The notes under the pieces: model-generated
Told to the model about the DNA's origin: nothing
What the model saw: only the letters and a program-made list of their open reading frames with translations
Databases searched by the model: none
Made by a program: the position numbers and the translations under genes
Assembly: GCF_016863275.1 (NCBI RefSeq)
Contig: NZ_BOOO01000001.1
Coordinates: forward strand, 1 to 64,000
Length of the DNA: 64,000 nucleotides
Reading direction: 5' to 3'
Source of the DNA: Planotetraspora mira
GTDB taxonomy: Bacteria > Actinomycetota > Actinomycetes > Streptosporangiales > Streptosporangiaceae
Part shown: in pieces, positions 1-64,000 of the stretch
How positions within the stretch are numbered: position 1 is the stretch's first letter
How the letters are laid out: each line of letters starts with the position of its first letter

Positions 1-1
1 G

Positions 2-64
2 CTCCTCCTCTTCGCTTCCGCTGCCACGCTCGGGCCCGGGAACCTGTCGAGACGTAAGGCATGA
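2..64 (+). CDS. Possible C-terminal end of a gene cut by the window edge
   Basis: An open frame from the left edge to a TGA reads as a hydrophobic stretch (LLLFASAATLGPG) followed by a basic tail. This would suit the last transmembrane helix of a membrane protein. Only about 20 codons are visible, so the product cannot be named and the frame may be spurious. Confidence 0.25.
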   Translation, partial: LLLFASAATLGPGNLSRRKA

Positions 65-115
65 CTCACCCCCGCGCGAATACCAGGTCGTGACAGAGGG
101 GCGCACGATCGACAT

Positions 116-451
116 ATGTCGGATAAGCCACGTATGACCCGTCCCACACTGGACGTGATCAAGGTATTCCTCGCTGAGCCCGACCGAGAGCTCTATGGGT
201 TGGAACTGCGGGCAGAAACGGGGCTGGCGAACGGGACGCTCTATCCACGACTCGCCCAACTCGAAGGCTACGGGTGGCTGGAAAGCCGGTGGGAGTACGC
301 GGAGTCAGACGAGCGGGCCGGACGCCCGCCCCGCAGGTACTACCGGCTCACCAGGGAGGGCGCCGTACGCGCCCGCGAGGAAGCCGAACGGGCCGACCGC
401 GTCCACCAAAGCGGCGGCCTCCGCACCAGGCCCGGACTTCAGGGAGCATGA
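116..451 (+). CDS. PadR-family transcriptional regulator
   Basis: A 111-residue protein with the PadR winged-helix pattern: a helix with DREL-YGLEL near residues 22-28, the recognition segment NGTLYPRLAQLE near 39-50, and the wing ending RRYYRLTREG near 73-82. PadR proteins are small repressors, often controlling a neighbouring gene. The stop codon overlaps the start of the HD-domain gene (ATGA), so the two are probably co-transcribed and translationally coupled. The long C-terminal dimerisation helix of many PadR proteins is short here, as in the PadR-s1 subgroup. The ligand is unknown. Confidence 0.85.
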   Translation: MSDKPRMTRPTLDVIKVFLAEPDRELYGLELRAETGLANGTLYPRLAQLEGYGWLESRWEYAESDERAGRPPRRYYRLTREGAVRAREEAERADRVHQSGGLRTRPGLQGA

Positions 452-1386
452 TCGTGGACACGCTGATCACACCACTGCTCAGCCAACTCACCGATCGCTT
501 GAACAGCGGCGACCTGGGGCTCGTCGAACTCGCCTACGAACGCGCCGCAGAGCGGCATGAGGGTCAGCTCCGGCGCAGTGGCGACCCCTACATCACCCAC
601 CCCGTCGAAGTCGCGTCAATGGTCGCGGCGGCAGGTGCCGACCCCGCGACGATATGCGCAGCCCTACTCCACGACATCGTCGACGGACCGGACTTCAACC
701 TCGGCTGCCTCGGCAGCGAATTCGGCACCGAGATCACGGGACTCGTGGCAAACGTCACCGCGATGGACCGCGGAGGCCCAGTGCCGACGGACGACCGCGT
801 CCTGCTTCTCAAACTCTTCGATCGCCTGCACAACATGCGGACGATCGAACACATGGCCCCGCACAAGCAGCGCCAGAAGTCTCTGCACACACTGGAATGG
901 TTCGTGCCCCTGGCACGGCGGCTCGACCTAGCATCCGTCGCCGACGAACTGCAGTCCCTCGCCCATGCCCGGCTCGACCCAGGGCCAGCTTTCACCGCGG
1001 TGCGGGCGGCGTCTGTGATCCTGCCCGCGTCGGCCCGGAGACGCTACCTCCACGAGTGGTCGGCTGAACTCGCCACGCTGCCCACCGAGCGCCGGGCCTA
1101 CGTCGTCGAACTACTCCGCGGCGTCCCCGCCCTGGCCGTCGTCCTGTGGCGCCCCCAAGCCCATAGCCTGGTTCGAACCCTCCTCACCACCGCGTTTGCC
1201 ACCCTCCTCCGCCCGTGGCTCGTCCTCACGCCTCCCCTCGCATGGCTCACCTACCAGCTAACCCGATCAAGCCCTGCCGACGCGCTCGCCTTCGTTCTCA
1301 CCGTTCCTCCGGCCCTTTCCGCACTGATCACCAGAATCAGAACCCGACTGGGCCTGGAACAACACCGGGACACAGAAGCCGATTAA
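448..1386 (+). CDS. HD-domain protein related to the (p)ppGpp hydrolase half of Rel/SpoT
   Basis: A 312-residue protein starting at the ATG that overlaps the padR stop. Residues 25-140 match the Rel/SpoT HD hydrolase domain: RRSGDPYITHP (His51), ALLHD (His75-Asp76) and KLFDRLHNMRT (Asp125, Asn129). The family's HDxxED motif reads HDIVDG here, so the catalytic Glu-Asp pair is Asp-Gly. No synthetase, TGS or ACT domain follows. The C-terminal third (about 200-300) is proline-rich and hydrophobic and may associate with membrane. It could hydrolyse ppGpp or another nucleotide, or be a non-catalytic sensor. Its pairing with PadR suggests a regulated accessory function. Confidence 0.75.
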   Translation: MIVDTLITPLLSQLTDRLNSGDLGLVELAYERAAERHEGQLRRSGDPYITHPVEVASMVAAAGADPATICAALLHDIVDGPDFNLGCLGSEFGTEITGLVANVTAMDRGGPVPTDDRVLLLKLFDRLHNMRTIEHMAPHKQRQKSLHTLEWFVPLARRLDLASVADELQSLAHARLDPGPAFTAVRAASVILPASARRRYLHEWSAELATLPTERRAYVVELLRGVPALAVVLWRPQAHSLVRTLLTTAFATLLRPWLVLTPPLAWLTYQLTRSSPADALAFVLTVPPALSALITRIRTRLGLEQHRDTEAD

Positions 1387-2080
1387 CCAACCGATATACC
1401 TCGAAGGAGACCAAAGAGCACGGGGCAAATCGACAGTAGCGCCTACGAACGCAGACCGGCCTTCCCATGCATTCCTCTGCACTCACCCACGAACCCAACT
1501 ACCCGCGCAGGCGACCTCGGGTTTGGCACCGGGCCGCTCATCTCAGCGCCATCCCGCAAACGACCGACATCAGAAAGGTGGCCCACCTGGCACATTGCTC
1601 GGGGAATTCGGGTCGATCTCCAGGTTGAGACTAACGGCGAGGGTGACGCACCCAATATGTCCACGTTCCTGATGACCTTCCACACGCTGGTTGCCCTACC
1701 TGCACGGCCGAGCTTGACCTGGAGGAGTCGGGCTGGTGGGCTCTGCCTGGGTCGATGGCAGGCGGAGCGATCAAGATCTTCTCAGCTGTGTTGAGGAGAT
1801 TTGGGGTGCGCCTCGTACCGGCAACCGACACGCTGCCTGTCACCGAAGCTGGGTTCGTTCCCGGATCGCGGTCCCAAGAAGGGCCAGGGCGACACCACCG
1901 AGTGCGGCGCCTGGTGTGATGAGTAGATCCCACGTGAACGTCATATCGCTGAGACGCGAGGGAGCTCAGCCCGGTCCACGCCCGCGCGAACCGAAAAAGA
2001 CTCCGTGCCGCGCAGGCGGGCGCGTCGCACTGCCCCTGAGACACCAGGTACCGATCTTCGGTTGGGGTACCAGGACCGTT
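1387..2080. other. Intergenic stretch without a convincing gene
   Basis: About 690 bases separate the HD-domain gene from the ligase. Frames are open on both strands because of high GC, but none has a good start, ribosome binding site and natural composition. One plus-strand frame (about 1647-1919) contains a CPTC motif but has no start codon. I see no repeat, RNA or clear promoter here. It may be decayed coding sequence. Confidence 0.4.
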
Positions 2081-3070
2081 GTGGGATCTCTCCCTGCATA
2101 CGCGCCGATGATGGCCCAACTCGGCCCCATGCCGGAGCAGGAAGCGGAGTACGGCCACGAGATGAAGTGGGACGGCGTCCGGGCGCTCGCCTACGTGGAG
2201 AACCGCGCCCTTCGGCTGGTCTCCCGCAACGGCAACGACGTCACCATCGCCTACCCGGAGGTCTACGCGCTCGCAGGCGCGACCAGTGGCCACGACTGCG
2301 TCCTCGACGGGGAGATCGTCGCGTTCGACGAGGCCGGCCGGCCCTCGTTCGCGGCCCTGCAGCCGCGTATCCACCAGAGAAACCCTCACAAGATCCCGCA
2401 GCTGGTACGGCTGGTGCCGGTCACCTACCTCCTGTTCGACATCCTGCACATCAACGCGGCGACGTCGATCAACATGCCGTACATAGCGCGTCGCGACCTA
2501 CTGGAAAGCGTGGTGAACGCGGGCGCGCGCTGGCAAGTACCCGGATGGTTCCGTGACGCCGGGGACACCGCTCTCACCCTGTCCCGGCAGATGGGCCTGG
2601 AGGGCGTCGTCGCCAAGCGGCTCGACTCGCCCTACCGGCCCGGCAAGAGGTCGGGCGACTGGACGAAGGTGAAGAACATCGCGACGCAGGAGGTCGTGAT
2701 CGGCGGCTGGCAGCCGGGCGGCGGCCGGCGGGAGGGGATGATCGGGTCTCTGCTGCTCGGCATCCACGACGAGGCCGGGCGGCTGGTGTTCACCGGGCAC
2801 GTCGGCACCGGGTTCACCCAGGCCGCCCTCCGCGACCTCCATGAACTGCTGGCACCGCTGGAGCGACCCACCCCGCCGTTCGCCGACGCCGTGCCGCGCG
2901 AGCACGCTCGGCACGCGCACTGGGTGGAGCCGCTGCTCGTGGGTGAGGTGCAGTACGCCGAGTGGACGGGTGACGGCCGTCTGCGGCACCCGTCATGGCG
3001 AGGGCTCCGATCGGACAAGTCCCCCGGCGATGTGATACGGGAAGTGCCTCCCGATCGACAGGCCGGGTAA
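2081..3070 (+). CDS. Stand-alone ATP-dependent DNA ligase (LigC/LigD ligase-domain type)
   Basis: A 329-residue protein with the nucleotidyltransferase core first: EMKWDGVRA near 27-35 carries the lysine (Lys29) that is adenylated. DGEIVAFDEAGRPSF and the EGVVAKRLDSPYRPGKR segment (motif IV) follow, then WTKVKN (motif V). An OB-fold domain occupies about 215-320 (GHVGTGF, EPLLVGEVQYAEWT). This matches the ligase part of actinobacterial LigD without polymerase or nuclease domains, so a role in strand-break or NHEJ-type repair is likely. I chose GTG 2081, which has AGGA five bases upstream and gives the usual LPxxxxPM start. The in-frame open sequence from 1736 looks non-coding. Confidence 0.85.
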   Translation: MGSLPAYAPMMAQLGPMPEQEAEYGHEMKWDGVRALAYVENRALRLVSRNGNDVTIAYPEVYALAGATSGHDCVLDGEIVAFDEAGRPSFAALQPRIHQRNPHKIPQLVRLVPVTYLLFDILHINAATSINMPYIARRDLLESVVNAGARWQVPGWFRDAGDTALTLSRQMGLEGVVAKRLDSPYRPGKRSGDWTKVKNIATQEVVIGGWQPGGGRREGMIGSLLLGIHDEAGRLVFTGHVGTGFTQAALRDLHELLAPLERPTPPFADAVPREHARHAHWVEPLLVGEVQYAEWTGDGRLRHPSWRGLRSDKSPGDVIREVPPDRQAG

Positions 3071-3335
3071 ACGCCGCGCTTAGAACGGCGGTCCGTCCGG
3101 CTCATCCACCCCAACATGATCAGCCGCGAGTCACACCACCCAGCGGGACACCACCTATCACCAGCACACCAGACGCGGCAGGGAACCGGCCGGACCAACG
3201 GCGCGGAGCTGGAAGTCGCGGGTCTGGCAAGAAACGCTCGAGAAAAATCCAATGTTGCAGAGTCTCAGCTGAAACAGTCCCCTCCTTGCCTCAGAGTCGC
3301 TCCGGTGTGCAGAACCGGCAGAGCGGAGTGCTGAG

Positions 3336-4049
3336 ATGAGTCGCTGGATCACCACGTGTGTCGGGCTGTTCGGCCTCATGGCGGCCGGCTGCGGAGCAAA
3401 CACCGAGGGAGCTGCCCACACCGACCCTCCCCCAGCCGCCAAGCCCAGCCCAGTCGCCTACTCAGCGCAGTCTGGAACCCGCGAGGATGTCACTGCGCTC
3501 TTCCTCGATCCAGCCGAAGCCGGACTAGCCGGCGGCGAAACTCAAACCGTTCCTGAGGGCACTCTCTCGAGGCTCAGCATCTGCGTGCCGCTCAACCCGA
3601 TGAACACCCCCGGAGTACCCGTCGACAAGCAGTATGCGACGGCCGAGGAAGCGATCACCGTCCCCTACAAGGGCCGCCTCACACAGCAGGGGTGGGTGCT
3701 GCCGAGCGAAGCTGCCGCCTCCACCCTCATGAAGCAGGTCAACCGGAAACTCCCCCAATGCCGCTACAACGGATCCACGAGCGACCCAGTCGACCCGACA
3801 AGACGGATCAGCGGCATCTCCCACCCAAAGACCTACATGCCTGACGCCTTCGGCTGGCATGGCCATCAGATCGAGCAACTCATGAACGTCAACGACAAAC
3901 GCACATCCGTCAGCACCGTGCTCATCCTTCAGCGCGGCCCGGTCGTTCTCGCCCTCGACTACATCAACTACACGCCGAAGGCGCCGGAGCAGACCTTGCG
4001 CGCCTACAACCTCGGCATCCTCCGCAAGATCCTTGCCCGCCCTGCCTGA
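3336..4049 (+). CDS. Putative lipoprotein of unknown function
   Basis: A 237-residue protein with a short signal peptide and the lipobox LMAAGC, giving a lipidated Cys at about residue 19. A low-complexity, proline-rich linker follows (about 24-45). The rest (about 60-235) contains no motif I recognise. It resembles the many orphan actinomycete lipoproteins anchored on the outer face of the membrane. It has its own upstream gap of about 265 bases, in which I see no clear promoter, and stands alone before the tRNA-Pro gene. Confidence 0.7.
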   Translation: MSRWITTCVGLFGLMAAGCGANTEGAAHTDPPPAAKPSPVAYSAQSGTREDVTALFLDPAEAGLAGGETQTVPEGTLSRLSICVPLNPMNTPGVPVDKQYATAEEAITVPYKGRLTQQGWVLPSEAAASTLMKQVNRKLPQCRYNGSTSDPVDPTRRISGISHPKTYMPDAFGWHGHQIEQLMNVNDKRTSVSTVLILQRGPVVLALDYINYTPKAPEQTLRAYNLGILRKILARPA

Positions 4050-4113
4050 TGACGCGGGGCCCAGCACCCTCGATCAACCACTCCGCGAGCGTGTGCCACC
4101 CCTCGGACTGATC

Positions 4114-4137
4114 TTCAAACGCGGAAGTTCGTTTGAA
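4114..4137. repeat. AT-rich inverted repeat with 8-bp arms
   Basis: TTCAAACG and CGTTTGAA flank an 8-base spacer in the gap between the lipoprotein and tRNA-Pro. The arms match perfectly. It could be an operator or a weak hairpin. No start codon follows at a useful distance from the AGGAGG at about 4140. Confidence 0.4.
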
Positions 4138-4259
4138 CAGGAGGTCCCCCGGCACCGCCTGAGCCGCGTATCAGCTGGTCATGCCGGGCATAGACGGGCA
4201 CCGGTCACAACAGTCCGGCAGGCTCCGGCCCACGGTCAGATGACGGTCAGACAAGCGAA

Positions 4260-4290
4260 AAGCCCGATCATCTAGAAGATGATCAGGCTT
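4260..4290 (-). terminator. Terminator of tRNA-Pro
   Basis: On the minus strand, about 20 bases past the tRNA 3' end, AAGCC(T)GATCATCT and AGATGATC(G)GGCTT form a long stem with a three-base loop, followed by a short T run. This is a good intrinsic terminator. Confidence 0.75.
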
Positions 4291-4309
4291 CCGACCTGCC
4301 GAAACAGAG

Positions 4310-4383
<74 letters not shown>

Positions 4384-4467
4384 CTGCCCGTTCGGGCTTC
4401 ACCAACCTTAGCGCAGTTTGAGGGCACGTGCGTACAGGCTTACCCCGCCGGACCTAGGCTGTGGATC

Positions 4468-4935
4468 ATGGGAAGGAAACCTCGCATCGATCAAGACGAG
4501 CTCCGCAGCCTGATCGCGGAGGGCTGGTCGAACGCGCAGCTCGCCGCCCACTTCGGAGTGACCGATTCCGGGATCCTGCAGGCGAAGCGGGCCGCGGGGT
4601 TGTCCAAGCCGATGACCGACCACAGCAGGGCGCTGCCCTGGAAACTGAGCCGTGAGCACAGTCAGAGCGGGCCGGCCACCAACCTTCGCAACCTGTCCGC
4701 CGTCGCACAGGGCCGGACGATCCCGAAGGAGAAGCTCAACACCGCTCTCCGCTGGGCGAGCCGCCTGGTCGACAACGATCTCGACGTCACCTACGACCCC
4801 GAGCGGGGATTCCAGGAGACGCCCGCCCGCGGGTCCTCGCACATCGCCATGGTGCTCTCGGAAGCGGAGCAGGCGATGCGGCCGACTCCGAACGATCAGG
4901 ACGTAACCGATCGCCCGCCGGATACCACCACATAG
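4468..4935 (+). CDS. Small helix-turn-helix protein of unknown role
   Basis: A 155-residue protein. Residues 9-45 form a homeodomain-like HTH (DELRSLIAEGWSNAQLAAHFGVTDSGILQAKRAAGL). The central basic part contains NLRNLSAVAQGR and KEKLNTALRWASRLVDNDLDVTYDP. The tail is acidic and threonine-rich. No ribosome binding site precedes the ATG, but TAGGCT lies about seven bases upstream of it, so the transcript may be leaderless. It is divergent from tRNA-Pro. The target is unknown. Confidence 0.7.
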   Translation: MGRKPRIDQDELRSLIAEGWSNAQLAAHFGVTDSGILQAKRAAGLSKPMTDHSRALPWKLSREHSQSGPATNLRNLSAVAQGRTIPKEKLNTALRWASRLVDNDLDVTYDPERGFQETPARGSSHIAMVLSEAEQAMRPTPNDQDVTDRPPDTTT

Positions 4936-5042
4936 ATGTGAACCCATCCGACGGCGAACTCGTCGCCTGCGCCACCTCAGGCGACCTCGGAGGCGTTCCA
5001 CGATGACGAGGTCGCCCTCACCACGGTTCAGGAACCCAGCGG

Positions 5043-5366
5043 TCAAACGTCCTGACGCTTGATGGGCGTCGTCTCGTCCTGGACGTAGACGTGCCGCTCA
5101 CTCGGCCGCACCTCCGTCTCGTGCACATGGATCTGCGGCTGGGCCGGCGGGTCCACGGTGTACATCACGTCGGGCTCAACGGTCTCGACCGTGTCCTCCG
5201 CGTGGGGGCGGCGCGTGTAAAGACCGGTGAGCAGTGCGCCGACGGCACCGACGGCCATGAGAATCCAGCCGATCATCTGCAGGTCGATCCCGGGGACATC
5301 CCATTTCACGGCGAATGCGAGCACCGCGCCGATCGCGAGGAAAGCGAGACTGGCTCCGAAGCCCAT
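5043..5366 (-). CDS. Small membrane protein, DUF6458-like
   Basis: A 107-residue protein with two transmembrane helices. The first (about 3-20, GASLAFLAIGAVLAFAV) is followed by the loop KWDVPGIDLQMIGWIL and a second helix (about 30-50). The hydrophilic tail is rich in Val, Glu and His. The short KWDV...GIDLQMIG loop between the helices is the family hallmark. These proteins are common in actinobacteria and have no known function. It is convergent with the HTH gene and divergent from the next membrane protein. Confidence 0.75.
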   Translation of the reverse strand: MGFGASLAFLAIGAVLAFAVKWDVPGIDLQMIGWILMAVGAVGALLTGLYTRRPHAEDTVETVEPDVMYTVDPPAQPQIHVHETEVRPSERHVYVQDETTPIKRQDV

Positions 5367-5486
5367 GATTACCTCCTCAGACGGTGATCAGCGCCTCTAC
5401 CCCGCAAATCCCGCATTACGCAATGCGTGAAGGGTCCTTTCCAGGGCAGTGCGAACGAACAACGCACAATCACCCTGGAGGCAGAT

Positions 5487-6080
5487 ATGTCCGCCATTGC
5501 ATGGGTGGCCGTCGTCGTAGTCGCGGTGGCCGTGATCCTGGTGGTCGGCTACCTCGTTTCCGGCCAGAACCGCCGCCGGCACCTGCGGGACCGCTTCGGA
5601 CCGGAATATGACAGGACCGTCGAGGAGAGCGACAGCCGCAAGGAGGCCGAGCAGGACCTGCTCGCCCGCGAGGAGCGCCACGCCAAGCTCGACATCAGAC
5701 CGCTCGACCCGGAGACCCGCCAGTCCTACTCCACGAAGTGGACGGAGGTCCAGGAGCGCTTCGTCGACGCGCCCGGCTTCGCCGTGACCGAGGCGGACGC
5801 TCTGGTCACCTCTGTCATGGCCGACCGCGGATATCCGACCGATGAGTTCGAGCAGCGGCTGAGCGATCTGTCCGTCGCCCACGCGGCCACGCTCGACCAC
5901 TACCGCGCGGCCCACGACATCAGCAGCCGCGCCGCCCGGCAGGACGCCTCCACCGAGGAGCTCCGCCAGGCGATGGTCCACTACCGCGCGCTCTTCCAGG
6001 AACTGCTCGCGGACTCCGCCGAGACTCCCGTGAACGGCCGTCACGCCAACCGCTCCAACGCCGAGGAGGCTGACCTGTGA
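5487..6080 (+). CDS. Membrane-anchored protein of unknown function
   Basis: A 197-residue protein with one N-terminal transmembrane helix (about 4-26) and a charged cytoplasmic domain. From residue about 78 the domain reads KWTEVQERFVDAPGFAVTEADALV, then a helical segment ending HYRALFQELLAD. The same domain recurs in the next gene. The start at 5487 has GGAGG five bases upstream; an earlier in-frame ATG at 5427 lacks this and would precede the helix with unlikely sequence. It is the first gene of a three-gene cluster and overlaps the second by a few bases. Confidence 0.7.
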   Translation: MSAIAWVAVVVVAVAVILVVGYLVSGQNRRRHLRDRFGPEYDRTVEESDSRKEAEQDLLAREERHAKLDIRPLDPETRQSYSTKWTEVQERFVDAPGFAVTEADALVTSVMADRGYPTDEFEQRLSDLSVAHAATLDHYRAAHDISSRAARQDASTEELRQAMVHYRALFQELLADSAETPVNGRHANRSNAEEADL

Positions 6081-6754
6081 TGCAAGGCAACCCTTACGAA
6101 AACCGATACGGCACGCCGGAACGACCGGTTCCCGAGCCTTCCGAGCCCCTCGATGAGGACACCAGGCAGGAGGAGGCATCGGCAGGCGAGCGGCGTGACG
6201 AGCACGACGGCCCCGGCCCGGTGTACTCCGCGGAACGCTCCGACGACGCCGACGACGCCGAGACCGCCGACGACACCGAGACCGGCACCCGCGCCGATGT
6301 ACAGGACGGCCCGGAGATCGTCCCGGTCGACCGGCACGGCTCAGAGAACGCCGACTCCCTGGAGGCCGTCGAATCCGCGGACGACCGTGACGACGTCCTG
6401 TCGCCCGGCCTCGTCCGGGACGACGGCGCGGTCCCGGCGCCGCAGGACAGGGACGCCGACGTCCTCGTGGCGGCCGCCGCCACGACGGAGCCCGGCACCC
6501 GCGGCGACCTCGAGCCGGTGGACGACGTCGACTACGAGCAGAGCTGGCACGAGATCAAGGCCCAGTTCGTCGACGACCCGCGCGGCTCGGTCGAGCAGGC
6601 CGACGCGCTGGTCGAGGCGGCGGTGACCGAGTTCACCGTGCGCCGCCAGTCGTTGCTGGACCAGTGGAAGAACAGCGATCAGGCCGACACGGAGGCGCTG
6701 CGCCTGGCCCTGCGTGAGTATCACACCCTCCTCGCCCAACTGACCGGAAAGTGA
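6077..6754 (+). CDS. Acidic protein sharing a C-terminal domain with its upstream neighbour
   Basis: A 225-residue protein. The first 150 residues are very acidic and low in complexity (runs of Asp, Glu, Ala and Thr), without a membrane helix. The last 70 (SWHEIKAQFVDDPRGSVEQADALV ... REYHTLLAQL) align with the C-terminal domain of the preceding protein (KWTEVQERFVD ... VTEADALV ... HYRALFQELL). The two thus arose by duplication. GTG 6077 or ATG 6080 may be the start; both follow GAGGAGG and overlap the previous stop. Function is unknown. Confidence 0.65.
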   Translation: MMQGNPYENRYGTPERPVPEPSEPLDEDTRQEEASAGERRDEHDGPGPVYSAERSDDADDAETADDTETGTRADVQDGPEIVPVDRHGSENADSLEAVESADDRDDVLSPGLVRDDGAVPAPQDRDADVLVAAAATTEPGTRGDLEPVDDVDYEQSWHEIKAQFVDDPRGSVEQADALVEAAVTEFTVRRQSLLDQWKNSDQADTEALRLALREYHTLLAQLTGK

Positions 6755-6761
6755 GACAACC

Positions 6762-6950
6762 ATGCTCGCCATCGCCGCGGCGATCGTCTTCGGCATCGCC
6801 TTTCTCCTCGATCTTCTCAACGCCAGCATCGGCATCGGCCTCACCGCGCTGATCGCCCTGGGACTGTGCCTGCTGGCGCTGCACCAGGCCGGCATCGGAA
6901 CGGCCAGCGTGAGCTCCTACCGCGGCAACTGGCGCCGCGCCCGCCGCTGA
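6762..6950 (+). CDS. Small two-helix membrane protein
   Basis: A 62-residue protein almost filled by two transmembrane helices (about 3-20 and 24-45), ending in a basic tail (YRGNWRRARR). It starts seven bases after the acidic protein and is probably the third gene of that transcript. A strong hairpin follows. No function can be assigned. Confidence 0.6.
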   Translation: MLAIAAAIVFGIAFLLDLLNASIGIGLTALIALGLCLLALHQAGIGTASVSSYRGNWRRARR

Positions 6951-6992
6951 GGTCTTACGCCATCTGACGAAATACCTCCTGAGAACGATGTG

Positions 6993-7021
6993 CCGCGTGG
7001 CCCCCGGCGGGGGTCACGCGG
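6993..7021. terminator. Bidirectional terminator between convergent genes
   Basis: CCGCGTG(G)CCCCC and GGGGG(T)CACGCGG form a 13-bp stem, with one G-T pair, around a three-base loop. It lies between the small membrane protein (plus) and the NADH dehydrogenase (minus). Confidence 0.75.
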
Positions 7022-7049
7022 CACGCTCACGTCTCCGGAGGACCCGCCG

Positions 7050-8348
7050 TCAGGAGCGGCCCGCGACCTTGAACTCCTGATGCGGCCGCTGGAGCGCGCC
7101 GAGCGAGACGATCTCTCGTGGGAACAGGAGCCCGAGGGTCCAGTCCATCAGGATGCGCGACTTCTTGTTGAAGGTGGGCATTCTCATCAGGTGGTAGGTC
7201 CGGTGCATGAACCACGCGGGGAACCCGCGCATCTGCCGGCCGTAGATCTGCGCCACGCCCTGGTAGAGCCCGAGGCTCGCCACCGACCCCACGTCCCTGT
7301 GCCGGTACGGCGTGCAGGTGTGGCCCCTGATGGTCGCCAGCACGTTGTCGGCCAGCCTGCGGCCCTGCCGTACGGCGTGCTGGGCGTTGGGCGGGCAGAG
7401 CAGGCCCGGCCTGGTGAGGTCAGGCACCGCGGCGGCGTCACCCGCGGTGAAGGCGAAGTCGGTGCCCTTGATCCGCAGGTAGGCGGTGGCCTTGACCCGG
7501 CCCTTCTCGTCGAGGGGCAGGTCTCCGGCCGCGACGACCGGGTTCGGCTTGACCCCAGCCGTCCAGACGAGGGTCTCCGCGTCGAACTCCTGGCCGTCGT
7601 CCAGCACGATGTGGCCGTTCTCCGCCGACGTGAGCAGGGTCCGCGTCCGGACCTCGATGCCGCGCCCGCGCAACTCCTGCACCGTCCACCGGGCCATGTC
7701 CTCGCCGACCTCGGGCAGGATGCGGTCGGTGGCCTCGACGAGGATCCAGCGCATGTCGCCCCTGCTGATCCCCTCGAAGTACCTGCAGGCGTCGGCAGCC
7801 ATGTCCTCCAGTTCGCCGAGCGCCTCCACCCCGGCGTAACCGCCGCCGACGAAGACGAAGGTGAGCGCGCGGCGCCGCACCCGTTCGTCCGGCGTCGAGG
7901 CGGCGAGATCGAGCTTGCCGAGGACGTGGTTGCGGAGGTGGATGGCCTCTTCGACGGTCTTGAACCCGATGCCGTGGTCGGTGAGCCCGGGGATGGGCAG
8001 CAGCCGGGAGACCGAACCGGGGGCGACGACCACATAGTCGTACCCGATCGTGACGGCCGGGCCCTCGTGCGGCTGGAACCGCGCCGTGCGGTCCGCCAGG
8101 CTGATCGACTCGACGGTCCCGCTGAGGATCTCGCATGATCGGAGAATCCGCCGGAGCGGGACGACGACGTGCCGGGGCTCGATGTTCCCCGCGGCGGCCT
8201 CGGGCAGGAAGGGCTGGTAGGTCATGTACGAGCCGAAGTCCGCCACCATGACGTGGGCCTCGCCGCGCCGGAGCCTGCGCTGAAGTCGCAGCGCCGTGTA
8301 CATACCGACGTAACCGCCGCCGACGATCAGAATCCGTGGCACAGCCAT
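7050..8348 (-). CDS. ndh: Type II NADH dehydrogenase (NAD(P)/FAD-dependent oxidoreductase)
   Basis: A 432-residue single-subunit flavoprotein. The N-terminal FAD Rossmann motif is ILIVGGGYVGMYTAL (about 6-20). The second dinucleotide fold is FVFVGGGYAGVEALGELEDMA (about 163-183). The C-terminal FAD contact is FTAGDAAAVPD. This fits NDH-2, which passes electrons from NADH to menaquinone without pumping protons and sits on the inner membrane face; the C-terminal part has an amphipathic, hydrophobic character (GFPAWFMHRTYHLMRMP). It stands alone between a terminator and the anti-sigma factor gene. Confidence 0.88.
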   Translation of the reverse strand: MAVPRILIVGGGYVGMYTALRLQRRLRRGEAHVMVADFGSYMTYQPFLPEAAAGNIEPRHVVVPLRRILRSCEILSGTVESISLADRTARFQPHEGPAVTIGYDYVVVAPGSVSRLLPIPGLTDHGIGFKTVEEAIHLRNHVLGKLDLAASTPDERVRRRALTFVFVGGGYAGVEALGELEDMAADACRYFEGISRGDMRWILVEATDRILPEVGEDMARWTVQELRGRGIEVRTRTLLTSAENGHIVLDDGQEFDAETLVWTAGVKPNPVVAAGDLPLDEKGRVKATAYLRIKGTDFAFTAGDAAAVPDLTRPGLLCPPNAQHAVRQGRRLADNVLATIRGHTCTPYRHRDVGSVASLGLYQGVAQIYGRQMRGFPAWFMHRTYHLMRMPTFNKKSRILMDWTLGLLFPREIVSLGALQRPHQEFKVAGRS

Positions 8349-8375
8349 GCGGGTCCCGTACCCGCTGGACAGCGG

Positions 8376-8789
8376 CTAGACCAGGAAACGCATCGAAACG
8401 GTCGTCCCATTTACCCCAGTACGGACAACAATTTCATGGCTCAGCATCCGGGCGACCCAGAGTCCCATCCCGCTGGTGGCGTTCTCCGGCGGCGGCGTGT
8501 GACCAGGCCTGGCCTCCGGATGCCAGAGGCGGCCGTCGTCGTGGACGTCGACCATGAGCGACCCGCCGTCCGTCCACAGTCGCAGCCGCGCCTTGGACGA
8601 GCCGTGCGTCACCGCGTTGGTCGCCACCTCGTTGAGGGCCACGAGGAAGTCGCCGACCGCGTCCGCGCTCATGCCCCGGTCCTGTGCCTGCGCAGCGGCG
8701 AACTCCCGCACGTCGGGCAGATCGGCCAACGAGAACGTGAGCTCTTTGGCCGTCGCCGCGGCGGACGGAGGAACGCCGTCTTCGTTCAC
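8376..8789 (-). CDS. Anti-sigma factor kinase, RsbW/SpoIIAB-like
   Basis: A 137-residue GHKL ATPase. The N-box LVALNEVATNAVTHG is complete, with Glu and Asn in place; VDVHDDGRLW is the G1 region and TSGMGLWVARML the G2 box. Such kinases bind the stress sigma factor and release it when an unphosphorylated STAS antagonist competes. GTG 8789 is preferred because GGGAGG lies about ten bases upstream; the open frame to 8906 adds an Arg/Pro/Gly-rich leader without similarity. It lies just downstream of the sigma factor, its likely partner. Confidence 0.82.
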   Translation of the reverse strand: MNEDGVPPSAAATAKELTFSLADLPDVREFAAAQAQDRGMSADAVGDFLVALNEVATNAVTHGSSKARLRLWTDGGSLMVDVHDDGRLWHPEARPGHTPPPENATSGMGLWVARMLSHEIVVRTGVNGTTVSMRFLV

Positions 8790-8925
8790 CCGGTAAACGC
8801 CTCCCACCGGACCTGACTCAGCCGTACGACCTGGTGAGCCGTGGCATACGGGACGAAGATACCCCGGGACATCGCCAGGTCGGCGGCGATATCCCGGGTA
8901 ACGCATGATCGTCGCGAGGTCATCG

Positions 8926-9705
8926 TCAGCTCGCGACGAGCTCGGAACGGAGCTGATCGAGCGTCTTGCGGAGGATCCGCGAGACGTGCATCTGGGATAT
9001 GTCGAACTCCGCGGCGATCTCGGCCTGGGTCATGTTGCCGTAGAAGCGCAGCAGGAGGATGTTCTTGTCCCGCTCGGGGAGATGGTCGATGAGCGGCATC
9101 ACGGCCTCCCTGTCCACGAAGGTGGACAGGGCGTCGTCCCGCTCGGGGATCACGTCGCCCAGCGGCGCGGAGTCGCCGTCCGCACCCATCGGCGCGTCGA
9201 GGGAGAGTGTGCTGTAGGCCGCCGACGCGTCCATGGTCAGCAGCATGTCCTCTTCGGAGATGCCCATCTTCTCGGCGAGCTCGGCGACCTTGGGGAACCG
9301 CCCGAGCTGCTGGGTCATGTCGGCGACGTGCCGGTTCAGCTCCGAGCGCCGCTCCTGGTAGAGGCGGGGGACCCGGACGGCCCAGGTGCGGTCGCGGAAG
9401 TGCCGCTTGACCTCACCCGTCATGGTGACCATGGCATAGCCCCTGAAGCTGTGCCCGAGATCGGCGTCGAAGCCGTTGATCGCCTTCATCAGTCCCACGT
9501 AGGCGGCCTGGAGGAGGTCCTCCATCGGCTCGCCCCGGTTCATGTACCTCCTGGCGATGTCCCTCGCCATGGGGCGGTGCATCTCGACGATGATCTCTCG
9601 CAGGCGCTCGCGCCGCTGTTCGGACACGTCATCCTGGACCAGCTCGATCAGAAGTTCTTCAGCGGTCGGCTCGCTGATGGTCGCTACTCGGATATCGGCA
9701 GACAT
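8926..9705 (-). CDS. SigB/SigF/SigG-family RNA polymerase sigma factor
   Basis: A 259-residue sigma-70 group 3 protein. Region 2 is in the first half: DLLQAAYVGLMKAINGFD, then SFRGYAMVTMTGEVKRHFRDR. Region 3 follows (RFPKVAELAEKMGISEEDML). Region 4 ends the protein: LPERDKNILLLRFYGNMTQAEIAAEFDISQMHVSRILRK. The sequence fits the stress and development sigma factors of actinomycetes that are held by RsbW-type anti-sigma factors. The ATG at 9705 has GAGGGG upstream. The gene is divergent from a STAS antagonist and followed by an anti-sigma kinase, so this is a partner-switching locus. Confidence 0.88.
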   Translation of the reverse strand: MSADIRVATISEPTAEELLIELVQDDVSEQRRERLREIIVEMHRPMARDIARRYMNRGEPMEDLLQAAYVGLMKAINGFDADLGHSFRGYAMVTMTGEVKRHFRDRTWAVRVPRLYQERRSELNRHVADMTQQLGRFPKVAELAEKMGISEEDMLLTMDASAAYSTLSLDAPMGADGDSAPLGDVIPERDDALSTFVDREAVMPLIDHLPERDKNILLLRFYGNMTQAEIAAEFDISQMHVSRILRKTLDQLRSELVAS

Positions 9706-9895
9706 CTGCGCATATCCCCTCGTATATCTTGCGAGGGCTACGCCGACCTGGGAAATCACCCGTCGCAGAAGGCGCGCCTCGCTACAGCTTCGAGACGAGG
9801 CCCTCTGCTGGACCTCTGTCGGAGTATATTGCCCGAATTTCGGGAGTATCACCACCCCCACGGCACCAGTAATGTTGCCGTCGAGGAGGTGCGAC

Positions 9896-10264
9896 GTGTC
9901 TGACAACGGACTGCTGTCCCTGCGATCCACCATGGCCGGCACCATTGTGGTGGTCCACATCGATGGCATTCTCGACGCCACGACACGCGACCAGTTCGCC
10001 GACCACCTGGACACCGAGGCCGAGGACCACGGTCCGGACATGATCCTCGACCTGGGCGGCGTCACCTTCATGGACTCCCGGGCGCTCGGCCTCATCGTCC
10101 ACCACTGGCAGCGGTCGACCACGGCGGGCGGCAACTTCGCCCTCGTGGCGGTGCAGTACCCGAGCTCCAAGGTCATGTGGGTGACAGGCCTGTCGCAACG
10201 CCTGCCCCTGTTCGACACGCTCGACGAGGCCCTCGCGGCCTTCGCCGCCGAACCCCGGCCCTGA
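9896..10264 (+). CDS. Anti-sigma factor antagonist (STAS domain, SpoIIAA/RsbV type)
   Basis: A 122-residue STAS protein with GTG start and a good GAGGAGG site. The segment VTFMDSRALGLIV near 57-69 keeps the serine after Asp that the kinase phosphorylates in SpoIIAA and RsbV, although the usual Ser/Thr-Gly that follows is Arg-Ala. It is divergent from the sigma gene. In the unphosphorylated form it should bind the anti-sigma kinase and free the sigma factor. Its upstream region has two GGAGTAT copies 22 bases apart, at 9821 and 9843. Confidence 0.85.
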   Translation: MSDNGLLSLRSTMAGTIVVVHIDGILDATTRDQFADHLDTEAEDHGPDMILDLGGVTFMDSRALGLIVHHWQRSTTAGGNFALVAVQYPSSKVMWVTGLSQRLPLFDTLDEALAAFAAEPRP

Positions 10265-10286
10265 TCCCCCCGCCCGAAGCGCCGAC

Positions 10287-10322
10287 CCCGGATCCGGCCC
10301 GACGGACGGCGCCTGATCCGGG
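10287..10322. terminator. Hairpin between convergent STAS and ANTAR genes
   Basis: CCCGGATC and GATCCGGG are separated by a 20-base GC-rich loop. It sits in the 60-base gap between two converging genes and has no T run. Confidence 0.55.
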
Positions 10323-10325
10323 CGG

Positions 10326-11033
10326 TTACGGCGTGGCTCCCCCATGCTTTTGCTGGTGCTCGGTGACCAGCAGCCGGGCCAGGTCGGCGACCTTGACCTG
10401 ATGGTGCTGGGACACCCGTCTGAGCTCGTCGAACGCGTCCTCGGCCGAGCAGCCGCTCTTCGACATGATGATGCCCTTCGCCTGGTCGATGACCGAGCGT
10501 CCCACGAGGGCCTCCTGCATCTGCGCGGCTCCGGTGAGGACGTCGTCGAACTCCCAGACGTTGGCGAGCGCCACCGTCACCTGCTCCTTGAGCAGGGACA
10601 TCAGCGCCTCCCCATCGGTGTGCACGCCGGTCCGCACGCCGTACAGGCCGATGATCACAACGGCGTTCTCGACCTCGATCGGCAGGATCAGCACCGACCG
10701 CACGCCGTGCCGTACGGCGGTCGCCGCGTAACGGGGCCAGCGGGGGTCGCGCATGACGTCCGTGACGGTGACCGGCCGGCCCGAGGTCAGCGCCTCCCTC
10801 GACGGTCCCTCCCGTAGGTCGCTCTCCCTGTCGGTCAGAGTGATCAGCTCGCTGTGGGAGGCGGCGAGGAGCACCCGCCCCTCCATCCACAATTCGGCCG
10901 TTCCGCCGGCGCATCCGGGCACACCGCGGGCGATGGCCTCGGTGATGCCGCGAAGGACGCTTTCAGCCGACGCACCTTCTGTCACACGGCCGAGAGCGGC
11001 GAGATCACGGGCGAGGATGGACGTTGTCTCCAT
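10326..11033 (-). CDS. GAF-ANTAR RNA-binding antiterminator
   Basis: A 235-residue protein. Residues about 15-160 form a GAF sensor domain. Residues about 165-225 form an ANTAR domain with the expected pattern: LTGAAQMQEALVGRSVIDQAKGIIMSKSGCSAEDAFDELRRVSQHHQVKVADLARLLV. ANTAR proteins bind paired hexaloop RNA hairpins and prevent transcription termination; a GAF partner suggests control by a small molecule or redox state. It is divergent from the SpoIIE-like gene. Confidence 0.87.
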   Translation of the reverse strand: METTSILARDLAALGRVTEGASAESVLRGITEAIARGVPGCAGGTAELWMEGRVLLAASHSELITLTDRESDLREGPSREALTSGRPVTVTDVMRDPRWPRYAATAVRHGVRSVLILPIEVENAVVIIGLYGVRTGVHTDGEALMSLLKEQVTVALANVWEFDDVLTGAAQMQEALVGRSVIDQAKGIIMSKSGCSAEDAFDELRRVSQHHQVKVADLARLLVTEHQQKHGGATP

Positions 11034-11131
11034 GGTAGAAAGACCATTCCCATAGTTCTGGTGTTAATCCAGGCTGCATCGATTAGATCGGCTGTCTGGC
11101 GTAGCGTCTAATCTCTAGAGAGGGGGCAGCG

Positions 11132-12937
11132 TTGGCCGACATCGCCGAGCTCGAGCGCTCGCTCAGCGGGCTCGCCGACCGCATCGCCGCGCTCCGGGAC
11201 GATCCCGGGTCCGGCGCCGCGCTCCGCGAGCTGGAGAACGCCGAGGAGCTGCTCAGAGACGCGCTGGGCGAGCTGGCCAGAAGCCGCAGGCGCAAGGACG
11301 GCGGCAACCAGCGCGAGCAGAAGCTGCTGCGCCAGATCTTCCGCGCGCTGCCCATACCGGTGATCATCATGGACACCGGCGCCACGGTCCGCCGTATCAA
11401 CAACGAGACGACCCGCCTGCTCGGCAGCCCGGCCGGCTACCTCATCGGCCGCGCCTTCCCGCTTCTCGTCGACGTCACCGGTCGCGCAGCCTTTCGCTCC
11501 CACCTGACCACCGTCCTGCGCGGCGAGGAGAGCGCGGCCTTCCAGACCCGCCTGGCCCATCAGGGCCGCACGCACACGGTCAGGCTCGTCCTCAGCACGC
11601 TCCGCATGCCCGGCGAACCGCAGGAGATGATCGCCGCGGTCGTCCTGCCCACCGAGGTCCAACTGCCGCAGGCCCAGGAATCGTCCGGCGACCCGGACGA
11701 GGCGGTGATCATGGCCGCCGCGCGCCGGCACGAGTTGCTGTCCCAGCTGACCCGGCTGCTGCTCGACGAGGAGAGCCTGCGCGAACCGGTGGCCCTCATC
11801 CGGGCCGCCCGCCTGCTCGCGGCCGAGACGGCCGACTGGGTGATCGCCGATGTGATCCGGGACGGCCGGCCGCACAGGGCCGCCGTCGTCGGTCCCGCCG
11901 ACCAGCCGCTCGGCCGGCTTCAGCGGGACCTCGAAGGGATGGATCCGGCCGCCGTGCCGATCGTCGGACAGGTCCTGAGCACCCAGAGCGGGATCGTCAA
12001 CGAGATGCTGACCGACGACACGCTGCTCGGCGACGACGTGCTCGAGGCGATGGGGGCCGGCTCGCTGCTCAGCGTGCCGATCACCACCGGGGACCGGATC
12101 GGCGGCGTCCTCACACTCGTGCGATCGCGCGACCGGCAGCCGTTCGGCCTGGCGGACCTCGGACTGCTCGAGGAGATCGGCCTCCACCTCGGCCTCGCCA
12201 TCCGGGCCCAGCGGAGCTTCCAGCGCAGGTCGCTCGCGGCCGACACGCTGCAGACAGGCGTTCTCCCCCGCAATCTGCCGGACCTGCCCGGTTTCGAGAC
12301 CGCCGCCATCTACCACCCGGGATCGGGCCTCCGCGCGATCGGCGGCGAGTTCTACGACGTGTTCCCCGTCAAGAACGGCTGGGGCTTCGTCATCGGCAGC
12401 GCGGCCGGCAAGGGCGAGGAGGCGGCCGCCGTCACCGCGATGGTCCGCAACGGCATGCGCGTGCTCAGCGTCTGGGAGGACGACCCCGGTCTGGCTCTGC
12501 GCAAGGTCAACGACGCGCTCGTCGTGCAGAACACCGGCCTGTTCGTCATGGCCGCCGCCGGGTTCGTGCGCGGCCGCAAGGTACGGCTGGCCTCGGCCGG
12601 CCATCACCCCGCGGCCCTGCTCCAGACCGACGGGCAGGTCCGGTTCTCCGAGGGCGGCGGGGTCCCACTAGGTTTCGAGGAGGGGGCCGAGCCCGCCACG
12701 GAGGAGCTGACTCTGACGGCGGGCGAGACGTTGGTGCTCTACTCGGACGGCCTGGTGGGCTCCCAGAGCGACGAGGGGACGGTCTACGGCGAGGGCCGCC
12801 TCACCGAGGTCCTCGCCCGCTGCGTGGGCCAGCCCCCCGGCACGGTGGTCAAGGCCCTCGAGGAGGACCACCAGGCTTTCTGCGGGAGCCACGCCATCGA
12901 CGAGATCACCGTGCTCGTGCTCAGGAAATCCCGGTGA
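11132..12937 (+). CDS. PAS-GAF-SpoIIE (PPM phosphatase-like) protein with altered metal site
   Basis: A 601-residue protein. The N-terminal coiled coil (about 1-62) is rich in Leu, Arg and Glu. A PAS domain lies at about 65-170, a GAF domain at about 200-360 and a SpoIIE/RsbU-type PP2C domain at about 375-600. In the last, the metal-binding GGD-YD reads GGEFYD and the usual IGD-GKG reads IGSAAGKG, while YSDG near the end keeps its Asp. RsbU-type enzymes dephosphorylate STAS antagonists; this one may be inactive or weakened. The TTG at 11132 follows AGAGGGGG. It starts a run with the two MEDS genes. Confidence 0.85.
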   Translation: MADIAELERSLSGLADRIAALRDDPGSGAALRELENAEELLRDALGELARSRRRKDGGNQREQKLLRQIFRALPIPVIIMDTGATVRRINNETTRLLGSPAGYLIGRAFPLLVDVTGRAAFRSHLTTVLRGEESAAFQTRLAHQGRTHTVRLVLSTLRMPGEPQEMIAAVVLPTEVQLPQAQESSGDPDEAVIMAAARRHELLSQLTRLLLDEESLREPVALIRAARLLAAETADWVIADVIRDGRPHRAAVVGPADQPLGRLQRDLEGMDPAAVPIVGQVLSTQSGIVNEMLTDDTLLGDDVLEAMGAGSLLSVPITTGDRIGGVLTLVRSRDRQPFGLADLGLLEEIGLHLGLAIRAQRSFQRRSLAADTLQTGVLPRNLPDLPGFETAAIYHPGSGLRAIGGEFYDVFPVKNGWGFVIGSAAGKGEEAAAVTAMVRNGMRVLSVWEDDPGLALRKVNDALVVQNTGLFVMAAAGFVRGRKVRLASAGHHPAALLQTDGQVRFSEGGGVPLGFEEGAEPATEELTLTAGETLVLYSDGLVGSQSDEGTVYGEGRLTEVLARCVGQPPGTVVKALEEDHQAFCGSHAIDEITVLVLRKSR

Positions 12938-12971
12938 TCCACGGAACCGGCCGAGGCTGAGGAGGTCCGCT

Positions 12972-13799
12972 GTGCGCATGGCACCAGGAGAGCACCGGTC
13001 GGTGGCCTTCTCCGACGAGGCCGAACTCGAACCCGTGCTGGCGCCGTTCGTCCACGAGGGCCTCGCCGGCCGGGACAAGGTGCTGTACGTCACCGACGTC
13101 ACGCATCCCGCCGTCGCGACCGGGCTGCTGCGGGGCTGGGGCATCGACCCCGACGCGTACGCGGGGCGACTCGAGGTGCGCACGCTGGGCACCTCCGACC
13201 CCGATGTGATGGTCGCCCAGCTCACCGAGGCCGCGCACCGGGCGCGTGCCGAGGGGTATCGCGCCCTGCGTTTCACCGGCGAGATGAGCTGGGCCGTCCG
13301 TGAGGGGACCGACAGCCTCACGGCCTTCGAGACCAAGGTCCAGGCCCTGTTCGACTCGGGCGTCGCGATGGGGATCTGTCAGTACGACCGGCGGGTCTTC
13401 CCGCCCGTCACCTTGTCGGAGCTGCAACGCCTGCACCGGGGAACAGATGTGGACCTGGAGTTCGACGGTGCCCTGTTGCGCATCCGCCGCAGCGTCGACC
13501 CGCCGGGGCTCGAACTGGACGGCGAGATCGACGCCAACGCGGTCGACGAGCTGACCAGGGCGCTGACGTCCGCCGTGCGCCGCGAGCGGGGCGACGTGCA
13601 CGTGGACATGGGCCGGATCTCGTTCATCGACCTGTCCGGCCTCAGGGCCCTGGTCGACACGGCGACGTCTTTGAAGGAGGGCAGGTCCCTCGTGCTGGAT
13701 CGCGTGCCGGAACACGTCGCCCAGCTGATCGGCCTGATCGGCTGGGACAAGGCGCCCGGGCTGCGCGTGCGAGGAGGGGATGCCCGATGGAGCAGATGA
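12972..13799 (+). CDS. MEDS-STAS two-domain signalling protein
   Basis: A 275-residue protein. Residues 8-150 form a MEDS domain (as in DcmR-type sensors): HRSVAFSDEAELEPVLAPFVHEGLAGRDKVLYV, then MGICQYDRRVF. Residues about 165-270 form a STAS domain. At the phosphorylation position it reads FIDLSGLRAL, with Leu instead of the Ser after Asp, so canonical phosphorylation seems impossible. GTG 12972 follows GAGGAGG. It overlaps the next gene by 13 bases, so the products are probably made together and act as partners. Confidence 0.82.
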   Translation: MRMAPGEHRSVAFSDEAELEPVLAPFVHEGLAGRDKVLYVTDVTHPAVATGLLRGWGIDPDAYAGRLEVRTLGTSDPDVMVAQLTEAAHRARAEGYRALRFTGEMSWAVREGTDSLTAFETKVQALFDSGVAMGICQYDRRVFPPVTLSELQRLHRGTDVDLEFDGALLRIRRSVDPPGLELDGEIDANAVDELTRALTSAVRRERGDVHVDMGRISFIDLSGLRALVDTATSLKEGRSLVLDRVPEHVAQLIGLIGWDKAPGLRVRGGDARWSR

Positions 13800-14713
13800 T
13801 TCATCAGGCGAGCCTGTACGGCTCGGACCAGGAGTTCCTCGAGATGGCGGTGCCGTTCGTGCGGGACGGTCTGGCCAACGGCGAGCCCGTCCTGGTGACC
13901 ACGACGTCGGGCAACCTCGAACTGCTCGGCGAGGCGCTGGGCGAGGACGCCTCCCGGGTCGACCACGCGGAGACCGCCTACTACGGCCGCAGGACGGCCC
14001 AGCGCGCCACCGCGTTCACACGGTACTGGCGGCGCAACAGCGGCCACAGGCGGGTGCGGATCCTCGCCGAGCCGGTGTGGCAGGGCAAGTCGGCGCGCGA
14101 CGTGCTGGCGTGGAAGCGGATGGAGTCCGGTCTCAACGTCCTGCTCGATGACACCGGGATCTGGATGATCTGTCCCTACGACACGCGCTCGGTCGGCGCG
14201 GGCATCGCCGAGGACGCGCTGCGGACCCATCCGTCGGTCAGCGCCGACGGCAGGACGGCACAACCCTCGGCCACCTACGCCGATCCCCACGACTTCATCG
14301 GCCGATGCGACGCGGCGCCGCTGGCCGCGCCGCCGGCGGGCTCGGTGAGCGCCCCCCTGGACGAGATCAACGACGTCCGCCGGTTCGTGGCCGAGGAGGC
14401 GCGCCGCCGGGGTCTCGCCGAGGAGAGCGCCTCGTTGCTGGCCGTGGCGGCGCACGAGGCCGCCCGCTATCTCGGCACGCCGCTGACAGCGGGCATCTGG
14501 GAGAGCTTCGGGGCGGTGGTCTGCGACCTGCGGCGGCCGGGAAAGGCGATCTCCGACCCGCTCGTCGGGTTCCGGCCGCCCGGTCCCATCGAGCGGGCCG
14601 AGGACGGACTCTGGCTGGCCAGGCAGGTCTGCGACCATGTGGATGTCCGGTCCGACGCCACGGGCTGCACGATCAGGCTCCAGGCGGCGGGACCGCGGCT
14701 GCAGACGGGATGA
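13787..14713 (+). CDS. RsbA-family anti-sigma regulator: MEDS plus GHKL ATPase-like domain
   Basis: A 308-residue protein. The first 160 residues are a MEDS domain (FLEMAVPFVRDGLANGEPVLVTT; WMICPYDTRSV). The rest (about 185-300) is the RsbA-type ATPase-like module, with DPLVGFRPPGP and DGLWLARQVCDHVDVRS. The N-box reads VAAHEAARYLG: the Asn that binds magnesium in RsbW kinases is replaced by Tyr. It may bind its partner without kinase activity. It overlaps the MEDS-STAS gene and ends the signalling cluster. Confidence 0.8.
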   Translation: MEQMIHQASLYGSDQEFLEMAVPFVRDGLANGEPVLVTTTSGNLELLGEALGEDASRVDHAETAYYGRRTAQRATAFTRYWRRNSGHRRVRILAEPVWQGKSARDVLAWKRMESGLNVLLDDTGIWMICPYDTRSVGAGIAEDALRTHPSVSADGRTAQPSATYADPHDFIGRCDAAPLAAPPAGSVSAPLDEINDVRRFVAEEARRRGLAEESASLLAVAAHEAARYLGTPLTAGIWESFGAVVCDLRRPGKAISDPLVGFRPPGPIERAEDGLWLARQVCDHVDVRSDATGCTIRLQAAGPRLQTG

Positions 14714-14825
14714 TTTTCCCGATTAGGCGTTTAGCTCGATCCAGGCTACGGTAAACACGCTTACATAGATCGTGCCTAAGACGCAGGCACACCTTTTCAA
14801 GCGCCTTTCTGCCTTGAGGTGTGCC

Positions 14826-15875
14826 ATGGATATCGCGATCGTCTCTGCTCACGAGCTCACTCCCGACACCCCCGCCCTCGCACGCGAGCTGGCGCGAGGC
14901 CACCGGGTCACCGTCTACACACGCTCCAAGGCCAAGGGTGCCGGTGTGGAACATGTCCCGGCCGGGCCCGACATGGAGCTCTCGGAGAGCGACCTTCTTC
15001 CGTACATCTCGGACTTCAGCGACGGATTGCGGCGGCGGTGGAGCAAGAGCCGTCCCGACATCATCCACGCCCACTCCTGGTCCAGCGGGCTCGCGGCCAT
15101 CGCCGGCTCCGAGGGGCTCGGCGTGCCGGTGACCCAGACGTTCCACGGCCACGGGGACAGCGGGACGCCCGCGACCGTGCGCCGGCTGGAGTGCGCGATC
15201 GGCCGGCGGGCCCGAGCCGTGATCGCCGCGTGCGCGGACGAGGAGTCGGAGCTGATCCGGATGGGCGTCCCCCGGCGTAACATCTCCGTCGTGCCCCACG
15301 GGGTCGACACGCAGCGCTTCCGCCGTCAGGGGCCCGCGTTCCCGCGCGGGACCATGCCCCGCCTGCTCCACGTCGGGCACGCCGGGGCGGCGAGCGCCGT
15401 CGACGCGCTGGCTTCCGTCCCCGAGGCCGAGCTCGTGATCGCGGGCGGCGACGACCTCAGCGTCGAGCGGCTGCGCGCCCTCGCCGCCGAGTACGGCGTC
15501 GCCGACCGGGTGGAGCTGCTGGGCATGGTGCCCCACACCGCGATGCCGAAGCTCATGCGCAGCGCCGACCTGATCCTTTCGCTGCCCTCCAGCGTGCCCA
15601 CGGGCACGGCCGCGCTCGAGGCCATGGCGTGCGGGATCCCTGTGATCGCCTCGGCCGCCGGCGCCCACCTCGACTCGGTCGTCGACGGCGTGACCGGCTT
15701 CCTGATCCGCCCGGACCACCCGGCCGAGGTGGCGGGCCGGATCCGTCAGCTGCTGGGCGACCCGACCCTGCGGACGGCGATCGGCTACGCGGCCGCCGAC
15801 CGGGCCCGTTCCCGGTACTCGGTCGAGCGCATCAGCATGGAGCTCCTGCGGGTCTACGAGAGGACCTGCGCCTAG
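14826..15875 (+). CDS. Glycosyltransferase family 4 protein
   Basis: A 349-residue GT-B enzyme. The N-terminal half has MDIAIVSAHELTP and the acceptor-side HAHSWSSGLAA and TFHGHG. The C-terminal half has PHGVDTQRF, LLHVGHAGAA and the nucleotide-sugar site PTGTAALEAMACGIPVIASAAGAH. It transfers a sugar from a nucleotide donor to an unknown acceptor, perhaps a lipid, polymer or secondary metabolite. The start at 14826 has GAGG six bases before it; the frame is open upstream to 14772 but the extra residues do not fit the family. It is not clustered with other sugar genes. Confidence 0.82.
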   Translation: MDIAIVSAHELTPDTPALARELARGHRVTVYTRSKAKGAGVEHVPAGPDMELSESDLLPYISDFSDGLRRRWSKSRPDIIHAHSWSSGLAAIAGSEGLGVPVTQTFHGHGDSGTPATVRRLECAIGRRARAVIAACADEESELIRMGVPRRNISVVPHGVDTQRFRRQGPAFPRGTMPRLLHVGHAGAASAVDALASVPEAELVIAGGDDLSVERLRALAAEYGVADRVELLGMVPHTAMPKLMRSADLILSLPSSVPTGTAALEAMACGIPVIASAAGAHLDSVVDGVTGFLIRPDHPAEVAGRIRQLLGDPTLRTAIGYAAADRARSRYSVERISMELLRVYERTCA

Positions 15876-15892
15876 CCCGGAGCCGTTCCCGT

Positions 15893-15940
15893 GATCACAG
15901 GTCCCCCGTGGGCTACACGCCCCGCGGGGGACCTGTGATC
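15893..15940. terminator. Long bidirectional hairpin between convergent genes
   Basis: GATCACAGGTCCCCCG and CGGGGGACCTGTGATC form a perfect 16-bp stem with a 16-base loop. It separates the glycosyltransferase from the PucR gene, whose stop codon lies in the loop. Confidence 0.75.
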
Positions 15941-16986
15941 GCGGCGGCCTTCAGCGAGAGGTGCAGGAGCAGGCGGTCCTCGCCGTCGGCGAGGTCGAGG
16001 CCCGTGAGCCGCTCGGCCTTGCGGAGCCGGTAGTACAGCGTCTGGCGGTGGACGCCGAGCCGCTCGGCCGTCTCCCCCGCGTGACCGGACCGGTCCAGAT
16101 ACTCCTCGACCGTCGCGGCCAGCCCTCCCCCTGCCGCTGTCAGCGCCGCCGACTCGGCCGCCAGCTCGGCGAGCTCCCGGTGGGCGAGCCTGGCCAGCAG
16201 GCGGTAGACGCCGAGGTCGGCCCAGGTCGCGACCGGGGCGTGCCGCTCCACATGCTCGGCCACCCGCAGCGCGACGACGGCCTCCCGCCAGCTCTCCCAC
16301 GCCTCCTCCGCGTCGTCCCTGACCCCTCCGGCTCCGGCGGCGGTGCCGTACATCTCCTGGAGCCTCCGCGCGACCTCGCCGGCCTGCGACGCGGGCGCGA
16401 GGACCGTGAGGAGCGCCTCGTCCGGAGCCGGCTCGGCGAGCACGCCGCGCGGGAGCGTCCACAGCGCGGCCGCCCGGCCGGGCGAGGTCCGTACGGCTAT
16501 CGCGACCACGGGGCCCTCCGCCTCCACCCCCGCGGCGGCCCGGGTTGCGGAGTCGGCGGAGAAGAAGTCCCTGAGCCGGGCGTGCCTGCCCCGCGCCTCG
16601 TGCGCGAGAAGCGCGGCGGCGCGGTCCACGAGCGGCGTCACCGAGGCCAGCCGCTCGTCGGTCAGCGCTCCCGAGTCGAGCAGCCACAGGTAGCCGTAGT
16701 TCACCCCGCCGTGCCGCAGCGGCACGCAGACGCGGCCGAGCATGCCGGGCAGGCCGGGAATCCGGACCGGGCCCTCGGCGGTGGCGATGCCGTACGCCTC
16801 GAAGTGGGCGCGGACCTCGTCGGTGGCGCGCCTGCGGAGGATCGACTCCTGGCGGACGGTGTCGATGTCCCCGCTCTGCGCGCCGTACGCCAGAAGATTG
16901 AACGATCGGTCTTCCAGCGTCACCGAGGCGTCGAGGATCCGGGCGATCTCGTCGGCGATGTCTTGCATCCGTCCATTGTTGTGCAT
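15913..16986 (-). CDS. PucR-family transcriptional regulator of proline catabolism
   Basis: A protein of about 357 residues with an N-terminal sensory region (about 1-150, GAF-like, LEDRSFNLLAYGAQSGDID). A central GGDEF-like region precedes a C-terminal PucR HTH: LDRSGHAGETAERLGVHRQTLYYRLRKAERLTGLDL. It is divergent from proline dehydrogenase, the arrangement of PutR/PruR regulators in actinobacteria, so proline or P5C induction of the put genes is likely. The start is uncertain: ATG 16986 or 16968; neither has a clear ribosome binding site, and longer starts would cover the divergent promoter. Confidence 0.8.
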   Translation of the reverse strand: MHNNGRMQDIADEIARILDASVTLEDRSFNLLAYGAQSGDIDTVRQESILRRRATDEVRAHFEAYGIATAEGPVRIPGLPGMLGRVCVPLRHGGVNYGYLWLLDSGALTDERLASVTPLVDRAAALLAHEARGRHARLRDFFSADSATRAAAGVEAEGPVVAIAVRTSPGRAAALWTLPRGVLAEPAPDEALLTVLAPASQAGEVARRLQEMYGTAAGAGGVRDDAEEAWESWREAVVALRVAEHVERHAPVATWADLGVYRLLARLAHRELAELAAESAALTAAGGGLAATVEEYLDRSGHAGETAERLGVHRQTLYYRLRKAERLTGLDLADGEDRLLLHLSLKAAAITGPPRGV

Positions 16987-17051
16987 CTGTATGAAAACGC
17001 TGTGGCGGATGTCCGTGGACCACCCGTGAGCTGCGGATTTACTCTTTCCCC

Positions 17052-17963
17052 ATGTTCGGTTCGCTGCTTCTGGCAGGCTCACGGAGCCCGCTCGCCCGCC
17101 GGGCGGTGTCAGGTTTCCCCCTGACCCGCAAGGTCGTCGACCGTTTCGTCGCCGGCGAGTCACCCGACGACGCCGTCGCCGCGACCCGGCGCCTGACGGA
17201 CGCCGGGCTCTCGGTCACGATCGACCACCTCGGCGAGGAGGTCCGCGACACGGGTGCGGCGATCGACGCGGTCAAGGCCTACGTGACCCTGCTCGGCGCG
17301 CTCCGGCCGCTCGATCTCGGCCGGCAGGCGGAGGTGTCGGTGAAGTTGTCGGCGCTCGGGCAGGCGCTCGACGCCACGATGGCGCTCGATCATGCCCGGC
17401 AGATCGCCGCGGCCGCCCGCGACTGCGGCTCCACGGTGACGCTCGACATGGAGGACCACACCACCGTCGACTCGACGCTGGACATCCTGCGCGCCCTGCG
17501 CGAGGACTTCCCCGAGACCGGCGTCGCCATCCAGGCCTACCTGTTCCGCAGCGAGGCCGACTGCCGTGATCTCGCCGGGTCGCGGGTGCGCCTGGTCAAG
17601 GGCGCCTACCGTGAGCCCGCCTCGGTCGCCCACCAGAAGAAGACCGAGGTGGACATGGCCTACGTGCGCTGCCTCCGGATCCTCATGGCGGGCACCGGCT
17701 ATCCGATGGTGGCCACCCACGACGACCGGCTGATCGCCATCACCGAGTTGCTGGCCGACCGGAACGACCGGGACCGCGAAAGCTTCGAGTACCAGATGCT
17801 CTACGGCATCCGGACCGACAAGCAGGAGGCGCTCGTCGGCGCCGGGTCGCAGACCCGGGTCTACGTTCCCTACGGCGACGACTGGTACGGCTACTTCATG
17901 CGCCGTCTCGCCGAGCGTCCGGCCAACGTCGGCTTCTTCCTCCGCTCCCTGAGCGGCAAGTAA
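17052..17963 (+). CDS. putB: Proline dehydrogenase
   Basis: A 303-residue monofunctional PRODH barrel that oxidises proline to P5C with FAD. Recognisable barrel segments are VSVKLSALGQALD, TLDMEDHTTVDSTLDI, GVAIQAYLFRSEADC, RVRLVKGAYREP and, near the end, YVPYGDDWYGYFMRRLAERPANV, which holds the proline-binding arginines. The next gene encodes the second enzyme of the pathway, 31 bases downstream. The PucR gene is divergent. Confidence 0.93.
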   Translation: MFGSLLLAGSRSPLARRAVSGFPLTRKVVDRFVAGESPDDAVAATRRLTDAGLSVTIDHLGEEVRDTGAAIDAVKAYVTLLGALRPLDLGRQAEVSVKLSALGQALDATMALDHARQIAAAARDCGSTVTLDMEDHTTVDSTLDILRALREDFPETGVAIQAYLFRSEADCRDLAGSRVRLVKGAYREPASVAHQKKTEVDMAYVRCLRILMAGTGYPMVATHDDRLIAITELLADRNDRDRESFEYQMLYGIRTDKQEALVGAGSQTRVYVPYGDDWYGYFMRRLAERPANVGFFLRSLSGK

Positions 17964-17994
17964 TTCTCTGATCGGCGAAATAGAGGGGTCAGCC

Positions 17995-19686
17995 ATGGAT
18001 GCGATCACCAGCGTTCCGGTACCGGCCAACGAGCCGGTGCGCGGCTACGCGCCCGGCACTGCGGGGCGCGGCGAACTGGAGAACCGGATCAAGGAGCTCA
18101 CCGGGGCCCGGCTCGACCTCACGATGACGATCGGCGGCGAGCGGCGTCTCGGCGGGGGCGCTCCGATCGACGTCGTCCAGCCGCACAACCACGCCTCGGT
18201 GCTCGGCACCACGGCCGACGCGACGCCCGCCGACGTCCGCGCGGCGATCGACGCGGCGGCCCAGGCGGCGCCCGCCTGGCGGGCCCTGCCGTTCGAGGAG
18301 CGGGCCGCGATCTTCCTGCGGGCCGCCGACCTGCTGAGCGGGCCGTGGCGTGCGACGCTGAACGCGTCCACGATCCTCGGGCAGTCGAAGTCGGCCCACC
18401 AGGCGGAGATCGACGCGGCGTGCGAGCTGATCGACTTCTTCCGCTTCAACGTGTCGTACGCGCGGCAACTGCTCAGCGAGCAGCCGGTGTCCTCGCCCGG
18501 TGTGTGGAACAGGATGGAGTACCGCCCGCTGGAGGGCTTCGTCCTGGCGATCACGCCGTTCAACTTCACCTCCATCGCCGCGAACCTGCCGGCCGCCGCG
18601 GCGCTGATGGGAAATGTCGTCGTATGGAAGCCGTCGCCGACGCAGCAGTTCTCCGCGCACTTCCTGATGCGGCTGTTCGAGGCCGCCGGCCTGCCGCCCG
18701 GCGTGATCAACATGGTGACCGGCGGCGGCGCCGCGGTCTCCGAGGTGGCGCTGCCGCATCCCGACCTGGCCGGCATCCACTTCACCGGCTCCACCGCGAC
18801 CTTCCAGCACCTGTGGCGCACGGTCGGTGAGGGCATCACCGGCTACCGGAGCTATCCGCGGCTCGTCGGCGAGACCGGCGGCAAGGACTTCGTGGTGGCC
18901 CATCCGTCGGCGTCGGCCGACGTGCTGTCGACCGCGCTGATCAGGGGCGCGTTCGAGTACCAGGGCCAGAAGTGCTCGGCGGCGTCCCGGGCGTACGTGC
19001 CGCGGTCGCTCTGGTCGCGCATGCGCGACGACCTGGTCTCCGCGGCCGAGTCGCTCACGATGGGCGACGTGTCCGGCGACCTGTCCACGTTCCTGGGCGC
19101 CGTCATCGACGCGAGGGCGTTCGCCAAGCACAAGGACGCCATCGACCGGGCCCGCGCGACCGGAACGATCGACGTGCTCACCGGGTCGTACGACGACTCC
19201 ACGGGCTATTTCGTGAAGCCGACCATCCTGGAGTGCTCCGACCCCACGGACGAGATCTTCGTCAAGGAGTACTTCGGCCCGATCCTGTCGGTCCACGTCT
19301 ACGACGACTCGTCGTACGACACGGTGCTCGACCAGATGGAGAGCGCCGCGCCGTACGCGCTGACGGGCTCGATCATCGCGCAGGACCGGCACGCCATCAC
19401 GGACGCCACGGAGCGGCTGCGCTTCGCGGCGGGCAACTTCTACATCAACGACAAGCCCACGGGCGCGGTCGTCGGCCAGCAGCCGTTCGGCGGCGCGCGG
19501 GCCTCGGGCACCAACGACAAGGCCGGCTCGATCTTCAACCTGATCCGGTGGGTCAACGCCCGCACGATCAAGGAGGCCTTCGTTCCTCCGGTCATCGACG
19601 GGCCGTACCGGGGTGACGTGCCGCAGAGCGGCTCGCCGCAGCCCGACCTGGGCGGCCTCGGCTACCCGGACGGCGCCGCCGGATAA
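17995..19686 (+). CDS. pruA: L-glutamate gamma-semialdehyde (P5C) dehydrogenase
   Basis: A 563-residue aldehyde dehydrogenase of the P5CDH type, which oxidises glutamate semialdehyde to glutamate with NAD+. It has the cofactor region AITPFNFTSIAANLPA and VVWKPSPTQ, the catalytic glutamate in VGETGGKDFVVAHP, and the catalytic cysteine in YQGQKCSAASRAYVP. The C-terminal QQPFGGARASGTNDKAG is typical of the P5CDH branch. With the upstream PRODH gene it completes proline catabolism. A strong hairpin follows the stop. Confidence 0.95.
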   Translation: MDAITSVPVPANEPVRGYAPGTAGRGELENRIKELTGARLDLTMTIGGERRLGGGAPIDVVQPHNHASVLGTTADATPADVRAAIDAAAQAAPAWRALPFEERAAIFLRAADLLSGPWRATLNASTILGQSKSAHQAEIDAACELIDFFRFNVSYARQLLSEQPVSSPGVWNRMEYRPLEGFVLAITPFNFTSIAANLPAAAALMGNVVVWKPSPTQQFSAHFLMRLFEAAGLPPGVINMVTGGGAAVSEVALPHPDLAGIHFTGSTATFQHLWRTVGEGITGYRSYPRLVGETGGKDFVVAHPSASADVLSTALIRGAFEYQGQKCSAASRAYVPRSLWSRMRDDLVSAAESLTMGDVSGDLSTFLGAVIDARAFAKHKDAIDRARATGTIDVLTGSYDDSTGYFVKPTILECSDPTDEIFVKEYFGPILSVHVYDDSSYDTVLDQMESAAPYALTGSIIAQDRHAITDATERLRFAAGNFYINDKPTGAVVGQQPFGGARASGTNDKAGSIFNLIRWVNARTIKEAFVPPVIDGPYRGDVPQSGSPQPDLGGLGYPDGAAG

Positions 19687-19704
19687 GGGACGGCCCCTTT
19701 CGCT

Positions 19705-19742
19705 CGCGAGCCGCTCGGTCAACGTCGCCCGAGCGGCTCGCG
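19705..19742 (+). terminator. Terminator of the proline catabolic operon
   Basis: CGCGAGCCGCTCGG and CCGAGCGGCTCGCG form a perfect 14-bp stem with a ten-base loop, 19 bases after the pruA stop. It has no T run, as is common for actinomycetes. Confidence 0.75.
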
Positions 19743-19755
19743 CTGTCATGTGAAC

Positions 19756-19860
19756 GGCTTGCGGTGCCGTGGGAGGGAACGCCGCGCGGGTGGCTTGCGG
19801 TGCCGTGGGAGGGAACGCCGCGCGGCTGGCTTGCGGTGCCGTACGCGGGAACGCCGACCG
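19756..19860. repeat. Three tandem copies of a 36-bp repeat
   Basis: Copies begin at 19756, 19792 and 19828 with GGCTTGCGGTGCCGT. Copies 1 and 2 differ at a single base near the end, and the third diverges in its second half. It is intergenic, between the pruA terminator and the acetyltransferase. The unit is 12 codons long, so it is open on the minus strand (VPSHGTAS repeats), but no gene start or ribosome binding site supports translation. Confidence 0.85.
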
Positions 19861-20032
19861 GCGGCGCGGCTGACGGCACGGGGCGAAGGACGCGCCGGGC
19901 GACCGAAGACGCTTTTTCGGCATGTTTCTATCGATAGATATCCACGGACCTTATTCTCCCTGCGTATCCTCATCCTGCGTGTCGCCTTCGGCCGCTCGCG
20001 CCATCCGCTCCGAAGCCGGGAGGAGACCGACC

Positions 20033-20881
20033 GTGAACCCTCTGGCGGCGGTCGCCGAACTCGCCGAAGCCGAGTCCCTGTACGCCCTTGTCGCCCATGC
20101 CCCCGAACCCGCCCGGTCATCGCTGGGCATCGCGTCCGCACGCATCGGCGGGGGCGTCGCGTTGTCGATGCGGCACGACTCCACCGGCTACTGGAGCAAG
20201 GCACTCGGGTTCGGGTTCGACGAGCCGGTCGGCCACAAGCTGATCGCCGAGGTCTGCGACTTCTATCGCGAGCAGGCGAGCCCGGGCGCCGTTCTGCAGA
20301 TCGCCCCCGCGTGCCTGCCGCCCGAGTGGCCCGGCATCTGCGCCGCGCAGAACATCTCCGCCGGATCGACCTGGGTGAAGCTGGTCCGCGCGGCGGACAC
20401 CGGAACGTTCCCACAAGTTCGGACGGACCTGCGCGTCGCCGCCGTGGGGAAGGACGAGGTCGCCGAGTGGGCCGCCGTCCTGCTGCGGGGCTTCGGCATG
20501 GCCGTGGAGGACATGGCGCCGGTGCTGGTCCACGGCGTGGAGAGCGGCCGTTTCCGCGCCTATGCCGCCTGGAGCGGGCACGACATGGTCGGCGCGGCCA
20601 ATCTGCGCATCCATGGAGACACCGCTTCGTTCTTCGGCGCCTCCACGCTGCCCGAGCATCGCGGCGGCGGCGCGCAGTCGGCCCTGCTGGCCGCACGGGC
20701 CCGCGACGCCGCCGCGTCCGGTTGCCGATGGCTCGTCGCGGAGACCTGGAAGCCGGCCCAGGACACGCTGAACTCGTCACTGAACAACATGCTGAGGGCC
20801 GGCTTCACGGTCATCCATCCCCGCCGGAACTGGCTCTGGAAGCCGGACGGCCTACCGGGGCCGCCTACTGGGGCTGCTTAG
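20033..20881 (+). CDS. GNAT-family acetyltransferase
   Basis: A 282-residue protein with a C-terminal GNAT domain (about 140-260). The acetyl-CoA loop region reads ASTLPEHRGGGAQSALLAARARDAA, followed by the strand CRWLVAETW and MLRAGFTVIHPRRNWLW. The N-terminal half has ALGFGFDEPVGHKLIAEVCDFYREQ, which suggests a two-part GNAT. The substrate is unknown. GTG 20033 follows GGGAGGAG. It overlaps the 3' end of the converging oxidoreductase gene by four bases. Confidence 0.8.
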   Translation: MNPLAAVAELAEAESLYALVAHAPEPARSSLGIASARIGGGVALSMRHDSTGYWSKALGFGFDEPVGHKLIAEVCDFYREQASPGAVLQIAPACLPPEWPGICAAQNISAGSTWVKLVRAADTGTFPQVRTDLRVAAVGKDEVAEWAAVLLRGFGMAVEDMAPVLVHGVESGRFRAYAAWSGHDMVGAANLRIHGDTASFFGASTLPEHRGGGAQSALLAARARDAAASGCRWLVAETWKPAQDTLNSSLNNMLRAGFTVIHPRRNWLWKPDGLPGPPTGAA

Positions 20882-21750
20882 AGGCCGGTGGCCGCCGGGA
20901 TGACCCGGGCTCCGATGATCTCGAGCGGCTCGAGGCGGTGGACCTCCTTGACCTGGCCGATGGCATGGCTGAAGCCCATCTCGGCGAACCCGCCGAGGTC
21001 GTCGACGATCCGCTGGGCGTTCTCGCCGTTGTCGCCTACGTCGTAGCGGTAGTAGACGGTCTTCTCGATCTCGTCGTAGTCGCGGCCCTCGGCCTCGCAG
21101 TGGGCCCGGAGCACATCCAGCTTCCGCGCCAGGTCGGGGCCGGGGAACAGGTTGCAGGCCTGCGCGTATCGGGCCACCAGACGGAGGGTCTTCTTCTCCC
21201 CGCCTCCGCCGATGAGGATCGGGGGGTGCGGCCGGGTCAGGGCCTGCGGCGAGTTGAGCGGCCGTTCGAGCTGGTAGTGCCGGCCGTGGTAGGGCTTCTC
21301 GTCGTCCGTCCACATCTGCAGGCAGATCTGGACCGCCTCCTCCAGTCGCTCGAGCCGCTCGCGCGTCTCGGGGAAGGCGAATCCCAGTCCGCGCGACTCC
21401 TCGTCGTTCCACGCCGCGCCGATCCCCAGCCAGGCACGGCCGCCGGACAGCACGTCGAGGGTTGTGATGATCTTGGCAAGCAGGCCGGGCTCGCGATAGA
21501 TGGTCCCGGTGACGAGAGTGAACAGATCGGCCCTGGTCGTGTGGGCGGCCAGGTAACCGAGTGTGGTGTAGGCCTCCAGCATCTCGCCCTCGCTGGGACC
21601 GACGCTGCGGATCTGGAAGAAGTGATCCATCACGGCGATGGCCGCGAATCCCGCGTCATCGGCGGTCTTCGCGATCGCCGCCAGGTCCGCGCCGAGGGTG
21701 GCGGGGCCGCCGGGGTAGGTGAAATCGGGGATCTGTAGTCCAATTTTCAT
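20878..21750 (-). CDS. LLM-class F420-dependent oxidoreductase
   Basis: A 290-residue luciferase-like barrel. It starts MKIGLQIPDFTYPGG, then has IAVMDHFFQI, TLVTGTIYREPGLLAKIITTLDVLSGGRAWLGIGAAW and PILIGGGGEKKTLRLVARYA. The pattern is that of actinobacterial F420-dependent members, which use F420H2 for hydride transfer. AGGAGG precedes the ATG. Another F420-type gene lies 80 bases upstream on the same strand. The substrate is unknown. Confidence 0.87.
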   Translation of the reverse strand: MKIGLQIPDFTYPGGPATLGADLAAIAKTADDAGFAAIAVMDHFFQIRSVGPSEGEMLEAYTTLGYLAAHTTRADLFTLVTGTIYREPGLLAKIITTLDVLSGGRAWLGIGAAWNDEESRGLGFAFPETRERLERLEEAVQICLQMWTDDEKPYHGRHYQLERPLNSPQALTRPHPPILIGGGGEKKTLRLVARYAQACNLFPGPDLARKLDVLRAHCEAEGRDYDEIEKTVYYRYDVGDNGENAQRIVDDLGGFAEMGFSHAIGQVKEVHRLEPLEIIGARVIPAATGL

Positions 21751-21828
21751 TTATTCCTCCTATTACTTACTTACACCCCTTTCCTTGGGCGCAGAAAGCC
21801 CCATCGTTCACGGATTTTCAGAGCGGCG

Positions 21829-22245
21829 TCAGGTCGCCATGTCCCGGAACGCGATGACCCGGTCGATTCTCAGCCTGACGACCAGTTCGCCCGGCACGCC
21901 GTTGCGCTCGCCGAACTCCTCTGCCCTGTCCTGGCCCATGTAGCGGCCGCCGAGCGCGGACGCCCACTTGATCAGGTCGTCGAGGTCGGACGAGATGGTC
22001 GCCTCACCCTCGATCATGACGAAGGCGTACGGAGTGTGCTCGTCGTCGACGCACAGGGTCGCCCGGGGATCACGCCGGAGCGCCCTCCCCTTCACACCGG
22101 TCTCGCTGGTGTTGAACACCACGTCGTCGCCGTCGAGGACGAACCAGATCGGGGTCACGTGGGGCCGGCCGTCCGCACGGGTGACCGCCAGTTTCCCGGT
22201 CCGGGTACCCGTCATCACGAACTCGCGCCACTCGGCATCCGTCAT
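21829..22245 (-). CDS. PPOX-class F420-dependent oxidoreductase
   Basis: A split-barrel flavin/deazaflavin protein of about 138 residues: REFVMTGTRTGKLAVTRADGRPHVTPIWFVLDGDDVVFNTS. This matches the FDOR-B/PPOX F420 group. I prefer the ATG at 22245 because GAGGG lies nine bases upstream; ATG 22254 is an alternative. Its upstream side faces the first 53-bp repeat array. It may share a transcript with the LLM oxidoreductase downstream. Confidence 0.85.
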   Translation of the reverse strand: MTDAEWREFVMTGTRTGKLAVTRADGRPHVTPIWFVLDGDDVVFNTSETGVKGRALRRDPRATLCVDDEHTPYAFVMIEGEATISSDLDDLIKWASALGGRYMGQDRAEEFGERNGVPGELVVRLRIDRVIAFRDMAT

Positions 22246-22283
22246 GGCTTCCATCCCTCAAACCTACGCCCACCCCCCTCCAC

Positions 22284-22750
22284 CGTGATCACGCACGCCT
22301 CCCGCGTGATCATGCACAGCCGCCGCGTGATCATGCACAGGTTCGGTGATTGCGCCGCCGACCTGCGCAACCCCGCGCCGTGATCATGCACAGGTTCGGT
22401 GATCAGGTCGGCGAGCAGCGCGAACGTCTTTCGTGATCATGCGCAGATTCGGCGGCATGACCGATGACCAGGCACGATCACGTTCGTGATCATGCAGATA
22501 GTCACTTATCCTTGCCGAGCCGGGATTGCATGATCACGGAGTGATTCCGCGCTGGCCAGGTGGCACCTGTCCGATTCTGCGCATGATCACGGAAGACGTT
22601 TCCACAGGCCAGGTGCCCCGTGAACGAATCCGTGCATGATCACGCCGGGCATCGGCGCAGGTCGGCGGCGTAACCGCCGAACCTGTGCATGATCACGGCT
22701 TAGGTTTGCGCCGGCCGGCACGGCAATCACCGAACCTGTGCATGATCACG
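22284..22750. repeat. Array A: 53-bp-phased inverted repeat array
   Basis: Forward copies of the core CGTGATCATGCACAGGTTCG start at 22284, 22305, 22326, 22379, 22432 and 22485. Inverted copies end at 22538, 22591, 22644, 22697 and 22750. Spacing is 21 bp for the first three and exactly 53 bp after that, including across the centre. Several units carry a second conserved segment, GCCGACCTGCGC, complementary to part of the core, so they can form hairpins. It fills the gap between the PPOX gene and the stop of the TPP-enzyme gene, its right edge 16 bases from that stop. Confidence 0.92.
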
Positions 22751-22765
22751 CGGGGGGTTAGGGGG

Positions 22766-24526
22766 TCAGTGGCCGCGGAAGGCTTCTTCGAGCCACCAGG
22801 CGCCCTTGTCGGCCGTCACCTGGGCGTGGACCACCAGGGGCTTGTCCCTCGGGCCCTTGAGCCACTCGGCGACGTCCGCCAGATCGGCCCTCTCCCGTAC
22901 GGCCACAGCCTCACAGCCGAACCCTCGCGCGATCGCGGCGATGTCCACCGGCGGGAACCTGACCGTGTCGAGCGGGAACCCGTCAGGCCCGAAATGGTGC
23001 ACCTCGGCCCCGTACCCCTGATCGTCGTAGACCACGACCACCATGGGGATGCCCAGCCGTACGACAGTCTCGAGCTCCCCGACGCTCATCAGCAGGCCGC
23101 CGTCGCCCAGCGCGGCGACGGGCAGCCGGTCAGGCCGGGCCAGCGCCGCCCCGATGGCGGTGGCCAGGCCGAGCCCGACCGATTGGAACGCCTGCGTGAA
23201 GCAGAAACCGCTTCCGTCGGGGACCGACATGAACATCGTCGGATACCCCATGAAGTTGCCCGAGTCGATGGACACGACCCTCTCCTCGGGCAGGAGATCG
23301 TCCAGCTCGATCGACAACGTCCGGGGGTCGATCCGGCCGTCCCCGCTCAGATCCTCGTACGGAACGTCCCGCCAGCGGACCTCACGGGCGATCCGCCCGG
23401 CGAGCTCGGGGCCGCGATAGCCGGTCGGCGCCTCACCGGGCTCGGCCGGGGCCAGCAGGGCACCCACCGTCCGCGCGGTCTCCCGCACGTCTCCGACCAC
23501 GCCCAGGTCGACCGGGCGATTGACGCCGATGGCGTCGGGGTCGATCTCGACCTGGACGACCTTGGTGTCCGGCCCGATGAGCGTGCCGTGCCGCGTGGTC
23601 CACATCGTGAAGGAGCAGCCCCATCCGACGACGAGGTCCGCCGCGCCGATGAGCTCCGCCGCAAGCGGGGACGCGAACCCGCCGCTCACGTCCAGATCCC
23701 ACGGGCTGCCGTGGAAGTGTCCCTTCGCGACCGCCGAGGTCGCGAACAGCGCGCCGACGCGCTCCCCCAGAGCCTCGAGTTCCTTGCGGGAGCCGCGCGC
23801 GCCGCGTCCCGCCACGAACACCGGGCGCTCCGCGGCCGCCAGCAGGCCGGCCAACTCCGCCACGGCTCCGGAGACGCCGGGTCCCCCGCCCTGCGAGCCC
23901 GAGACGATGGGCTCCTCCGCGCTGGACTCCTGTACGCCCGGGAAGGTCAGTCCCCATGGAGGCGGGACGAGGCCCGCCGCCTCCTGGCGCCTGCTCCCGC
24001 GGCCCGCGCGCAGTTCCTGTACGGCGTGCACGACGTCGTCGGGCAACTCTTCGGCCTGGACGTCGAGGGGCAGGTTGAGCAGCACCGTGCGGCGGCCGAG
24101 CAGGGCGGCGAGGTAGGCCATGACCGTGTCGTCCACCACGGTCTCCGCCGACCCCACCCTGGCCCCGTGCGCGCCGACGGCGGCCGCGAGCGCGGCCTGG
24201 TCGATCCGGAAGTTCGAGCGCGGCGAGGTGGCCTCGGCGGCCAGGACCAGCAGGGGCGTACGGCTCTTGGCGGCCTCGGTGACGCCGGTCAGGGCGTTGG
24301 TGAGGCCGGGCCCCTGGTGCACGCTGAGCACCGCGACGGTGCCGCTCATCCGCGAATAGGCGTCCGCCATGGTGGCGGCGCCGCCCTCGTGCCGTGCCGC
24401 GACGTAGCGGACGCCCTGCTCGGTCAGGGCGTTGGTCACGTGGAAGTTGCCGCTCCCGACGACGCCGAAGGCCGCGCGGACGCCCAAAGAGGCGAGCACG
24501 GTGCCGACGGCCTCCGCGACGTTCAT
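22766..24526 (-). CDS. Thiamine pyrophosphate-dependent enzyme of the acetolactate synthase/decarboxylase superfamily
   Basis: A 586-residue protein with the three-domain layout of the family. The N-terminal PYR domain has FGVVGSGNFHVTNAL, the activating glutamate in AARHEGGAATMADAYSR, and SVHQGPGLTNALTGV. The central domain has RPVFVAGRGARGS. The PP domain has ALGDGGLLMSVGELETVVRLGIPMVVVVYDDQGYGAEVHH, the GDG...N-type TPP-binding motif with Asp in the position usually held by Asn. The exact 2-oxo acid substrate cannot be told. Its start overlaps the stop of the cyclase gene (ATGA), so the two probably work in one pathway. Confidence 0.87.
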   Translation of the reverse strand: MNVAEAVGTVLASLGVRAAFGVVGSGNFHVTNALTEQGVRYVAARHEGGAATMADAYSRMSGTVAVLSVHQGPGLTNALTGVTEAAKSRTPLLVLAAEATSPRSNFRIDQAALAAAVGAHGARVGSAETVVDDTVMAYLAALLGRRTVLLNLPLDVQAEELPDDVVHAVQELRAGRGSRRQEAAGLVPPPWGLTFPGVQESSAEEPIVSGSQGGGPGVSGAVAELAGLLAAAERPVFVAGRGARGSRKELEALGERVGALFATSAVAKGHFHGSPWDLDVSGGFASPLAAELIGAADLVVGWGCSFTMWTTRHGTLIGPDTKVVQVEIDPDAIGVNRPVDLGVVGDVRETARTVGALLAPAEPGEAPTGYRGPELAGRIAREVRWRDVPYEDLSGDGRIDPRTLSIELDDLLPEERVVSIDSGNFMGYPTMFMSVPDGSGFCFTQAFQSVGLGLATAIGAALARPDRLPVAALGDGGLLMSVGELETVVRLGIPMVVVVYDDQGYGAEVHHFGPDGFPLDTVRFPPVDIAAIARGFGCEAVAVRERADLADVAEWLKGPRDKPLVVHAQVTADKGAWWLEEAFRGH

Positions 24527-25296
24527 CTCTCCACCAGGGCGAGGACGCGCGTCGGGCTGCCCGAGCCGCCGACGATCGGCAGCGGACCCGCGATCACGAC
24601 CGCTCCCGTGGGCGGCAGCCTGTCGAGGTTGCGCAACTGGGTGAGGCCGTACTTGCCGGCTCCGAGCAGGAACGAATGACACGGGAAGGCGGGGTCGAAC
24701 GAGTGCGCCGCGCCTGCGTCGGTGCCGACGGTCTCCACGCCGAGTCCCGCGATCGGGGTCTCCTCGGCGAGGTAGCGGGCGCACTGGACCGAGATGCCCG
24801 GGGTGTGGGGCCCGGTCTCGTCGGCGTTCAGGAACTCGGCCTGGTCGTGCGCCCGGACGTCCCAGCCGGTCCGGTAGAGGAGCCAGCCTCCGTCGGGCAG
24901 CGGGCCGTGCTCGTCCTCCCACTGCTTGACGTGGTCGATCTCGAGGAGGAAGTCGGGGTCGCGCCGCGCCTCGGCGACGAAGTCGAGCACCACGGCGGGG
25001 GCGATGAGCTTGGAGACGGCGACCTGGGAGATGTCCTCCCCGTCCCTGGCCGTCACCCAGTGATTCGGGGCGTCGAAGTGCGTCCCGACATGTTCGCCGG
25101 TCGTGAAGTTGTTCCAGTACCAGGCCGGGCCCCGGTCGTCGTACCGGCTGATCTCATGGAGCGCGAAGGGCACCGTCTGCCCGAACTGCTCGGGTAGCAG
25201 GAGGATCGGCGTCGTCCCACTCAGCGGCGCGGTCAGGTCGAGCACCTCGATCCCACCGGTCCGGATGCTCTCCACAAGTTCGCGCAGCACCGACAT
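24523..25296 (-). CDS. Cyclase/kynurenine formamidase-like metal hydrolase
   Basis: A 257-residue member of the cyclase family (Pfam Cyclase). The metal motif HxGTHxDxPxH is present as GEHVGTHFDAPNHW near residues 67-80. Other conserved parts are VLDLTAPLSG, LLYRTGWD and GLGVETVGTDAG. Family members hydrolyse N-formylkynurenine or related amides and lactones. The start at 25296 has GGGAG six bases upstream; 25308 is an alternative. It leads a coupled pair with the TPP enzyme, so a ring-opening or hydrolytic step before 2-oxo acid decarboxylation is conceivable. Confidence 0.82.
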   Translation of the reverse strand: MSVLRELVESIRTGGIEVLDLTAPLSGTTPILLLPEQFGQTVPFALHEISRYDDRGPAWYWNNFTTGEHVGTHFDAPNHWVTARDGEDISQVAVSKLIAPAVVLDFVAEARRDPDFLLEIDHVKQWEDEHGPLPDGGWLLYRTGWDVRAHDQAEFLNADETGPHTPGISVQCARYLAEETPIAGLGVETVGTDAGAAHSFDPAFPCHSFLLGAGKYGLTQLRNLDRLPPTGAVVIAGPLPIVGGSGSPTRVLALVER

Positions 25297-25442
25297 GCCG
25301 ACTCCCATCTGTCAGGATGGGAAGATCCTCCTACACCCCACTCCCGAATGCCAGATCAGAATCGGCCCGCTCTGGTTCGGCGTCCGCAGTCCCGAATCAC
25401 ATTCCACATGTGCCGAACTTACGTCCACATCACACAGTCGAC

Positions 25443-25465
25443 GCCAATAATTCGGACTTATTGGC
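25443..25465. promoter_or_regulatory. Candidate operator between cyclase and dhaK genes
   Basis: GCCAATAA and TTATTGGC form a perfect inverted repeat around a seven-base spacer in an AT-rich part of the 370-base divergent region. It could bind a repressor of either direction. The rest of the region shows no gene. Confidence 0.5.
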
Positions 25466-25667
25466 ATAAATAGACATTGGGCATAGCATCGGAAAACCTG
25501 GTCTACCCAGACGACGGCACCGGTGTTCCGAGCCCCCAGAGGGTCCGAACGACGGTTCGTTGCGGCTCGGCGTACCTGACATCGCGGGATGCCCGCGGCG
25601 CGACCGCTTGCCGTCATCGCGGACGGGGCACAAGTGGGCCTTGAGAACGGACAAGGACGGCGTGGTC

Positions 25668-26660
25668 ATGAAGAAGCTCATCAACAGCGTCGACGCGATC
25701 GTCACCGACACCCTCCACGGCGTCGCGGCGGCGCATCCCTCGCTCCGCGTGGACATCGAGAACCGGGTGATCTACCGGCGGGACGCGCCGCGGCCGGGCA
25801 AGGTCGGGCTCGTCTCCGGCGGCGGTGCCGGCCACGAGCCGCTCCACGGCGGTTTCGTCGGGTACGGCATGCTCGACGCGGCCTGTCCCGGCGAAGTCTT
25901 CACCTCACCCGTCCCCGACCAGATGATCGAGGCCTCCAAGGGGGTCGACGGCGGAGCCGGAGTGCTCCACATCGTCAAGAACTACACGGGCGACGTGCTC
26001 AACTTCGAGATGGCGGCCGAGTTGTGCGCCGACGAGGGCATCGAGGTCGCCAGCGTCCTGGTCAACGACGACGTCGCCGTCCAGGACTCCCTCTACACCG
26101 CCGGCCGCCGCGGCACGGGGGCGACGTTGTTCGTGGAGAAGATCGCCGGGGCCCTGGCCGAGACCGGCGCCCCGCTCGCGGAGGTCGCCCGCCTGGCCCA
26201 GGAGGTCAACGAGCGCAGCCGGTCGTTCGGAGTCGCCCTGTCGGCAGGCACGGTTCCCGCCGCCGGCAAGCCGACGTTCGACCTGTCCGACACCGAGATC
26301 GAGCTCGGCATCGGCATCCACGGCGAGCCCGGCCGCACGCGCAGCACCCACCGGGAGGCCCGCGAGATCGCGCGGCTGGCCATGGACGCCATCAACGACG
26401 ACGTCCCCCTTTCCGGCGACACGCTTGTCCTGCTCAACGGGATGGGCGGCACTCCGCTCCTGGAGCTCTACATCGTGTACGCGGAAGTCGCCGCCTACCT
26501 CGAGGAGAAGGGCGCGACAGCCGTACGCTGCCTGGTGGGCAACTACGTCACCAGCCTCGACATGCAGGGCTTCTCGGTCAGCGTCTGCCGTCTGACCGAC
26601 GAGCTCACCCGGCTCTGGGACGCTCCGGTGGAGACGCCGGGGCTCCGCTGGGGTCGCTGA
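25668..26660 (+). CDS. dhaK: Dihydroxyacetone kinase subunit DhaK
   Basis: A 330-residue substrate-binding subunit. It starts MKKLINSVDAIVTDTLHG. Conserved parts are LVSGGGAGHEPLHGGFVGYGMLDAAC, IVKNYTGDVLNFEMA and, for the covalent hemiaminal, the histidine in ELGIGIHGEPG. It binds dihydroxyacetone for phosphorylation by DhaL-ADP. The start at 25668 follows AAGGA; the frame is open upstream but without family similarity. It is the first gene of dhaKLM. Confidence 0.95.
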   Translation: MKKLINSVDAIVTDTLHGVAAAHPSLRVDIENRVIYRRDAPRPGKVGLVSGGGAGHEPLHGGFVGYGMLDAACPGEVFTSPVPDQMIEASKGVDGGAGVLHIVKNYTGDVLNFEMAAELCADEGIEVASVLVNDDVAVQDSLYTAGRRGTGATLFVEKIAGALAETGAPLAEVARLAQEVNERSRSFGVALSAGTVPAAGKPTFDLSDTEIELGIGIHGEPGRTRSTHREAREIARLAMDAINDDVPLSGDTLVLLNGMGGTPLLELYIVYAEVAAYLEEKGATAVRCLVGNYVTSLDMQGFSVSVCRLTDELTRLWDAPVETPGLRWGR

Positions 26661-26764
26661 TCCTCACTCTCCCCGACTCCCGCCCGGGACCCTCGCCGGA
26701 AGGCGACGATCGAAGCCCGCGGAGAACCCTCTGACAGGAAACGCCGTGCAGCAAGGAGCCACCG

Positions 26765-27390
26765 TTGGACACATCCTTCTTCCTGGCCTGGATCAAGGAG
26801 GCCGCGACAGCCGTACAGGCCGAGCGTGATCACCTCACCCAGCTCGACGCCGCGATCGGCGACGCCGACCACGGCGCCAATCTGGACCGGGGCTTCGCGG
26901 CCGTACGGCAGGCCTTGGCGGATACGCCTCCGGAGACGCCGGGCGCGGTCCTGGTGCAAGCCGGCTCCGCGCTGATCCGCAAGGTGGGAGGAGCATCCGG
27001 CCCGCTGTACGGCACGGCCTTCCGCCAGATGGGCCGGGCGCTGGGCGACGCCCCGGAGATCACGCCTGCCGGCCTGGTCACGGCGCTGGAGGCGGCCCAG
27101 GAGGGGGTCCAGAAGCTGGGCGGGGCAGCCGAAGGCGACAAGACCCTGGTGGACGCGTTCGCTCCCGCCGTCAGAGCCCTGGCGCAGGCCGTACAGGACG
27201 GGGCGAAGCTGGCGGACGCCCTGGAGACGGCGACGACCGCCGCCGAGGAGGGCGCGCGGGCAACCGTCCCGCTGCAGGCGCGCAAGGGACGGGCCAGCTA
27301 TCTCGGCCCGCGCAGCGTCGGGCACGAGGATCCGGGAGCCGCGTCGACGGTGCTGATCTTCACCGCGCTGCGGCGGGCGGCCGGGCAGGC

Positions 27391-27394
<4 letters not shown>
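26765..27394 (+). CDS. dhaL: Dihydroxyacetone kinase subunit DhaL (ADP-binding)
   Basis: A 209-residue protein with the DhaL signature: LDAAIGDADHGANLDRGF (aspartates that hold the magnesium-ADP), GGASGPLYGTAFRQMG, and GDKTLVDAFAPAV. The C-terminal ARKGRASYLGPRSVGHEDPGAAS completes the nucleotide site. ADP stays bound and is rephosphorylated by DhaM. TTG 26765 is preceded by AAGGAG. It overlaps dhaM. Confidence 0.94.
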
Positions 27395-27825
<431 letters not shown>

Positions 27826-27839
27826 CCCGACCCCCTCCG

Positions 27840-28287
27840 CGTGATCATGCACAGGTTCGTACGGATGGCTCCTCACGTGCGGAAACCTCGGACGTGATCA
27901 TGCACAAATTCGGGTCAACGTCCTCCCACCTGCACATTTGTCGAGCGTGATCATGCGCAGATTCGGAGAAGACGCCGCTGAACTGCGCCGTCGTCAATGG
28001 TGATCATGCAGGGTTCCGGGACGGAGAGCACATCCCGATCACGTGGTACGGCCGGCAGGAACTCGCATGATCACGATCGGAGTTCGCGCAGGTCAAGCGG
28101 CACTTCTCCGAGCCTGTGCGTGATCACGTTGAAGGTTTGCGCACGTGAGACGAGCTCTGCGCGAATCTGTGCATGATCACGCAGAGAAAACGCGCAGGTC
28201 AGATTCATCCCACACGAATGTGTGCATGATCACGGCAACAGTCTGGGCAGGTCAGGCGGCGGGTCGGCGAACCTGTGCATGATCACG
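27840..28287. repeat. Array B: 53-bp-phased inverted repeat array
   Basis: Forward cores begin at 27840, 27893, 27946 and 27999; inverted cores end at 28075, 28128, 28181, 28234 and 28287. All steps are 53 bp except the central 76 bp. Units on the left match mirrored units on the right beyond the core: the unit at 27946 and that ending 28128 share CTCGGAGAAG-like and CTGCGC segments, and the units at 27840 and 28181 share CTCACGTGCG. It lies between the dhaM stop (15 bases away) and the smr stop (17 bases away). Confidence 0.92.
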
Positions 28288-28303
28288 CGGAAAAAAGGGG
28301 GGG

Positions 28304-28555
28304 TTACCAGCGGAAGTAGACGAACAGGCGGCCGTGGTTCTTGGCGTCCTTGTCGATCCGGTGATAGAGCGCCTTGATCTCCTTCTGTTCCAGGAATCGC
28401 AGCACTTTCTTCTTCAGCTGTCCCGAGCCCTTGCCCGGAATGATCTCCACCTGGGTGGCCTTCTTCTGGACCGCCTCCTGGATGATGCCGCGCAGCGCCC
28501 GGTCGATCTCGCCGCCCTTGTTGTAGATGTCATGGAGATCCAGCTTGAGCTTCAC
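28304..28555 (-). CDS. Small Smr-domain protein
   Basis: An 83-residue protein that is only an Smr domain, as found at the C-terminus of MutS2. It has the LDLHD motif at residues 4-8, VEIIPGKGSGQLKKKV for the loop, and HGRLFVYFRW at the end. Smr domains are nucleases acting on branched DNA or on mRNA at stalled ribosomes. It is unclear which applies to this stand-alone version. Its 3' end abuts repeat array B. Confidence 0.85.
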   Translation of the reverse strand: MKLKLDLHDIYNKGGEIDRALRGIIQEAVQKKATQVEIIPGKGSGQLKKKVLRFLEQKEIKALYHRIDKDAKNHGRLFVYFRW

Positions 28556-28622
28556 GGATCAAGTCTAAAGGGCCGCCGCCAGCCCAACCGATTACCAAAA
28601 GACCCCGTCAAATTGCCGTAAA

Positions 28623-28649
28623 AAACGATCTAGCCGCATAAATGATCGT
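28623..28649. promoter_or_regulatory. Candidate operator upstream of the secreted protease
   Basis: AACGATC and GATCGTT are separated by 13 AT-rich bases, between the divergent smr and protease genes. The spacing would suit a dimeric regulator. Confidence 0.45.
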
Positions 28650-28803
28650 TAGTTAGACTCCCTGTCAGGATCGGCCGCCCACCCGGGTGGCCGTTCGCTC
28701 GTCGCCCACCGGGGAGGGGCTCGTACCTTCCCATGCCATCTGGGCGGCGCGACGCCTCCATTCCTGTGTGCCTCGAGTGCCTGCAGCACTACAGGGAGGT
28801 GTC

Positions 28804-31800
28804 GTGTCAAGGAAGCCCCCGCCTACCTTCTTACGCGCCGGCGCGGTCGTCGCCGGACTCGGACTCATCACGGCGATGATCCCCGCAGGGTCGGCCGTCG
28901 CCGACCCAAGCCCCTCGCCGACACGGACATGGAGCGTTACACCGGTCGCCGTCACCGATCAGGTCCAAGGCGCGACCTCGGACAGCGGCCGGCTGGCCGA
29001 AAGCGACCAGGCGCTGCTCAAGTCCGTCTCCCCCGCACCCGTCAGCGTCGTGGTCAAGCTCGACTACGACGCCGTCGCGGCCTACAAGGGCGGCCTGCCC
29101 GGCCTGCCCGCCACCAGCCCCTCGGTGACCGGCAGGTCGCTCGATCTCAAGAGCGCCGACGCCGCCAAGTACCAAAAGCACATCGAGGACGTCGAGAACA
29201 CCTTCCTCAGCGAGCTGAGCAAGAAGATCCCCGGCGCGAAGGTGGGCCAGAGACTCCGCACGGTCTACGGCGGCGTGGCCCTCACGCTCCCGGCCGACAA
29301 GGCGGCCGGCCTCCTCAAACTCCCCGGTGTCGCGGCCGTCCAGGAGGACAAGCTCGAACACCCGCTGACCGACTCCAGCGCCGAGTTCATCGGCGCGAAC
29401 ACGATCTACAACCAGCTCGGCGGCACGAAGTCCTCCGGCAAGGGCGTCATCGTCGGCATCCTCGACTCGGGCGCGTGGCCCGAACACCCCTCGTTCGCCG
29501 ACCCGGGAACGCTCCCGGCCCCACCGGCGAAGGCCGACGGCACGCCGCGAACGTGCAATTTCGGCGACAATCCGTTGACTCCGGCCACCGACGTCTTCGT
29601 CTGCAACCGCAAGCTGATCTCCGGTCAGGCGTTCCTCGAGACGTACAAGGCGAACGCGGAGACTCCCGAGGTCTACCCGGACAACGCACGTGACTCCAAC
29701 GGGCACGGCACGCACACCGCGAGCACCTCAGCCGGCGGCCCGGTCGAGCACGCCAACCCTCTCGGCATCGACCGCGGCGCGATCCACGGCATCGCCCCGG
29801 CGGCGCACGTGGCCGTCTACAAGATCTGCGGCGCGGAGGGCTGCTACCAGACCGACTCCGCCGCCGCGGTCGCGCAGGCCGTCGCCGACGGTGTACGGGT
29901 GATCAACTTCTCCATCTCCGGCGGAGCCGATCCCTACAGCGATCCGGTCGAGTTGGCCTTCCTCGACGCGTACGCCGCAGGCGTGTTCGTCTCGGCCTCG
30001 GCGGGCAACTCCGGCCCCGGCGCGGGCACGACCGACCACCGCAGCCCCTGGGTGACCACCGTGGCCGCCTCGACGCAGTCGAGGACGTTCCAGTCGACGA
30101 TCACCCTGACCGGCGGTCCCACGATCAAGGGCGCCTCGATCACCTCGGGCGTCGCGGCCCCGCTGCCCGTGGTGCTGGCGTCGGCTCCGCCGTACAACGA
30201 CGCGCAGTGTCTCCACCCGGCGCCGCCCGGGCTGTTCATCGGCAAGATCGTCGCCTGTGAGCGCGGGACCAACCGGGTCCTGAAGGGCTTCCAGGTCAAG
30301 CAGGGCGGCGCGGCCGGAATGATCCTCTACAACACGACGCCGCTCGACATCATGACCGACAACCACTGGCTGCCGGCCGTGCACATCGACAAGCCGGAGA
30401 CCGACGTCCTGCTGTCGTGGCTGGCGTCCCACCCGAACACGACGGCCACCTTCACCCAGGGCCAGAAGGCCACCTGGCAGGGAGACGTGATGACCACGTT
30501 CTCCTCCCGGGGACCCGGCTCCGACTTCCTCAAGCCGGACGTGACCGCGCCCGGACTGCACATCCTCGCCGGCCAGACCCCGACTCCCGAGTCCGCGCTG
30601 GAAGGCCCCCCGGGGAACCTGTACCAGGTCATCGCGGGCACGTCCATGTCGTCGCCGCACGTCGCGGGCGCCGGCGCGCTGATGTTCGCCCTGCACCCGA
30701 AGTGGACTCCCGGCCAGGTCAAGTCCGCGCTGGAGACCACCGCCACCACCAAGGTCACCAAGCCGGACCGCACCACCCCAGCCGACCCCTTCGACTACGG
30801 CGGCGGCCGCATCGACCTGTCGAAGGCCGGGGACGCGGCCCTGACGCTCGACGAGAGCGCGGCGGACTACCGCGCCTCGGCGAACGACCCGCTGAACCGG
30901 ATCGACCTGAACCTGCCGTCGGTGAACGCCCCGGTGATGCCGGGCGTCATCAGCGCCAAGCGCACGCTCGTCAACACCACGAACAAGACGTTGATCTACA
31001 CCGCGACGGGCACCACGGTCAGCGGGGCGAACATCACCGTGCTGCCGCCGCTGTTCACCGTCAAGCCGGGCAAGAGCGTCGGCATCACCATCGTCATCAC
31101 CGCGCCGGACCTGCCCACCGGGCAGTACTTCGGCCAGGTGAACCTCAAGCAGGTCGGCGGCAACCGGGCGCAGCACCTGCCGGTGGCGTTCTTCCGCCAG
31201 GAGGGCGCGGTTCCGATCGACCAGACCTGCTCGCCGTCGGACATCGCGAAGAACTCGGGGACGTCGACCTGCACCGTCACGGCGCAGAACAACACCTTCG
31301 ACGACACCGAGGTCACCGCGCTGACCACCCTGGACGGCAGGCTGCGTCTCACCGGGGCCACCGGCGCGACCAAGGTCGGCAGCCAGATCGTGACCGCCAA
31401 GGCCACGCTCACGGGCAGGCAGCCGGCCAGGCCGGTCATCGCCCCAGGTCAGAACCCGGCCGGAGGCTGGCTCTCCCTGGCGGACTTCGGCATCGCGCCG
31501 ATCCCCGTCGGCAACGAGTCGGCGGTGAACCTCAACGTTCCGGCGTTCGTCTTCGCCGGGCAGACCTACAACAGAATCGGCGTCGTCTCCAACGGCTACG
31601 CGGTCGCGGGCGGCATCACCGACCCGGCACAGATCCAGGCCACGCCGCAGACGCTCCCCGACGCCACCCCGCCGAACGGCGTGCTCGCGCCGTACTGGAC
31701 CAACCTGGACGGCACCGGCACGCCGGGCGTCTACGCCGGCTTCCTCACCGACCAGGTGAACCGCTGGCTGGTGCTCGAGTGGCACGTCAATCTCGCCGGC

Positions 31801-32136
31801 ACGGCGGACCGGAAGGTCTTCCAGCAATGGATCGGCCTGAACGGCGCCGAGGACATCACCTACGCCTACGACCCCGCAGTCCTGCCGGGTGACCCCGGTG
31901 CGGCGGGCCTGACGGTCGGCGCGGAGAACGCCGACGGCACAGGGGGCAGCCAGATCAGCGGGCCGCCCACGCAGGACTACCGGATCACCAGCACGCCGGG
32001 GGCTCCGGGAGAGACGTTCACCTACTCCTTCACGCTGAAGGGCGTCTCCTCGGGCACCGGTTCGGTCACGACGGCCACCTCCACCCCACAGGTGAAGGGC
32101 ATCACGGTCGAAGTGGACAAGATCACGGTCAAGTGA
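28804..32136 (+). CDS. Large secreted subtilisin-like serine protease (S8 family)
   Basis: A 1110-residue exported protease. The signal peptide ends at about residue 35 (GSAVADP). A prodomain follows (about 75-195). The catalytic triad is Asp221 in GILDSGAWPEHPSF, His301 in SNGHGTHTAST and Ser614 in AGTSMSSPHVAG. A PA-domain insert (about 455-560, GFQVKQGGAAGMILYNTTP) lies between His and Ser. The C-terminal 400 residues contain a fibronectin type III-like region (VNTTNKTLIYTATG) and a further beta-rich module. This layout fits subtilases that digest extracellular protein. GTG 28804 follows GGGAGG and gives a clean signal peptide. Confidence 0.93.
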   Translation: MSRKPPPTFLRAGAVVAGLGLITAMIPAGSAVADPSPSPTRTWSVTPVAVTDQVQGATSDSGRLAESDQALLKSVSPAPVSVVVKLDYDAVAAYKGGLPGLPATSPSVTGRSLDLKSADAAKYQKHIEDVENTFLSELSKKIPGAKVGQRLRTVYGGVALTLPADKAAGLLKLPGVAAVQEDKLEHPLTDSSAEFIGANTIYNQLGGTKSSGKGVIVGILDSGAWPEHPSFADPGTLPAPPAKADGTPRTCNFGDNPLTPATDVFVCNRKLISGQAFLETYKANAETPEVYPDNARDSNGHGTHTASTSAGGPVEHANPLGIDRGAIHGIAPAAHVAVYKICGAEGCYQTDSAAAVAQAVADGVRVINFSISGGADPYSDPVELAFLDAYAAGVFVSASAGNSGPGAGTTDHRSPWVTTVAASTQSRTFQSTITLTGGPTIKGASITSGVAAPLPVVLASAPPYNDAQCLHPAPPGLFIGKIVACERGTNRVLKGFQVKQGGAAGMILYNTTPLDIMTDNHWLPAVHIDKPETDVLLSWLASHPNTTATFTQGQKATWQGDVMTTFSSRGPGSDFLKPDVTAPGLHILAGQTPTPESALEGPPGNLYQVIAGTSMSSPHVAGAGALMFALHPKWTPGQVKSALETTATTKVTKPDRTTPADPFDYGGGRIDLSKAGDAALTLDESAADYRASANDPLNRIDLNLPSVNAPVMPGVISAKRTLVNTTNKTLIYTATGTTVSGANITVLPPLFTVKPGKSVGITIVITAPDLPTGQYFGQVNLKQVGGNRAQHLPVAFFRQEGAVPIDQTCSPSDIAKNSGTSTCTVTAQNNTFDDTEVTALTTLDGRLRLTGATGATKVGSQIVTAKATLTGRQPARPVIAPGQNPAGGWLSLADFGIAPIPVGNESAVNLNVPAFVFAGQTYNRIGVVSNGYAVAGGITDPAQIQATPQTLPDATPPNGVLAPYWTNLDGTGTPGVYAGFLTDQVNRWLVLEWHVNLAGTADRKVFQQWIGLNGAEDITYAYDPAVLPGDPGAAGLTVGAENADGTGGSQISGPPTQDYRITSTPGAPGETFTYSFTLKGVSSGTGSVTTATSTPQVKGITVEVDKITVK

Positions 32137-32141
32137 GACGA

Positions 32142-32173
32142 GGGGCCCGGCGGTCAGACCGCCTGGCCCCTTT
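32142..32173. terminator. Bidirectional terminator after the protease gene
   Basis: GGGGCC(C)GGCGGT and ACCGCC(T)GGCCCC form a 13-base stem around CAG, followed by TTT on the plus strand. It separates the protease from the converging CBS gene. Confidence 0.75.
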
Positions 32174-32183
32174 CCTGCCCGTC

Positions 32184-32612
32184 TCACCTGTGGATGTAGC
32201 CGACGAGGGCGTCCTTCTCGGTCTCCAGCTCCTCGATGGTGTTCTTCACGACGTCACCGATGCTCACGATGCCCGCGAGCCGGCCGTTCCGTACGACCGG
32301 TACGTGACGTATGCGGTGGTTGGTCATGGTACGGCGGAGCTCGTCCACGTTCGCGTCCGGAGCACAGGTACGGACGTCGGACGTCATGATCGACGACACC
32401 GGATGGCCGAGGATGCCGGCACCCTGCTCGTGCAGCCGTCGCACGATGTCCCGCTCGGAGACGATTCCCGCGATGGTCGCCCCGTCGTCCGAAACCACCA
32501 CCGCGCCGATGTTGAGCTCGGCGAGCGTCGCCAGCAACTCGGTCACCGTGGCCTGTGGGCGAACCGTCGCCACGCTGGTCCCTTTACCCTGCAAGATCGA
32601 ACCGATGAGCAA
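32184..32612 (-). CDS. Tandem CBS-domain protein
   Basis: A protein of about 142 residues formed by two CBS motifs: ATVTELLATLAELNIGAVVVSDDGATIAGIVSERDIVRRL, and DANVDELRRTMTNHRIRHVPVVRNGRLAGIVSIGDVV. The pair forms a Bateman module that binds adenosyl ligands; no catalytic domain is attached. TTG 32612 is the likely start, since it gives the usual short lead into the first CBS and has AAAGG about ten bases upstream. The frame is open further upstream but looks non-coding. Confidence 0.83.
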   Translation of the reverse strand: MLIGSILQGKGTSVATVRPQATVTELLATLAELNIGAVVVSDDGATIAGIVSERDIVRRLHEQGAGILGHPVSSIMTSDVRTCAPDANVDELRRTMTNHRIRHVPVVRNGRLAGIVSIGDVVKNTIEELETEKDALVGYIHR

Positions 32613-32864
32613 CCGACACCGCCTTTCCGGGGCCCCGAGGGAAGATCCCCGACTCCCGCCCCGACCGGCCGGTGGGAGCGGATCAGCCTGTTTTCCCAGG
32701 CAACAGCGACCGAGGTGGCCCGTCAAGTCTCCTGACTCACTACATGTTAAGTATCACCTTTCGCTTGAATATGTACCGGACCGATACCGTCCGGCCGGAT
32801 ATCGGAGTCACCACCTCCGCCACCAGTTCACTTGATCGTCATACGGCTCCCCTAGGGTGAGCGC

Positions 32865-33512
32865 GTGCGCCCCCCACTGGCCGTGGCCGGCTACACCGAC
32901 GAGGTGCTCGAGGTCGTCGGCGGCACGCTGACCGAGGCGGAGCGCACCCGCGCGGACCGGTTCACCCGCAGGCAGGACCGTCTGGACTTCATCGCAGCCC
33001 ACCTGCTCGTACGGCACTGCGCGGCGGAGATCCTCGGGACGCGGGCCTGCATGCTCACCGTGGTGCAGCGGTGCGAGCGGTGCGACCAGGCCCATGGCCG
33101 CCCCCGGCTCGCCGAGGCCCCCGAACTCTCGGTCACCCTGGCCCACACGTCGGGATACGTCTGCGCGGCCGCGGGCTACGGCCGGGTGGGCATCGACGCC
33201 GAGCACGCGACGCCCGGCCCTGCGGACCAGAGCCTCGCGGCTCTCGCGCTGACCCCGGCCGAGGCCGCCCTGGTGGGCCGGGACAACACCAGGCTCATCC
33301 GGCAGTGGGTGAGGAAGGAGGCCCTGGTCAAGCGGGGCGAGCTGACCCTCGACCGGCTGCGCGAGGTCGACCTGTCCGCGCTCCCCTTCGACGGCGGCCC
33401 GTCGGGCGACCTCGAATGGGAGGGACGTCACTTCCTCGAGTGGAAGGCCGGCACCGTGATCGCGACCGCCATCACCGACGAGCCGGGGAAGCTACGCCTC
33501 CTGGGCGGCTGA
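32865..33512 (+). CDS. 4'-phosphopantetheinyl transferase (Sfp type)
   Basis: A 215-residue protein. Conserved parts are the N-terminal ADRFTRRQDRLDFIAAHLLVR, then GRPRLAEAPELSVTLAHTSGYVCAAA, the metal site GIDAEHA, and WVRKEALVKRGE (the W-x-KEA-x-K motif). It transfers phosphopantetheine from CoA to carrier proteins of polyketide, peptide or fatty acid synthases. A carrier protein is not encoded nearby. The CDF gene converges and overlaps its end by 21 bases. Confidence 0.85.
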   Translation: MRPPLAVAGYTDEVLEVVGGTLTEAERTRADRFTRRQDRLDFIAAHLLVRHCAAEILGTRACMLTVVQRCERCDQAHGRPRLAEAPELSVTLAHTSGYVCAAAGYGRVGIDAEHATPGPADQSLAALALTPAEAALVGRDNTRLIRQWVRKEALVKRGELTLDRLREVDLSALPFDGGPSGDLEWEGRHFLEWKAGTVIATAITDEPGKLRLLGG

Positions 33513-34442
33513 CCGGCCGGGGGTCGGGTCGAGGAAGACCTGCTTGATCTCGGGGAACCGCTCGGTGAGGCACTGCTCCACCCGGTCGGAGGCCAACTCC
33601 AGCCGCTCCCCCGTCGTCTCGTCGAGGAAGTCGATCTTCGCGGCGACCATGACCTGGTTGGGGCCCATCACGACGGTGACGAGGTCGACGACGCCTTCCA
33701 CCTCGGGCTGGGCCACGAGCACGGTGCGGATCTCGTCCTCCAGCACGGTCGAGGCGGCCTGGCCGATGAGCAGGGAGGCGTTGGTCTTGATCAGGGTGAG
33801 CGCGACGCCGAGCAGGAGCAGGCCGATGGCGATCGACGCCACGCCGTCCCAGACCGCCGAACCGGTGACCTGGGACAACACCAGGCCGAGACCGGCGAGC
33901 ACGAGACCTGCCAGGGCCGCGATGTCCTCCAGGATGACCGCCTTGAGCATGGTGTCGGCGGTCCGGGAGAGCAGCCGCCTCGAGGTCACCTGCTGCCGGC
34001 CGGCTTCCTTCCTGAGCTGCGACCACCCCCGCCACAGGGAGACCGACTCGATCACGAAGGACACGGCGAGCACGATGTAGGAGACGGCGACGTCGCCGAG
34101 TTCCTCGCCGTGGCTGATCGTGTGCCAGCCGTGCGTGAGTGAGAAGCCCGCGCCGACGACCATGGTGAAGCAGGCCGCGATGATCGCCCACAGATAGCTG
34201 GCCCGGCCGTGTCCCAGCGGATGCCGCCGGTCGGCGGGGCGCTCGCCGTGCCGGATAGCGGTGAACAGCAGCACCTCGGTCACGGTGTCGGCCGCCGAGT
34301 GGGCCGCCTCCGACAACATCGACGCCGAGGAGCTGATGAGGCCGGCCACCAGCTTCGCCAGCGCGATCGCGAGATTCGCCGCGCCGGCGATCAGGACCGT
34401 GCCGAGGCTCTCGCTGCTCTCGTTGGTCTCGCCCGCGCCCAT
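33492..34442 (-). CDS. Cation diffusion facilitator (CDF) transporter
   Basis: A protein of about 316 residues with five to six membrane helices in the first 210 residues. The metal site is seen in LSEAAHSAADTVTEVLLF; the basic loop RRHPLGHGRASYLWAI follows. A cytoplasmic CDF domain (about 215-305, VVDLVTVVMGPNQVMVAAKIDF) ends the protein. It probably exports zinc or a similar divalent ion by proton antiport. ATG 34442 has GGAG at a good distance; TTG 34466 would add eight residues. It is divergent from a MarR gene. Confidence 0.88.
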   Translation of the reverse strand: MGAGETNESSESLGTVLIAGAANLAIALAKLVAGLISSSASMLSEAAHSAADTVTEVLLFTAIRHGERPADRRHPLGHGRASYLWAIIAACFTMVVGAGFSLTHGWHTISHGEELGDVAVSYIVLAVSFVIESVSLWRGWSQLRKEAGRQQVTSRRLLSRTADTMLKAVILEDIAALAGLVLAGLGLVLSQVTGSAVWDGVASIAIGLLLLGVALTLIKTNASLLIGQAASTVLEDEIRTVLVAQPEVEGVVDLVTVVMGPNQVMVAAKIDFLDETTGERLELASDRVEQCLTERFPEIKQVFLDPTPGRSAAQEA

Positions 34443-34491
34443 CGCCACTCCGTCCACCCTGCTCAATCAGTGCGATCTTATGCTGTAAGCC

Positions 34492-34959
34492 ATGGAAGAC
34501 CCCGGCTGGCTCAGCCCGCGAGAGCAGGGCGCCTGGCGCGCCCACCTCGCCGCGCACCGTCTGCTGTCCCACCAGCTCGACCGTGAACTGCAGGCGTTCG
34601 GCCTGTCACTCAACGACTACGAGATCCTCGTGAACCTCTCGGAGAGTCCCGAGCATCGTATGCGCATGAGCGAGTTGGCCGACGCGACCATCCAGTCCCG
34701 CAGCAGGCTCTCCCACCAGATCTCCCGCATGGAGGCCGCGGGACTGGTGACGAGGGAGGACTGCGAGGACGACCGGCGCGGCACCTACGCCGTGCTGACG
34801 GACCTCGGCTGGGACACCACCCAGCGGGTGGCCCCCGAGCACGTGGCCAGCGTCCGCGAGCACTTCATCGACCTGCTCACCCCCGAACAGGTGGCGACGG
34901 TCGAGGAGATCTACACCCACGTCGTCGATCACATCCACTCGATCCGCTCGGCCAAGTAG
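34492..34959 (+). CDS. MarR-family transcriptional regulator
   Basis: A 155-residue winged-helix protein. It shows LSLNDYEILVNLSESPEHRMRMSELADATIQSRSRLSHQISRMEAAGLVTREDCEDDRRGTYAVLTDLG, the MarR recognition helix and wing with the usual DDRR. The ligand is not known. It is divergent from the CDF gene with about 50 bases between, so it may control that transporter, but this is inference from position. Confidence 0.87.
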   Translation: MEDPGWLSPREQGAWRAHLAAHRLLSHQLDRELQAFGLSLNDYEILVNLSESPEHRMRMSELADATIQSRSRLSHQISRMEAAGLVTREDCEDDRRGTYAVLTDLGWDTTQRVAPEHVASVREHFIDLLTPEQVATVEEIYTHVVDHIHSIRSAK

Positions 34960-34988
34960 ACCCAGGTGAGCGCCGGGCCCTCGGAGAC

Positions 34989-35007
34989 GGGGGAGCGGCC
35001 CTCCCCC
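34989..35007 (+). terminator. Terminator of the MarR gene
   Basis: GGGGGAG and CTCCCCC with a five-base loop, 30 bases after the marR stop. No T run. Confidence 0.6.
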
Positions 35008-35090
35008 GGCGCGACGCCCGGCTCCGGGAAGTGCCGAACCGATATGTCGCAATCGCGCGCCGCTGACGTGACGATCGCTACGATCCGCCT

Positions 35091-35741
35091 GTGAGAAGAA
35101 TCGTCTGGCTGGCCGTGGCCGCCGCCTTCCTCCTCGTGACGTCCTGCGGCTCGAACAGCGAGGCCGCCGTCCCGAGCGGGCCCGATCTGCTCAAGAAGTC
35201 CGCCGAGGCGATGAAGACGGTCAAGACAGTCGCCTTCACCATCGACACCAAGGACCGCCCCGCCGTGCCGGTCAAGCACGCGGAGGGCAGTCTCACAAGC
35301 GGGGGCGACGCCAAGGGCTCGCTCCAGATCGACTTCGGCGGTCTGCAGGAGCTCGAGTTCATCGTGTCCGGGAGCACGGTGCACTTCAAGGGCCCGACAG
35401 GCGGCTACCAGACGATGACCCGCGAGCAGCTGGCGGCGATCTACGACCCCTCGGCCGTGCTCACCGGAGTCCCACAGCTGCTGGCGGCGGCGCAGGACGC
35501 CCGATCGGAGGCGGCGGAGAAGGTCGGCGACTCCGACGCCTACCGGGTGGCGGTGACACTCCCCCAGCAGGCGCTGGTCAAGCTCGTCCCCGGCATCCAG
35601 CAGGGTGTCAACGGGACGGTGTGGATCGACAAGGCCTCCAGCCGGCTGCTGAAGATCGACCTGCCGATGACGGGCGGCAGTGTGACCGTGAGCCTCGACG
35701 ACTACGACGCTCCCGTGACCATCACACCTCCCTCCTCGTGA
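35091..35741 (+). CDS. lprG: LprG/LppX-family lipoprotein
   Basis: A 216-residue protein with a signal peptide and the lipobox LLVTSC (Cys at about residue 19). The LppX_LprAFG fold covers about 30-210: [61 protein letters not shown]. These lipoproteins hold triacylated lipids in a hydrophobic pocket and move them across the envelope. In mycobacteria lprG is followed by the transporter gene p55, and the same order holds here, with seven bases between. The gene symbol is by homology. Confidence 0.82.
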
Positions 35742-35748
35742 GCGCCTC

Positions 35749-37239
35749 ATGACCACTGTGGAGAACCGCCGCGTCGTGCTGGGTGTGGGCGGCGCCGCGG
35801 TGCTGCTCGCGGCGCTCGACGCGTACGTGGTGGTGACCGTCCTCACCGACATCGCCGGGGACGCCGGTGTGCCGCTGAACCACCTGGAGCGGGCGACGCC
35901 GATCGTGACCGGGTTCCTGCTCGGCTACATCGCGGCGATGCCGCTGCTCGGCCAGCTGTCCGACCGGTACGGCAGGCGCGTGCTGATCCACGCCTGCCTG
36001 GCCGGATTCGCCGCCGGGTCGGTGATCACCGCGCTGTCCACGGGCGTGCCCGGCCTCGTGGCCGGCCGTACGCTGCAGGGCGTCGCGGGCGGCGCGCTGC
36101 TTCCGATCACCATGGCCCTCATCGGCGACCTGTGGGACGAGCGCGGCCGGCCGGTGGCCCTGGGCGCCGTCGGCGCCGCGCAGGAGCTCGGCAGCGTCCT
36201 CGGTCCCCTGTACGGCGCGGGCGTGGCGGCGCTCGTCGGCTGGCGCGGAATCTTCTGGATCAACGTCCCCCTCGCCCTGCTCGCCGCGGTCGCGGTGCAC
36301 CGCGCGGTGCCCGCCGGGCCACGCGGGACGGACAGGACGGACAGGATCGCCGTGCGGGTCGACGTGGTGGGCGCCGTCCTGCTCGCGCTCGCCCTCGGGC
36401 TGCTCGTCGCGGGGCTCTACAACCCGTCGCCGGACGCGTCCGTCCTGCCGCCCTGGGGCCTGCCGTGTGTGGCGGCCGGAGTCGTCGCGGCGGCGCTGTT
36501 CGTGGCCTGGGAGATCCGCTCGCCGGTCCGCCTGCTGGACCTCACGGGGATTCCCCGGCGTCCGTTGCTCGCGACGCTGGGGGTGAGCTTCCTCGCCGGG
36601 GCGGCGCTGCTGGTCACGCTGGTCGACGTCCAACTGGTCGCGCAGACGCTCATGGGCAGGGACACCGTGTCGGGCGCGCTCGTCCTCACCCGCTTCCTGG
36701 CCGCGCTGGCGGTCGCCGCGTTCCTCGGCGGCATGCTGACGCGCCGGTTCGGCGAGCGCGTGGTGGCGACGGCGGGGATGGCGGTCGCCACCGCCGGCTA
36801 CGTGCTCATCTCCCGCTGGCCCGCCGACCTCGCGACGGCCGGCCTGCGGGTGGACCTCGACCTCGTCATCGCCGGCCTCGGCCTGGGCGCCGTCATCGCG
36901 CCCGTCTCGTCGGCCGCGCTCCGGGTCGTGCCGGCCGTACAGCACGGCGTGGTGTCGGCGGCGGTCGTGGTGGCGCGGATGATGGGGATGCTGCTCGGAG
37001 TGGCGGCGCTGACGGCATGGGGCTTCCACCGGTTCCAGTCGCTCACCGCCGACCTCGACACCCCGCTTCCGATGGGGGTGGACGCCGCCGAGTTCACCAG
37101 GAGGCTGGCCGACTACACCACCAAGGTCAAGGCCGCCCTGCACGTCGAATACTCGGAGATCTTCCTGCTGACCGCGGTGTTGTGCGCGATCGGCGTGCTT
37201 GCGGCGCTCGCCCTGCCGCGGAGCACGCCTCAGGGCTGA
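35749..37239 (+). CDS. MFS transporter of the P55/DHA2 type
   Basis: A 496-residue membrane protein with 14 predicted helices. Motif A is present after helix 2 as [14 protein letters not shown], and motif C-like [17 protein letters not shown] is in helix 5. It lies directly after the LprG-like gene, matching the mycobacterial lprG-p55 operon, in which the transporter and lipoprotein together export lipids and some drugs. The stop codon lies within a 17-bp tandem repeat. Confidence 0.85.
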
Positions 37240-37285
37240 GGACGGCTCAGGTCTGAGGACGGCTCAGGCCTGAAGGCGGCTCAGG
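37236..37285. repeat. Three 17-bp tandem repeats at convergent gene ends
   Basis: CTGAGGACGGCTCAGGT starts at 37236 and recurs at 37253 and, with changes, at 37270. Each unit contains CTGAG and CTCAG in inverted order, so each can form a small hairpin. The stop codons of the MFS gene (plus) and the response regulator (minus) both lie inside the repeats. A terminator role is likely. Confidence 0.75.
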
Positions 37286-37928
37286 AGCGCAGGTAGGCGA
37301 GCACGGCCAGGACGCGCCGGTGCTGGTCGCCGTCCTCCGCGTGCAGCCCGAGCTTGGTGAAGATGCCGCGGATGTGCTTTTCCACCGCGCCGTCGGTGAC
37401 GACGAGGCGGCGGCCGATGGCGGGGTTCGACCGGCCCTCCGCCATGAGCTCGAGGACCTCACGCTCGCGCGGGGTCAGCGACGCGAGCGGGTCGCCCCGG
37501 CGGCGCCGGACCATGAGCTGCGCGACGACCTGGGGGTCGAAGACCGTCCCCCCGCTCGCGACCCTGCGCAGCCCCTCCATGAACTCCTCCACGTCCACGA
37601 CGCGGTCCTTCAGCAGGTAGCCGACCGCGCCCCTGGCGTCGGCGAGCAGGTCGTCCGCGTAGGAGACCTCGACGTACTGGGACAGGATCAGCACAGGAGC
37701 CCCGGGAATCCTTCTCCGTGCCTCGACGGCCGCCCTGAGCCCCTCGTCGGTGAACGTCGGCGGCATCCGCACGTCGACCACCGACACGTCGGGGCGGTGC
37801 TCGGCGACGGCCTCGACGAGGTCGTCGCCCGTGCCCACGGCCGCCACCACCTCGCAGCCGAACTCCTCGAGCAGACGTACCAGGCCCTCCCTGATCAGGA
37901 CGGCGTCATCGGCGACGACTACCCGCAC
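37281..37928 (-). CDS. LuxR/NarL-family response regulator
   Basis: A 215-residue protein. The receiver domain starts MRVVVADDAVLIREGL (acidic pocket Asp7-Asp8) and has the phosphorylated Asp in PDVSVVDVRMPP. The C-terminal LuxR HTH is LTPREREVLELMAEGRSNPAIGRRLVVTDGAVEKHIRGIFTKLGL. It is coupled to the upstream kinase gene with a ten-base overlap, so they form one two-component system. The target genes are unknown. Confidence 0.92.
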   Translation of the reverse strand: MRVVVADDAVLIREGLVRLLEEFGCEVVAAVGTGDDLVEAVAEHRPDVSVVDVRMPPTFTDEGLRAAVEARRRIPGAPVLILSQYVEVSYADDLLADARGAVGYLLKDRVVDVEEFMEGLRRVASGGTVFDPQVVAQLMVRRRRGDPLASLTPREREVLELMAEGRSNPAIGRRLVVTDGAVEKHIRGIFTKLGLHAEDGDQHRRVLAVLAYLRS

Positions 37929-39166
37929 GGAACCTCCGCAGTGATCGAAGTGGGCCCGCCTGCCGGAGACCGTACGGCCAGCTCGCCGTCGACCCCACGC
38001 AGCCGCTCGGCGAGGCCGGACAACCCGTGTCCCTTGGCGACGTGCGCGCCGCCGACCCCGTCATCGCCGATCGTGAGCATCAGGCTGTCGCCGATTCTCA
38101 TCAGCGTGATCGTGCACAGTTCCGCCCGGCTGTGCTTGGCGACGTTGGTGAGCGCCTCGGCCGTCACGAAGTAGACGGTGTTCTCGATCAGCGCGGGGAA
38201 CCGTTCCTCCGTCTGGACGTCGAGCTCCACGGGGACCGTGCAGCGGCTCGCCAGGGCGGCCAGCGCGGGAACCAGGCCGCGGTCGGCCAGGATAGGCGGC
38301 GCGATGCCGCGCGAGAGCGCGCGCAGCTCGTCCAGCGTCTCCCTGGTGGCGGTGATCGCCTTGCCGATGGTCGACTGGGCCGCGGCCGCGTCCTTCTCCA
38401 GCTCGCGCTGCGCGCGGGACAACTCCATGGCCAGGTGGACGAGGCGCTGCTGCGGCCCGTCGTGGATGTCCCGCTCCAGTCTGCGCAGGGCGGTCGCCTC
38501 TGCGTAGGCGGCGGCGTTGCGCCCCTCGGTCAGGTCCTCGATGCGCTCCTGCAGCTGGGCGACGCCGGTGAGCAACGCCTTGCCGAGCGACGCCTGCACC
38601 AGCGCGCAGCCGCGGACGACCGGGTACAGCGTGAGCGCCGCGAGGAGACCGATGCCCACGTAGAAGATGCTGTCGTTCACGTAGCCCCGGTCGAACCCGA
38701 GCAGCTCGGGGAGCCCCTCGTTGCCCGGAATGTTCGACAGGAGCCAGCCGTAGACGGGGTAGGTGACCCCGAAGATCGCCGTCCCCCACCACATGACGAT
38801 CACGCAGAACGTGGCGATGGCGACGGGGAACACCACCAGGGCGTGCAGGATGTCGAGCCACGGCTGCCCGCCGGCGAGCGGCGACAGCATCTTGCGGAAC
38901 CATCCCGCCTCGGCCGGGGACCGGGGGTAGCGGGGCTGGGGCACGTCCATACCCAGGACCCCGCGCATCCTCAGCCGCTCGATGTCGCCCAGCCCTCGTG
39001 CCACGAGAGCCGTCAGCACCAGGACCGGCACGCCCAGCCAGAAGACCAGCAGGCTGGCACCCGCGGACAGACCTAACACCATCAGGCAGAACGCGATACT
39101 CGCGAGGGGGAACCCGACGAGGAGGTAAACCGTGTCCCCGGCGAGTCGGGAGAGAAGTCTTCGCAT
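37919..39166 (-). CDS. Membrane sensor histidine kinase (NarL-partner type)
   Basis: A 415-residue protein. The N-terminal region (about 10-220) has several transmembrane helices, the actinobacterial 'putative sensor' domain. HisKA_3 follows with the phosphorylated histidine in RRLERDIHDGPQQRLVHLAMELSRAQ. The ATPase part has VTAEALTNVAKHSRAELCTITL (N-box), TIGDDGVGGA and GHGLSGLAERL. ATG 39166 is preceded by GGGAG. It is the partner of the downstream response regulator and resembles DesK-like kinases. Confidence 0.9.
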   Translation of the reverse strand: MRRLLSRLAGDTVYLLVGFPLASIAFCLMVLGLSAGASLLVFWLGVPVLVLTALVARGLGDIERLRMRGVLGMDVPQPRYPRSPAEAGWFRKMLSPLAGGQPWLDILHALVVFPVAIATFCVIVMWWGTAIFGVTYPVYGWLLSNIPGNEGLPELLGFDRGYVNDSIFYVGIGLLAALTLYPVVRGCALVQASLGKALLTGVAQLQERIEDLTEGRNAAAYAEATALRRLERDIHDGPQQRLVHLAMELSRAQRELEKDAAAAQSTIGKAITATRETLDELRALSRGIAPPILADRGLVPALAALASRCTVPVELDVQTEERFPALIENTVYFVTAEALTNVAKHSRAELCTITLMRIGDSLMLTIGDDGVGGAHVAKGHGLSGLAERLRGVDGELAVRSPAGGPTSITAEVPCG

Positions 39167-39225
39167 GTCTCCCACGCTAGGCAGCCGGCGATCTCCGATC
39201 GATCCCGTGTCCGGGAATGTTCCTG

Positions 39226-39241
39226 GTAGGGCATACCCTAC
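39226..39241. promoter_or_regulatory. Candidate operator upstream of the two-component genes
   Basis: GTAGGG-CATA-CCCTAC is a perfect inverted repeat with a four-base spacer, 60 bases upstream of the kinase start. It could be the autoregulatory site of the response regulator. Confidence 0.45.
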
Positions 39242-39303
39242 TTCGTCTCGCACTTCTTCTTCGCTTCTCCCCGACCTTCATCGTGACCTCGATCGGCGAC
39301 GCC
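39236..39303 (-). repeat. Diverged second copy of the der 3' end
   Basis: About 52 bases from 39252 align with the last codons of der (40467-40519). By eye, six substitutions and a one-base gap separate them. CCCTACTTC at 39236 also matches the sequence around the der stop. Read in the der frame, the minus strand gives [15 protein letters not shown], against [16 protein letters not shown] at the true der C-terminus. The two copies flank the tail-fibre-like gene. Confidence 0.7.
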
Positions 39304-39368
39304 GGGATTCTCTCCGGATGCGCCGCCGGGTCTCCTCGCGGAACCCGGTCGGCGCCGCCGGCTGCGCC

Positions 39369-40337
39369 CTATGCCGGCTTCGTCTGCAGTCTCCCGGCGT
39401 CGTCCACGGTCACCCGCCACCTGCTGCCGTTCGGGGAGGTCAGCACCACGCCGCGTGCGGGGTCGGCGACCTCGACGTCATCGGTCGTGCGCAGCCGTCC
39501 GTTGCCGTTCACGGTGAACGGAGACACCGTGGCGCCGTCCGGGCGGATGTCCACAGCCACGCCGGACGGGTGGGAGGGTTCCAGCCGCAGCAGCCCGGAG
39601 GTCGTGGACGACGCCGAACCGATCAGCCGCAAGGCGGTGATCTCGTGCTTCACGGTGACCCGCGCGACCCCGGTGTCCTCCGTCCCCATGCCGACGTGGC
39701 CGTTGTTGCGGTGCACCGAAATGGGCGCGTCGATCAGTCGTCCCTCGTCGGAGTAGCGCAGCAGGCGCAGATGGCTGCCTCTGTCGCCGCCGGTCTCCGG
39801 GGCGGTGTCGCAACGGAGCACCCAGCGCCGCTCGCTGTCGGCACCGAGGCCACCGGTGCCGAACACGAAATCCCGCGGAATCACCTTCTGCTTGTCCGGC
39901 GATATCCCGATGCGGAATTTCCCTCCCTCGGACGCGCTGAACAGGACATCAGACCTGTTGAACAGAACCTGTGCCAGGTCCGTGCCGTAATCGATGGAGA
40001 ACCGGGTGTGCAACTGCCCGTTGGCAAGGCTGGTTTCTATCGACCAGTGCTGGTGAATCACATCGGGGATATGAGTGCTGTGGTGTGCCCCCACCCAGGC
40101 GACCGGCGCCGGATGCGCGGGGTCGCTGAACCCGTCATACCAGGCGACCATGTTCTTGGCCGCGGCGTCCATCAGCATCAGGCGAATACCCTCGCCGAAC
40201 CGAGACTTGTACGCCATCTGGTACGACTCGATGACGAGCCGGCTTGTGCGGTCCTCGGTCTCATCCCCGGGTTGGCCTGACAACTGCACGTCGCCGGTCA
40301 TCATCTCCCCATAGCGCACATGTTCGGACTTGGTCAT
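39369..40337 (-). CDS. Orphan protein with phage tail-fibre-like sequence
   Basis: A 322-residue protein without signal peptide or membrane helix. The middle part (MVAWYDGF, AHHSTHIPDVIHQHWSIET, TRFSIDYGTDLAQVLFNRSDVLF) and RRWVLRCDTAPETGG, LRLLRYSDEGRLIDAPISVHRNNGHVGMGT resemble beta-rich segments of actinophage tail fibre or spike proteins; this is recognition by pattern, not a search. The C-terminal 60 residues look like a small beta domain. It stands alone between der and the two-component system, flanked by the two copies of the der 3' end. It may be cargo of a degraded element. Confidence 0.55.
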   Translation of the reverse strand: MTKSEHVRYGEMMTGDVQLSGQPGDETEDRTSRLVIESYQMAYKSRFGEGIRLMLMDAAAKNMVAWYDGFSDPAHPAPVAWVGAHHSTHIPDVIHQHWSIETSLANGQLHTRFSIDYGTDLAQVLFNRSDVLFSASEGGKFRIGISPDKQKVIPRDFVFGTGGLGADSERRWVLRCDTAPETGGDRGSHLRLLRYSDEGRLIDAPISVHRNNGHVGMGTEDTGVARVTVKHEITALRLIGSASSTTSGLLRLEPSHPSGVAVDIRPDGATVSPFTVNGNGRLRTTDDVEVADPARGVVLTSPNGSRWRVTVDDAGRLQTKPA

Positions 40338-40464
40338 GGCGAAATGATAGTGATAAGCCGATTTTCGGATGCGAGGCCCCTCGAATGCGCTCCCGCAGAT
40401 GGGCCGTGCCGGTTCCCCACGTGGAACCGGCACCTTCCCGCGGGCGCGAATGTCCGACGGAGCC

Positions 40465-41928
40465 CTACTTCTTCTTGCGCTTCTCTCTGATCTTCATCGT
40501 CACCTCGATCGGCGAGCCCGCGAAGCCGAACTCCTCACGGAGCTTCCGCTCGAGGAACCGGCGGTAGGTCTCCTCGAGGAAGCCCGAGGTGAACAGCACG
40601 AACTTCGGCGGCTCGGTCGACGCCTGCGTGGCGAACAGGATCTTGGGCTGCTTGCCCGAGCGCACCGGCGGCGGCGTGGCCCGCAGCAGGTCGGTGAAGA
40701 ACTGGTTGAGCCGGCCGGTCGGGACGCGCGTCCCCCACGAATCCAGGGCCCTCTCGATGGCCGGCACGAGCTTCTCGACGTTGCGGCCGGTCTTGGCGGA
40801 GATGTTGACCCGCAGCGCCCAGGGCGTGCGGACGAGCTGGCGGTCGATCTCCTTCTCCAGGTAGTACCGCCTGTCCTCGTCGACGAGGTCCCACTTGTTG
40901 AAGGCGACGACCATCGCCCGGCCCGACTCGATGATCAGGCCGATGATGCGAAGGTCCTGCTCGGTCAGCACCTCGGAGGCGTCGATCAGGACGACCGCGA
41001 CCTCCGACCGCTCCAGGGCGGCCCGCGTGCGCATGGCCGCGTAGAAGTCGGCGCCCTTCAGCTCCCTGTCGCGGCGGCGGATGCCCGCGGTGTCGATGAA
41101 GCGGTAGGTCCTGCCGCCCAGCTCGACCAGCTCGTCGACCGGGTCGCGCGTGGTGCCCGCCACCGGGTCGACCAGCACGCGCTCCTCCCCCGCCACCCGG
41201 TTCAGCAGGGACGACTTGCCGACGTTGGGCTTGCCCAGCAGCGCGATCCTGCGCGGCCCTCTTTGCTCGCCGAAGGTCTGCGGCGGGGTCTCGGGCAGCG
41301 CGTCGAGCACCACGTCGAGGAGGTCGCCGCTGGACCTGCCGTGGAGGGCGGAGACCGGCTGCGGCTCTCCCAGGCCGAGCGACCACAGCCCGGTCGCCTC
41401 CAGCTCCATCAGCTGGTTGTCGACCTTGTTGGCCGCGAGCACCACAGGCTTGCCCGAACGGCGGAGCACGGCTCCCACGGCCTCGTCCGAGTCGGTCACG
41501 CCCACGCTGGCGTCCACCACGAACAGCACGACGTCGGCCAGCTCGGCGGCGATCTGGGCCTGCTCCGCGATGCGCAGCGCCATGCCGGTGGCATCCGGGT
41601 CCCACCCGCCGGTGTCCACCAGCGTGAAGCGGCGGCCCCGCCACGTCGCCTCGTAAGTCACCCGGTCGCGGGTCACACCCGGAACGTCCTCGACGACCGC
41701 CTCACGACGGCCGATGATGCGGTTGACCAGCGTGGACTTGCCCACGTTGGGCCTGCCGACCACCGCGACCACGGGGAGCGGGCCCGCATCGGGTCCCGCC
41801 TCCTCGCCGGTCTCGCCGTCGGAGAACTCGGTCTCACCATCGGTGAACTCGAACTCGTCGAACTCCCCGGCCTCGGCCTCGACCCAGCCGCTCTCGTCCC
41901 GGTACTCCCCCGTCACGTCCCTGCCCAT
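40465..41928 (-). CDS. der: Ribosome biogenesis GTPase Der (EngA)
   Basis: A 487-residue protein with two GTPase domains and a KH-like end. The first has [14 protein letters not shown] and DTGGWD; the second has [20 protein letters not shown] and NKWD. The C-terminal KH-like domain ends [13 protein letters not shown]. Der is needed for 50S subunit assembly. The N-terminal 55 residues are acidic, as in other actinobacterial Der proteins. It follows cmk by 27 bases, the usual cmk-der order. A partial copy of its 3' end lies 1.2 kb away. Confidence 0.96.
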
Positions 41929-41955
41929 CGCTTCCTCTCCCGATCCCGGAGAGGA

Positions 41956-42624
41956 TCAGGCTCTCTCCTTGACGAACCGCAGGACCTCGGCGATCACGTC
42001 GTCCAAGGTCAACGGTGTGGTGTCCAGCTCAATCGCGTCCGCCGCCGCCGCCAGCGGGTCCGCCTTCCTGGTCGAGTCCAGCGTGTCCCGCCGCGCCATC
42101 TCGGCCTTCTGCGTCTCCACCGTGGTGCCGGTCAGCTCCGCCGTACGGCGCTGCGCGCGGGCGTCGGCGCTCGCGGTCAGATAGACCTTGACGGGCGCGT
42201 CCGGGGCCACGACGGTGCCGATGTCGCGCCCCTCGACCACGATGCCCCCAGCGGGCAGGGACTCGGCGATGATCTCCTGCTGAAGGGTGACCAACCGGCG
42301 GCGGACCTCGGGGACCGCGCTCACCGCGGAGACGGCGCCGGTGACCTCGGGGCCGCGGATCGGGCCGTTCACGTCGACGCCGTCGACGGACACGCCCGGT
42401 GCGTCCGGGTCGGTGCTCATGATCAGGGACGGCTCGCCCGAGCGTGCGGCGATCTCCTGCGGATCGGCCAGATCGACCTTCTGCTGGAGCATCCACCAGG
42501 TGACCGCGCGGTACATCGCACCCGTGTCCAGGTAGCGCAGGCCCAGCGCGCGCGCGACACCGCGTGAGGCGCTCGACTTGCCGGACCCCGAAGGGCCATC
42601 CATGGCGACGACCAGACCCGACAC
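41956..42624 (-). CDS. cmk: Cytidylate kinase
   Basis: A 222-residue P-loop kinase that phosphorylates CMP and dCMP. It has VVAMDGPSGSGKSSASRGVARALGLRYLDTGAMYRAVTWWML at the start, VVEGRDIGTVVAPDAPVKVYLTASADARAQRR in the middle, and RRDTLDSTRKADPL. GTG 42624 follows AAGGAGA. It is co-transcribed with der. Confidence 0.96.
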   Translation of the reverse strand: MSGLVVAMDGPSGSGKSSASRGVARALGLRYLDTGAMYRAVTWWMLQQKVDLADPQEIAARSGEPSLIMSTDPDAPGVSVDGVDVNGPIRGPEVTGAVSAVSAVPEVRRRLVTLQQEIIAESLPAGGIVVEGRDIGTVVAPDAPVKVYLTASADARAQRRTAELTGTTVETQKAEMARRDTLDSTRKADPLAAAADAIELDTTPLTLDDVIAEVLRFVKERA

Positions 42625-42722
42625 GGTCTCTCCTTTGCTTTACGCCCCTTCGAGCTGTCGACCCTGAGGCTACCGGGATTCGGCGTGTAACCACGCATCG
42701 GAGAGTGGCCGGCACCCGGCGG

Positions 42723-42743
42723 GAGTCCCGGGAAACGGGACTC
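42723..42743 (-). terminator. Terminator of the MerR gene
   Basis: GAGTCCCG and CGGGACTC form a perfect eight-base stem with a five-base loop, just past the merR stop on the minus strand. Confidence 0.65.
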
Positions 42744-42754
42744 GCGTCGGCTCT

Positions 42755-43384
42755 TCAGGAGCCCTCGAGCAGCCGGGTGGACTTGTCCTCCTGAGCGAGC
42801 CTGCGCAGGGAGGCGAGCACGGTGTCGCCCACCGCCGTCCACACCACGACGGCCTCGGCGACGCTGTCGACATCCCCCCGGCGCGTGACCGTCTCGATCT
42901 CGTCGGCCGCGAGCCGCTCAGCGGTCTCCGCGTAGGAGTCCAGCAGCTCGAAGTAGTCGTCCTGATCCAGCCGTCGCAATGTGGCGAGCGCGTCGGCCAG
43001 CGTCCTGCGGGCCGGATTGGCCGGCTTGACCCGCCAGCCCCTCTTGGCGATCAGCTCGTCCACCTCGGCCACGGCCTCGTCCCACGCCTCGTCCTCCATG
43101 TACTCCCTCGCGGGGGTCATGGCGTACTGCGCCTTGCCGATGGTGTCGAGCTCGGAGAGCCCCGCCGAGAACATCAGCCGGAGCGCCTCGCGCGCCGAGG
43201 CGATCGACAGGCCGCCGACCTCGACGAGGGCGCGGGCCAGCTTCAGCCTCTTCACGTGCGCCTCGCCGTACTGGGCCTGATTGGGGCCCGTGCGCTCCCC
43301 GGCGGGGACCAGCCCCTCCCGGAGGTAGTACTTGATCGTGGGGATCGGAACGCCGGTGCGCCTGCTCAGCTCAGCGATCCTCAT
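42755..43384 (-). CDS. MerR-family transcriptional regulator
   Basis: A 209-residue protein. The N-terminal MerR HTH and wing are clear: MRIAELSRRTGVPIPTIKYYLREGLVPAG, then NQAQYGEAHVKRLKLARALV. The C-terminal 130 residues are helical, without a metal-binding cysteine pattern, so it is probably an effector-binding domain for an organic compound. It is divergent from the MMPL transporter, with palindromic sites between, so control of that transporter is likely. Confidence 0.87.
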   Translation of the reverse strand: MRIAELSRRTGVPIPTIKYYLREGLVPAGERTGPNQAQYGEAHVKRLKLARALVEVGGLSIASAREALRLMFSAGLSELDTIGKAQYAMTPAREYMEDEAWDEAVAEVDELIAKRGWRVKPANPARRTLADALATLRRLDQDDYFELLDSYAETAERLAADEIETVTRRGDVDSVAEAVVVWTAVGDTVLASLRRLAQEDKSTRLLEGS

Positions 43385-43452
43385 CGTCCCTCTCCCTCAG
43401 CGCGTGTTCCCAGGATAGGACCGGCCGCCACGCGGGTGCGGAACTCAACGGC

Positions 43453-43513
43453 TTGACGCACAAGGCAGATAGCGTCACTATCCATAAAATGGATAGCATC
43501 ACTTTCCACTATC
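43453..43513. promoter_or_regulatory. Promoter and palindromic operators of the MMPL/merR region
   Basis: TTGACG (43453) and CACTAT (43476) with a 17-base spacer could be the transporter promoter. GATAG-CGTCA-CTATC (43468-43482), CTATCCAT-AAA-ATGGATAG (43478-43496) and GGATAG ... CTATCC (43491-43513) form nested inverted repeats over and just downstream of it. They end six bases before the AAGGAGG of the transporter gene. Binding there would block transcription. Confidence 0.6.
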
Positions 43514-43530
43514 CAAATAAGGAGGTCTTC

Positions 43531-45687
43531 ATGTTCGGCACTCTGGGCAGGTTCGCCGGCAGGCGCCGCCGATGGATCATGGTGGGGACGCTGCTGCTGG
43601 TCGCGTTCGCGGCGGTCTGGGGAACCGGCGTCTTCGGCCGCCTCGGCGGCGGCGCCGGCTTCGACGACCCGGGCAGCCCGTCGGCGCACGCGGACAGGCT
43701 GCTCGCGGGACCGCTCGGCCGTCATGCCAACGATGTGGTCGTCCTCTATGAGAGCGACCGCCTCACGGTGGACGACCCGGCCTTCGCCGGCCCCGTTCAG
43801 CGGGCTCTGGAGAGCGTGCCCCGCGGCGACGTCACCCGGCTCGACTCCTACTGGTCGACGGGTTCCGCCTCGTACGTGTCCGAGGACAGGCGCGCGACGT
43901 ACGCCGCGGTGCAACTGCGGTCGGCGGACGACCAGGAGCGGGTCCTGCAGCTGAGGAAGATCCAGGACAGCTTCCGGGCCGACGGCCTCACGGTGCGGTT
44001 CGGGGGCGCCACGGCGATGACCGACCAGGTGAACAGGCTGACGCTGCGCGATCTGGCGATCGCGGAGGCCGTCTCGATACCGATCCTGCTGCTCCTGCTG
44101 GTCGTGATCTTCCGAAGTCTCCTGGCCGCCGCGCTTCCGCTGATCGTCGGTCTCACCGCGGCTCTCGGCTCGCTGGCGCTGCTCCGGTTCGTCACCTTCT
44201 TCACCGACATCTCGACCTTCGCCATCCAGGTCATCACGATCCTCGGCCTGGGCCTGGCCATCGACTACGCGCTGCTGGCCGTCACCCGGTTCCGCGAGGA
44301 GTTGTCGGCGGGCGCCACGGTGGAGACCGCGGTCGAACGGACAATGGCGACCGCCGGCCGTACCATCGCGTTCTCCGGCGCCGTGGTGGCCGTGTCCTTC
44401 GCGGGACTCACCCTGTTCCCGTCACGGTTCCTGTCGTCCATGGGCTACGCGGGCGCGGGCACCGTCCTCGTCGCCGTGCTCGCCTCGCTCACGGTGCTGC
44501 CCGCGCTGCTCACCGCCATGGGGTCGCGGCTCAACCCGGCCAGGATCAGGACCGCCGACCCGGCGTCCGGGCGGTGGTACCGCGTCGCCCACGCCGTCAT
44601 GCGGCGCCCGCTGCGGAACACCGTCGCCATCGTCGTCGTGCTCGGCGCCCTGGGCCTGCCGTTCCTCGGGGTGAACTGGGCGCGTCCCGGCGACTGGGTC
44701 CTGCCGTCGAGCGCCGACGCGCGGGTCGTCACCCAGGAGATGGCGGGGCGGTTCGCCGCCGACCCGGGCAAGCTGGTCACGGCCGTGGTCGAGTCGCCCC
44801 TGCCCGCCGGCCCGGCCGCCCTCGACGCCTACGCCGCCCGCCTGGACGCGGTGCCGGGGATCGAGGGGGCGGCCGTGACGGGGACCGCCGGCGGCCAGGC
44901 GAGGATCACCCTTGGATACTCGATGGACCCGATGTCCCGCGACGCCCGGCGGATGGTCGAGGACCTCCGCGCGGTCGCCCCGCCACAGGGGAGCACGACG
45001 TCGTTCACCGGCATGCCCGCCTCCCGGGCGGACATCGTCGACATGGTCATCTCACGGCTGCCGTGGATGGCGCTGTTCGCGACCGCGGTGTCGTTCGTGG
45101 TCCTGTTCCTGGCCCTCGGCTCCGTGGTGCTGCCGATCAAGTCGGTGCTGCTCAACCTGCTCTCACTGGGGGCCGCCTTCGGCGCGATCAAGCTCATCTT
45201 CCAGGACGGCCTGCTCGACGGCCTGTTGGGACTCGAAGCGGTCGGCGCGGTGGACGTGAACTTCCCCGTGCTGATCGTCGCGATCGCCTTCGGCCTCGCC
45301 GTGGACTACGAGGTGTTCCTGCTGTCACGGGTCAGGGAGGAGTACGACCGCACGGGTGACGTGGCGGAGTCGACGGCGCTCGGGCTGCAGCGGACCGCCC
45401 ACGTCATCACGAGCGCGGCCCTGCTGGTGGCCGTGGTGGTGGGCGGGTTCGCCCTGTCCGGCATCGCGTTCATGAAGATGGCCGGGGTGGGCCTGGTGAT
45501 CGCCGTGGTGGTGGACGCCTTCGTCGTGCGCGCCCTGCTCGTTCCCGCCACGATGCGGCTGCTCGGCCGGTGGGCGTGGTGGGCGCCCGCGCCGCTCGCC
45601 CGCTGGTGGCGCCGGCACGGGACGGACGGAGGCGGTCACGCGGCCCCTCCCGCCGCCAGGCCCGCCGAGGTCCCACGCCCGGCGTAG
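43531..45687 (+). CDS. MMPL-family (RND-type) transporter
   Basis: A 718-residue protein with the MMPL layout: a first helix (about 14-32), a large outside domain, a block of five helices (about 185-370, ITILGLGLAIDYALLAVTRFREEL), a second outside domain, and a last block of helices (about 510-690, VAIAFGLAVDYEVFLLSRVREEYDRTGD). The two GxxxDY motifs carry the proton-relay Asp-Tyr pairs. Such pumps export lipids, polyketides or drugs. AAGGAGG precedes the ATG. It is controlled, by position, by the divergent MerR protein and interrupts the tyrA-cmk-der order. Confidence 0.9.
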   Translation: MFGTLGRFAGRRRRWIMVGTLLLVAFAAVWGTGVFGRLGGGAGFDDPGSPSAHADRLLAGPLGRHANDVVVLYESDRLTVDDPAFAGPVQRALESVPRGDVTRLDSYWSTGSASYVSEDRRATYAAVQLRSADDQERVLQLRKIQDSFRADGLTVRFGGATAMTDQVNRLTLRDLAIAEAVSIPILLLLLVVIFRSLLAAALPLIVGLTAALGSLALLRFVTFFTDISTFAIQVITILGLGLAIDYALLAVTRFREELSAGATVETAVERTMATAGRTIAFSGAVVAVSFAGLTLFPSRFLSSMGYAGAGTVLVAVLASLTVLPALLTAMGSRLNPARIRTADPASGRWYRVAHAVMRRPLRNTVAIVVVLGALGLPFLGVNWARPGDWVLPSSADARVVTQEMAGRFAADPGKLVTAVVESPLPAGPAALDAYAARLDAVPGIEGAAVTGTAGGQARITLGYSMDPMSRDARRMVEDLRAVAPPQGSTTSFTGMPASRADIVDMVISRLPWMALFATAVSFVVLFLALGSVVLPIKSVLLNLLSLGAAFGAIKLIFQDGLLDGLLGLEAVGAVDVNFPVLIVAIAFGLAVDYEVFLLSRVREEYDRTGDVAESTALGLQRTAHVITSAALLVAVVVGGFALSGIAFMKMAGVGLVIAVVVDAFVVRALLVPATMRLLGRWAWWAPAPLARWWRRHGTDGGGHAAPPAARPAEVPRPA

Positions 45688-45720
45688 CTCGGGGACGGCC
45701 AGGGGCGGACGGCGCGAGGG

Positions 45721-46815
45721 TCAGACGGGCAGGTGCCAGCCACGCTCGCGCAGGCCGTCGGCCAGCGCGGCCGCCGCCTCCGGCTGGACGTACAGCTCCG
45801 CCGCGCCGAGAGGCAGTCCGGGAGCGTGCTCCAGCCGGATGTCCTCGATGTTGACACCGGTCTCCCCCGCCGCCTGCACGAGGCGGGCGAGCTCGCCGGG
45901 GCGGTCGCCGATGACGACCTGGACGACGGCGTACGTGCGGGCGGGGCCGCCGTGCTTGCCGGGGATCCTGCCGGTCCCGCGGACGCCGCGTTCGAGCAGT
46001 TCGGTGACTCCGCCGACGGCCGTGCCCTCACCCGCGAACGCGCGCAACGACCCGGCCACGGCGGAAAGGTCGGCCACCACGGCCTCCAGGACCTCGGCGA
46101 CCGGGACGGCGTTGCCCGCCAGGATCCCGGTCCACAACGACGGATCACCCGCCGCGATGCGCGTGACGTCCCGGACGCCCTGCCCGGACAGGCCGAGCGC
46201 GGTGTCCGACGCCTCCGAGAGCCGCGCGGCCACCGCCGCCGCGGTGACGTGCGGCGCGTGGGAGATGACCGCGACGGCCCGGTCGTGCTCCTCCGCGCCG
46301 ATCCGTACGGCGTTCCCGCCGCACAGCGTGACCAGCTCCTGGACCGTCTCCAGCGCCTCCGCTGTGTTCTCCGCCGACGGGCACAGGGCCCACGGTCGGC
46401 CGAGGAACAGGTCGGCTCGCGCGGCCGCGGGCCCCGACCGCTCCCGCCCCGCGAGGGGGTGCCCGGCCACGTAGGTCGACAGATCGCAGCCCAGCTGCAC
46501 GGCCTGGCCCAGCGGCAGGACCTTGACGCTGGCGACGTCGGTGTAGACCCTGGCCGCGTCGTTCTTCTGCAGGTCGAGCAGCTGCTGCGCGACGTACCGC
46601 GGGGGCACGGCGATGATCGCCAGGTCCACGGTGCGGTCGGACGGCCACTCCTCCCCCGCGCCGAGCTCCCGCGCGAGCCGTACGGCCGCGGCGTCGCGGT
46701 CGGCGAGGAAGACCCGCACCCCCCGCTGGCGGAGCGCGAGGGCGATCGATGTGCCGATCAGCCCGGTTCCGACGACGACAACGCTGCCGATCGTCGCACC
46801 CTCGATGGGAGTCAT
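45721..46815 (-). CDS. tyrA: Prephenate dehydrogenase with ACT domain
   Basis: A 364-residue enzyme of tyrosine synthesis, converting prephenate to 4-hydroxyphenylpyruvate with NAD+. The cofactor fold is VVVVGTGLIGTSIALALRQRGVRVFLADRD. Conserved parts are YVAGHPLAGRERSGPAAARADLF and ISHAPHVTAAAVAARL. The last 80 residues look like an ACT domain (VQVVIGDRPGELARLVQAAGETGVNIEDIRLEH), a likely site of tyrosine feedback. It follows the chorismate mutase gene, so the two steps from chorismate are adjacent. Confidence 0.94.
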   Translation of the reverse strand: MTPIEGATIGSVVVVGTGLIGTSIALALRQRGVRVFLADRDAAAVRLARELGAGEEWPSDRTVDLAIIAVPPRYVAQQLLDLQKNDAARVYTDVASVKVLPLGQAVQLGCDLSTYVAGHPLAGRERSGPAAARADLFLGRPWALCPSAENTAEALETVQELVTLCGGNAVRIGAEEHDRAVAVISHAPHVTAAAVAARLSEASDTALGLSGQGVRDVTRIAAGDPSLWTGILAGNAVPVAEVLEAVVADLSAVAGSLRAFAGEGTAVGGVTELLERGVRGTGRIPGKHGGPARTYAVVQVVIGDRPGELARLVQAAGETGVNIEDIRLEHAPGLPLGAAELYVQPEAAAALADGLRERGWHLPV

Positions 46816-46866
46816 GGTCCTCGTCGTCCTAGCGTGCCTTCTCGTCCGGGCGGACGGCCGCGCCGG

Positions 46867-47226
46867 TCACTGGGCGATGTCCACCCGCAGGGCGACCGCG
46901 CCCCGCAGGTACACGTGCTGGATGTCCTGGCGGGGGCGGTCGGTCTCCACGTGAGCCATCAGGCGCACCACCCGCGGCAGCGCGCCCGGCACGGCGATCT
47001 CCGAGGCGCACAGCAGGGGCACATCGTGGAACCCCAGCTTGCGCGCCGCGAGAGCGGGGAACTCCGCGGTCAGGTCAGGCGTCGCCGTGAAGATCACACT
47101 GATGACGTCGTCGGTCGTGAGCCTGTTGCGCTCCATCACCGCGGTCACCAGCTCGGTCGTCCCCGCGATGATCGAGTTCCGATCGTCGCCGTCGACCTGG
47201 ATGGCTCCGCGGACGGCCCGGACCAT
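46867..47226 (-). CDS. aroH: Chorismate mutase, AroH type
   Basis: A 119-residue monofunctional enzyme of the trimeric AroH fold. It shows VRAVRGAIQVDGDDRNSIIAGTTELV, ISVIFTATPDLTAEFPALAARKLGF, VPLLCASEIAVPGALPRVVRLMAHVET and the C-terminal HVYLRGAVALR. The active-site arginines and Glu of the family appear present. It converts chorismate to prephenate for the tyrA product next to it. Confidence 0.93.
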   Translation of the reverse strand: MVRAVRGAIQVDGDDRNSIIAGTTELVTAVMERNRLTTDDVISVIFTATPDLTAEFPALAARKLGFHDVPLLCASEIAVPGALPRVVRLMAHVETDRPRQDIQHVYLRGAVALRVDIAQ

Positions 47227-47338
47227 GTCGTTCCCCTCCCACCAGTCTGGAGAGACGGGCGCGGTCCACCGCGCCCATCACTGTGACCTCCCAGGACATT
47301 GTGCCCGACTCGCGAAGTTCGCCGCCGGACGGGCCAGG

Positions 47339-49513
47339 TTAGAGGCCCACCGCCGAGTAGAGGTCGCCGACCTCCTGGACGGTCAGCGTCCGGATCGTGC
47401 CCGGCTTGAGACGGCCCAGCTTGACCGGGCCGAACTCGATGCGGGCCAGGTCGATCACCCGGTGACCGGACGCCTCGAGCAGCCGCCTGACGATGTGCTT
47501 GCGCCCCTCGTGCAGGATGATCTCGACGAGCGCCTGCTGGCCGTGCTCCTGGACGATGTTGAACTCGTCGACCTTGGCCAGGCCGTCCTCGAGCTCGATG
47601 CCCTTGCGGAGCACCCGGTGCAGGTCGCGCGGGACGGGACCGGGAACCTTGGCCCAGTACTTCTTCTGCACGCCGTAACTCGGGTGGGTCAGGCGGTGCG
47701 CCAGCTCCCCGTCGTTGGTGAACAGCAGCAGGCCCTCGGTCTCGGTGTCCAGCCGTCCCACGTGGAACAGCCGCGTGGTGAGGTCCTGGACGTAGTCCTG
47801 GAGGCACGGACGGCCGTCCGGGTCCTCCATCGTGCTCACGACGCCGATCGGCTTGTTCAGCGCGTAGTAGACGAGCTCGGGCGAGGTCGGAATGCGCTTG
47901 CCGTCGACGTGGATGACCTGCTTGACCGGGTCGACCCGCGCCCCGAACCTGCGGACCACCTGGCCGTCGACCGTGACTCTGCCGTCGCCGATCATCTCCT
48001 CGCAGGCGCGGCGGCTGGCGATGCCGGCCTGGGCGAGGACCTTCTGCAGCCGCTCGCCGCCCGGCACCTCTGTGGTGTCGCGCTCGTCGACGTAGTCCTT
48101 GTCGTAGAAGTCCGGGTCGCGCAGCGGCTGCCGGGAGGTCTTGAACGGGTTGTCGCCGGCCTTCCCCGCCCCGCCACCGCGGGCTCCTCCCGCAGGGGCG
48201 CCACCCCGTGTTCCGTACGGCTTGGCCTCGGGCCTGCCCCCGCGCGGCGCACCGGAGCCTCCACCACGCAGGTCACGGCGCGAGCTGTCCCTGCCGAAAC
48301 GGCCTCGCGAGCCGCCACGCTCGGCGCCACCGGTCCGGCCGGCGCCGTCACGGCGAGCACCCTCACCGCGAGCACCCTGACCGCGAGCACCGTCACCGCC
48401 GATCGTCTGAACGTCGTCGGACCGGTCGTCCTTACGGCCATATCCGGTGCGGGCGCCACCGCGGTCGGCGCGGAATGCCGGCCTGCCCTGTGCGGAGGGG
48501 CGGCCGTCGTCACGCCGGTCACCACGCCAGTCACGCTGGTCACGTCCGCCGTCCCGGCTGTCCGCACGGGCGTCGTCGCGACGCGGGGCGTAGCCGCGGT
48601 CGTCGCGGCCGCGGTCGGATCCGCGATCAGACGCGCCAGGACCACGGTTGAAGCCGCGGTCGGACGGGCCCGACCCACGGCCGAAGCCACGGTCATCGCG
48701 CCCACGATCAGACCCACCAGAACCACGATTGAAGCCACGGTCAGACGGACCAGACCCACGGCTGAAACCACGATCATCGCGCCCACGATCAGACGCGCCA
48801 GGACCACGGCCGAAGCCGCGGTCGGACGCACCGGACCCACGACTGAAACCACGATCGGACGCACCGGACCCACGATTGAAACCACGATCGGACGGGCCAG
48901 ACCCACGGCCGAAGCCACGATCATCGCGCCCACGATCAGACCCACCAGAACCACGATTGAAACCACGGTCAGACGGACCAGACCCACGGCTGAAACCACG
49001 GTCAGACGGGCCCGACCCACGGCCGAAGCCGGAGCCACGGCTGAAACCGCGGTCGTCGCTCCGTCCGCCCCGGTCGTCCGGGCGGCGCTCGCCGCGTTCC
49101 GAGCGAGTGTCATCCGGCCGGCCGTACCCGCCGCGTGAACCGCCGCGGTCGGCTCGGAAGGAGTCGCGGTCGCCGCTCCTGAAGCGGTCCCGGTCGCCGC
49201 CGGGCCTGCCGTACGAGCCGCCGGAGCCGCCCCGGTCACCTGTGTCGCCGGAGCGGGGGCCTCCGTCCCGGCGGGATCCGGCGTCCGGCCGGTAGCCGGA
49301 ACCGGCGTCCGAGCGGGAGCCTCCGCGCCTGTCGCCCTGGGGACGACCCTGAGATCCGCTCCGGAATCCGCCGCCCGATCCGCTTCTGGGCGAGTCTCCC
49401 GACCCTCTTCTCGCGTCTCCGGCACCGCGACCGGACCCGCCGGTTCCTCCGCGCTGACCGGTGTTCCGGCTTCGACCGCGTCCATCACCGGACGGGGTAG
49501 GCCTGCTGTTCAC
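47339..49513 (-). CDS. rluB: RluB-type pseudouridine synthase with a very long repetitive N-terminus
   Basis: A 724-residue protein. Only about the last 250 residues are the enzyme: an S4 domain from about 478 (GERLQKVLAQAGIASRRACEEMI) and the RsuA/RluB catalytic domain with the active Asp in HVGRLDTETEGLLLFTNDGELAHRLTHPSYG. The first 470 residues are Gly, Arg, Ser and Asp-rich, with repeated SDRGF(S/N/G)RGSG units at about 150-305. Actinobacterial RluB often has a charged extension, but this is long. It modifies 23S rRNA; the RGG-like tail may bind RNA. GTG 49513 overlaps the scpB stop. Confidence 0.92.
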   Translation of the reverse strand: MNSRPTPSGDGRGRSRNTGQRGGTGGSGRGAGDARRGSGDSPRSGSGGGFRSGSQGRPQGDRRGGSRSDAGSGYRPDAGSRRDGGPRSGDTGDRGGSGGSYGRPGGDRDRFRSGDRDSFRADRGGSRGGYGRPDDTRSERGERRPDDRGGRSDDRGFSRGSGFGRGSGPSDRGFSRGSGPSDRGFNRGSGGSDRGRDDRGFGRGSGPSDRGFNRGSGASDRGFSRGSGASDRGFGRGPGASDRGRDDRGFSRGSGPSDRGFNRGSGGSDRGRDDRGFGRGSGPSDRGFNRGPGASDRGSDRGRDDRGYAPRRDDARADSRDGGRDQRDWRGDRRDDGRPSAQGRPAFRADRGGARTGYGRKDDRSDDVQTIGGDGARGQGARGEGARRDGAGRTGGAERGGSRGRFGRDSSRRDLRGGGSGAPRGGRPEAKPYGTRGGAPAGGARGGGAGKAGDNPFKTSRQPLRDPDFYDKDYVDERDTTEVPGGERLQKVLAQAGIASRRACEEMIGDGRVTVDGQVVRRFGARVDPVKQVIHVDGKRIPTSPELVYYALNKPIGVVSTMEDPDGRPCLQDYVQDLTTRLFHVGRLDTETEGLLLFTNDGELAHRLTHPSYGVQKKYWAKVPGPVPRDLHRVLRKGIELEDGLAKVDEFNIVQEHGQQALVEIILHEGRKHIVRRLLEASGHRVIDLARIEFGPVKLGRLKPGTIRTLTVQEVGDLYSAVGL
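48600..49060 (-). repeat. Degenerate tandem repeats encoding RG-rich segments of RluB
   Basis: Units of about 30-48 bases repeat many times within the rluB N-terminus, each encoding variants of SDRGFNRGSG with RGRDD linkers. Similarity at the DNA level is high, so the tract probably expands and contracts by slippage or recombination. Confidence 0.8.
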
Positions 49514-50220
49514 TTCTGCTCCTCTAGGGTTTCCACGTTGTCCGGGAGGAAGGGGGCGAGTTCAGGAAGCTCTCCGAGCTCCTTCAGCCCCAGTCTCTCC
49601 AGGAAGTAACTGGTCGTCCGGTAGAGCACTGCCTGGCTCTCCGGGTCGACCCCGGCCTCTTCGACGAGGCCTCGCGCGAGCAGCGTCCGCATGACGCCGT
49701 CGCTGCTCACACCACGGACTGCCGCCACCCTGGCTCGGCTCACCGGTTGCCGGTAGGCCACCACGGCGAGCGTCTCCAGCGCGGCCTGGGTCAGCCGGGC
49801 CTGCTGGCCGTCCCTGACGAACCGCTCCACCAGCGCAGCACACTCCGCGCGCGTGTAGAAGCGCCAGCCGCCCGCCACTTCCCGGAGGTCGAAACCCCTT
49901 CCGGCGGCGGTGTATTCCGCGGACAGTTCGCGCAGCGCCGTAGTGATCTCGTTCGTCGGACGCTCCAGGACCTGGGCGAGCGTGACGTCGGCCACGGGCT
50001 CGTCGACCACCATGAGGATCGACTCGAGCGCCATGCTGAGGCTCGGCCCCGTGCCGGCGGAGTCCTGGTCGTCCCCGGGCGCCCCTGGGGCCTCGTCCGG
50101 CTCCTCCAGAACGTTCTCGACCGGGCTCTGGACGTCACCGACCACGCCGGGAGCGCCGTCGGGCTCGTCCGGCACGTTCGCCTCGCGGCCGACGGGGTCG
50201 GGGGCGTCGCTGCGTTCCAT
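49510..50220 (-). CDS. scpB: Segregation and condensation protein ScpB
   Basis: A protein of about 236 residues. The first 55 are acidic and Pro/Gly-rich. The winged-helix core follows: LSMALESILMVVDEPVADVTLAQVLERPTNEITTALRELSAEY, then ALETLAVVAYRQPVSRARVAAVRGVSSDGVMRTLLARGLVEE, YRTTSYFLERLGL. ScpB binds SMC with ScpA. The start is uncertain: ATG 50220 has GAGGAG close by (two bases), while in-frame ATGs up to 50292 have none. It overlaps rluB, so translation is coupled. Confidence 0.9.
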   Translation of the reverse strand: MERSDAPDPVGREANVPDEPDGAPGVVGDVQSPVENVLEEPDEAPGAPGDDQDSAGTGPSLSMALESILMVVDEPVADVTLAQVLERPTNEITTALRELSAEYTAAGRGFDLREVAGGWRFYTRAECAALVERFVRDGQQARLTQAALETLAVVAYRQPVSRARVAAVRGVSSDGVMRTLLARGLVEEAGVDPESQAVLYRTTSYFLERLGLKELGELPELAPFLPDNVETLEEQK

Positions 50221-50307
50221 AACTCCTCGTTCGTCGTTCCGGAGGTCCACCGTGTTCATCATGTCCATCGTGCCGCGGCCCGCCCTGATCATCCTGCCGT
50301 GGCTCGC

Positions 50308-50328
50308 CCCTCGACGTCCTGTCGAGGG
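50308..50328. repeat. Hairpin between scpA and scpB, flanked by CCCTGATCAT copies
   Basis: CCCTCGAC and GTCGAGGG with a five-base loop. CCCTGATCATC lies on both sides (50283 and 50333). The gap is about 225 bases in an otherwise tight operon. Confidence 0.5.
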
Positions 50329-50446
50329 CTCACCCTGATCATCGTGCGGCGCGTCCTGTGCTCATCGTGCCGGAGGATCGCCGTCCTCGTCGCGATCGTC
50401 GTCCGGAGAGCCGATGCGGAGCCCGCGTGCGCCCGATCCTCCCGGG

Positions 50447-51325
50447 TCATTCATCCGGCCCGTCGGCGGCCTTTTCGTCCCCGGCTTCGCCGGTGCCGCC
50501 GCCCTTGCCCTCGTCGTAGTCGTCCCCGACGGAGACGTCGCCGTCGTCTGCGCCCGTCCACGTCACGTAGAGGTCGCCCAGGGGCTCGAGTTGCTCGAAG
50601 GAGACCGCGGCCTCCCGGAAGAGCTCCAGGACGGCCAGGAAGCGGGCGACGGTCTCCCACGTCCCCGCGGAGTCGGCCGTCAGCGCCCGGAAGGTGGCCT
50701 TCTTCACCCGCCTCAGCCGCTCGACAAGGATAGCGGCCTGCTCGCGCACGCTGGCGAGCGGTTGGTACATGTGGCTCACCGAGACGGACGGCGGCGCCTT
50801 GGGCGTGAACGCCCTCGCCGCGATCTTCGCCAGCTGCTCGGGCCCGATGCCGAGGACGAGCTCGGGCAGCAGGTCGGCGAACCGTTTCTCCATGGGCACG
50901 GCACGCGGGAACCGCAGAGCCTCCTCCGCCATCCGGCCGGAGAAGATCTTGGCGACCTCCTTGTACGCCCGGTACTGGAGGAGGCGGGCGAACAGCAGGT
51001 CACGGGCCTCGAGCAGGGCGAGGTCCTCCTCGTCCTCCACCTCGCCGGTGGGCAGGAGCCTGGCCGCCTTCAGGTCGAGCAGCGTCGCCGCGACGAGAAG
51101 GAAGTGGCTGGTCTGATCGAGGTCCCACTCCGGGCCCCGTGACCGGATGTACGCGATGAACTCGTCGGTGACCTTGTGCAGGGACACCTCGGTGATGTCG
51201 AGCTTGTGCTTGGAGATCAGGCCGAGCAGCAGGTCGAACGGGCCCTCGAAGACGTCCAGATGCACCTGGAAGCCTTCCTGCGCCGGGCTCTCCCGCTCGG
51301 TCTCCTGCTCGATCACGCCTCTCAT
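50447..51325 (-). CDS. scpA: Segregation and condensation protein ScpA
   Basis: A 292-residue kleisin. It begins FQVHLDVFEGPFDLLLGLISKHKLDITEVSLHKVTDEFIAYI (N-terminal SMC-binding part), continues LVAATLLDLKAARLLP, and has the C-terminal winged helix FLAVLELFREAAVSFEQLEPLGDLYVTW. The last 35 residues are an acidic tail. It connects the SMC heads in chromosome condensation. It is the first gene of scpA-scpB-rluB-aroH-tyrA here, since parA is separated by an insertion. Confidence 0.94.
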   Translation of the reverse strand: MRGVIEQETERESPAQEGFQVHLDVFEGPFDLLLGLISKHKLDITEVSLHKVTDEFIAYIRSRGPEWDLDQTSHFLLVAATLLDLKAARLLPTGEVEDEEDLALLEARDLLFARLLQYRAYKEVAKIFSGRMAEEALRFPRAVPMEKRFADLLPELVLGIGPEQLAKIAARAFTPKAPPSVSVSHMYQPLASVREQAAILVERLRRVKKATFRALTADSAGTWETVARFLAVLELFREAAVSFEQLEPLGDLYVTWTGADDGDVSVGDDYDEGKGGGTGEAGDEKAADGPDE

Positions 51326-51771
51326 TGTCCCTCACACGGGGGACCGCTGCCGGAGGCCTGGGGAATCCGTCTCCACGGCCTGCACCGGCCGAAAAACTTT
51401 CCCTTTCACGACCAACAACTCCATGCGGGTTATTCAGACATCTCATCACTGGATAAAAAGACCAGAACTCGCCAAATCCGGCTCATTGCCGGGCTCCGAT
51501 AGGCCTTAAATCAGTAGTACACTCCTTTAATTGACATAATGGGAGTGACATCCTCTTATAATGAATTAAGACTTGCGACTCAAGCATTCTCCACGGAAAG
51601 CGCCGAGCAAACTCGAATAATTTGGACAATTTCTCATCGTTGACGAACCCATTTATGCCCTGTTAACGAAGAAGGCGCATTGTCGCGACTATGGCCGGAT
51701 ACCCCTTGTTCGCAGCCGCTGTAGCGGTTCATGGATTTGATTCTCTCGAATCACGAACGACATGGAACGCG
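51326..51771. other. AT-rich intergenic region upstream of the collagen-like gene
   Basis: About 450 bases with clearly lower GC than the surroundings, especially 51410-51690. It contains a near-consensus promoter but no convincing gene. It lies between divergent scpA and the collagen-like gene and marks one edge of the insertion in the parA-scpA order. Confidence 0.6.
51531..51562 (+). promoter_or_regulatory. Near-consensus sigma-70 promoter
   Basis: TTGACA at 51531 and TATAAT at 51557 match the consensus, but the spacer is 20 bases; TCTTAT at 51554 would give 17. It would yield a leader of about 200 bases before the collagen-like gene. Confidence 0.5.
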
Positions 51772-52149
51772 ATGACTTCTAGTAGTTACAGGCGCGCTTC
51801 CACTCCTGGTTCCGGTAGGAGCATCCGGGCGTTGGGGGTCGCGACGACGGCAATCGGCGCAATTCTTGCTCTCTCATGCCAGACACCGGCGAGTGCCGTA
51901 ATCAGCGCGCAAGGCGCGATTTCCCTCCAGTCACGAGGTGACTTCGATAACCCTCGCGCAGCGCGCAACGTCATTCGTATTGCCGAAAGTTCACGGCATC
52001 TGACCCGAATGCTCGACGACGAAGACGACGGATGCAACAGGCGGCGCTGCAGGGGCGGCGACGGTTTCGACGGCGGCGGCGCGAGAGGCCCGCAGGGCCC
52101 GCCCGGGCCACGCGGCCCCGGCGGTCCGCAGGGTCCCGGCGGCCCGTGA
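51772..52149 (+). CDS. Exported collagen-like protein, probably frameshifted at its end
   Basis: A 125-residue product starting MTSSSYRR. A signal peptide (about 15-42, GVATTAIGAILALS, then PASA) precedes a region with DFDNPRAARNVIRIAESSRHLTRML. A Gly-X-Y tract ends the frame (GPQGPPGPRGPGGPQGPGGP). The stop TGA comes directly after the tract. One base inserted in the last CCC would join it to the next frame (VTVETSTGQIAQTVC ... NHTPPL, stop at 52307). The ATG at 51772 has only a weak site. Function is unknown; a cell-surface or spore-associated role is possible. Confidence 0.55.
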   Translation: MTSSSYRRASTPGSGRSIRALGVATTAIGAILALSCQTPASAVISAQGAISLQSRGDFDNPRAARNVIRIAESSRHLTRMLDDEDDGCNRRRCRGGDGFDGGGARGPQGPPGPRGPGGPQGPGGP

Positions 52150-52307
52150 CGGTGGAGACCTCGACCGGTCAGATCGCGCAGACGGTGTGTGCGATCGGCA
52201 TCCCGACCCCGGTTCTCGGTGGCTTCTTCGCCCCCGGGGCGCCCGGTGGGCCTCCGGCGTACCCGGCGAACTGCACGGCCTTCGTGAATCACACGCCGCC
52301 ACTCTGA
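52146..52307 (+). pseudogene. Probable C-terminal continuation of the collagen-like protein in another frame
   Basis: A 53-residue frame beginning at a GTG that overlaps the preceding stop. It reads VTVETSTGQIAQTVCAIGIP, a Gly/Pro-rich middle, and CTAFVNHTPPL. It has two cysteines and balanced composition. No ribosome binding site precedes it other than GC-rich repeat sequence, so I read it as the displaced end of the upstream gene. It could also be reached by -1 frameshifting. Confidence 0.45.
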
Positions 52308-52356
52308 GTTCGTCAGAACATGAACAGTGCCGCGCCGGGCGACAGCCCAGCACGGC

Positions 52357-52377
52357 ACTCGCCGTTTCACGGCGAGT
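52357..52377. terminator. Hairpin between the collagen-like gene and hxlR
   Basis: ACTCGCCGT and ACGGCGAGT form a perfect nine-base stem with a three-base loop between two converging genes. Confidence 0.65.
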
Positions 52378-52452
52378 CACGACACCGGTCCACAGCGGAA
52401 CACGACACCGGCGGAAACTCAGTCACGGCGATCTCCGGAGGAACCGGGTCGC

Positions 52453-52818
52453 TCACACCGTTTCGGCGAGAAGGTTCTCGCGTGCCCAGCGGGCGACCTG
52501 GTCCAGCGCGGGCATCAGCGCCTGGCCCCGCTCGGTCAACTCGTACGACACCGTGACGGGCGGTCCCTCACAGACGGTGCGCGTGACGAGTCCCTCCTCG
52601 GCCAACTCCGACAGGCGGTCGGAGAGCACCGAATCGCTCACTCCCCCGATCGCACGCGACAGCTCGCGGAATCCGGCGGGACCCGGGCGTAGGCAACCCA
52701 GCACCACGGCGGTCCAGCGCTTCCCCAGAACCGAGAAGGCTCGCGTCAACGCGGCATCACCGCGCTCGCAGCACTCCACCTCGGCGGGTGAGGGGGGTTC
52801 GGAGGTCACGGAGCCCAT
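52453..52818 (-). CDS. HxlR-family transcriptional regulator
   Basis: A 121-residue winged-helix protein. It has CCERGDAALTRAFSVLGKRWTAVVLGCLRPGPAGFRELSRAIGGVSDSVLSDRLSELAEEGLVTRTV, the HxlR pattern including the early cysteine that can sense electrophiles or oxidants. It is divergent from the FAD oxidoreductase with 84 bases between, so control of that gene and of itself is likely. Confidence 0.88.
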   Translation of the reverse strand: MGSVTSEPPSPAEVECCERGDAALTRAFSVLGKRWTAVVLGCLRPGPAGFRELSRAIGGVSDSVLSDRLSELAEEGLVTRTVCEGPPVTVSYELTERGQALMPALDQVARWARENLLAETV

Positions 52819-52848
52819 CCTAGCCGGTTGCTTGCCACTTCGACTTTC

Positions 52849-52859
52849 CTAGCTGCTAG
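52849..52859. promoter_or_regulatory. Candidate HxlR operator
   Basis: CTAGC-T-GCTAG, a short perfect palindrome in the 84-base gap between hxlR and the oxidoreductase gene. TTGCCA (52832) and TAGTCT (52857) could be the -35 and -10 of the plus-strand promoter, so binding would overlap the -10. Confidence 0.5.
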
Positions 52860-52902
52860 TCTTCGCAGTGTCACCCCTAAATACCGAGTGAGGATAAGCG
52901 TA

Positions 52903-54027
52903 ATGACCGACAACACCGGCGGGCGCCCGAGCGTCGTGATCGTGGGCGGCGGATACGGCGGGGTCAACGCCGCCAAGGGCCTCGACGACGTCGCCGACGT
53001 GACCCTCGTGGACGCCAGCGAGATCTTCGTGCACAACGTCGCGGCATGGCGCGCCCTGGTCGAGCCCGTCTGGCTGGAACAGATCTTCATGCCCTACGAC
53101 CGCCTGCTGACCCACGGGCGGTTCCTGCACGATCGCGCCGTGACCGTCGACGGCCGGCGCGTCACCCTTGCCTCAGGGAGGGAACTCGAGCCCGACTACC
53201 TGATCCTGGCGACCGGCTCGTCCTACCCCTTCCCCGCCAAGACCGACGCGCCGGACGCGGAGACGGCGAAGGCCAGGTTCCGGGGAGCGCACGATGAGCT
53301 CCTCCGCGCCGAGCGGGTGCTGCTGGTCGGCGCCGGCCCCACCGGCCTGGAGCTCGCGGGTGAGATCAAGGCGTTCTTCCCCGACAAGCACGTGACGATC
53401 GTCGACATCGCATCCGACGTCCTGCCCGGCCCTTTCGACCAGTCACTGCGCGACGAGCTGCGACGCCAGCTGGACGAGATCGGCGTCGAGGTCAAACTCG
53501 GCAGCCCCCTGAGCGAGCTGCCGGACACCGCCCCGGCCACGTTCGGCGAGATCACGATCGCCACCGAGGACGGCGACAAGCTGACGGCGGACATCTGGTT
53601 CCGCTGCTTCGGCCTCACCCCGGAGTCGGGCTACCTGACGGGCTCCCTCGCAGCGACCCGCGACGAGAGGGGCTACCTCCGCGTCGACGGGCAGCTGCAG
53701 GTGATCGGGCACGAGCGCGTGTTCGCGATCGGCGACATCACCGACGCGGACCGCAAGACGGCCGGTGGCGCGACCTACCAGGGACAGCTGGTCGCCGGAA
53801 ACCTCCGCACGCTGATCACCGGTGAGGGTGAGCTCGGCACGTGGCAGCCGTTGCCACCCATCATCGTCGTGCCGCTCGGCCCAGAGAAGGGCGCCAGCTG
53901 GATTCCCGGTGAGGACGGCGTCGCGAAGCTGGCCGGACCCGACGTGACCTCTGCGGTGAAGGGCAGCGCCATGCTGGTGGGCAACTACAGCGCGCTGTTC
54001 GACGGCCCCGGCGGCACGCAGTCCTGA
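52903..54027 (+). CDS. NAD(P)/FAD-dependent oxidoreductase, AIF/NDH-2-like
   Basis: A 374-residue flavoprotein. The FAD fold starts VVIVGGGYGGVNAAKGLDDVADVTLVD. LILATGSSYPFPAK and the NADH fold VLLVGAGPTGLELAGEIKAFFP follow, then FAIGDITDADRKTAGGATYQG. It resembles FSP1/AIFM2-like quinone reductases more than the ndh product earlier in this window. The divergent HxlR regulator suggests response to quinones or reactive electrophiles. The substrate is inferred. Confidence 0.82.
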   Translation: MTDNTGGRPSVVIVGGGYGGVNAAKGLDDVADVTLVDASEIFVHNVAAWRALVEPVWLEQIFMPYDRLLTHGRFLHDRAVTVDGRRVTLASGRELEPDYLILATGSSYPFPAKTDAPDAETAKARFRGAHDELLRAERVLLVGAGPTGLELAGEIKAFFPDKHVTIVDIASDVLPGPFDQSLRDELRRQLDEIGVEVKLGSPLSELPDTAPATFGEITIATEDGDKLTADIWFRCFGLTPESGYLTGSLAATRDERGYLRVDGQLQVIGHERVFAIGDITDADRKTAGGATYQGQLVAGNLRTLITGEGELGTWQPLPPIIVVPLGPEKGASWIPGEDGVAKLAGPDVTSAVKGSAMLVGNYSALFDGPGGTQS

Positions 54028-54242
54028 TCAAGCCGCTCAGGAGGACCGGGCCGCCATGGCGGCATGCGGGCCCCGAGCGAACCGCCCCGTACGGCCACGC
54101 CCGACATCCGGTGACGTGGTCTGCGGAGCGCCGGGCTGAGGTGCTCCGCCTCTGGGGCGCCTCGGCCCGGGCAGGGCCGGCCGAGCCAGGCAGGACCCGA
54201 CGCGTGCGGTCCCGATGCGGGGGCTCGGAACCGCGCGTGACG
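54028..54242. other. Gap between converging oxidoreductase and parA genes
   Basis: About 215 bases of GC-rich sequence without a gene. Short GC-rich inverted segments occur (around 54100-54190), but no clean terminator stem or repeat. Confidence 0.4.
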
Positions 54243-55136
54243 TCAGACCCGCGAAGGCCACCGGACGAGCAGCTCACGAGCCAGCTCGCGGTAGGCGGTG
54301 GCACCCATGGAACCCGGGTCGAACTGGGTGATGGGCTCGCCGGCCAGGGTGGCGTCGGGGAACCGCACCGTCCGGTTGATGACGGTATGGAAGACCTTGT
54401 CGCCGAAGCCCTGCATGATCGTCTGCAGCACTTCCCGCGCGTGCAGCGTCCGCGGGTCGTACATCGTCGCCAGCAGGCCGTCGATCTCGAGGTCCTTGTT
54501 CAGGCGCTCCTGCACCTTGCCGATCGACTCCATCAGCAACGCGACGCCGCGCAGGGCGAAGAACTCGCACTCCAGGGGGATCATCACACTGTCCGCGCAG
54601 GTCAGCGCGTTCACGGTGAGCAGTCCGAGGGACGGCTGGCAGTCGATGAGGATGATGTCGTAGTGCGGCAGGAGCGGCTCGAGCGACCGCTGCAGCGCGT
54701 ACTCGCGCGCCACCTCGTTCACGAGCCTGATCTCCGCGCCGGACAGGAAGATGTTGCTCGGCAGCAGATCCATGCCCTCGACGGAGGTCTTGAGCAGCAC
54801 GTCGTCGACCGTGACGTCCGGCTCCTCCATGATGAGGTCGTACATGGTCGACTCAAGCGGCCGCGGGTCGATCCCGAGCCCGACCGACAGGGCGCCCTGG
54901 GGGTCGAAGTCCACGAGCAGCACCCGCTGGCCCACCTCGGCAAGCGCGGCGCCCAGGTTGATCGTGGTGGTCGTCTTGCCGACGCCGCCCTTCTGGTTCA
55001 CCATGGCGACGATCCGCGCGGGACCGTGCGTCTCCGGCGCTATCGGCTCCGGGAATACGGGGCGGGGGCGACCGGTCGGCCCGATCTCACCGCCGGGATT
55101 CCCCGCGGTCCACGTCGCATCTGTGGTCGCAGTCAA
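54243..55136 (-). CDS. parA: ParA-family chromosome-partitioning ATPase
   Basis: A 297-residue ATPase. After a Pro/Gly-rich start (about 1-40) it has the deviant Walker A motif IVAMVNQKGGVGKTTTTINLGAAL, then VLLVDFDPQGALSVGLGI, DIILIDCQPSLGLLTVNAL and PLECEFFALRGV. This is the ParA found next to scpAB in actinobacteria, distinct from the origin-linked ParA with ParB. TTG 55136 with GGGAGG at eight bases is the likely start; the frame is open to 55235 but lacks similarity. It lies downstream of xerD on the same strand. Confidence 0.92.
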   Translation of the reverse strand: MTATTDATWTAGNPGGEIGPTGRPRPVFPEPIAPETHGPARIVAMVNQKGGVGKTTTTINLGAALAEVGQRVLLVDFDPQGALSVGLGIDPRPLESTMYDLIMEEPDVTVDDVLLKTSVEGMDLLPSNIFLSGAEIRLVNEVAREYALQRSLEPLLPHYDIILIDCQPSLGLLTVNALTCADSVMIPLECEFFALRGVALLMESIGKVQERLNKDLEIDGLLATMYDPRTLHAREVLQTIMQGFGDKVFHTVINRTVRFPDATLAGEPITQFDPGSMGATAYRELARELLVRWPSRV

Positions 55137-55258
55137 CTGACGAACCTCCCTGATGGACCGAACCTGATCGAATTTAGAGCGTAGGACCCCCTGCGGCAAG
55201 GCGGCGCGCCAGGGGCCCGCGATATTCAACGCCATATTGCGCGCGGAACCAAATGCGT

Positions 55259-56173
55259 TCAGTGCCGCGCCCGGGGATGGGCGGCGGCGTAGACCTCACG
55301 GAGCCTGTCGACCGTCACAAGTGTGTACACCTGCGTCGTGGTGACCGACGCATGGCCCAGCAACTCTTGGACAACCCTAACGTCGGCGCCTCCGTCAAGG
55401 AGGTGGGTTGCGAATGAATGCCGCAACATATGCGGAGAAACACCAGAAAGACCCGCCCGCTCCGCTGCCGCCTGGAGGACCTCCCAGGCGCCCTGGCGGG
55501 TCAGCCTGCCCCCCCGGGCGTTGAGGAACAGCGCGGGCGTCCCCCGGCCGTGAGAGGCGATCTGGGGCCTCGCCCGGACCATGTAGGCGTCCAGGGCCCC
55601 CCGGGCGAACCGGCCCAGCGGGACGATCCTCGATCTGCCGCCCTTGCCCCGCAGCCGTACCTGGTCGTGATCGGGCTCCTCGCGGGGGGAGACGTCGTCG
55701 ACGGCCAGCCCGACCGCCTCGGAGATCCGCGCGCCCGTGCCGTACAGGACCTCAAGGAGCGCGCGGTTGCGCAGGGTCAGCGGCGCGTCCTCCGGGCCCG
55801 AGGCCGCGATGAGAAGCTCAACGTCGGCCACCGTGATCGCCTTCGGCAGCCTGCGCAGCTGGCGCGGCGGCCGGACCTCGTGCGCGGGGTCGTGACCGGT
55901 CACGCCCTCGCGGACCGCGAAGCGGTGCAGGCCGCGCACCGCCGACACCGCCCGGGCCGCCGAACTGGCGACCAGGGCGGGGTGCTCCGCGTCGCCCTCC
56001 CGCAGTGAAGCAAGGAAGGCGACCACGTCGGACTCGGTGATCCGCGAGAAGGAATCGACCCCCTGCGCCGCGAGATGATCGAGGTAGCGGCGCAGGTCGC
56101 GGCGGTAGGAAGCGAGTGTGTTGGCAGCCAGACCCCGCTCCACCGCCAGGTGCGCGAGGTAGCTGGACAGCAC
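55259..56173 (-). CDS. xerD: Site-specific tyrosine recombinase XerD
   Basis: A 304-residue recombinase. The N-terminal SAM-like domain has [30 protein letters not shown]. The catalytic domain has the first Arg in [17 protein letters not shown], Lys in [51 protein letters not shown] with HxxR and the second His, and the nucleophile Tyr at its end. It resolves chromosome dimers at dif with a partner. GTG 56173 is the only start codon after an upstream stop in this frame. Confidence 0.94.
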
Positions 56174-56208
56174 CGCCTCCGGCTCGCTCAGGACGTCCCC
56201 CTACGGAC

Positions 56209-58601
<2,393 letters not shown>

Positions 58602-58658
58602 CTACGTGCGCGAACCCACCATGGTCAAGGGCGCGACCAGGAGGTACCTTGTCCCGTT

Positions 58659-59387
58659 ATGTCGATCGTGAAGCGCGCCGTGGGCCGATTGGCCCACCGG
58701 ACATGGGCCTACCTGCGGGAGGCGGCCGCTCTCAGCCCCGGCTCCACAGGGGGTTACCGGTTCCGTCATCTCGGCGAGGGAGCGTGCGTGTCGTTCCCGC
58801 TCGGCGCGATCTTCGGTGAGGCCTGGATCGAGATCGGGGACCACACGCTGATCGGGGAAAGGGTCTCGATCTCCGCCGGAATGGGCCCCGGCGTGGACCT
58901 CGGTCCCGACTCGATCGTGCGGATCGGCCGCGCCTGCTCCATCGGCAGGGGCAGCCACATCGTCGGGCACCAGTCGATCGACGTCGGCGACGACGTGTTC
59001 ACCGGCCCGTACGTCTACATCACCGACCAGAACCACGTCTACGACGATCCCGAGACGCCCATCGGGCGGCAGTGGCCGCGCAACAATCCCGTCTCGATCG
59101 GCTCGGGCTCGTGGTTGGGGACGGGGGCGATCATCCTGCCGGGCACTCGCATCGGCCGCCAGTCGGTCGTCGCGGCCGGCGCCGTCGTCCGCGGCGAGTT
59201 CCCCGACCACTCCGTGATCGCGGGCGTCCCCGCCAAGATCGTCCGCCGGCACTCCCCCGAGCGGGGGTGGCACAGCCCCCTCCTGCCGGTTCTCCCGGAG
59301 GGACCGCAGGACTTCCGCGAGGCTCGTACGGCTCCCGCCCGGCCGGGCCCGCCGGCGACCCGGCCGACCGTCGCCGAGGCCGGGTGA
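58659..59387 (+). CDS. Hexapeptide-repeat (left-handed beta helix) acyltransferase
   Basis: A 242-residue protein. Repeated hexapeptide turns run from about 55 to 190: WIEIGDHTLIGERVSISAGM, SIVRIGRACSIGRGSHIVGHQSIDVGDDVFTGPYVYITDQNHVYDDPETPI, and VSIGSGSWLGTGAIILPGTRIGRQSVVAAGAVV. The His in DQNHVY is the catalytic base position in the LacA/NodL-like acetyltransferases. The acceptor is unknown. ATG 58659 is 14 bases from GGAGG. It is divergent from pyrG. Confidence 0.84.
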   Translation: MSIVKRAVGRLAHRTWAYLREAAALSPGSTGGYRFRHLGEGACVSFPLGAIFGEAWIEIGDHTLIGERVSISAGMGPGVDLGPDSIVRIGRACSIGRGSHIVGHQSIDVGDDVFTGPYVYITDQNHVYDDPETPIGRQWPRNNPVSIGSGSWLGTGAIILPGTRIGRQSVVAAGAVVRGEFPDHSVIAGVPAKIVRRHSPERGWHSPLLPVLPEGPQDFREARTAPARPGPPATRPTVAEAG

Positions 59388-59521
59388 GCCCGGTCCGGCG
59401 TTCGCATATCGTCACCCGTTTCGGGGACGTGCAGGGAAGTCCGTCCGTTGATGTCTTCGCCTGACCGGATGGCGACGGCCACGTGGCGCCCGATTACGTG
59501 GCGAAGCAGAAGGAGATGCCG

Positions 59522-60121
59522 ATGTTCGCGGCGCTGACCGGGCTCGGCCTGTCGACCGCGGCGGGGCTCAACGCCTACATCCCGCTCATGGTCGTCGGGC
59601 TGCTCGCCAACCTCACCGACGCCGTACGGCTGCCGCAGGGCTACGAATGGCTGTCCAACGGCTGGGTCCTGGCGGTCATCGGGGTGCTGCTGGTCGCCGA
59701 GTTCGTGCTCGACAAGGTCCCCGTAGTGGACCACGTCAACGACATCATCCAGACGGCCGTACGGCCCGCATCCGGGGGCGTGGTCTTCAGCGCCACCGCG
59801 GCCGCGGCCAGGCTGGACGAATCGACGTGGATGGCCGAGCATCCGGCGGTCGGCTGGGTCCTCGGCATCGTGGTCGCCCTGGCCGTCCATCTGGTCAAGT
59901 CGGGCGCCCGCCCCGTCGTCAACGCGACCACGGCGGGTTTCGGCGCCCCCGTCGTCAGCACGGTCGAGGACGCGAGTTCGCTGGGCATGAGCCTCATCGC
60001 GATCTTCCTGCCGGTGCTCGTCATCGTGGCGATGGCGGTTCTGGCATTGGTCGCCTGGCTGCTCCTGCGCCGGGTGCGCCGCTATCGGGAGGCCCGCCGA
60101 GCCCGCCCCGCCGGACCGTGA
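59522..60121 (+). CDS. DUF4126 membrane protein
   Basis: A 199-residue protein with four to five hydrophobic helices: MFAALTGLGLSTAAGLNAYIPLMVVGLLANL, VLAVIGVLLVAEFVLDKVPVVDHVNDIIQTAVRP, and others to about 190. The sequence KVPVVDHVND-Q-AVRP is the mark of DUF4126. Function unknown. ATG 59522 has AAGGAG seven bases upstream. Its stop codon is within the first unit of repeat array C. Confidence 0.85.
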   Translation: MFAALTGLGLSTAAGLNAYIPLMVVGLLANLTDAVRLPQGYEWLSNGWVLAVIGVLLVAEFVLDKVPVVDHVNDIIQTAVRPASGGVVFSATAAAARLDESTWMAEHPAVGWVLGIVVALAVHLVKSGARPVVNATTAGFGAPVVSTVEDASSLGMSLIAIFLPVLVIVAMAVLALVAWLLLRRVRRYREARRARPAGP

Positions 60122-60492
60122 TCACGCACAGATTCGGCGTCAGCGCCCTTGGCCTGGCGCGATCGTATTCGTGATCATGCACGGGTTCGGTGATCAGGCC
60201 GACGAACAGGGCCCACATCTTCCGTGATCATGCGCCGATTCGGCATCAGGGCCGTTGGCCTGGCGCGATGGCATTCGTGATCATGCATGCGACTTTCCCG
60301 AAGCCCGGTTGTCGGTCGTCACTGCATGATCACGAATGGGATCCGCGCTGCTCGCAAGCGTTTTCCCGAACCTGTGCATGATCACGAACATTGTTTCAGC
60401 AGGTCAGCGGCCATCGCGGCGAACCTGTGCATGATCACGGCGAGAGTCGACGCAGGCGAGGGGGGCGATCGCCGAACTTGTGCATGATCACG
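60117..60492. repeat. Array C: 53-bp-phased inverted repeat array
   Basis: Forward cores start at 60117, 60170, 60223 and 60276; inverted cores end at 60334, 60386, 60439 and 60492. Steps are 53 bp (one of 52), with a central 58. The units at 60170 and 60223 match, in order and beyond the core, the units at 22379 and 22432 of array A (GGTGATCAGG and GGCCTGGCGCGAT-like parts). It lies between the DUF4126 stop and the arsR stop (18 bases away). Confidence 0.92.
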
Positions 60493-60509
60493 CCAGGGGG
60501 TGCGAGGGG

Positions 60510-60881
60510 TCACCCGTTCTCGGCTGCGTCGACCTCTTCCCGCATGGGGGTGTCGGTCTCTTCCCGCACGGAGCCGAGGACGGCGGCCAGGAGGCCGGGG
60601 AAACGCTCGTCCAGGTCCCCCCGGCGGAGGCTGACGTACCGCTGCCGGCCGTGGGGGACGTTTCGGACCACCCCCGCCTCCCGCAGCGTCTTCAGATGGT
60701 GGGAGAGCGTGGACTTGGGGATCTCCGCACCGGCCGGCTGGCAGGCCGCCACCTCGATCGGGCCCTCGACGAGGGATCGCACGATCGCCAGGCGCGACGG
60801 ATCGCTCAGGGCGAACAACACGTCGGTCAGGGCCAGGTCCGCCGTGTCCGGGTGCGCCAGGTCCCGTGAGGTTCCACTCAT
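60510..60881 (-). CDS. ArsR-family transcriptional regulator
   Basis: A 123-residue winged-helix protein. It has LFALSDPSRLAIVRSLVEGPIEVAACQPAGAEIPKSTLSHHLKTLREAGVVRNVPHGRQRYVSLRR, the ArsR HTH with recognition helix PKSTLSHHLKTL. The metal motif ELCVC is absent, so it likely senses something other than a metal. ATG 60881 lies at the edge of a palindrome, consistent with autorepression. It is divergent from an MFS gene. Confidence 0.88.
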   Translation of the reverse strand: MSGTSRDLAHPDTADLALTDVLFALSDPSRLAIVRSLVEGPIEVAACQPAGAEIPKSTLSHHLKTLREAGVVRNVPHGRQRYVSLRRGDLDERFPGLLAAVLGSVREETDTPMREEVDAAENG

Positions 60882-60882
60882 G

Positions 60883-60900
60883 GTTCGACAATAGTTGAAC
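60883..60900. promoter_or_regulatory. Operator half of the arsR/MFS region (site 1)
   Basis: GTTCGAC-AATA-GTTGAAC, an inverted repeat with one mismatch, directly upstream of the arsR start codon. Confidence 0.55.
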
Positions 60901-60926
60901 AGTGAGTCCCCGCGGCGTAGTCTCCA

Positions 60927-60950
60927 ACAGTTCGAAAATTTTGGAACTGT
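60927..60950. promoter_or_regulatory. Operator of the arsR/MFS region (site 2)
   Basis: ACAGTTC and GAACTGT flank GAAAATTTTG, giving a 24-base near-palindrome 19 bases upstream of the MFS start and next to its ribosome binding site. It shares the GTTC/GAAC arms with site 1. A repressor here would block the transporter gene. Confidence 0.65.
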
Positions 60951-60968
60951 ATTGAAGGAGAGCCGGGC

Positions 60969-62264
60969 ATGCACAACACCGACGATCGTCCGCCCGCGGC
61001 TCGCGCCGCGCGGCGGATGCCCCGAGCCGCCGGCTTCTGGCTGGTCGGCGGGACCCTGCTGGCCTTCATGGCGGCCTCGAGCACCCCATCCCCGCTCTAT
61101 GTGGTCTACCAGCAGCGATGGGACTTCTCCGCCGCCACGCTCACCGCCGTCTTCGCCGTCTACGTCCTGGCCCTGCTGATCGCGTTGCTGACCGTCGGAG
61201 GGTTGTCCGACCATCTGGGCCGCCGCCCCGTCCTGGCCGCCGCCCTGCTGGTCGAGGCGGTCGCCATGGTCGTGTTCATGGAGGCCGACGGGGTCGGGCT
61301 CCTGCTGCTGGCCCGAATCCTGCAGGGCCTCGCCACGGGCGCCGCGGCCGGGGCCATCAGCGCCGCCGTGGTGGACCTCCAGCCCTTCCCGGGCTCACGA
61401 CTGGGAGCGCTGACGAACAGCGTGGCGCCCACCGTGGGACTGGCCGTGGGAGCGCTGGGGGCCGGACTGCTCGTGCAGTACGCCCCCGCGCCGACGACCC
61501 TCCCGTTCGCCCTTCTCGCGGCCGTCTTCGTGCTCCTGACGGTCGCCGTGGCCTTCCTGCCGGAGACGGTCTCGCGGCGCCGGGGGGCCCTCTCGTCGCT
61601 GCGCCCACGCGCCTCGGTGCCGCCCCGAGCACGGCGGGCGTTCCTCACCGCCGTCCCCTGCCTCGTGGCGACCTGGGCGATGGGAGGGCTCTACCTCTCC
61701 CTGGGCGGCTCGGTGACGGCGAGCGTCCTGCACGTCACCAACCACCTGGTGGGCGGGCTCGTAGTCACCACCCTCACGGGCGCGGGCGCCGTGGCCTCGA
61801 TCGTGGTCCGCGACATGGAACCGCGCCGCGTCATGACCGCGGGATCGGCCGCCCTGGCCGTCGGGACCGCGCTGGCGCTGGCCGCGATCTCCGGGGCGTC
61901 GGCGCCGCTGTTCTTCATCGGCACCGCCGTCGCGGGCAGCGGCTTCGGCGCCGCCTTCCTCGGCGCGTTCCGCTCGCTCGCCCAACTCGCGGAGCCAGCG
62001 GAGCGGGCGGAGTTGTTCGCCTCCATCTACGTGGTCAGCTACCTCGCGTTCAGCGTGCCCGCGGTCCTGGCCGGTCTGGCTGTCCCGTCCGCCGGCCTGC
62101 GGACCACGGCCACCGCCTACGGGGTCCTGGTCCTGGTGCTGGCGCTGCTCGCCGTGGTCGCCGGAGCCGTCCGGCGGCGGCCCCGCCCCGGCACCTCACA
62201 CGCGGCAGAGGCCACGCATGCCCCCGAAGCCGTCCGGGGCCCCGAGACGGTCCGTACGCCTTGA
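60969..62264 (+). CDS. MFS transporter
   Basis: A 431-residue protein with 12 predicted helices. Motif A is VGGLSDHLGRRPVLAAAL. It starts after GAAGGAGA. The N-terminal helix pair reads FWLVGGTLLAFMAASSTPSPLYVVYQ, which recurs in actinobacterial drug-type MFS proteins. It is divergent from arsR with palindromic sites between. The C-terminal tail is Pro/Glu/Ala-rich. Substrate unknown. Confidence 0.87.
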   Translation: MHNTDDRPPAARAARRMPRAAGFWLVGGTLLAFMAASSTPSPLYVVYQQRWDFSAATLTAVFAVYVLALLIALLTVGGLSDHLGRRPVLAAALLVEAVAMVVFMEADGVGLLLLARILQGLATGAAAGAISAAVVDLQPFPGSRLGALTNSVAPTVGLAVGALGAGLLVQYAPAPTTLPFALLAAVFVLLTVAVAFLPETVSRRRGALSSLRPRASVPPRARRAFLTAVPCLVATWAMGGLYLSLGGSVTASVLHVTNHLVGGLVVTTLTGAGAVASIVVRDMEPRRVMTAGSAALAVGTALALAAISGASAPLFFIGTAVAGSGFGAAFLGAFRSLAQLAEPAERAELFASIYVVSYLAFSVPAVLAGLAVPSAGLRTTATAYGVLVLVLALLAVVAGAVRRRPRPGTSHAAEATHAPEAVRGPETVRTP

Positions 62265-62285
62265 GCCGTCCCTGCCCCGCCCCCT

Positions 62286-62305
62286 CCCCGCCGGAGACGG
62301 CGGGG
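62286..62305. terminator. Terminator between the MFS gene and uvrB
   Basis: CCCCGCCG and CGGCGGGG form an eight-base stem with a four-base loop, between converging genes. Confidence 0.65.
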
Positions 62306-62336
62306 CGGGAGAGGACCGATCAGGCCGGACCCGGGG

Positions 62337-64000
62337 TCACTTGACGCCGGCCTCGCGCATGTCGCGGACCTCGCGCTTCAGCTCCTTGATCTCGTCGCGG
62401 AGCCGGGCCGCCACCTCGAACTGAAGGTCGGTGGCCGCCGCGTGCATCTGCTCGGTGAGCGACTCCACCAGCGACTCCAACTGGGCCCTGGGCATCTCCC
62501 CCGCGATGGCCTTCGCGTGCTGACCGGCCCCCCGCGAGGCCAGGCCGGGAACCGGGGCCTTGCCCCGCGACTGCTGGCGGCCACCACCGCCGAGCAACTG
62601 GGCGGTGTCCTCGTCCTCCCGAGCCAGGCTGTCGAGGATGTCGGCGATCTTCTTGCGGAGCGGCTGGGGGTCGATGCCGGCCGCCTCGTTGTAGGCCACC
62701 TGCTTGGCACGGCGCCGGTTGGTCTCGTCGATCGCGCGTTCCATGCTCGGCGTGATCTTGTCGGCGTACATGTGCACCTGACCGGACACGTTTCGCGCGG
62801 CCCGGCCGATGGTCTGGATCAGCGACGTCTCCGACCGGAGGAAACCCTCCTTGTCGGCGTCGAGGATCGCGACCAGCGACACCTCGGGCAGGTCGAGGCC
62901 CTCACGTAGCAGGTTGATGCCGACCAGCACGTCAAACTCGCCCATCCGCAGCTCACGGAGCAGCTCGATGCGGCGCAGGGTGTCGACCTCGCTGTGCAGG
63001 TAGCGGACGCGGATGCCGTTCTCGAGGAGGTAGTCGGTCAGGTCCTCCGACATCTTCTTGGTCAGCGTCGTGACGAGGACCCGCTCGTCGCGCTCCGCCC
63101 GGGACCTGATCTCCTCCATGAGGTCGTCGATCTGGCCCTTGGTCGGCTTGACGACGACCTCCGGGTCGATCAGGCCGGTCGGCCGGATGACCTGCTCGAC
63201 GACGTCGCCCTTGCTCCGCCCCAGCTCGTACGGGCCGGGGGTGGCCGACAGGTAGACGGTCTGGCCGATGCGCTCCAGGAACTCCTCCCACTTCAGCGGG
63301 CGGTTGTCCATGGCGGACGGCAGGCGGAAGCCGTGGTCGACGAGGGTCCGCTTACGCGAGGCGTCGCCCTCGTACATCGCGCCGATCTGCGGGACCGTCT
63401 GGTGCGACTCGTCGAGGACGAGCAGGAAGTCGTCGGGGAAGAAGTCGAGCAGCGTGTGCGGCGCGGTGCCGGCCTCGCGGCCGTCGATGTGCCGTGAGTA
63501 GTTCTCGATGCCGGCGCAGGTGCCGATCTGGCGCATCATCTCGATGTCGTAGGTGGTGCGCATGCGCAGCCGCTGCGCCTCGAGCAGCTTGCCCTGCCGC
63601 TCCAGGTCGGCGAGCCGGTCCACCAACTCGGCCTCGATGCCGCCGATCGCCCGCTCCATCCGCTCAGGACCCGCGACGTAGTGGGTCGCGGGGAAGATGT
63701 GGAGCTCGGTGTCCTCGCTGACGATCTCGCCGGTCAGCGGGTGGAGCGTGGACAGCTTCTCGATCTCGTCGCCGAACATCTCGATCCGTACGGCGAGCTC
63801 CTGGTAGACGGGGATGACCTCGATCGTGTCGCCGCGCACGCGGAAGGTGCCGCGGGTGAAGGCCACGTCGTTGCGCGCGTACTGCATGTCGACGAGCTTG
63901 CGCAGGAGGCGGTCGCGCTCGATCACCTGGCCGACCTTGAGGCCGACCATGCGGTCGACGTACTCCTGCGGAGTGCCGAGGCCGTAGATGCAGGAGACCG
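62337..64000 (-). CDS. uvrB: Excinuclease ABC subunit B (partial, N-terminus outside the window)
   Basis: The frame runs off the right edge; about 554 codons are visible, lacking the N-terminal Walker A domain. At the edge the frame reads [19 protein letters not shown], the UvrB beta-hairpin neighbourhood. Further on are [28 protein letters not shown] (motif II-like), [63 protein letters not shown] and QTIGRAARN (motif VI). The C-terminal UVR domain is [35 protein letters not shown]. It scans and verifies DNA damage with UvrA. Confidence 0.96.

Follow-up and report, generated by a model that had tools for sequence, protein, structure and literature searches.

Intergenic regions of Planotetraspora mira contain rows of a 12-bp core, CGTGATCATGCA, whose copies follow one another at a constant step of 53 bp, are held in place between species, lie for the most part beside gene 3' ends and recur, with changing tails, in genomes of five families. 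We tentatively propose, as a serious possibility somewhat short of an even chance, that these arrays are rows of binding sites for a putative DNA-binding protein that would act as a roadblock or insulator at gene ends. The observations come from a stretch of 64,000 nucleotides (positions 1 to 64,000 of contig NZ_BOOO01000001.1), here called the window, from the genome to which it belongs (G000, the own genome) and from other genomes. Three arrays of one design, A, B and C, are present in the window, with array A shown by its parts:

22268..22283, plus strand: C-rich tract outside the left arm of array A
22284..22295, plus strand: outermost forward core, with one mismatch; the next core follows 21 bp on
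22305..22316, plus strand: second forward core, 21 bp before the core at 22326
22326..22496, plus strand: forward arm with 53-bp steps (cores at 22326, 22379, 22432 and 22485)
22497..22526, no strand: centre of array A, 30 bp separating the facing innermost cores
22527..22750, minus strand: inverted arm (cores at 22527, 22580, 22633, 22686 and 22739; four steps of 53 bp)
22751..22766, minus strand: right-hand outer C-rich tract (rich in G when read on the plus strand), adjoining the stop of a TPP-enzyme gene
27840..28287, no strand: array B, four forward and five inverted cores, between the convergent EIIA-man (DhaM-like) and Smr genes
38105..38119, plus strand: lone core-like site, one mismatch to the 15-mer used in searches
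60117..60492, no strand: array C, four forward and four inverted cores, between DUF4126 and ArsR-like genes

Array A (22284-22750) comprises eleven cores, six forward and then five inverted. The forward cores start at 22284, 22305, 22326, 22379, 22432 and 22485, with steps of 21, 21, 53, 53 and 53 bp, and these positions confirm the layout given in the first-pass annotation, an eleven-core, forward-then-inverted array with 53-bp and 21-bp steps. Wherever the step is 53 bp the linker is 41 bp long, and the linkers of the forward arm (22326..22496) bear CAGGTTCGG-like and GACCTG-like blocks. The motif GCCGACCTGCGC, claimed earlier for several units, is indeed present, but exact copies are limited to two units of array A, one in each orientation. 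The 21-bp steps are not maintained in other genomes: in G003 the orthologous array (L188) is stepped at 30 bp, while steps of 19 bp occur in G001 at a different array (L179). Allowing at most three mismatches to the 15-mer, the window holds 30 matches against a mean of 1.83 (maximum 5) in 100 shuffles, which excludes a chance origin of these matches.

The locus of array B carries an array at the same site in G001, G003 and G004 and none in G002, where 16 bp are left between the two stops. An array is present in G001, the least similar of the five Planotetraspora genomes in protein identity, and at fourfold sites G002 resembles G003 more than it does G000; loss of the array in G002 is therefore the most parsimonious interpretation. 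Contig C13 of G001 (L179) stops within this array, so arrays may break short-read assemblies and be under-counted. At array C, the stop TGA of the DUF4126 gene is the TGA of the outermost core. Where this array is missing (L183 in G003, L182 in G002 and L184 in G001), the DUF4126 gene is followed by different downstream sequence, which indicates that gene content changed there too. In this presence and absence comparison of loci B and C, which bears on MITEs and insertion remnants, no target duplication was seen by eye.

Three other repeats of the window were noted. Tandem repeats of 33, 81 and 147 bp (CCACGATCAGACCCACCAGAACC...) occupy 48624-49030, within an interval (48067-49510) in which the simple gene caller places no gene; a six-base CAGGCT repeat at 27403-27449 encodes an Ala-Gln run close to the start of the DhaM-like protein; and a 36-bp tandem repeat of 2.8 copies (19756-19856) lies directly downstream of a gene that is aldehyde-dehydrogenase-like by eye.

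Searches of the whole own genome with the 15-mer (at most two mismatches) gave 443 + 455 = 898 matches, compared with 4 + 3 = 7 for the reversed control. Within 1.264 Mb of sequence from this genome we identified 60 arms of at least two cores; their 198 steps measure 53 bp in 195 cases and 52 bp in three. At nine loci from other genera of the family, 22 of 30 steps are 53 bp and 29 of 30 fall between 51 and 54 bp. The claim of a constant 53-bp spacing is thus upheld. The arms form 37 arrays when those less than 450 bp apart are merged, a rule that joins two neighbours on contig 8 into one. The forward-then-inverted order stated for array A holds in the 22 arrays with two facing arms, and the remaining 15 consist of a single arm; outside the genus, it was found at five of the nine loci. 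The distance between two arms shows no helical preference (22 arrays; approximate p at least 0.13).

In the repeated unit, CGTGATCATGCA is followed by CAGGTTCGG-like letters and some 13 free positions, then by a stretch similar to YGACCTGCGC and some 11 positions that are freer; the CAGGTTCG part is usually missing from the innermost core of an arm. In the 16 nt outside each of 59 own arms, C makes up 57% and G 15%, a composition that might serve as a Rho-type (rut) site, whereas the 60 nt after 494 array-free stops are 35% C and 35% G. Because the C-rich tract also accompanies arms that face gene 5' ends, it belongs to the element rather than responding to transcription; it is found within the last codons of genes as well. 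Exact cores more than 400 bp from any array number only four in the 1.264 Mb, two of them inside genes. A lone exact core at C1:100830 has been conserved in four species; the genes on either side of it share one strand, and the one downstream is S8-peptidase-like by eye. The idea that a lone core marks the promoter of the reader gene was rejected, since among the four isolated exact cores the conserved one stands beside this S8-peptidase-like gene and no regulator.

Are these arrays old residents of their sites, and which of their parts are maintained? Presence was compared at 12 contig-1 sites in four Planotetraspora genomes (G000, G002, G003 and G004). Cores stand at the corresponding junction for all 12 sites in G004, for 11 of 12 in G003 and for 9 of 12 in G002 (one to four cores each), with mean numbers of cores per shared site of 6.92 in G000, 7.00 in G004, 5.83 in G003 and 1.83 in G002. 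Unit number varies between species, at times by exactly 53 bp, and the 11-bp core is exact in 221 of 258 cases in the own arms and in 15 of 24 in G002. The arrays are therefore old in place and shrunken at most compared sites of one genome, G002; the few cores that it retains make the arrays look dispensable.

Within the arrays the core and the linker have evolved very differently. Between orthologous units of G000 and G004, 6 of 594 core positions have changed against 193 of 1296 linker positions (p=3e-26) and 32 of 486 block sites, as counted in 54 of the 60 matched units, those with a linker difference of at most 8/24, the six units above 8/24 being set aside. A fuller alignment gave 10 changes in 846 core positions and 136 in 766 positions of linker columns 21-33. 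For the same two genomes, 3726 of 54016 fourfold-degenerate sites differ (6.9%), as do 1206 of 25862 positions of array-free intergenic DNA (4.7%). The core is thus held in place under strong constraint, in support of the first-pass interpretation, while substitutions have accumulated in the linkers at about twice the rate seen at synonymous sites. The comparison of G000 with G003 (core 60/761, linker 313/719, fourfold sites 19.5%) is blurred by gain and loss of units. Beside the arrays, the non-coding 0-20 nt are also divergent (28/220), whereas coding flanks, at about 3%, are not, as measured in the alignable flanks, 3 of 24 having been skipped. Small indels are rare inside arrays, with 2 in 3328 aligned columns versus 95 in 25862 array-free intergenic columns (p=0.001); this deficit supports selection on spacing and likewise favours the first-pass interpretation. 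Mirror-image units of opposite arms are near-identical in 6 of 65 cases, compared with 2 of 182 other cross-arm pairs (p=0.005), from which we infer exchange or template switching within the palindrome.

Another important question is whether the conserved core is read as RNA or as DNA. The first-pass annotation held that units can fold as hairpins with a role at mRNA 3' ends, and some folding is indeed seen: 19 double arrays shorter than 520 bp out-fold their shuffles by a wide margin (mean z -14.5, 19/19 below -2), 14 single-arm arrays do so more modestly when folded from the outer to the inner end (mean z -3.1, 10/14 below -2; other strand -1.9, 5/14), and CGUGAUCAUG can pair with itself through G-U pairs, as seen in the folds. 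However, the folding of double arrays is owed to the inverted arms alone, and their separate arms barely exceed shuffles (mean z -1.3 and -0.3); in single-arm arrays folding is largely pairing of core with core (five folds inspected). Single-unit hairpins found no support: the unit stem is without pairing covariation, and units fold no better than two-unit chimeras (p 0.37-0.66). Eight of nine pair counts within the unit equal those of shuffles, columns 22-32 (z 2.0) being the exception; the palindromic core columns 2-9 reach z 7.7, a value that stems from 3 of 195 units, none with a compensatory pair. Moreover, core changes are as few in single-arm arrays (2/286) as in double arrays (8/560), and this equal constraint where the inverted arm is absent indicates that pairing between arms is not its cause. 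We therefore regard units or whole arrays acting as hairpins in mRNA 3' ends as very improbable. Rfam gave no match at the gathering score in window positions 20000-64000. An intrinsic terminator, that is, a GC-rich hairpin with a T run, was rejected for window positions 21700-28700, where the T-tailed pattern matched once (at 22683, inside array A) compared with 2.0 matches in shuffles.

The core behaves differently when considered as DNA. Its asymmetry is maintained: in 195 own units, position 2 is G in 99% and position 9 is T in 98%, although C at position 9 would give a better palindrome. The strongest column dependencies in these units are between adjacent bases. Fixed asymmetry and dependence between neighbouring columns fit reading by a protein, and we consider it likely that the core is read as DNA by a putative protein rather than as RNA. 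The rows consist, as a phased array of sites would, of constrained sites at a fixed spacing under selection.

As for location, the outer side of the arm is a gene 3' end in 40 of 59 own arms, within 60 nt in 38 of those 40, and in 10 own arms the outermost core supplies the TGA with which the gene stops. The other 19 of the 59 face a gene 5' end, 12 of them at more than 60 nt. Among the 36 own arrays that have both neighbouring genes, 13 are convergent, against 191 of 1041 junctions (over-represented, p=0.015), and three are divergent, against 192 of 1041, a depletion that is not significant (p=0.18); genes were called with a simple home-made caller. The four genomes together give 27 convergent and three divergent contexts among 71 arrays, but orthologous arrays are counted repeatedly in that total, which leaves the own-genome test as the independent one. 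A putative role at gene 3' ends fits these positions.

Convergent gene ends also bring to mind chromosome organisation, since the BIMEs of enterobacteria have been proposed to hold loops or absorb supercoils there. A chromosome-organising element, at which a nucleoid protein or topoisomerase would hold loops or absorb supercoils at convergent ends, would be in keeping with the enrichment of convergent junctions, with hundreds of core copies per genome and with constraint of the protein type. Yet the arrays are no more evenly placed than random junctions (CV 0.80 vs a mean of 0.89; 32 gaps), so regular chromosomal spacing was rejected, and most units are gone in G002; we think this explanation improbable.

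Across Streptosporangiaceae, the unit model detects the repeat in 14 of 250 genomes, representing 6 of 68 genera, with at most 21 scored candidates per genome; a search for the 53-bp pair pattern succeeds in 14 of 327 genomes (5 of 68 genera), and none of the matches listed is to the control. CGTGATCTTGCAGTTTGTCGC and CGTGATCTTGCAGAAACTCG are examples of the form found in other genera of the family. In a class-wide sample of 388 genomes, eight contain at least 20 exact cores and the other 380 at most eight. The eight core-rich genomes span five families, in which the core is the same and the tails change; G374, from the same genus as core-rich G418, is without the exact word. Loci from three of the four other families (f30, f32 and f42) show a C-rich tract, the core and a genus-specific tail, mostly in facing copies, and two f33 loci have facing pairs and no evident C-rich tract. 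Positional conservation beyond the genus was rejected: among eight Smr loci in other genera, G078 is the one at which a DhaM-like neighbour was recognised by eye from the DNA, and it keeps one core with one mismatch, and the other seven have no core (at most one mismatch, 700 nt searched).

Spacing also differs between families. Core steps are 34-35 bp in 12 of 22 cases in G418 and 37-41 bp in 6 of 7 in G359. The earlier idea of helical phasing as the principle is weakened by these genomes and by the distance between arms, and five whole helical turns are a feature of Streptosporangiaceae rather than a general rule. Taken as a whole, the first-pass interpretation is partly supported.

Comparison with known repeats places the arrays apart from each of them. 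In CRISPR loci, direct repeats of about 23-50 bp all run the same way and are separated by unrelated spacers. The arrays resemble them as a short repeat split by variable DNA of fixed length, but their repeat is 12 bp long and outside that definition, a second, inverted arm is present in 22 of 37, the linkers carry conserved blocks and there are many arrays per genome; none of the eight genes named at or near arrays A-C is a cas gene. BIMEs are groups of REPs between genes, proposed as gyrase sites, in alternating orientation; the arrays are likewise repeat groups between genes, whereas all copies in one arm share one direction. In the DNA uptake sequences of Neisseriaceae, as outlined in passages of PMC3630211, a fixed core with lineage-specific neighbours is over-represented in the genome and read by ComP. 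The fixed core with changing neighbours is a likeness to these dialects; the differences, measured against the same passages, are phased arrays, a 12-bp core rather than a 3-base core, and cores that occur almost only in arrays. No account of this repeat was recognised among the open-access papers searched.

The nearest known kind are REPINs, short extragenic repeats present in many copies as facing doublets (PMC3116915; see also PMC8049555), and REPs carry a GTAG or CGTC tag next to a short palindrome (PMC3733652). The likeness lies in multi-copy short extragenic repeats and facing doublets: two facing arms occur in 22 of the 37 own arrays, and the fetched loci of G418, G565 and G400 often contain facing pairs, with 18-28, 27 and 38 bp between the cores, respectively. 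The arrays differ in having no GTAG or CGTC tag, their consensus being CGTGATCATGCA plus a tail, and in forming direct rows at a fixed 53-bp step with a cross-family core conserved in place. A REPIN-like mobile repeat without known transposase, of which a facing pair of core and tail was copied into gene ends and then duplicated locally, would account for hundreds of cores in some genomes and their patchy distribution (at least 20 in 8 of 388 genomes), for stop codons within cores, which resemble insertion into gene ends, and for the absence of the locus C array in G001, G002 and G003. Against this, the core is constrained in place, and sites common to four Planotetraspora genomes imply little recent movement. 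Y1_Tnp (RAYT-type, PF01797) is absent from 12 of the 15 core-bearing genomes, the own genome included (one of the 12, G400, being only 84% complete), and present in G001, G053 and G102, so membership of the REP/RAYT system was rejected. Mobile carriers were rejected as well: viral contigs contain no exact pair pattern, and blastn of array A against plasmids and phages gave no match. We judge such a mobile repeat unlikely, though deserving of real weight, and a mobile-repeat origin may hold alongside a present function.

Returning to rows of binding sites at gene ends, we infer a protein, its cooperative binding and an effect on transcription, and picture them as follows. Recognition of CGTGATCATGC would fall to a fixed part of the protein, and that of the genus-specific tail after it to a part that evolves faster. 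In Streptosporangiaceae, protein copies would bind each 53 bp, that is, at every five helical turns, and the resulting nucleoprotein row would usually start at or just after the stop codon and point away from the gene; in two-armed arrays, two such rows would face one another. The likely effect would be that transcription is stopped or insulated at gene ends by the protein roadblock, perhaps with the assistance of the C-rich tract, which in the nascent RNA is similar to a Rho loading site. It is the position of the arrays that suggests a terminator or insulator role. Several observations speak against binding-site rows: 19 of 59 arms are directed at a gene 5' end, divergent genes flank 3 of 36 arrays, the C-rich tract also accompanies arms directed at 5' ends, G002 retains few cores per shared site, the step is not the same in other families, and array RNA also folds better than shuffles. 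Furthermore, REP-like repeats also cluster between genes, because insertion inside genes is harmful.

In a broader sense, the arrays may belong to an undescribed actinobacterial system, a judgement that we hold to be almost evenly balanced: a widely shared DNA reader with a fixed and a genus-specific part, a 12-bp word amplified between genes, five-turn rows in Streptosporangiaceae, and units gained and lost together genome-wide. G002, with its few units, would be a natural knock-down, and G374 versus G418 offers a comparison for finding the reader gene. One word in five families with changing tails allows the co-evolution of a DNA reader and its sites to be studied. To our knowledge, ordinary T-tailed terminators are scarce in this bacterial group, and if the arrays are protein rows, they would constitute a gene-boundary system built on DNA, not RNA.
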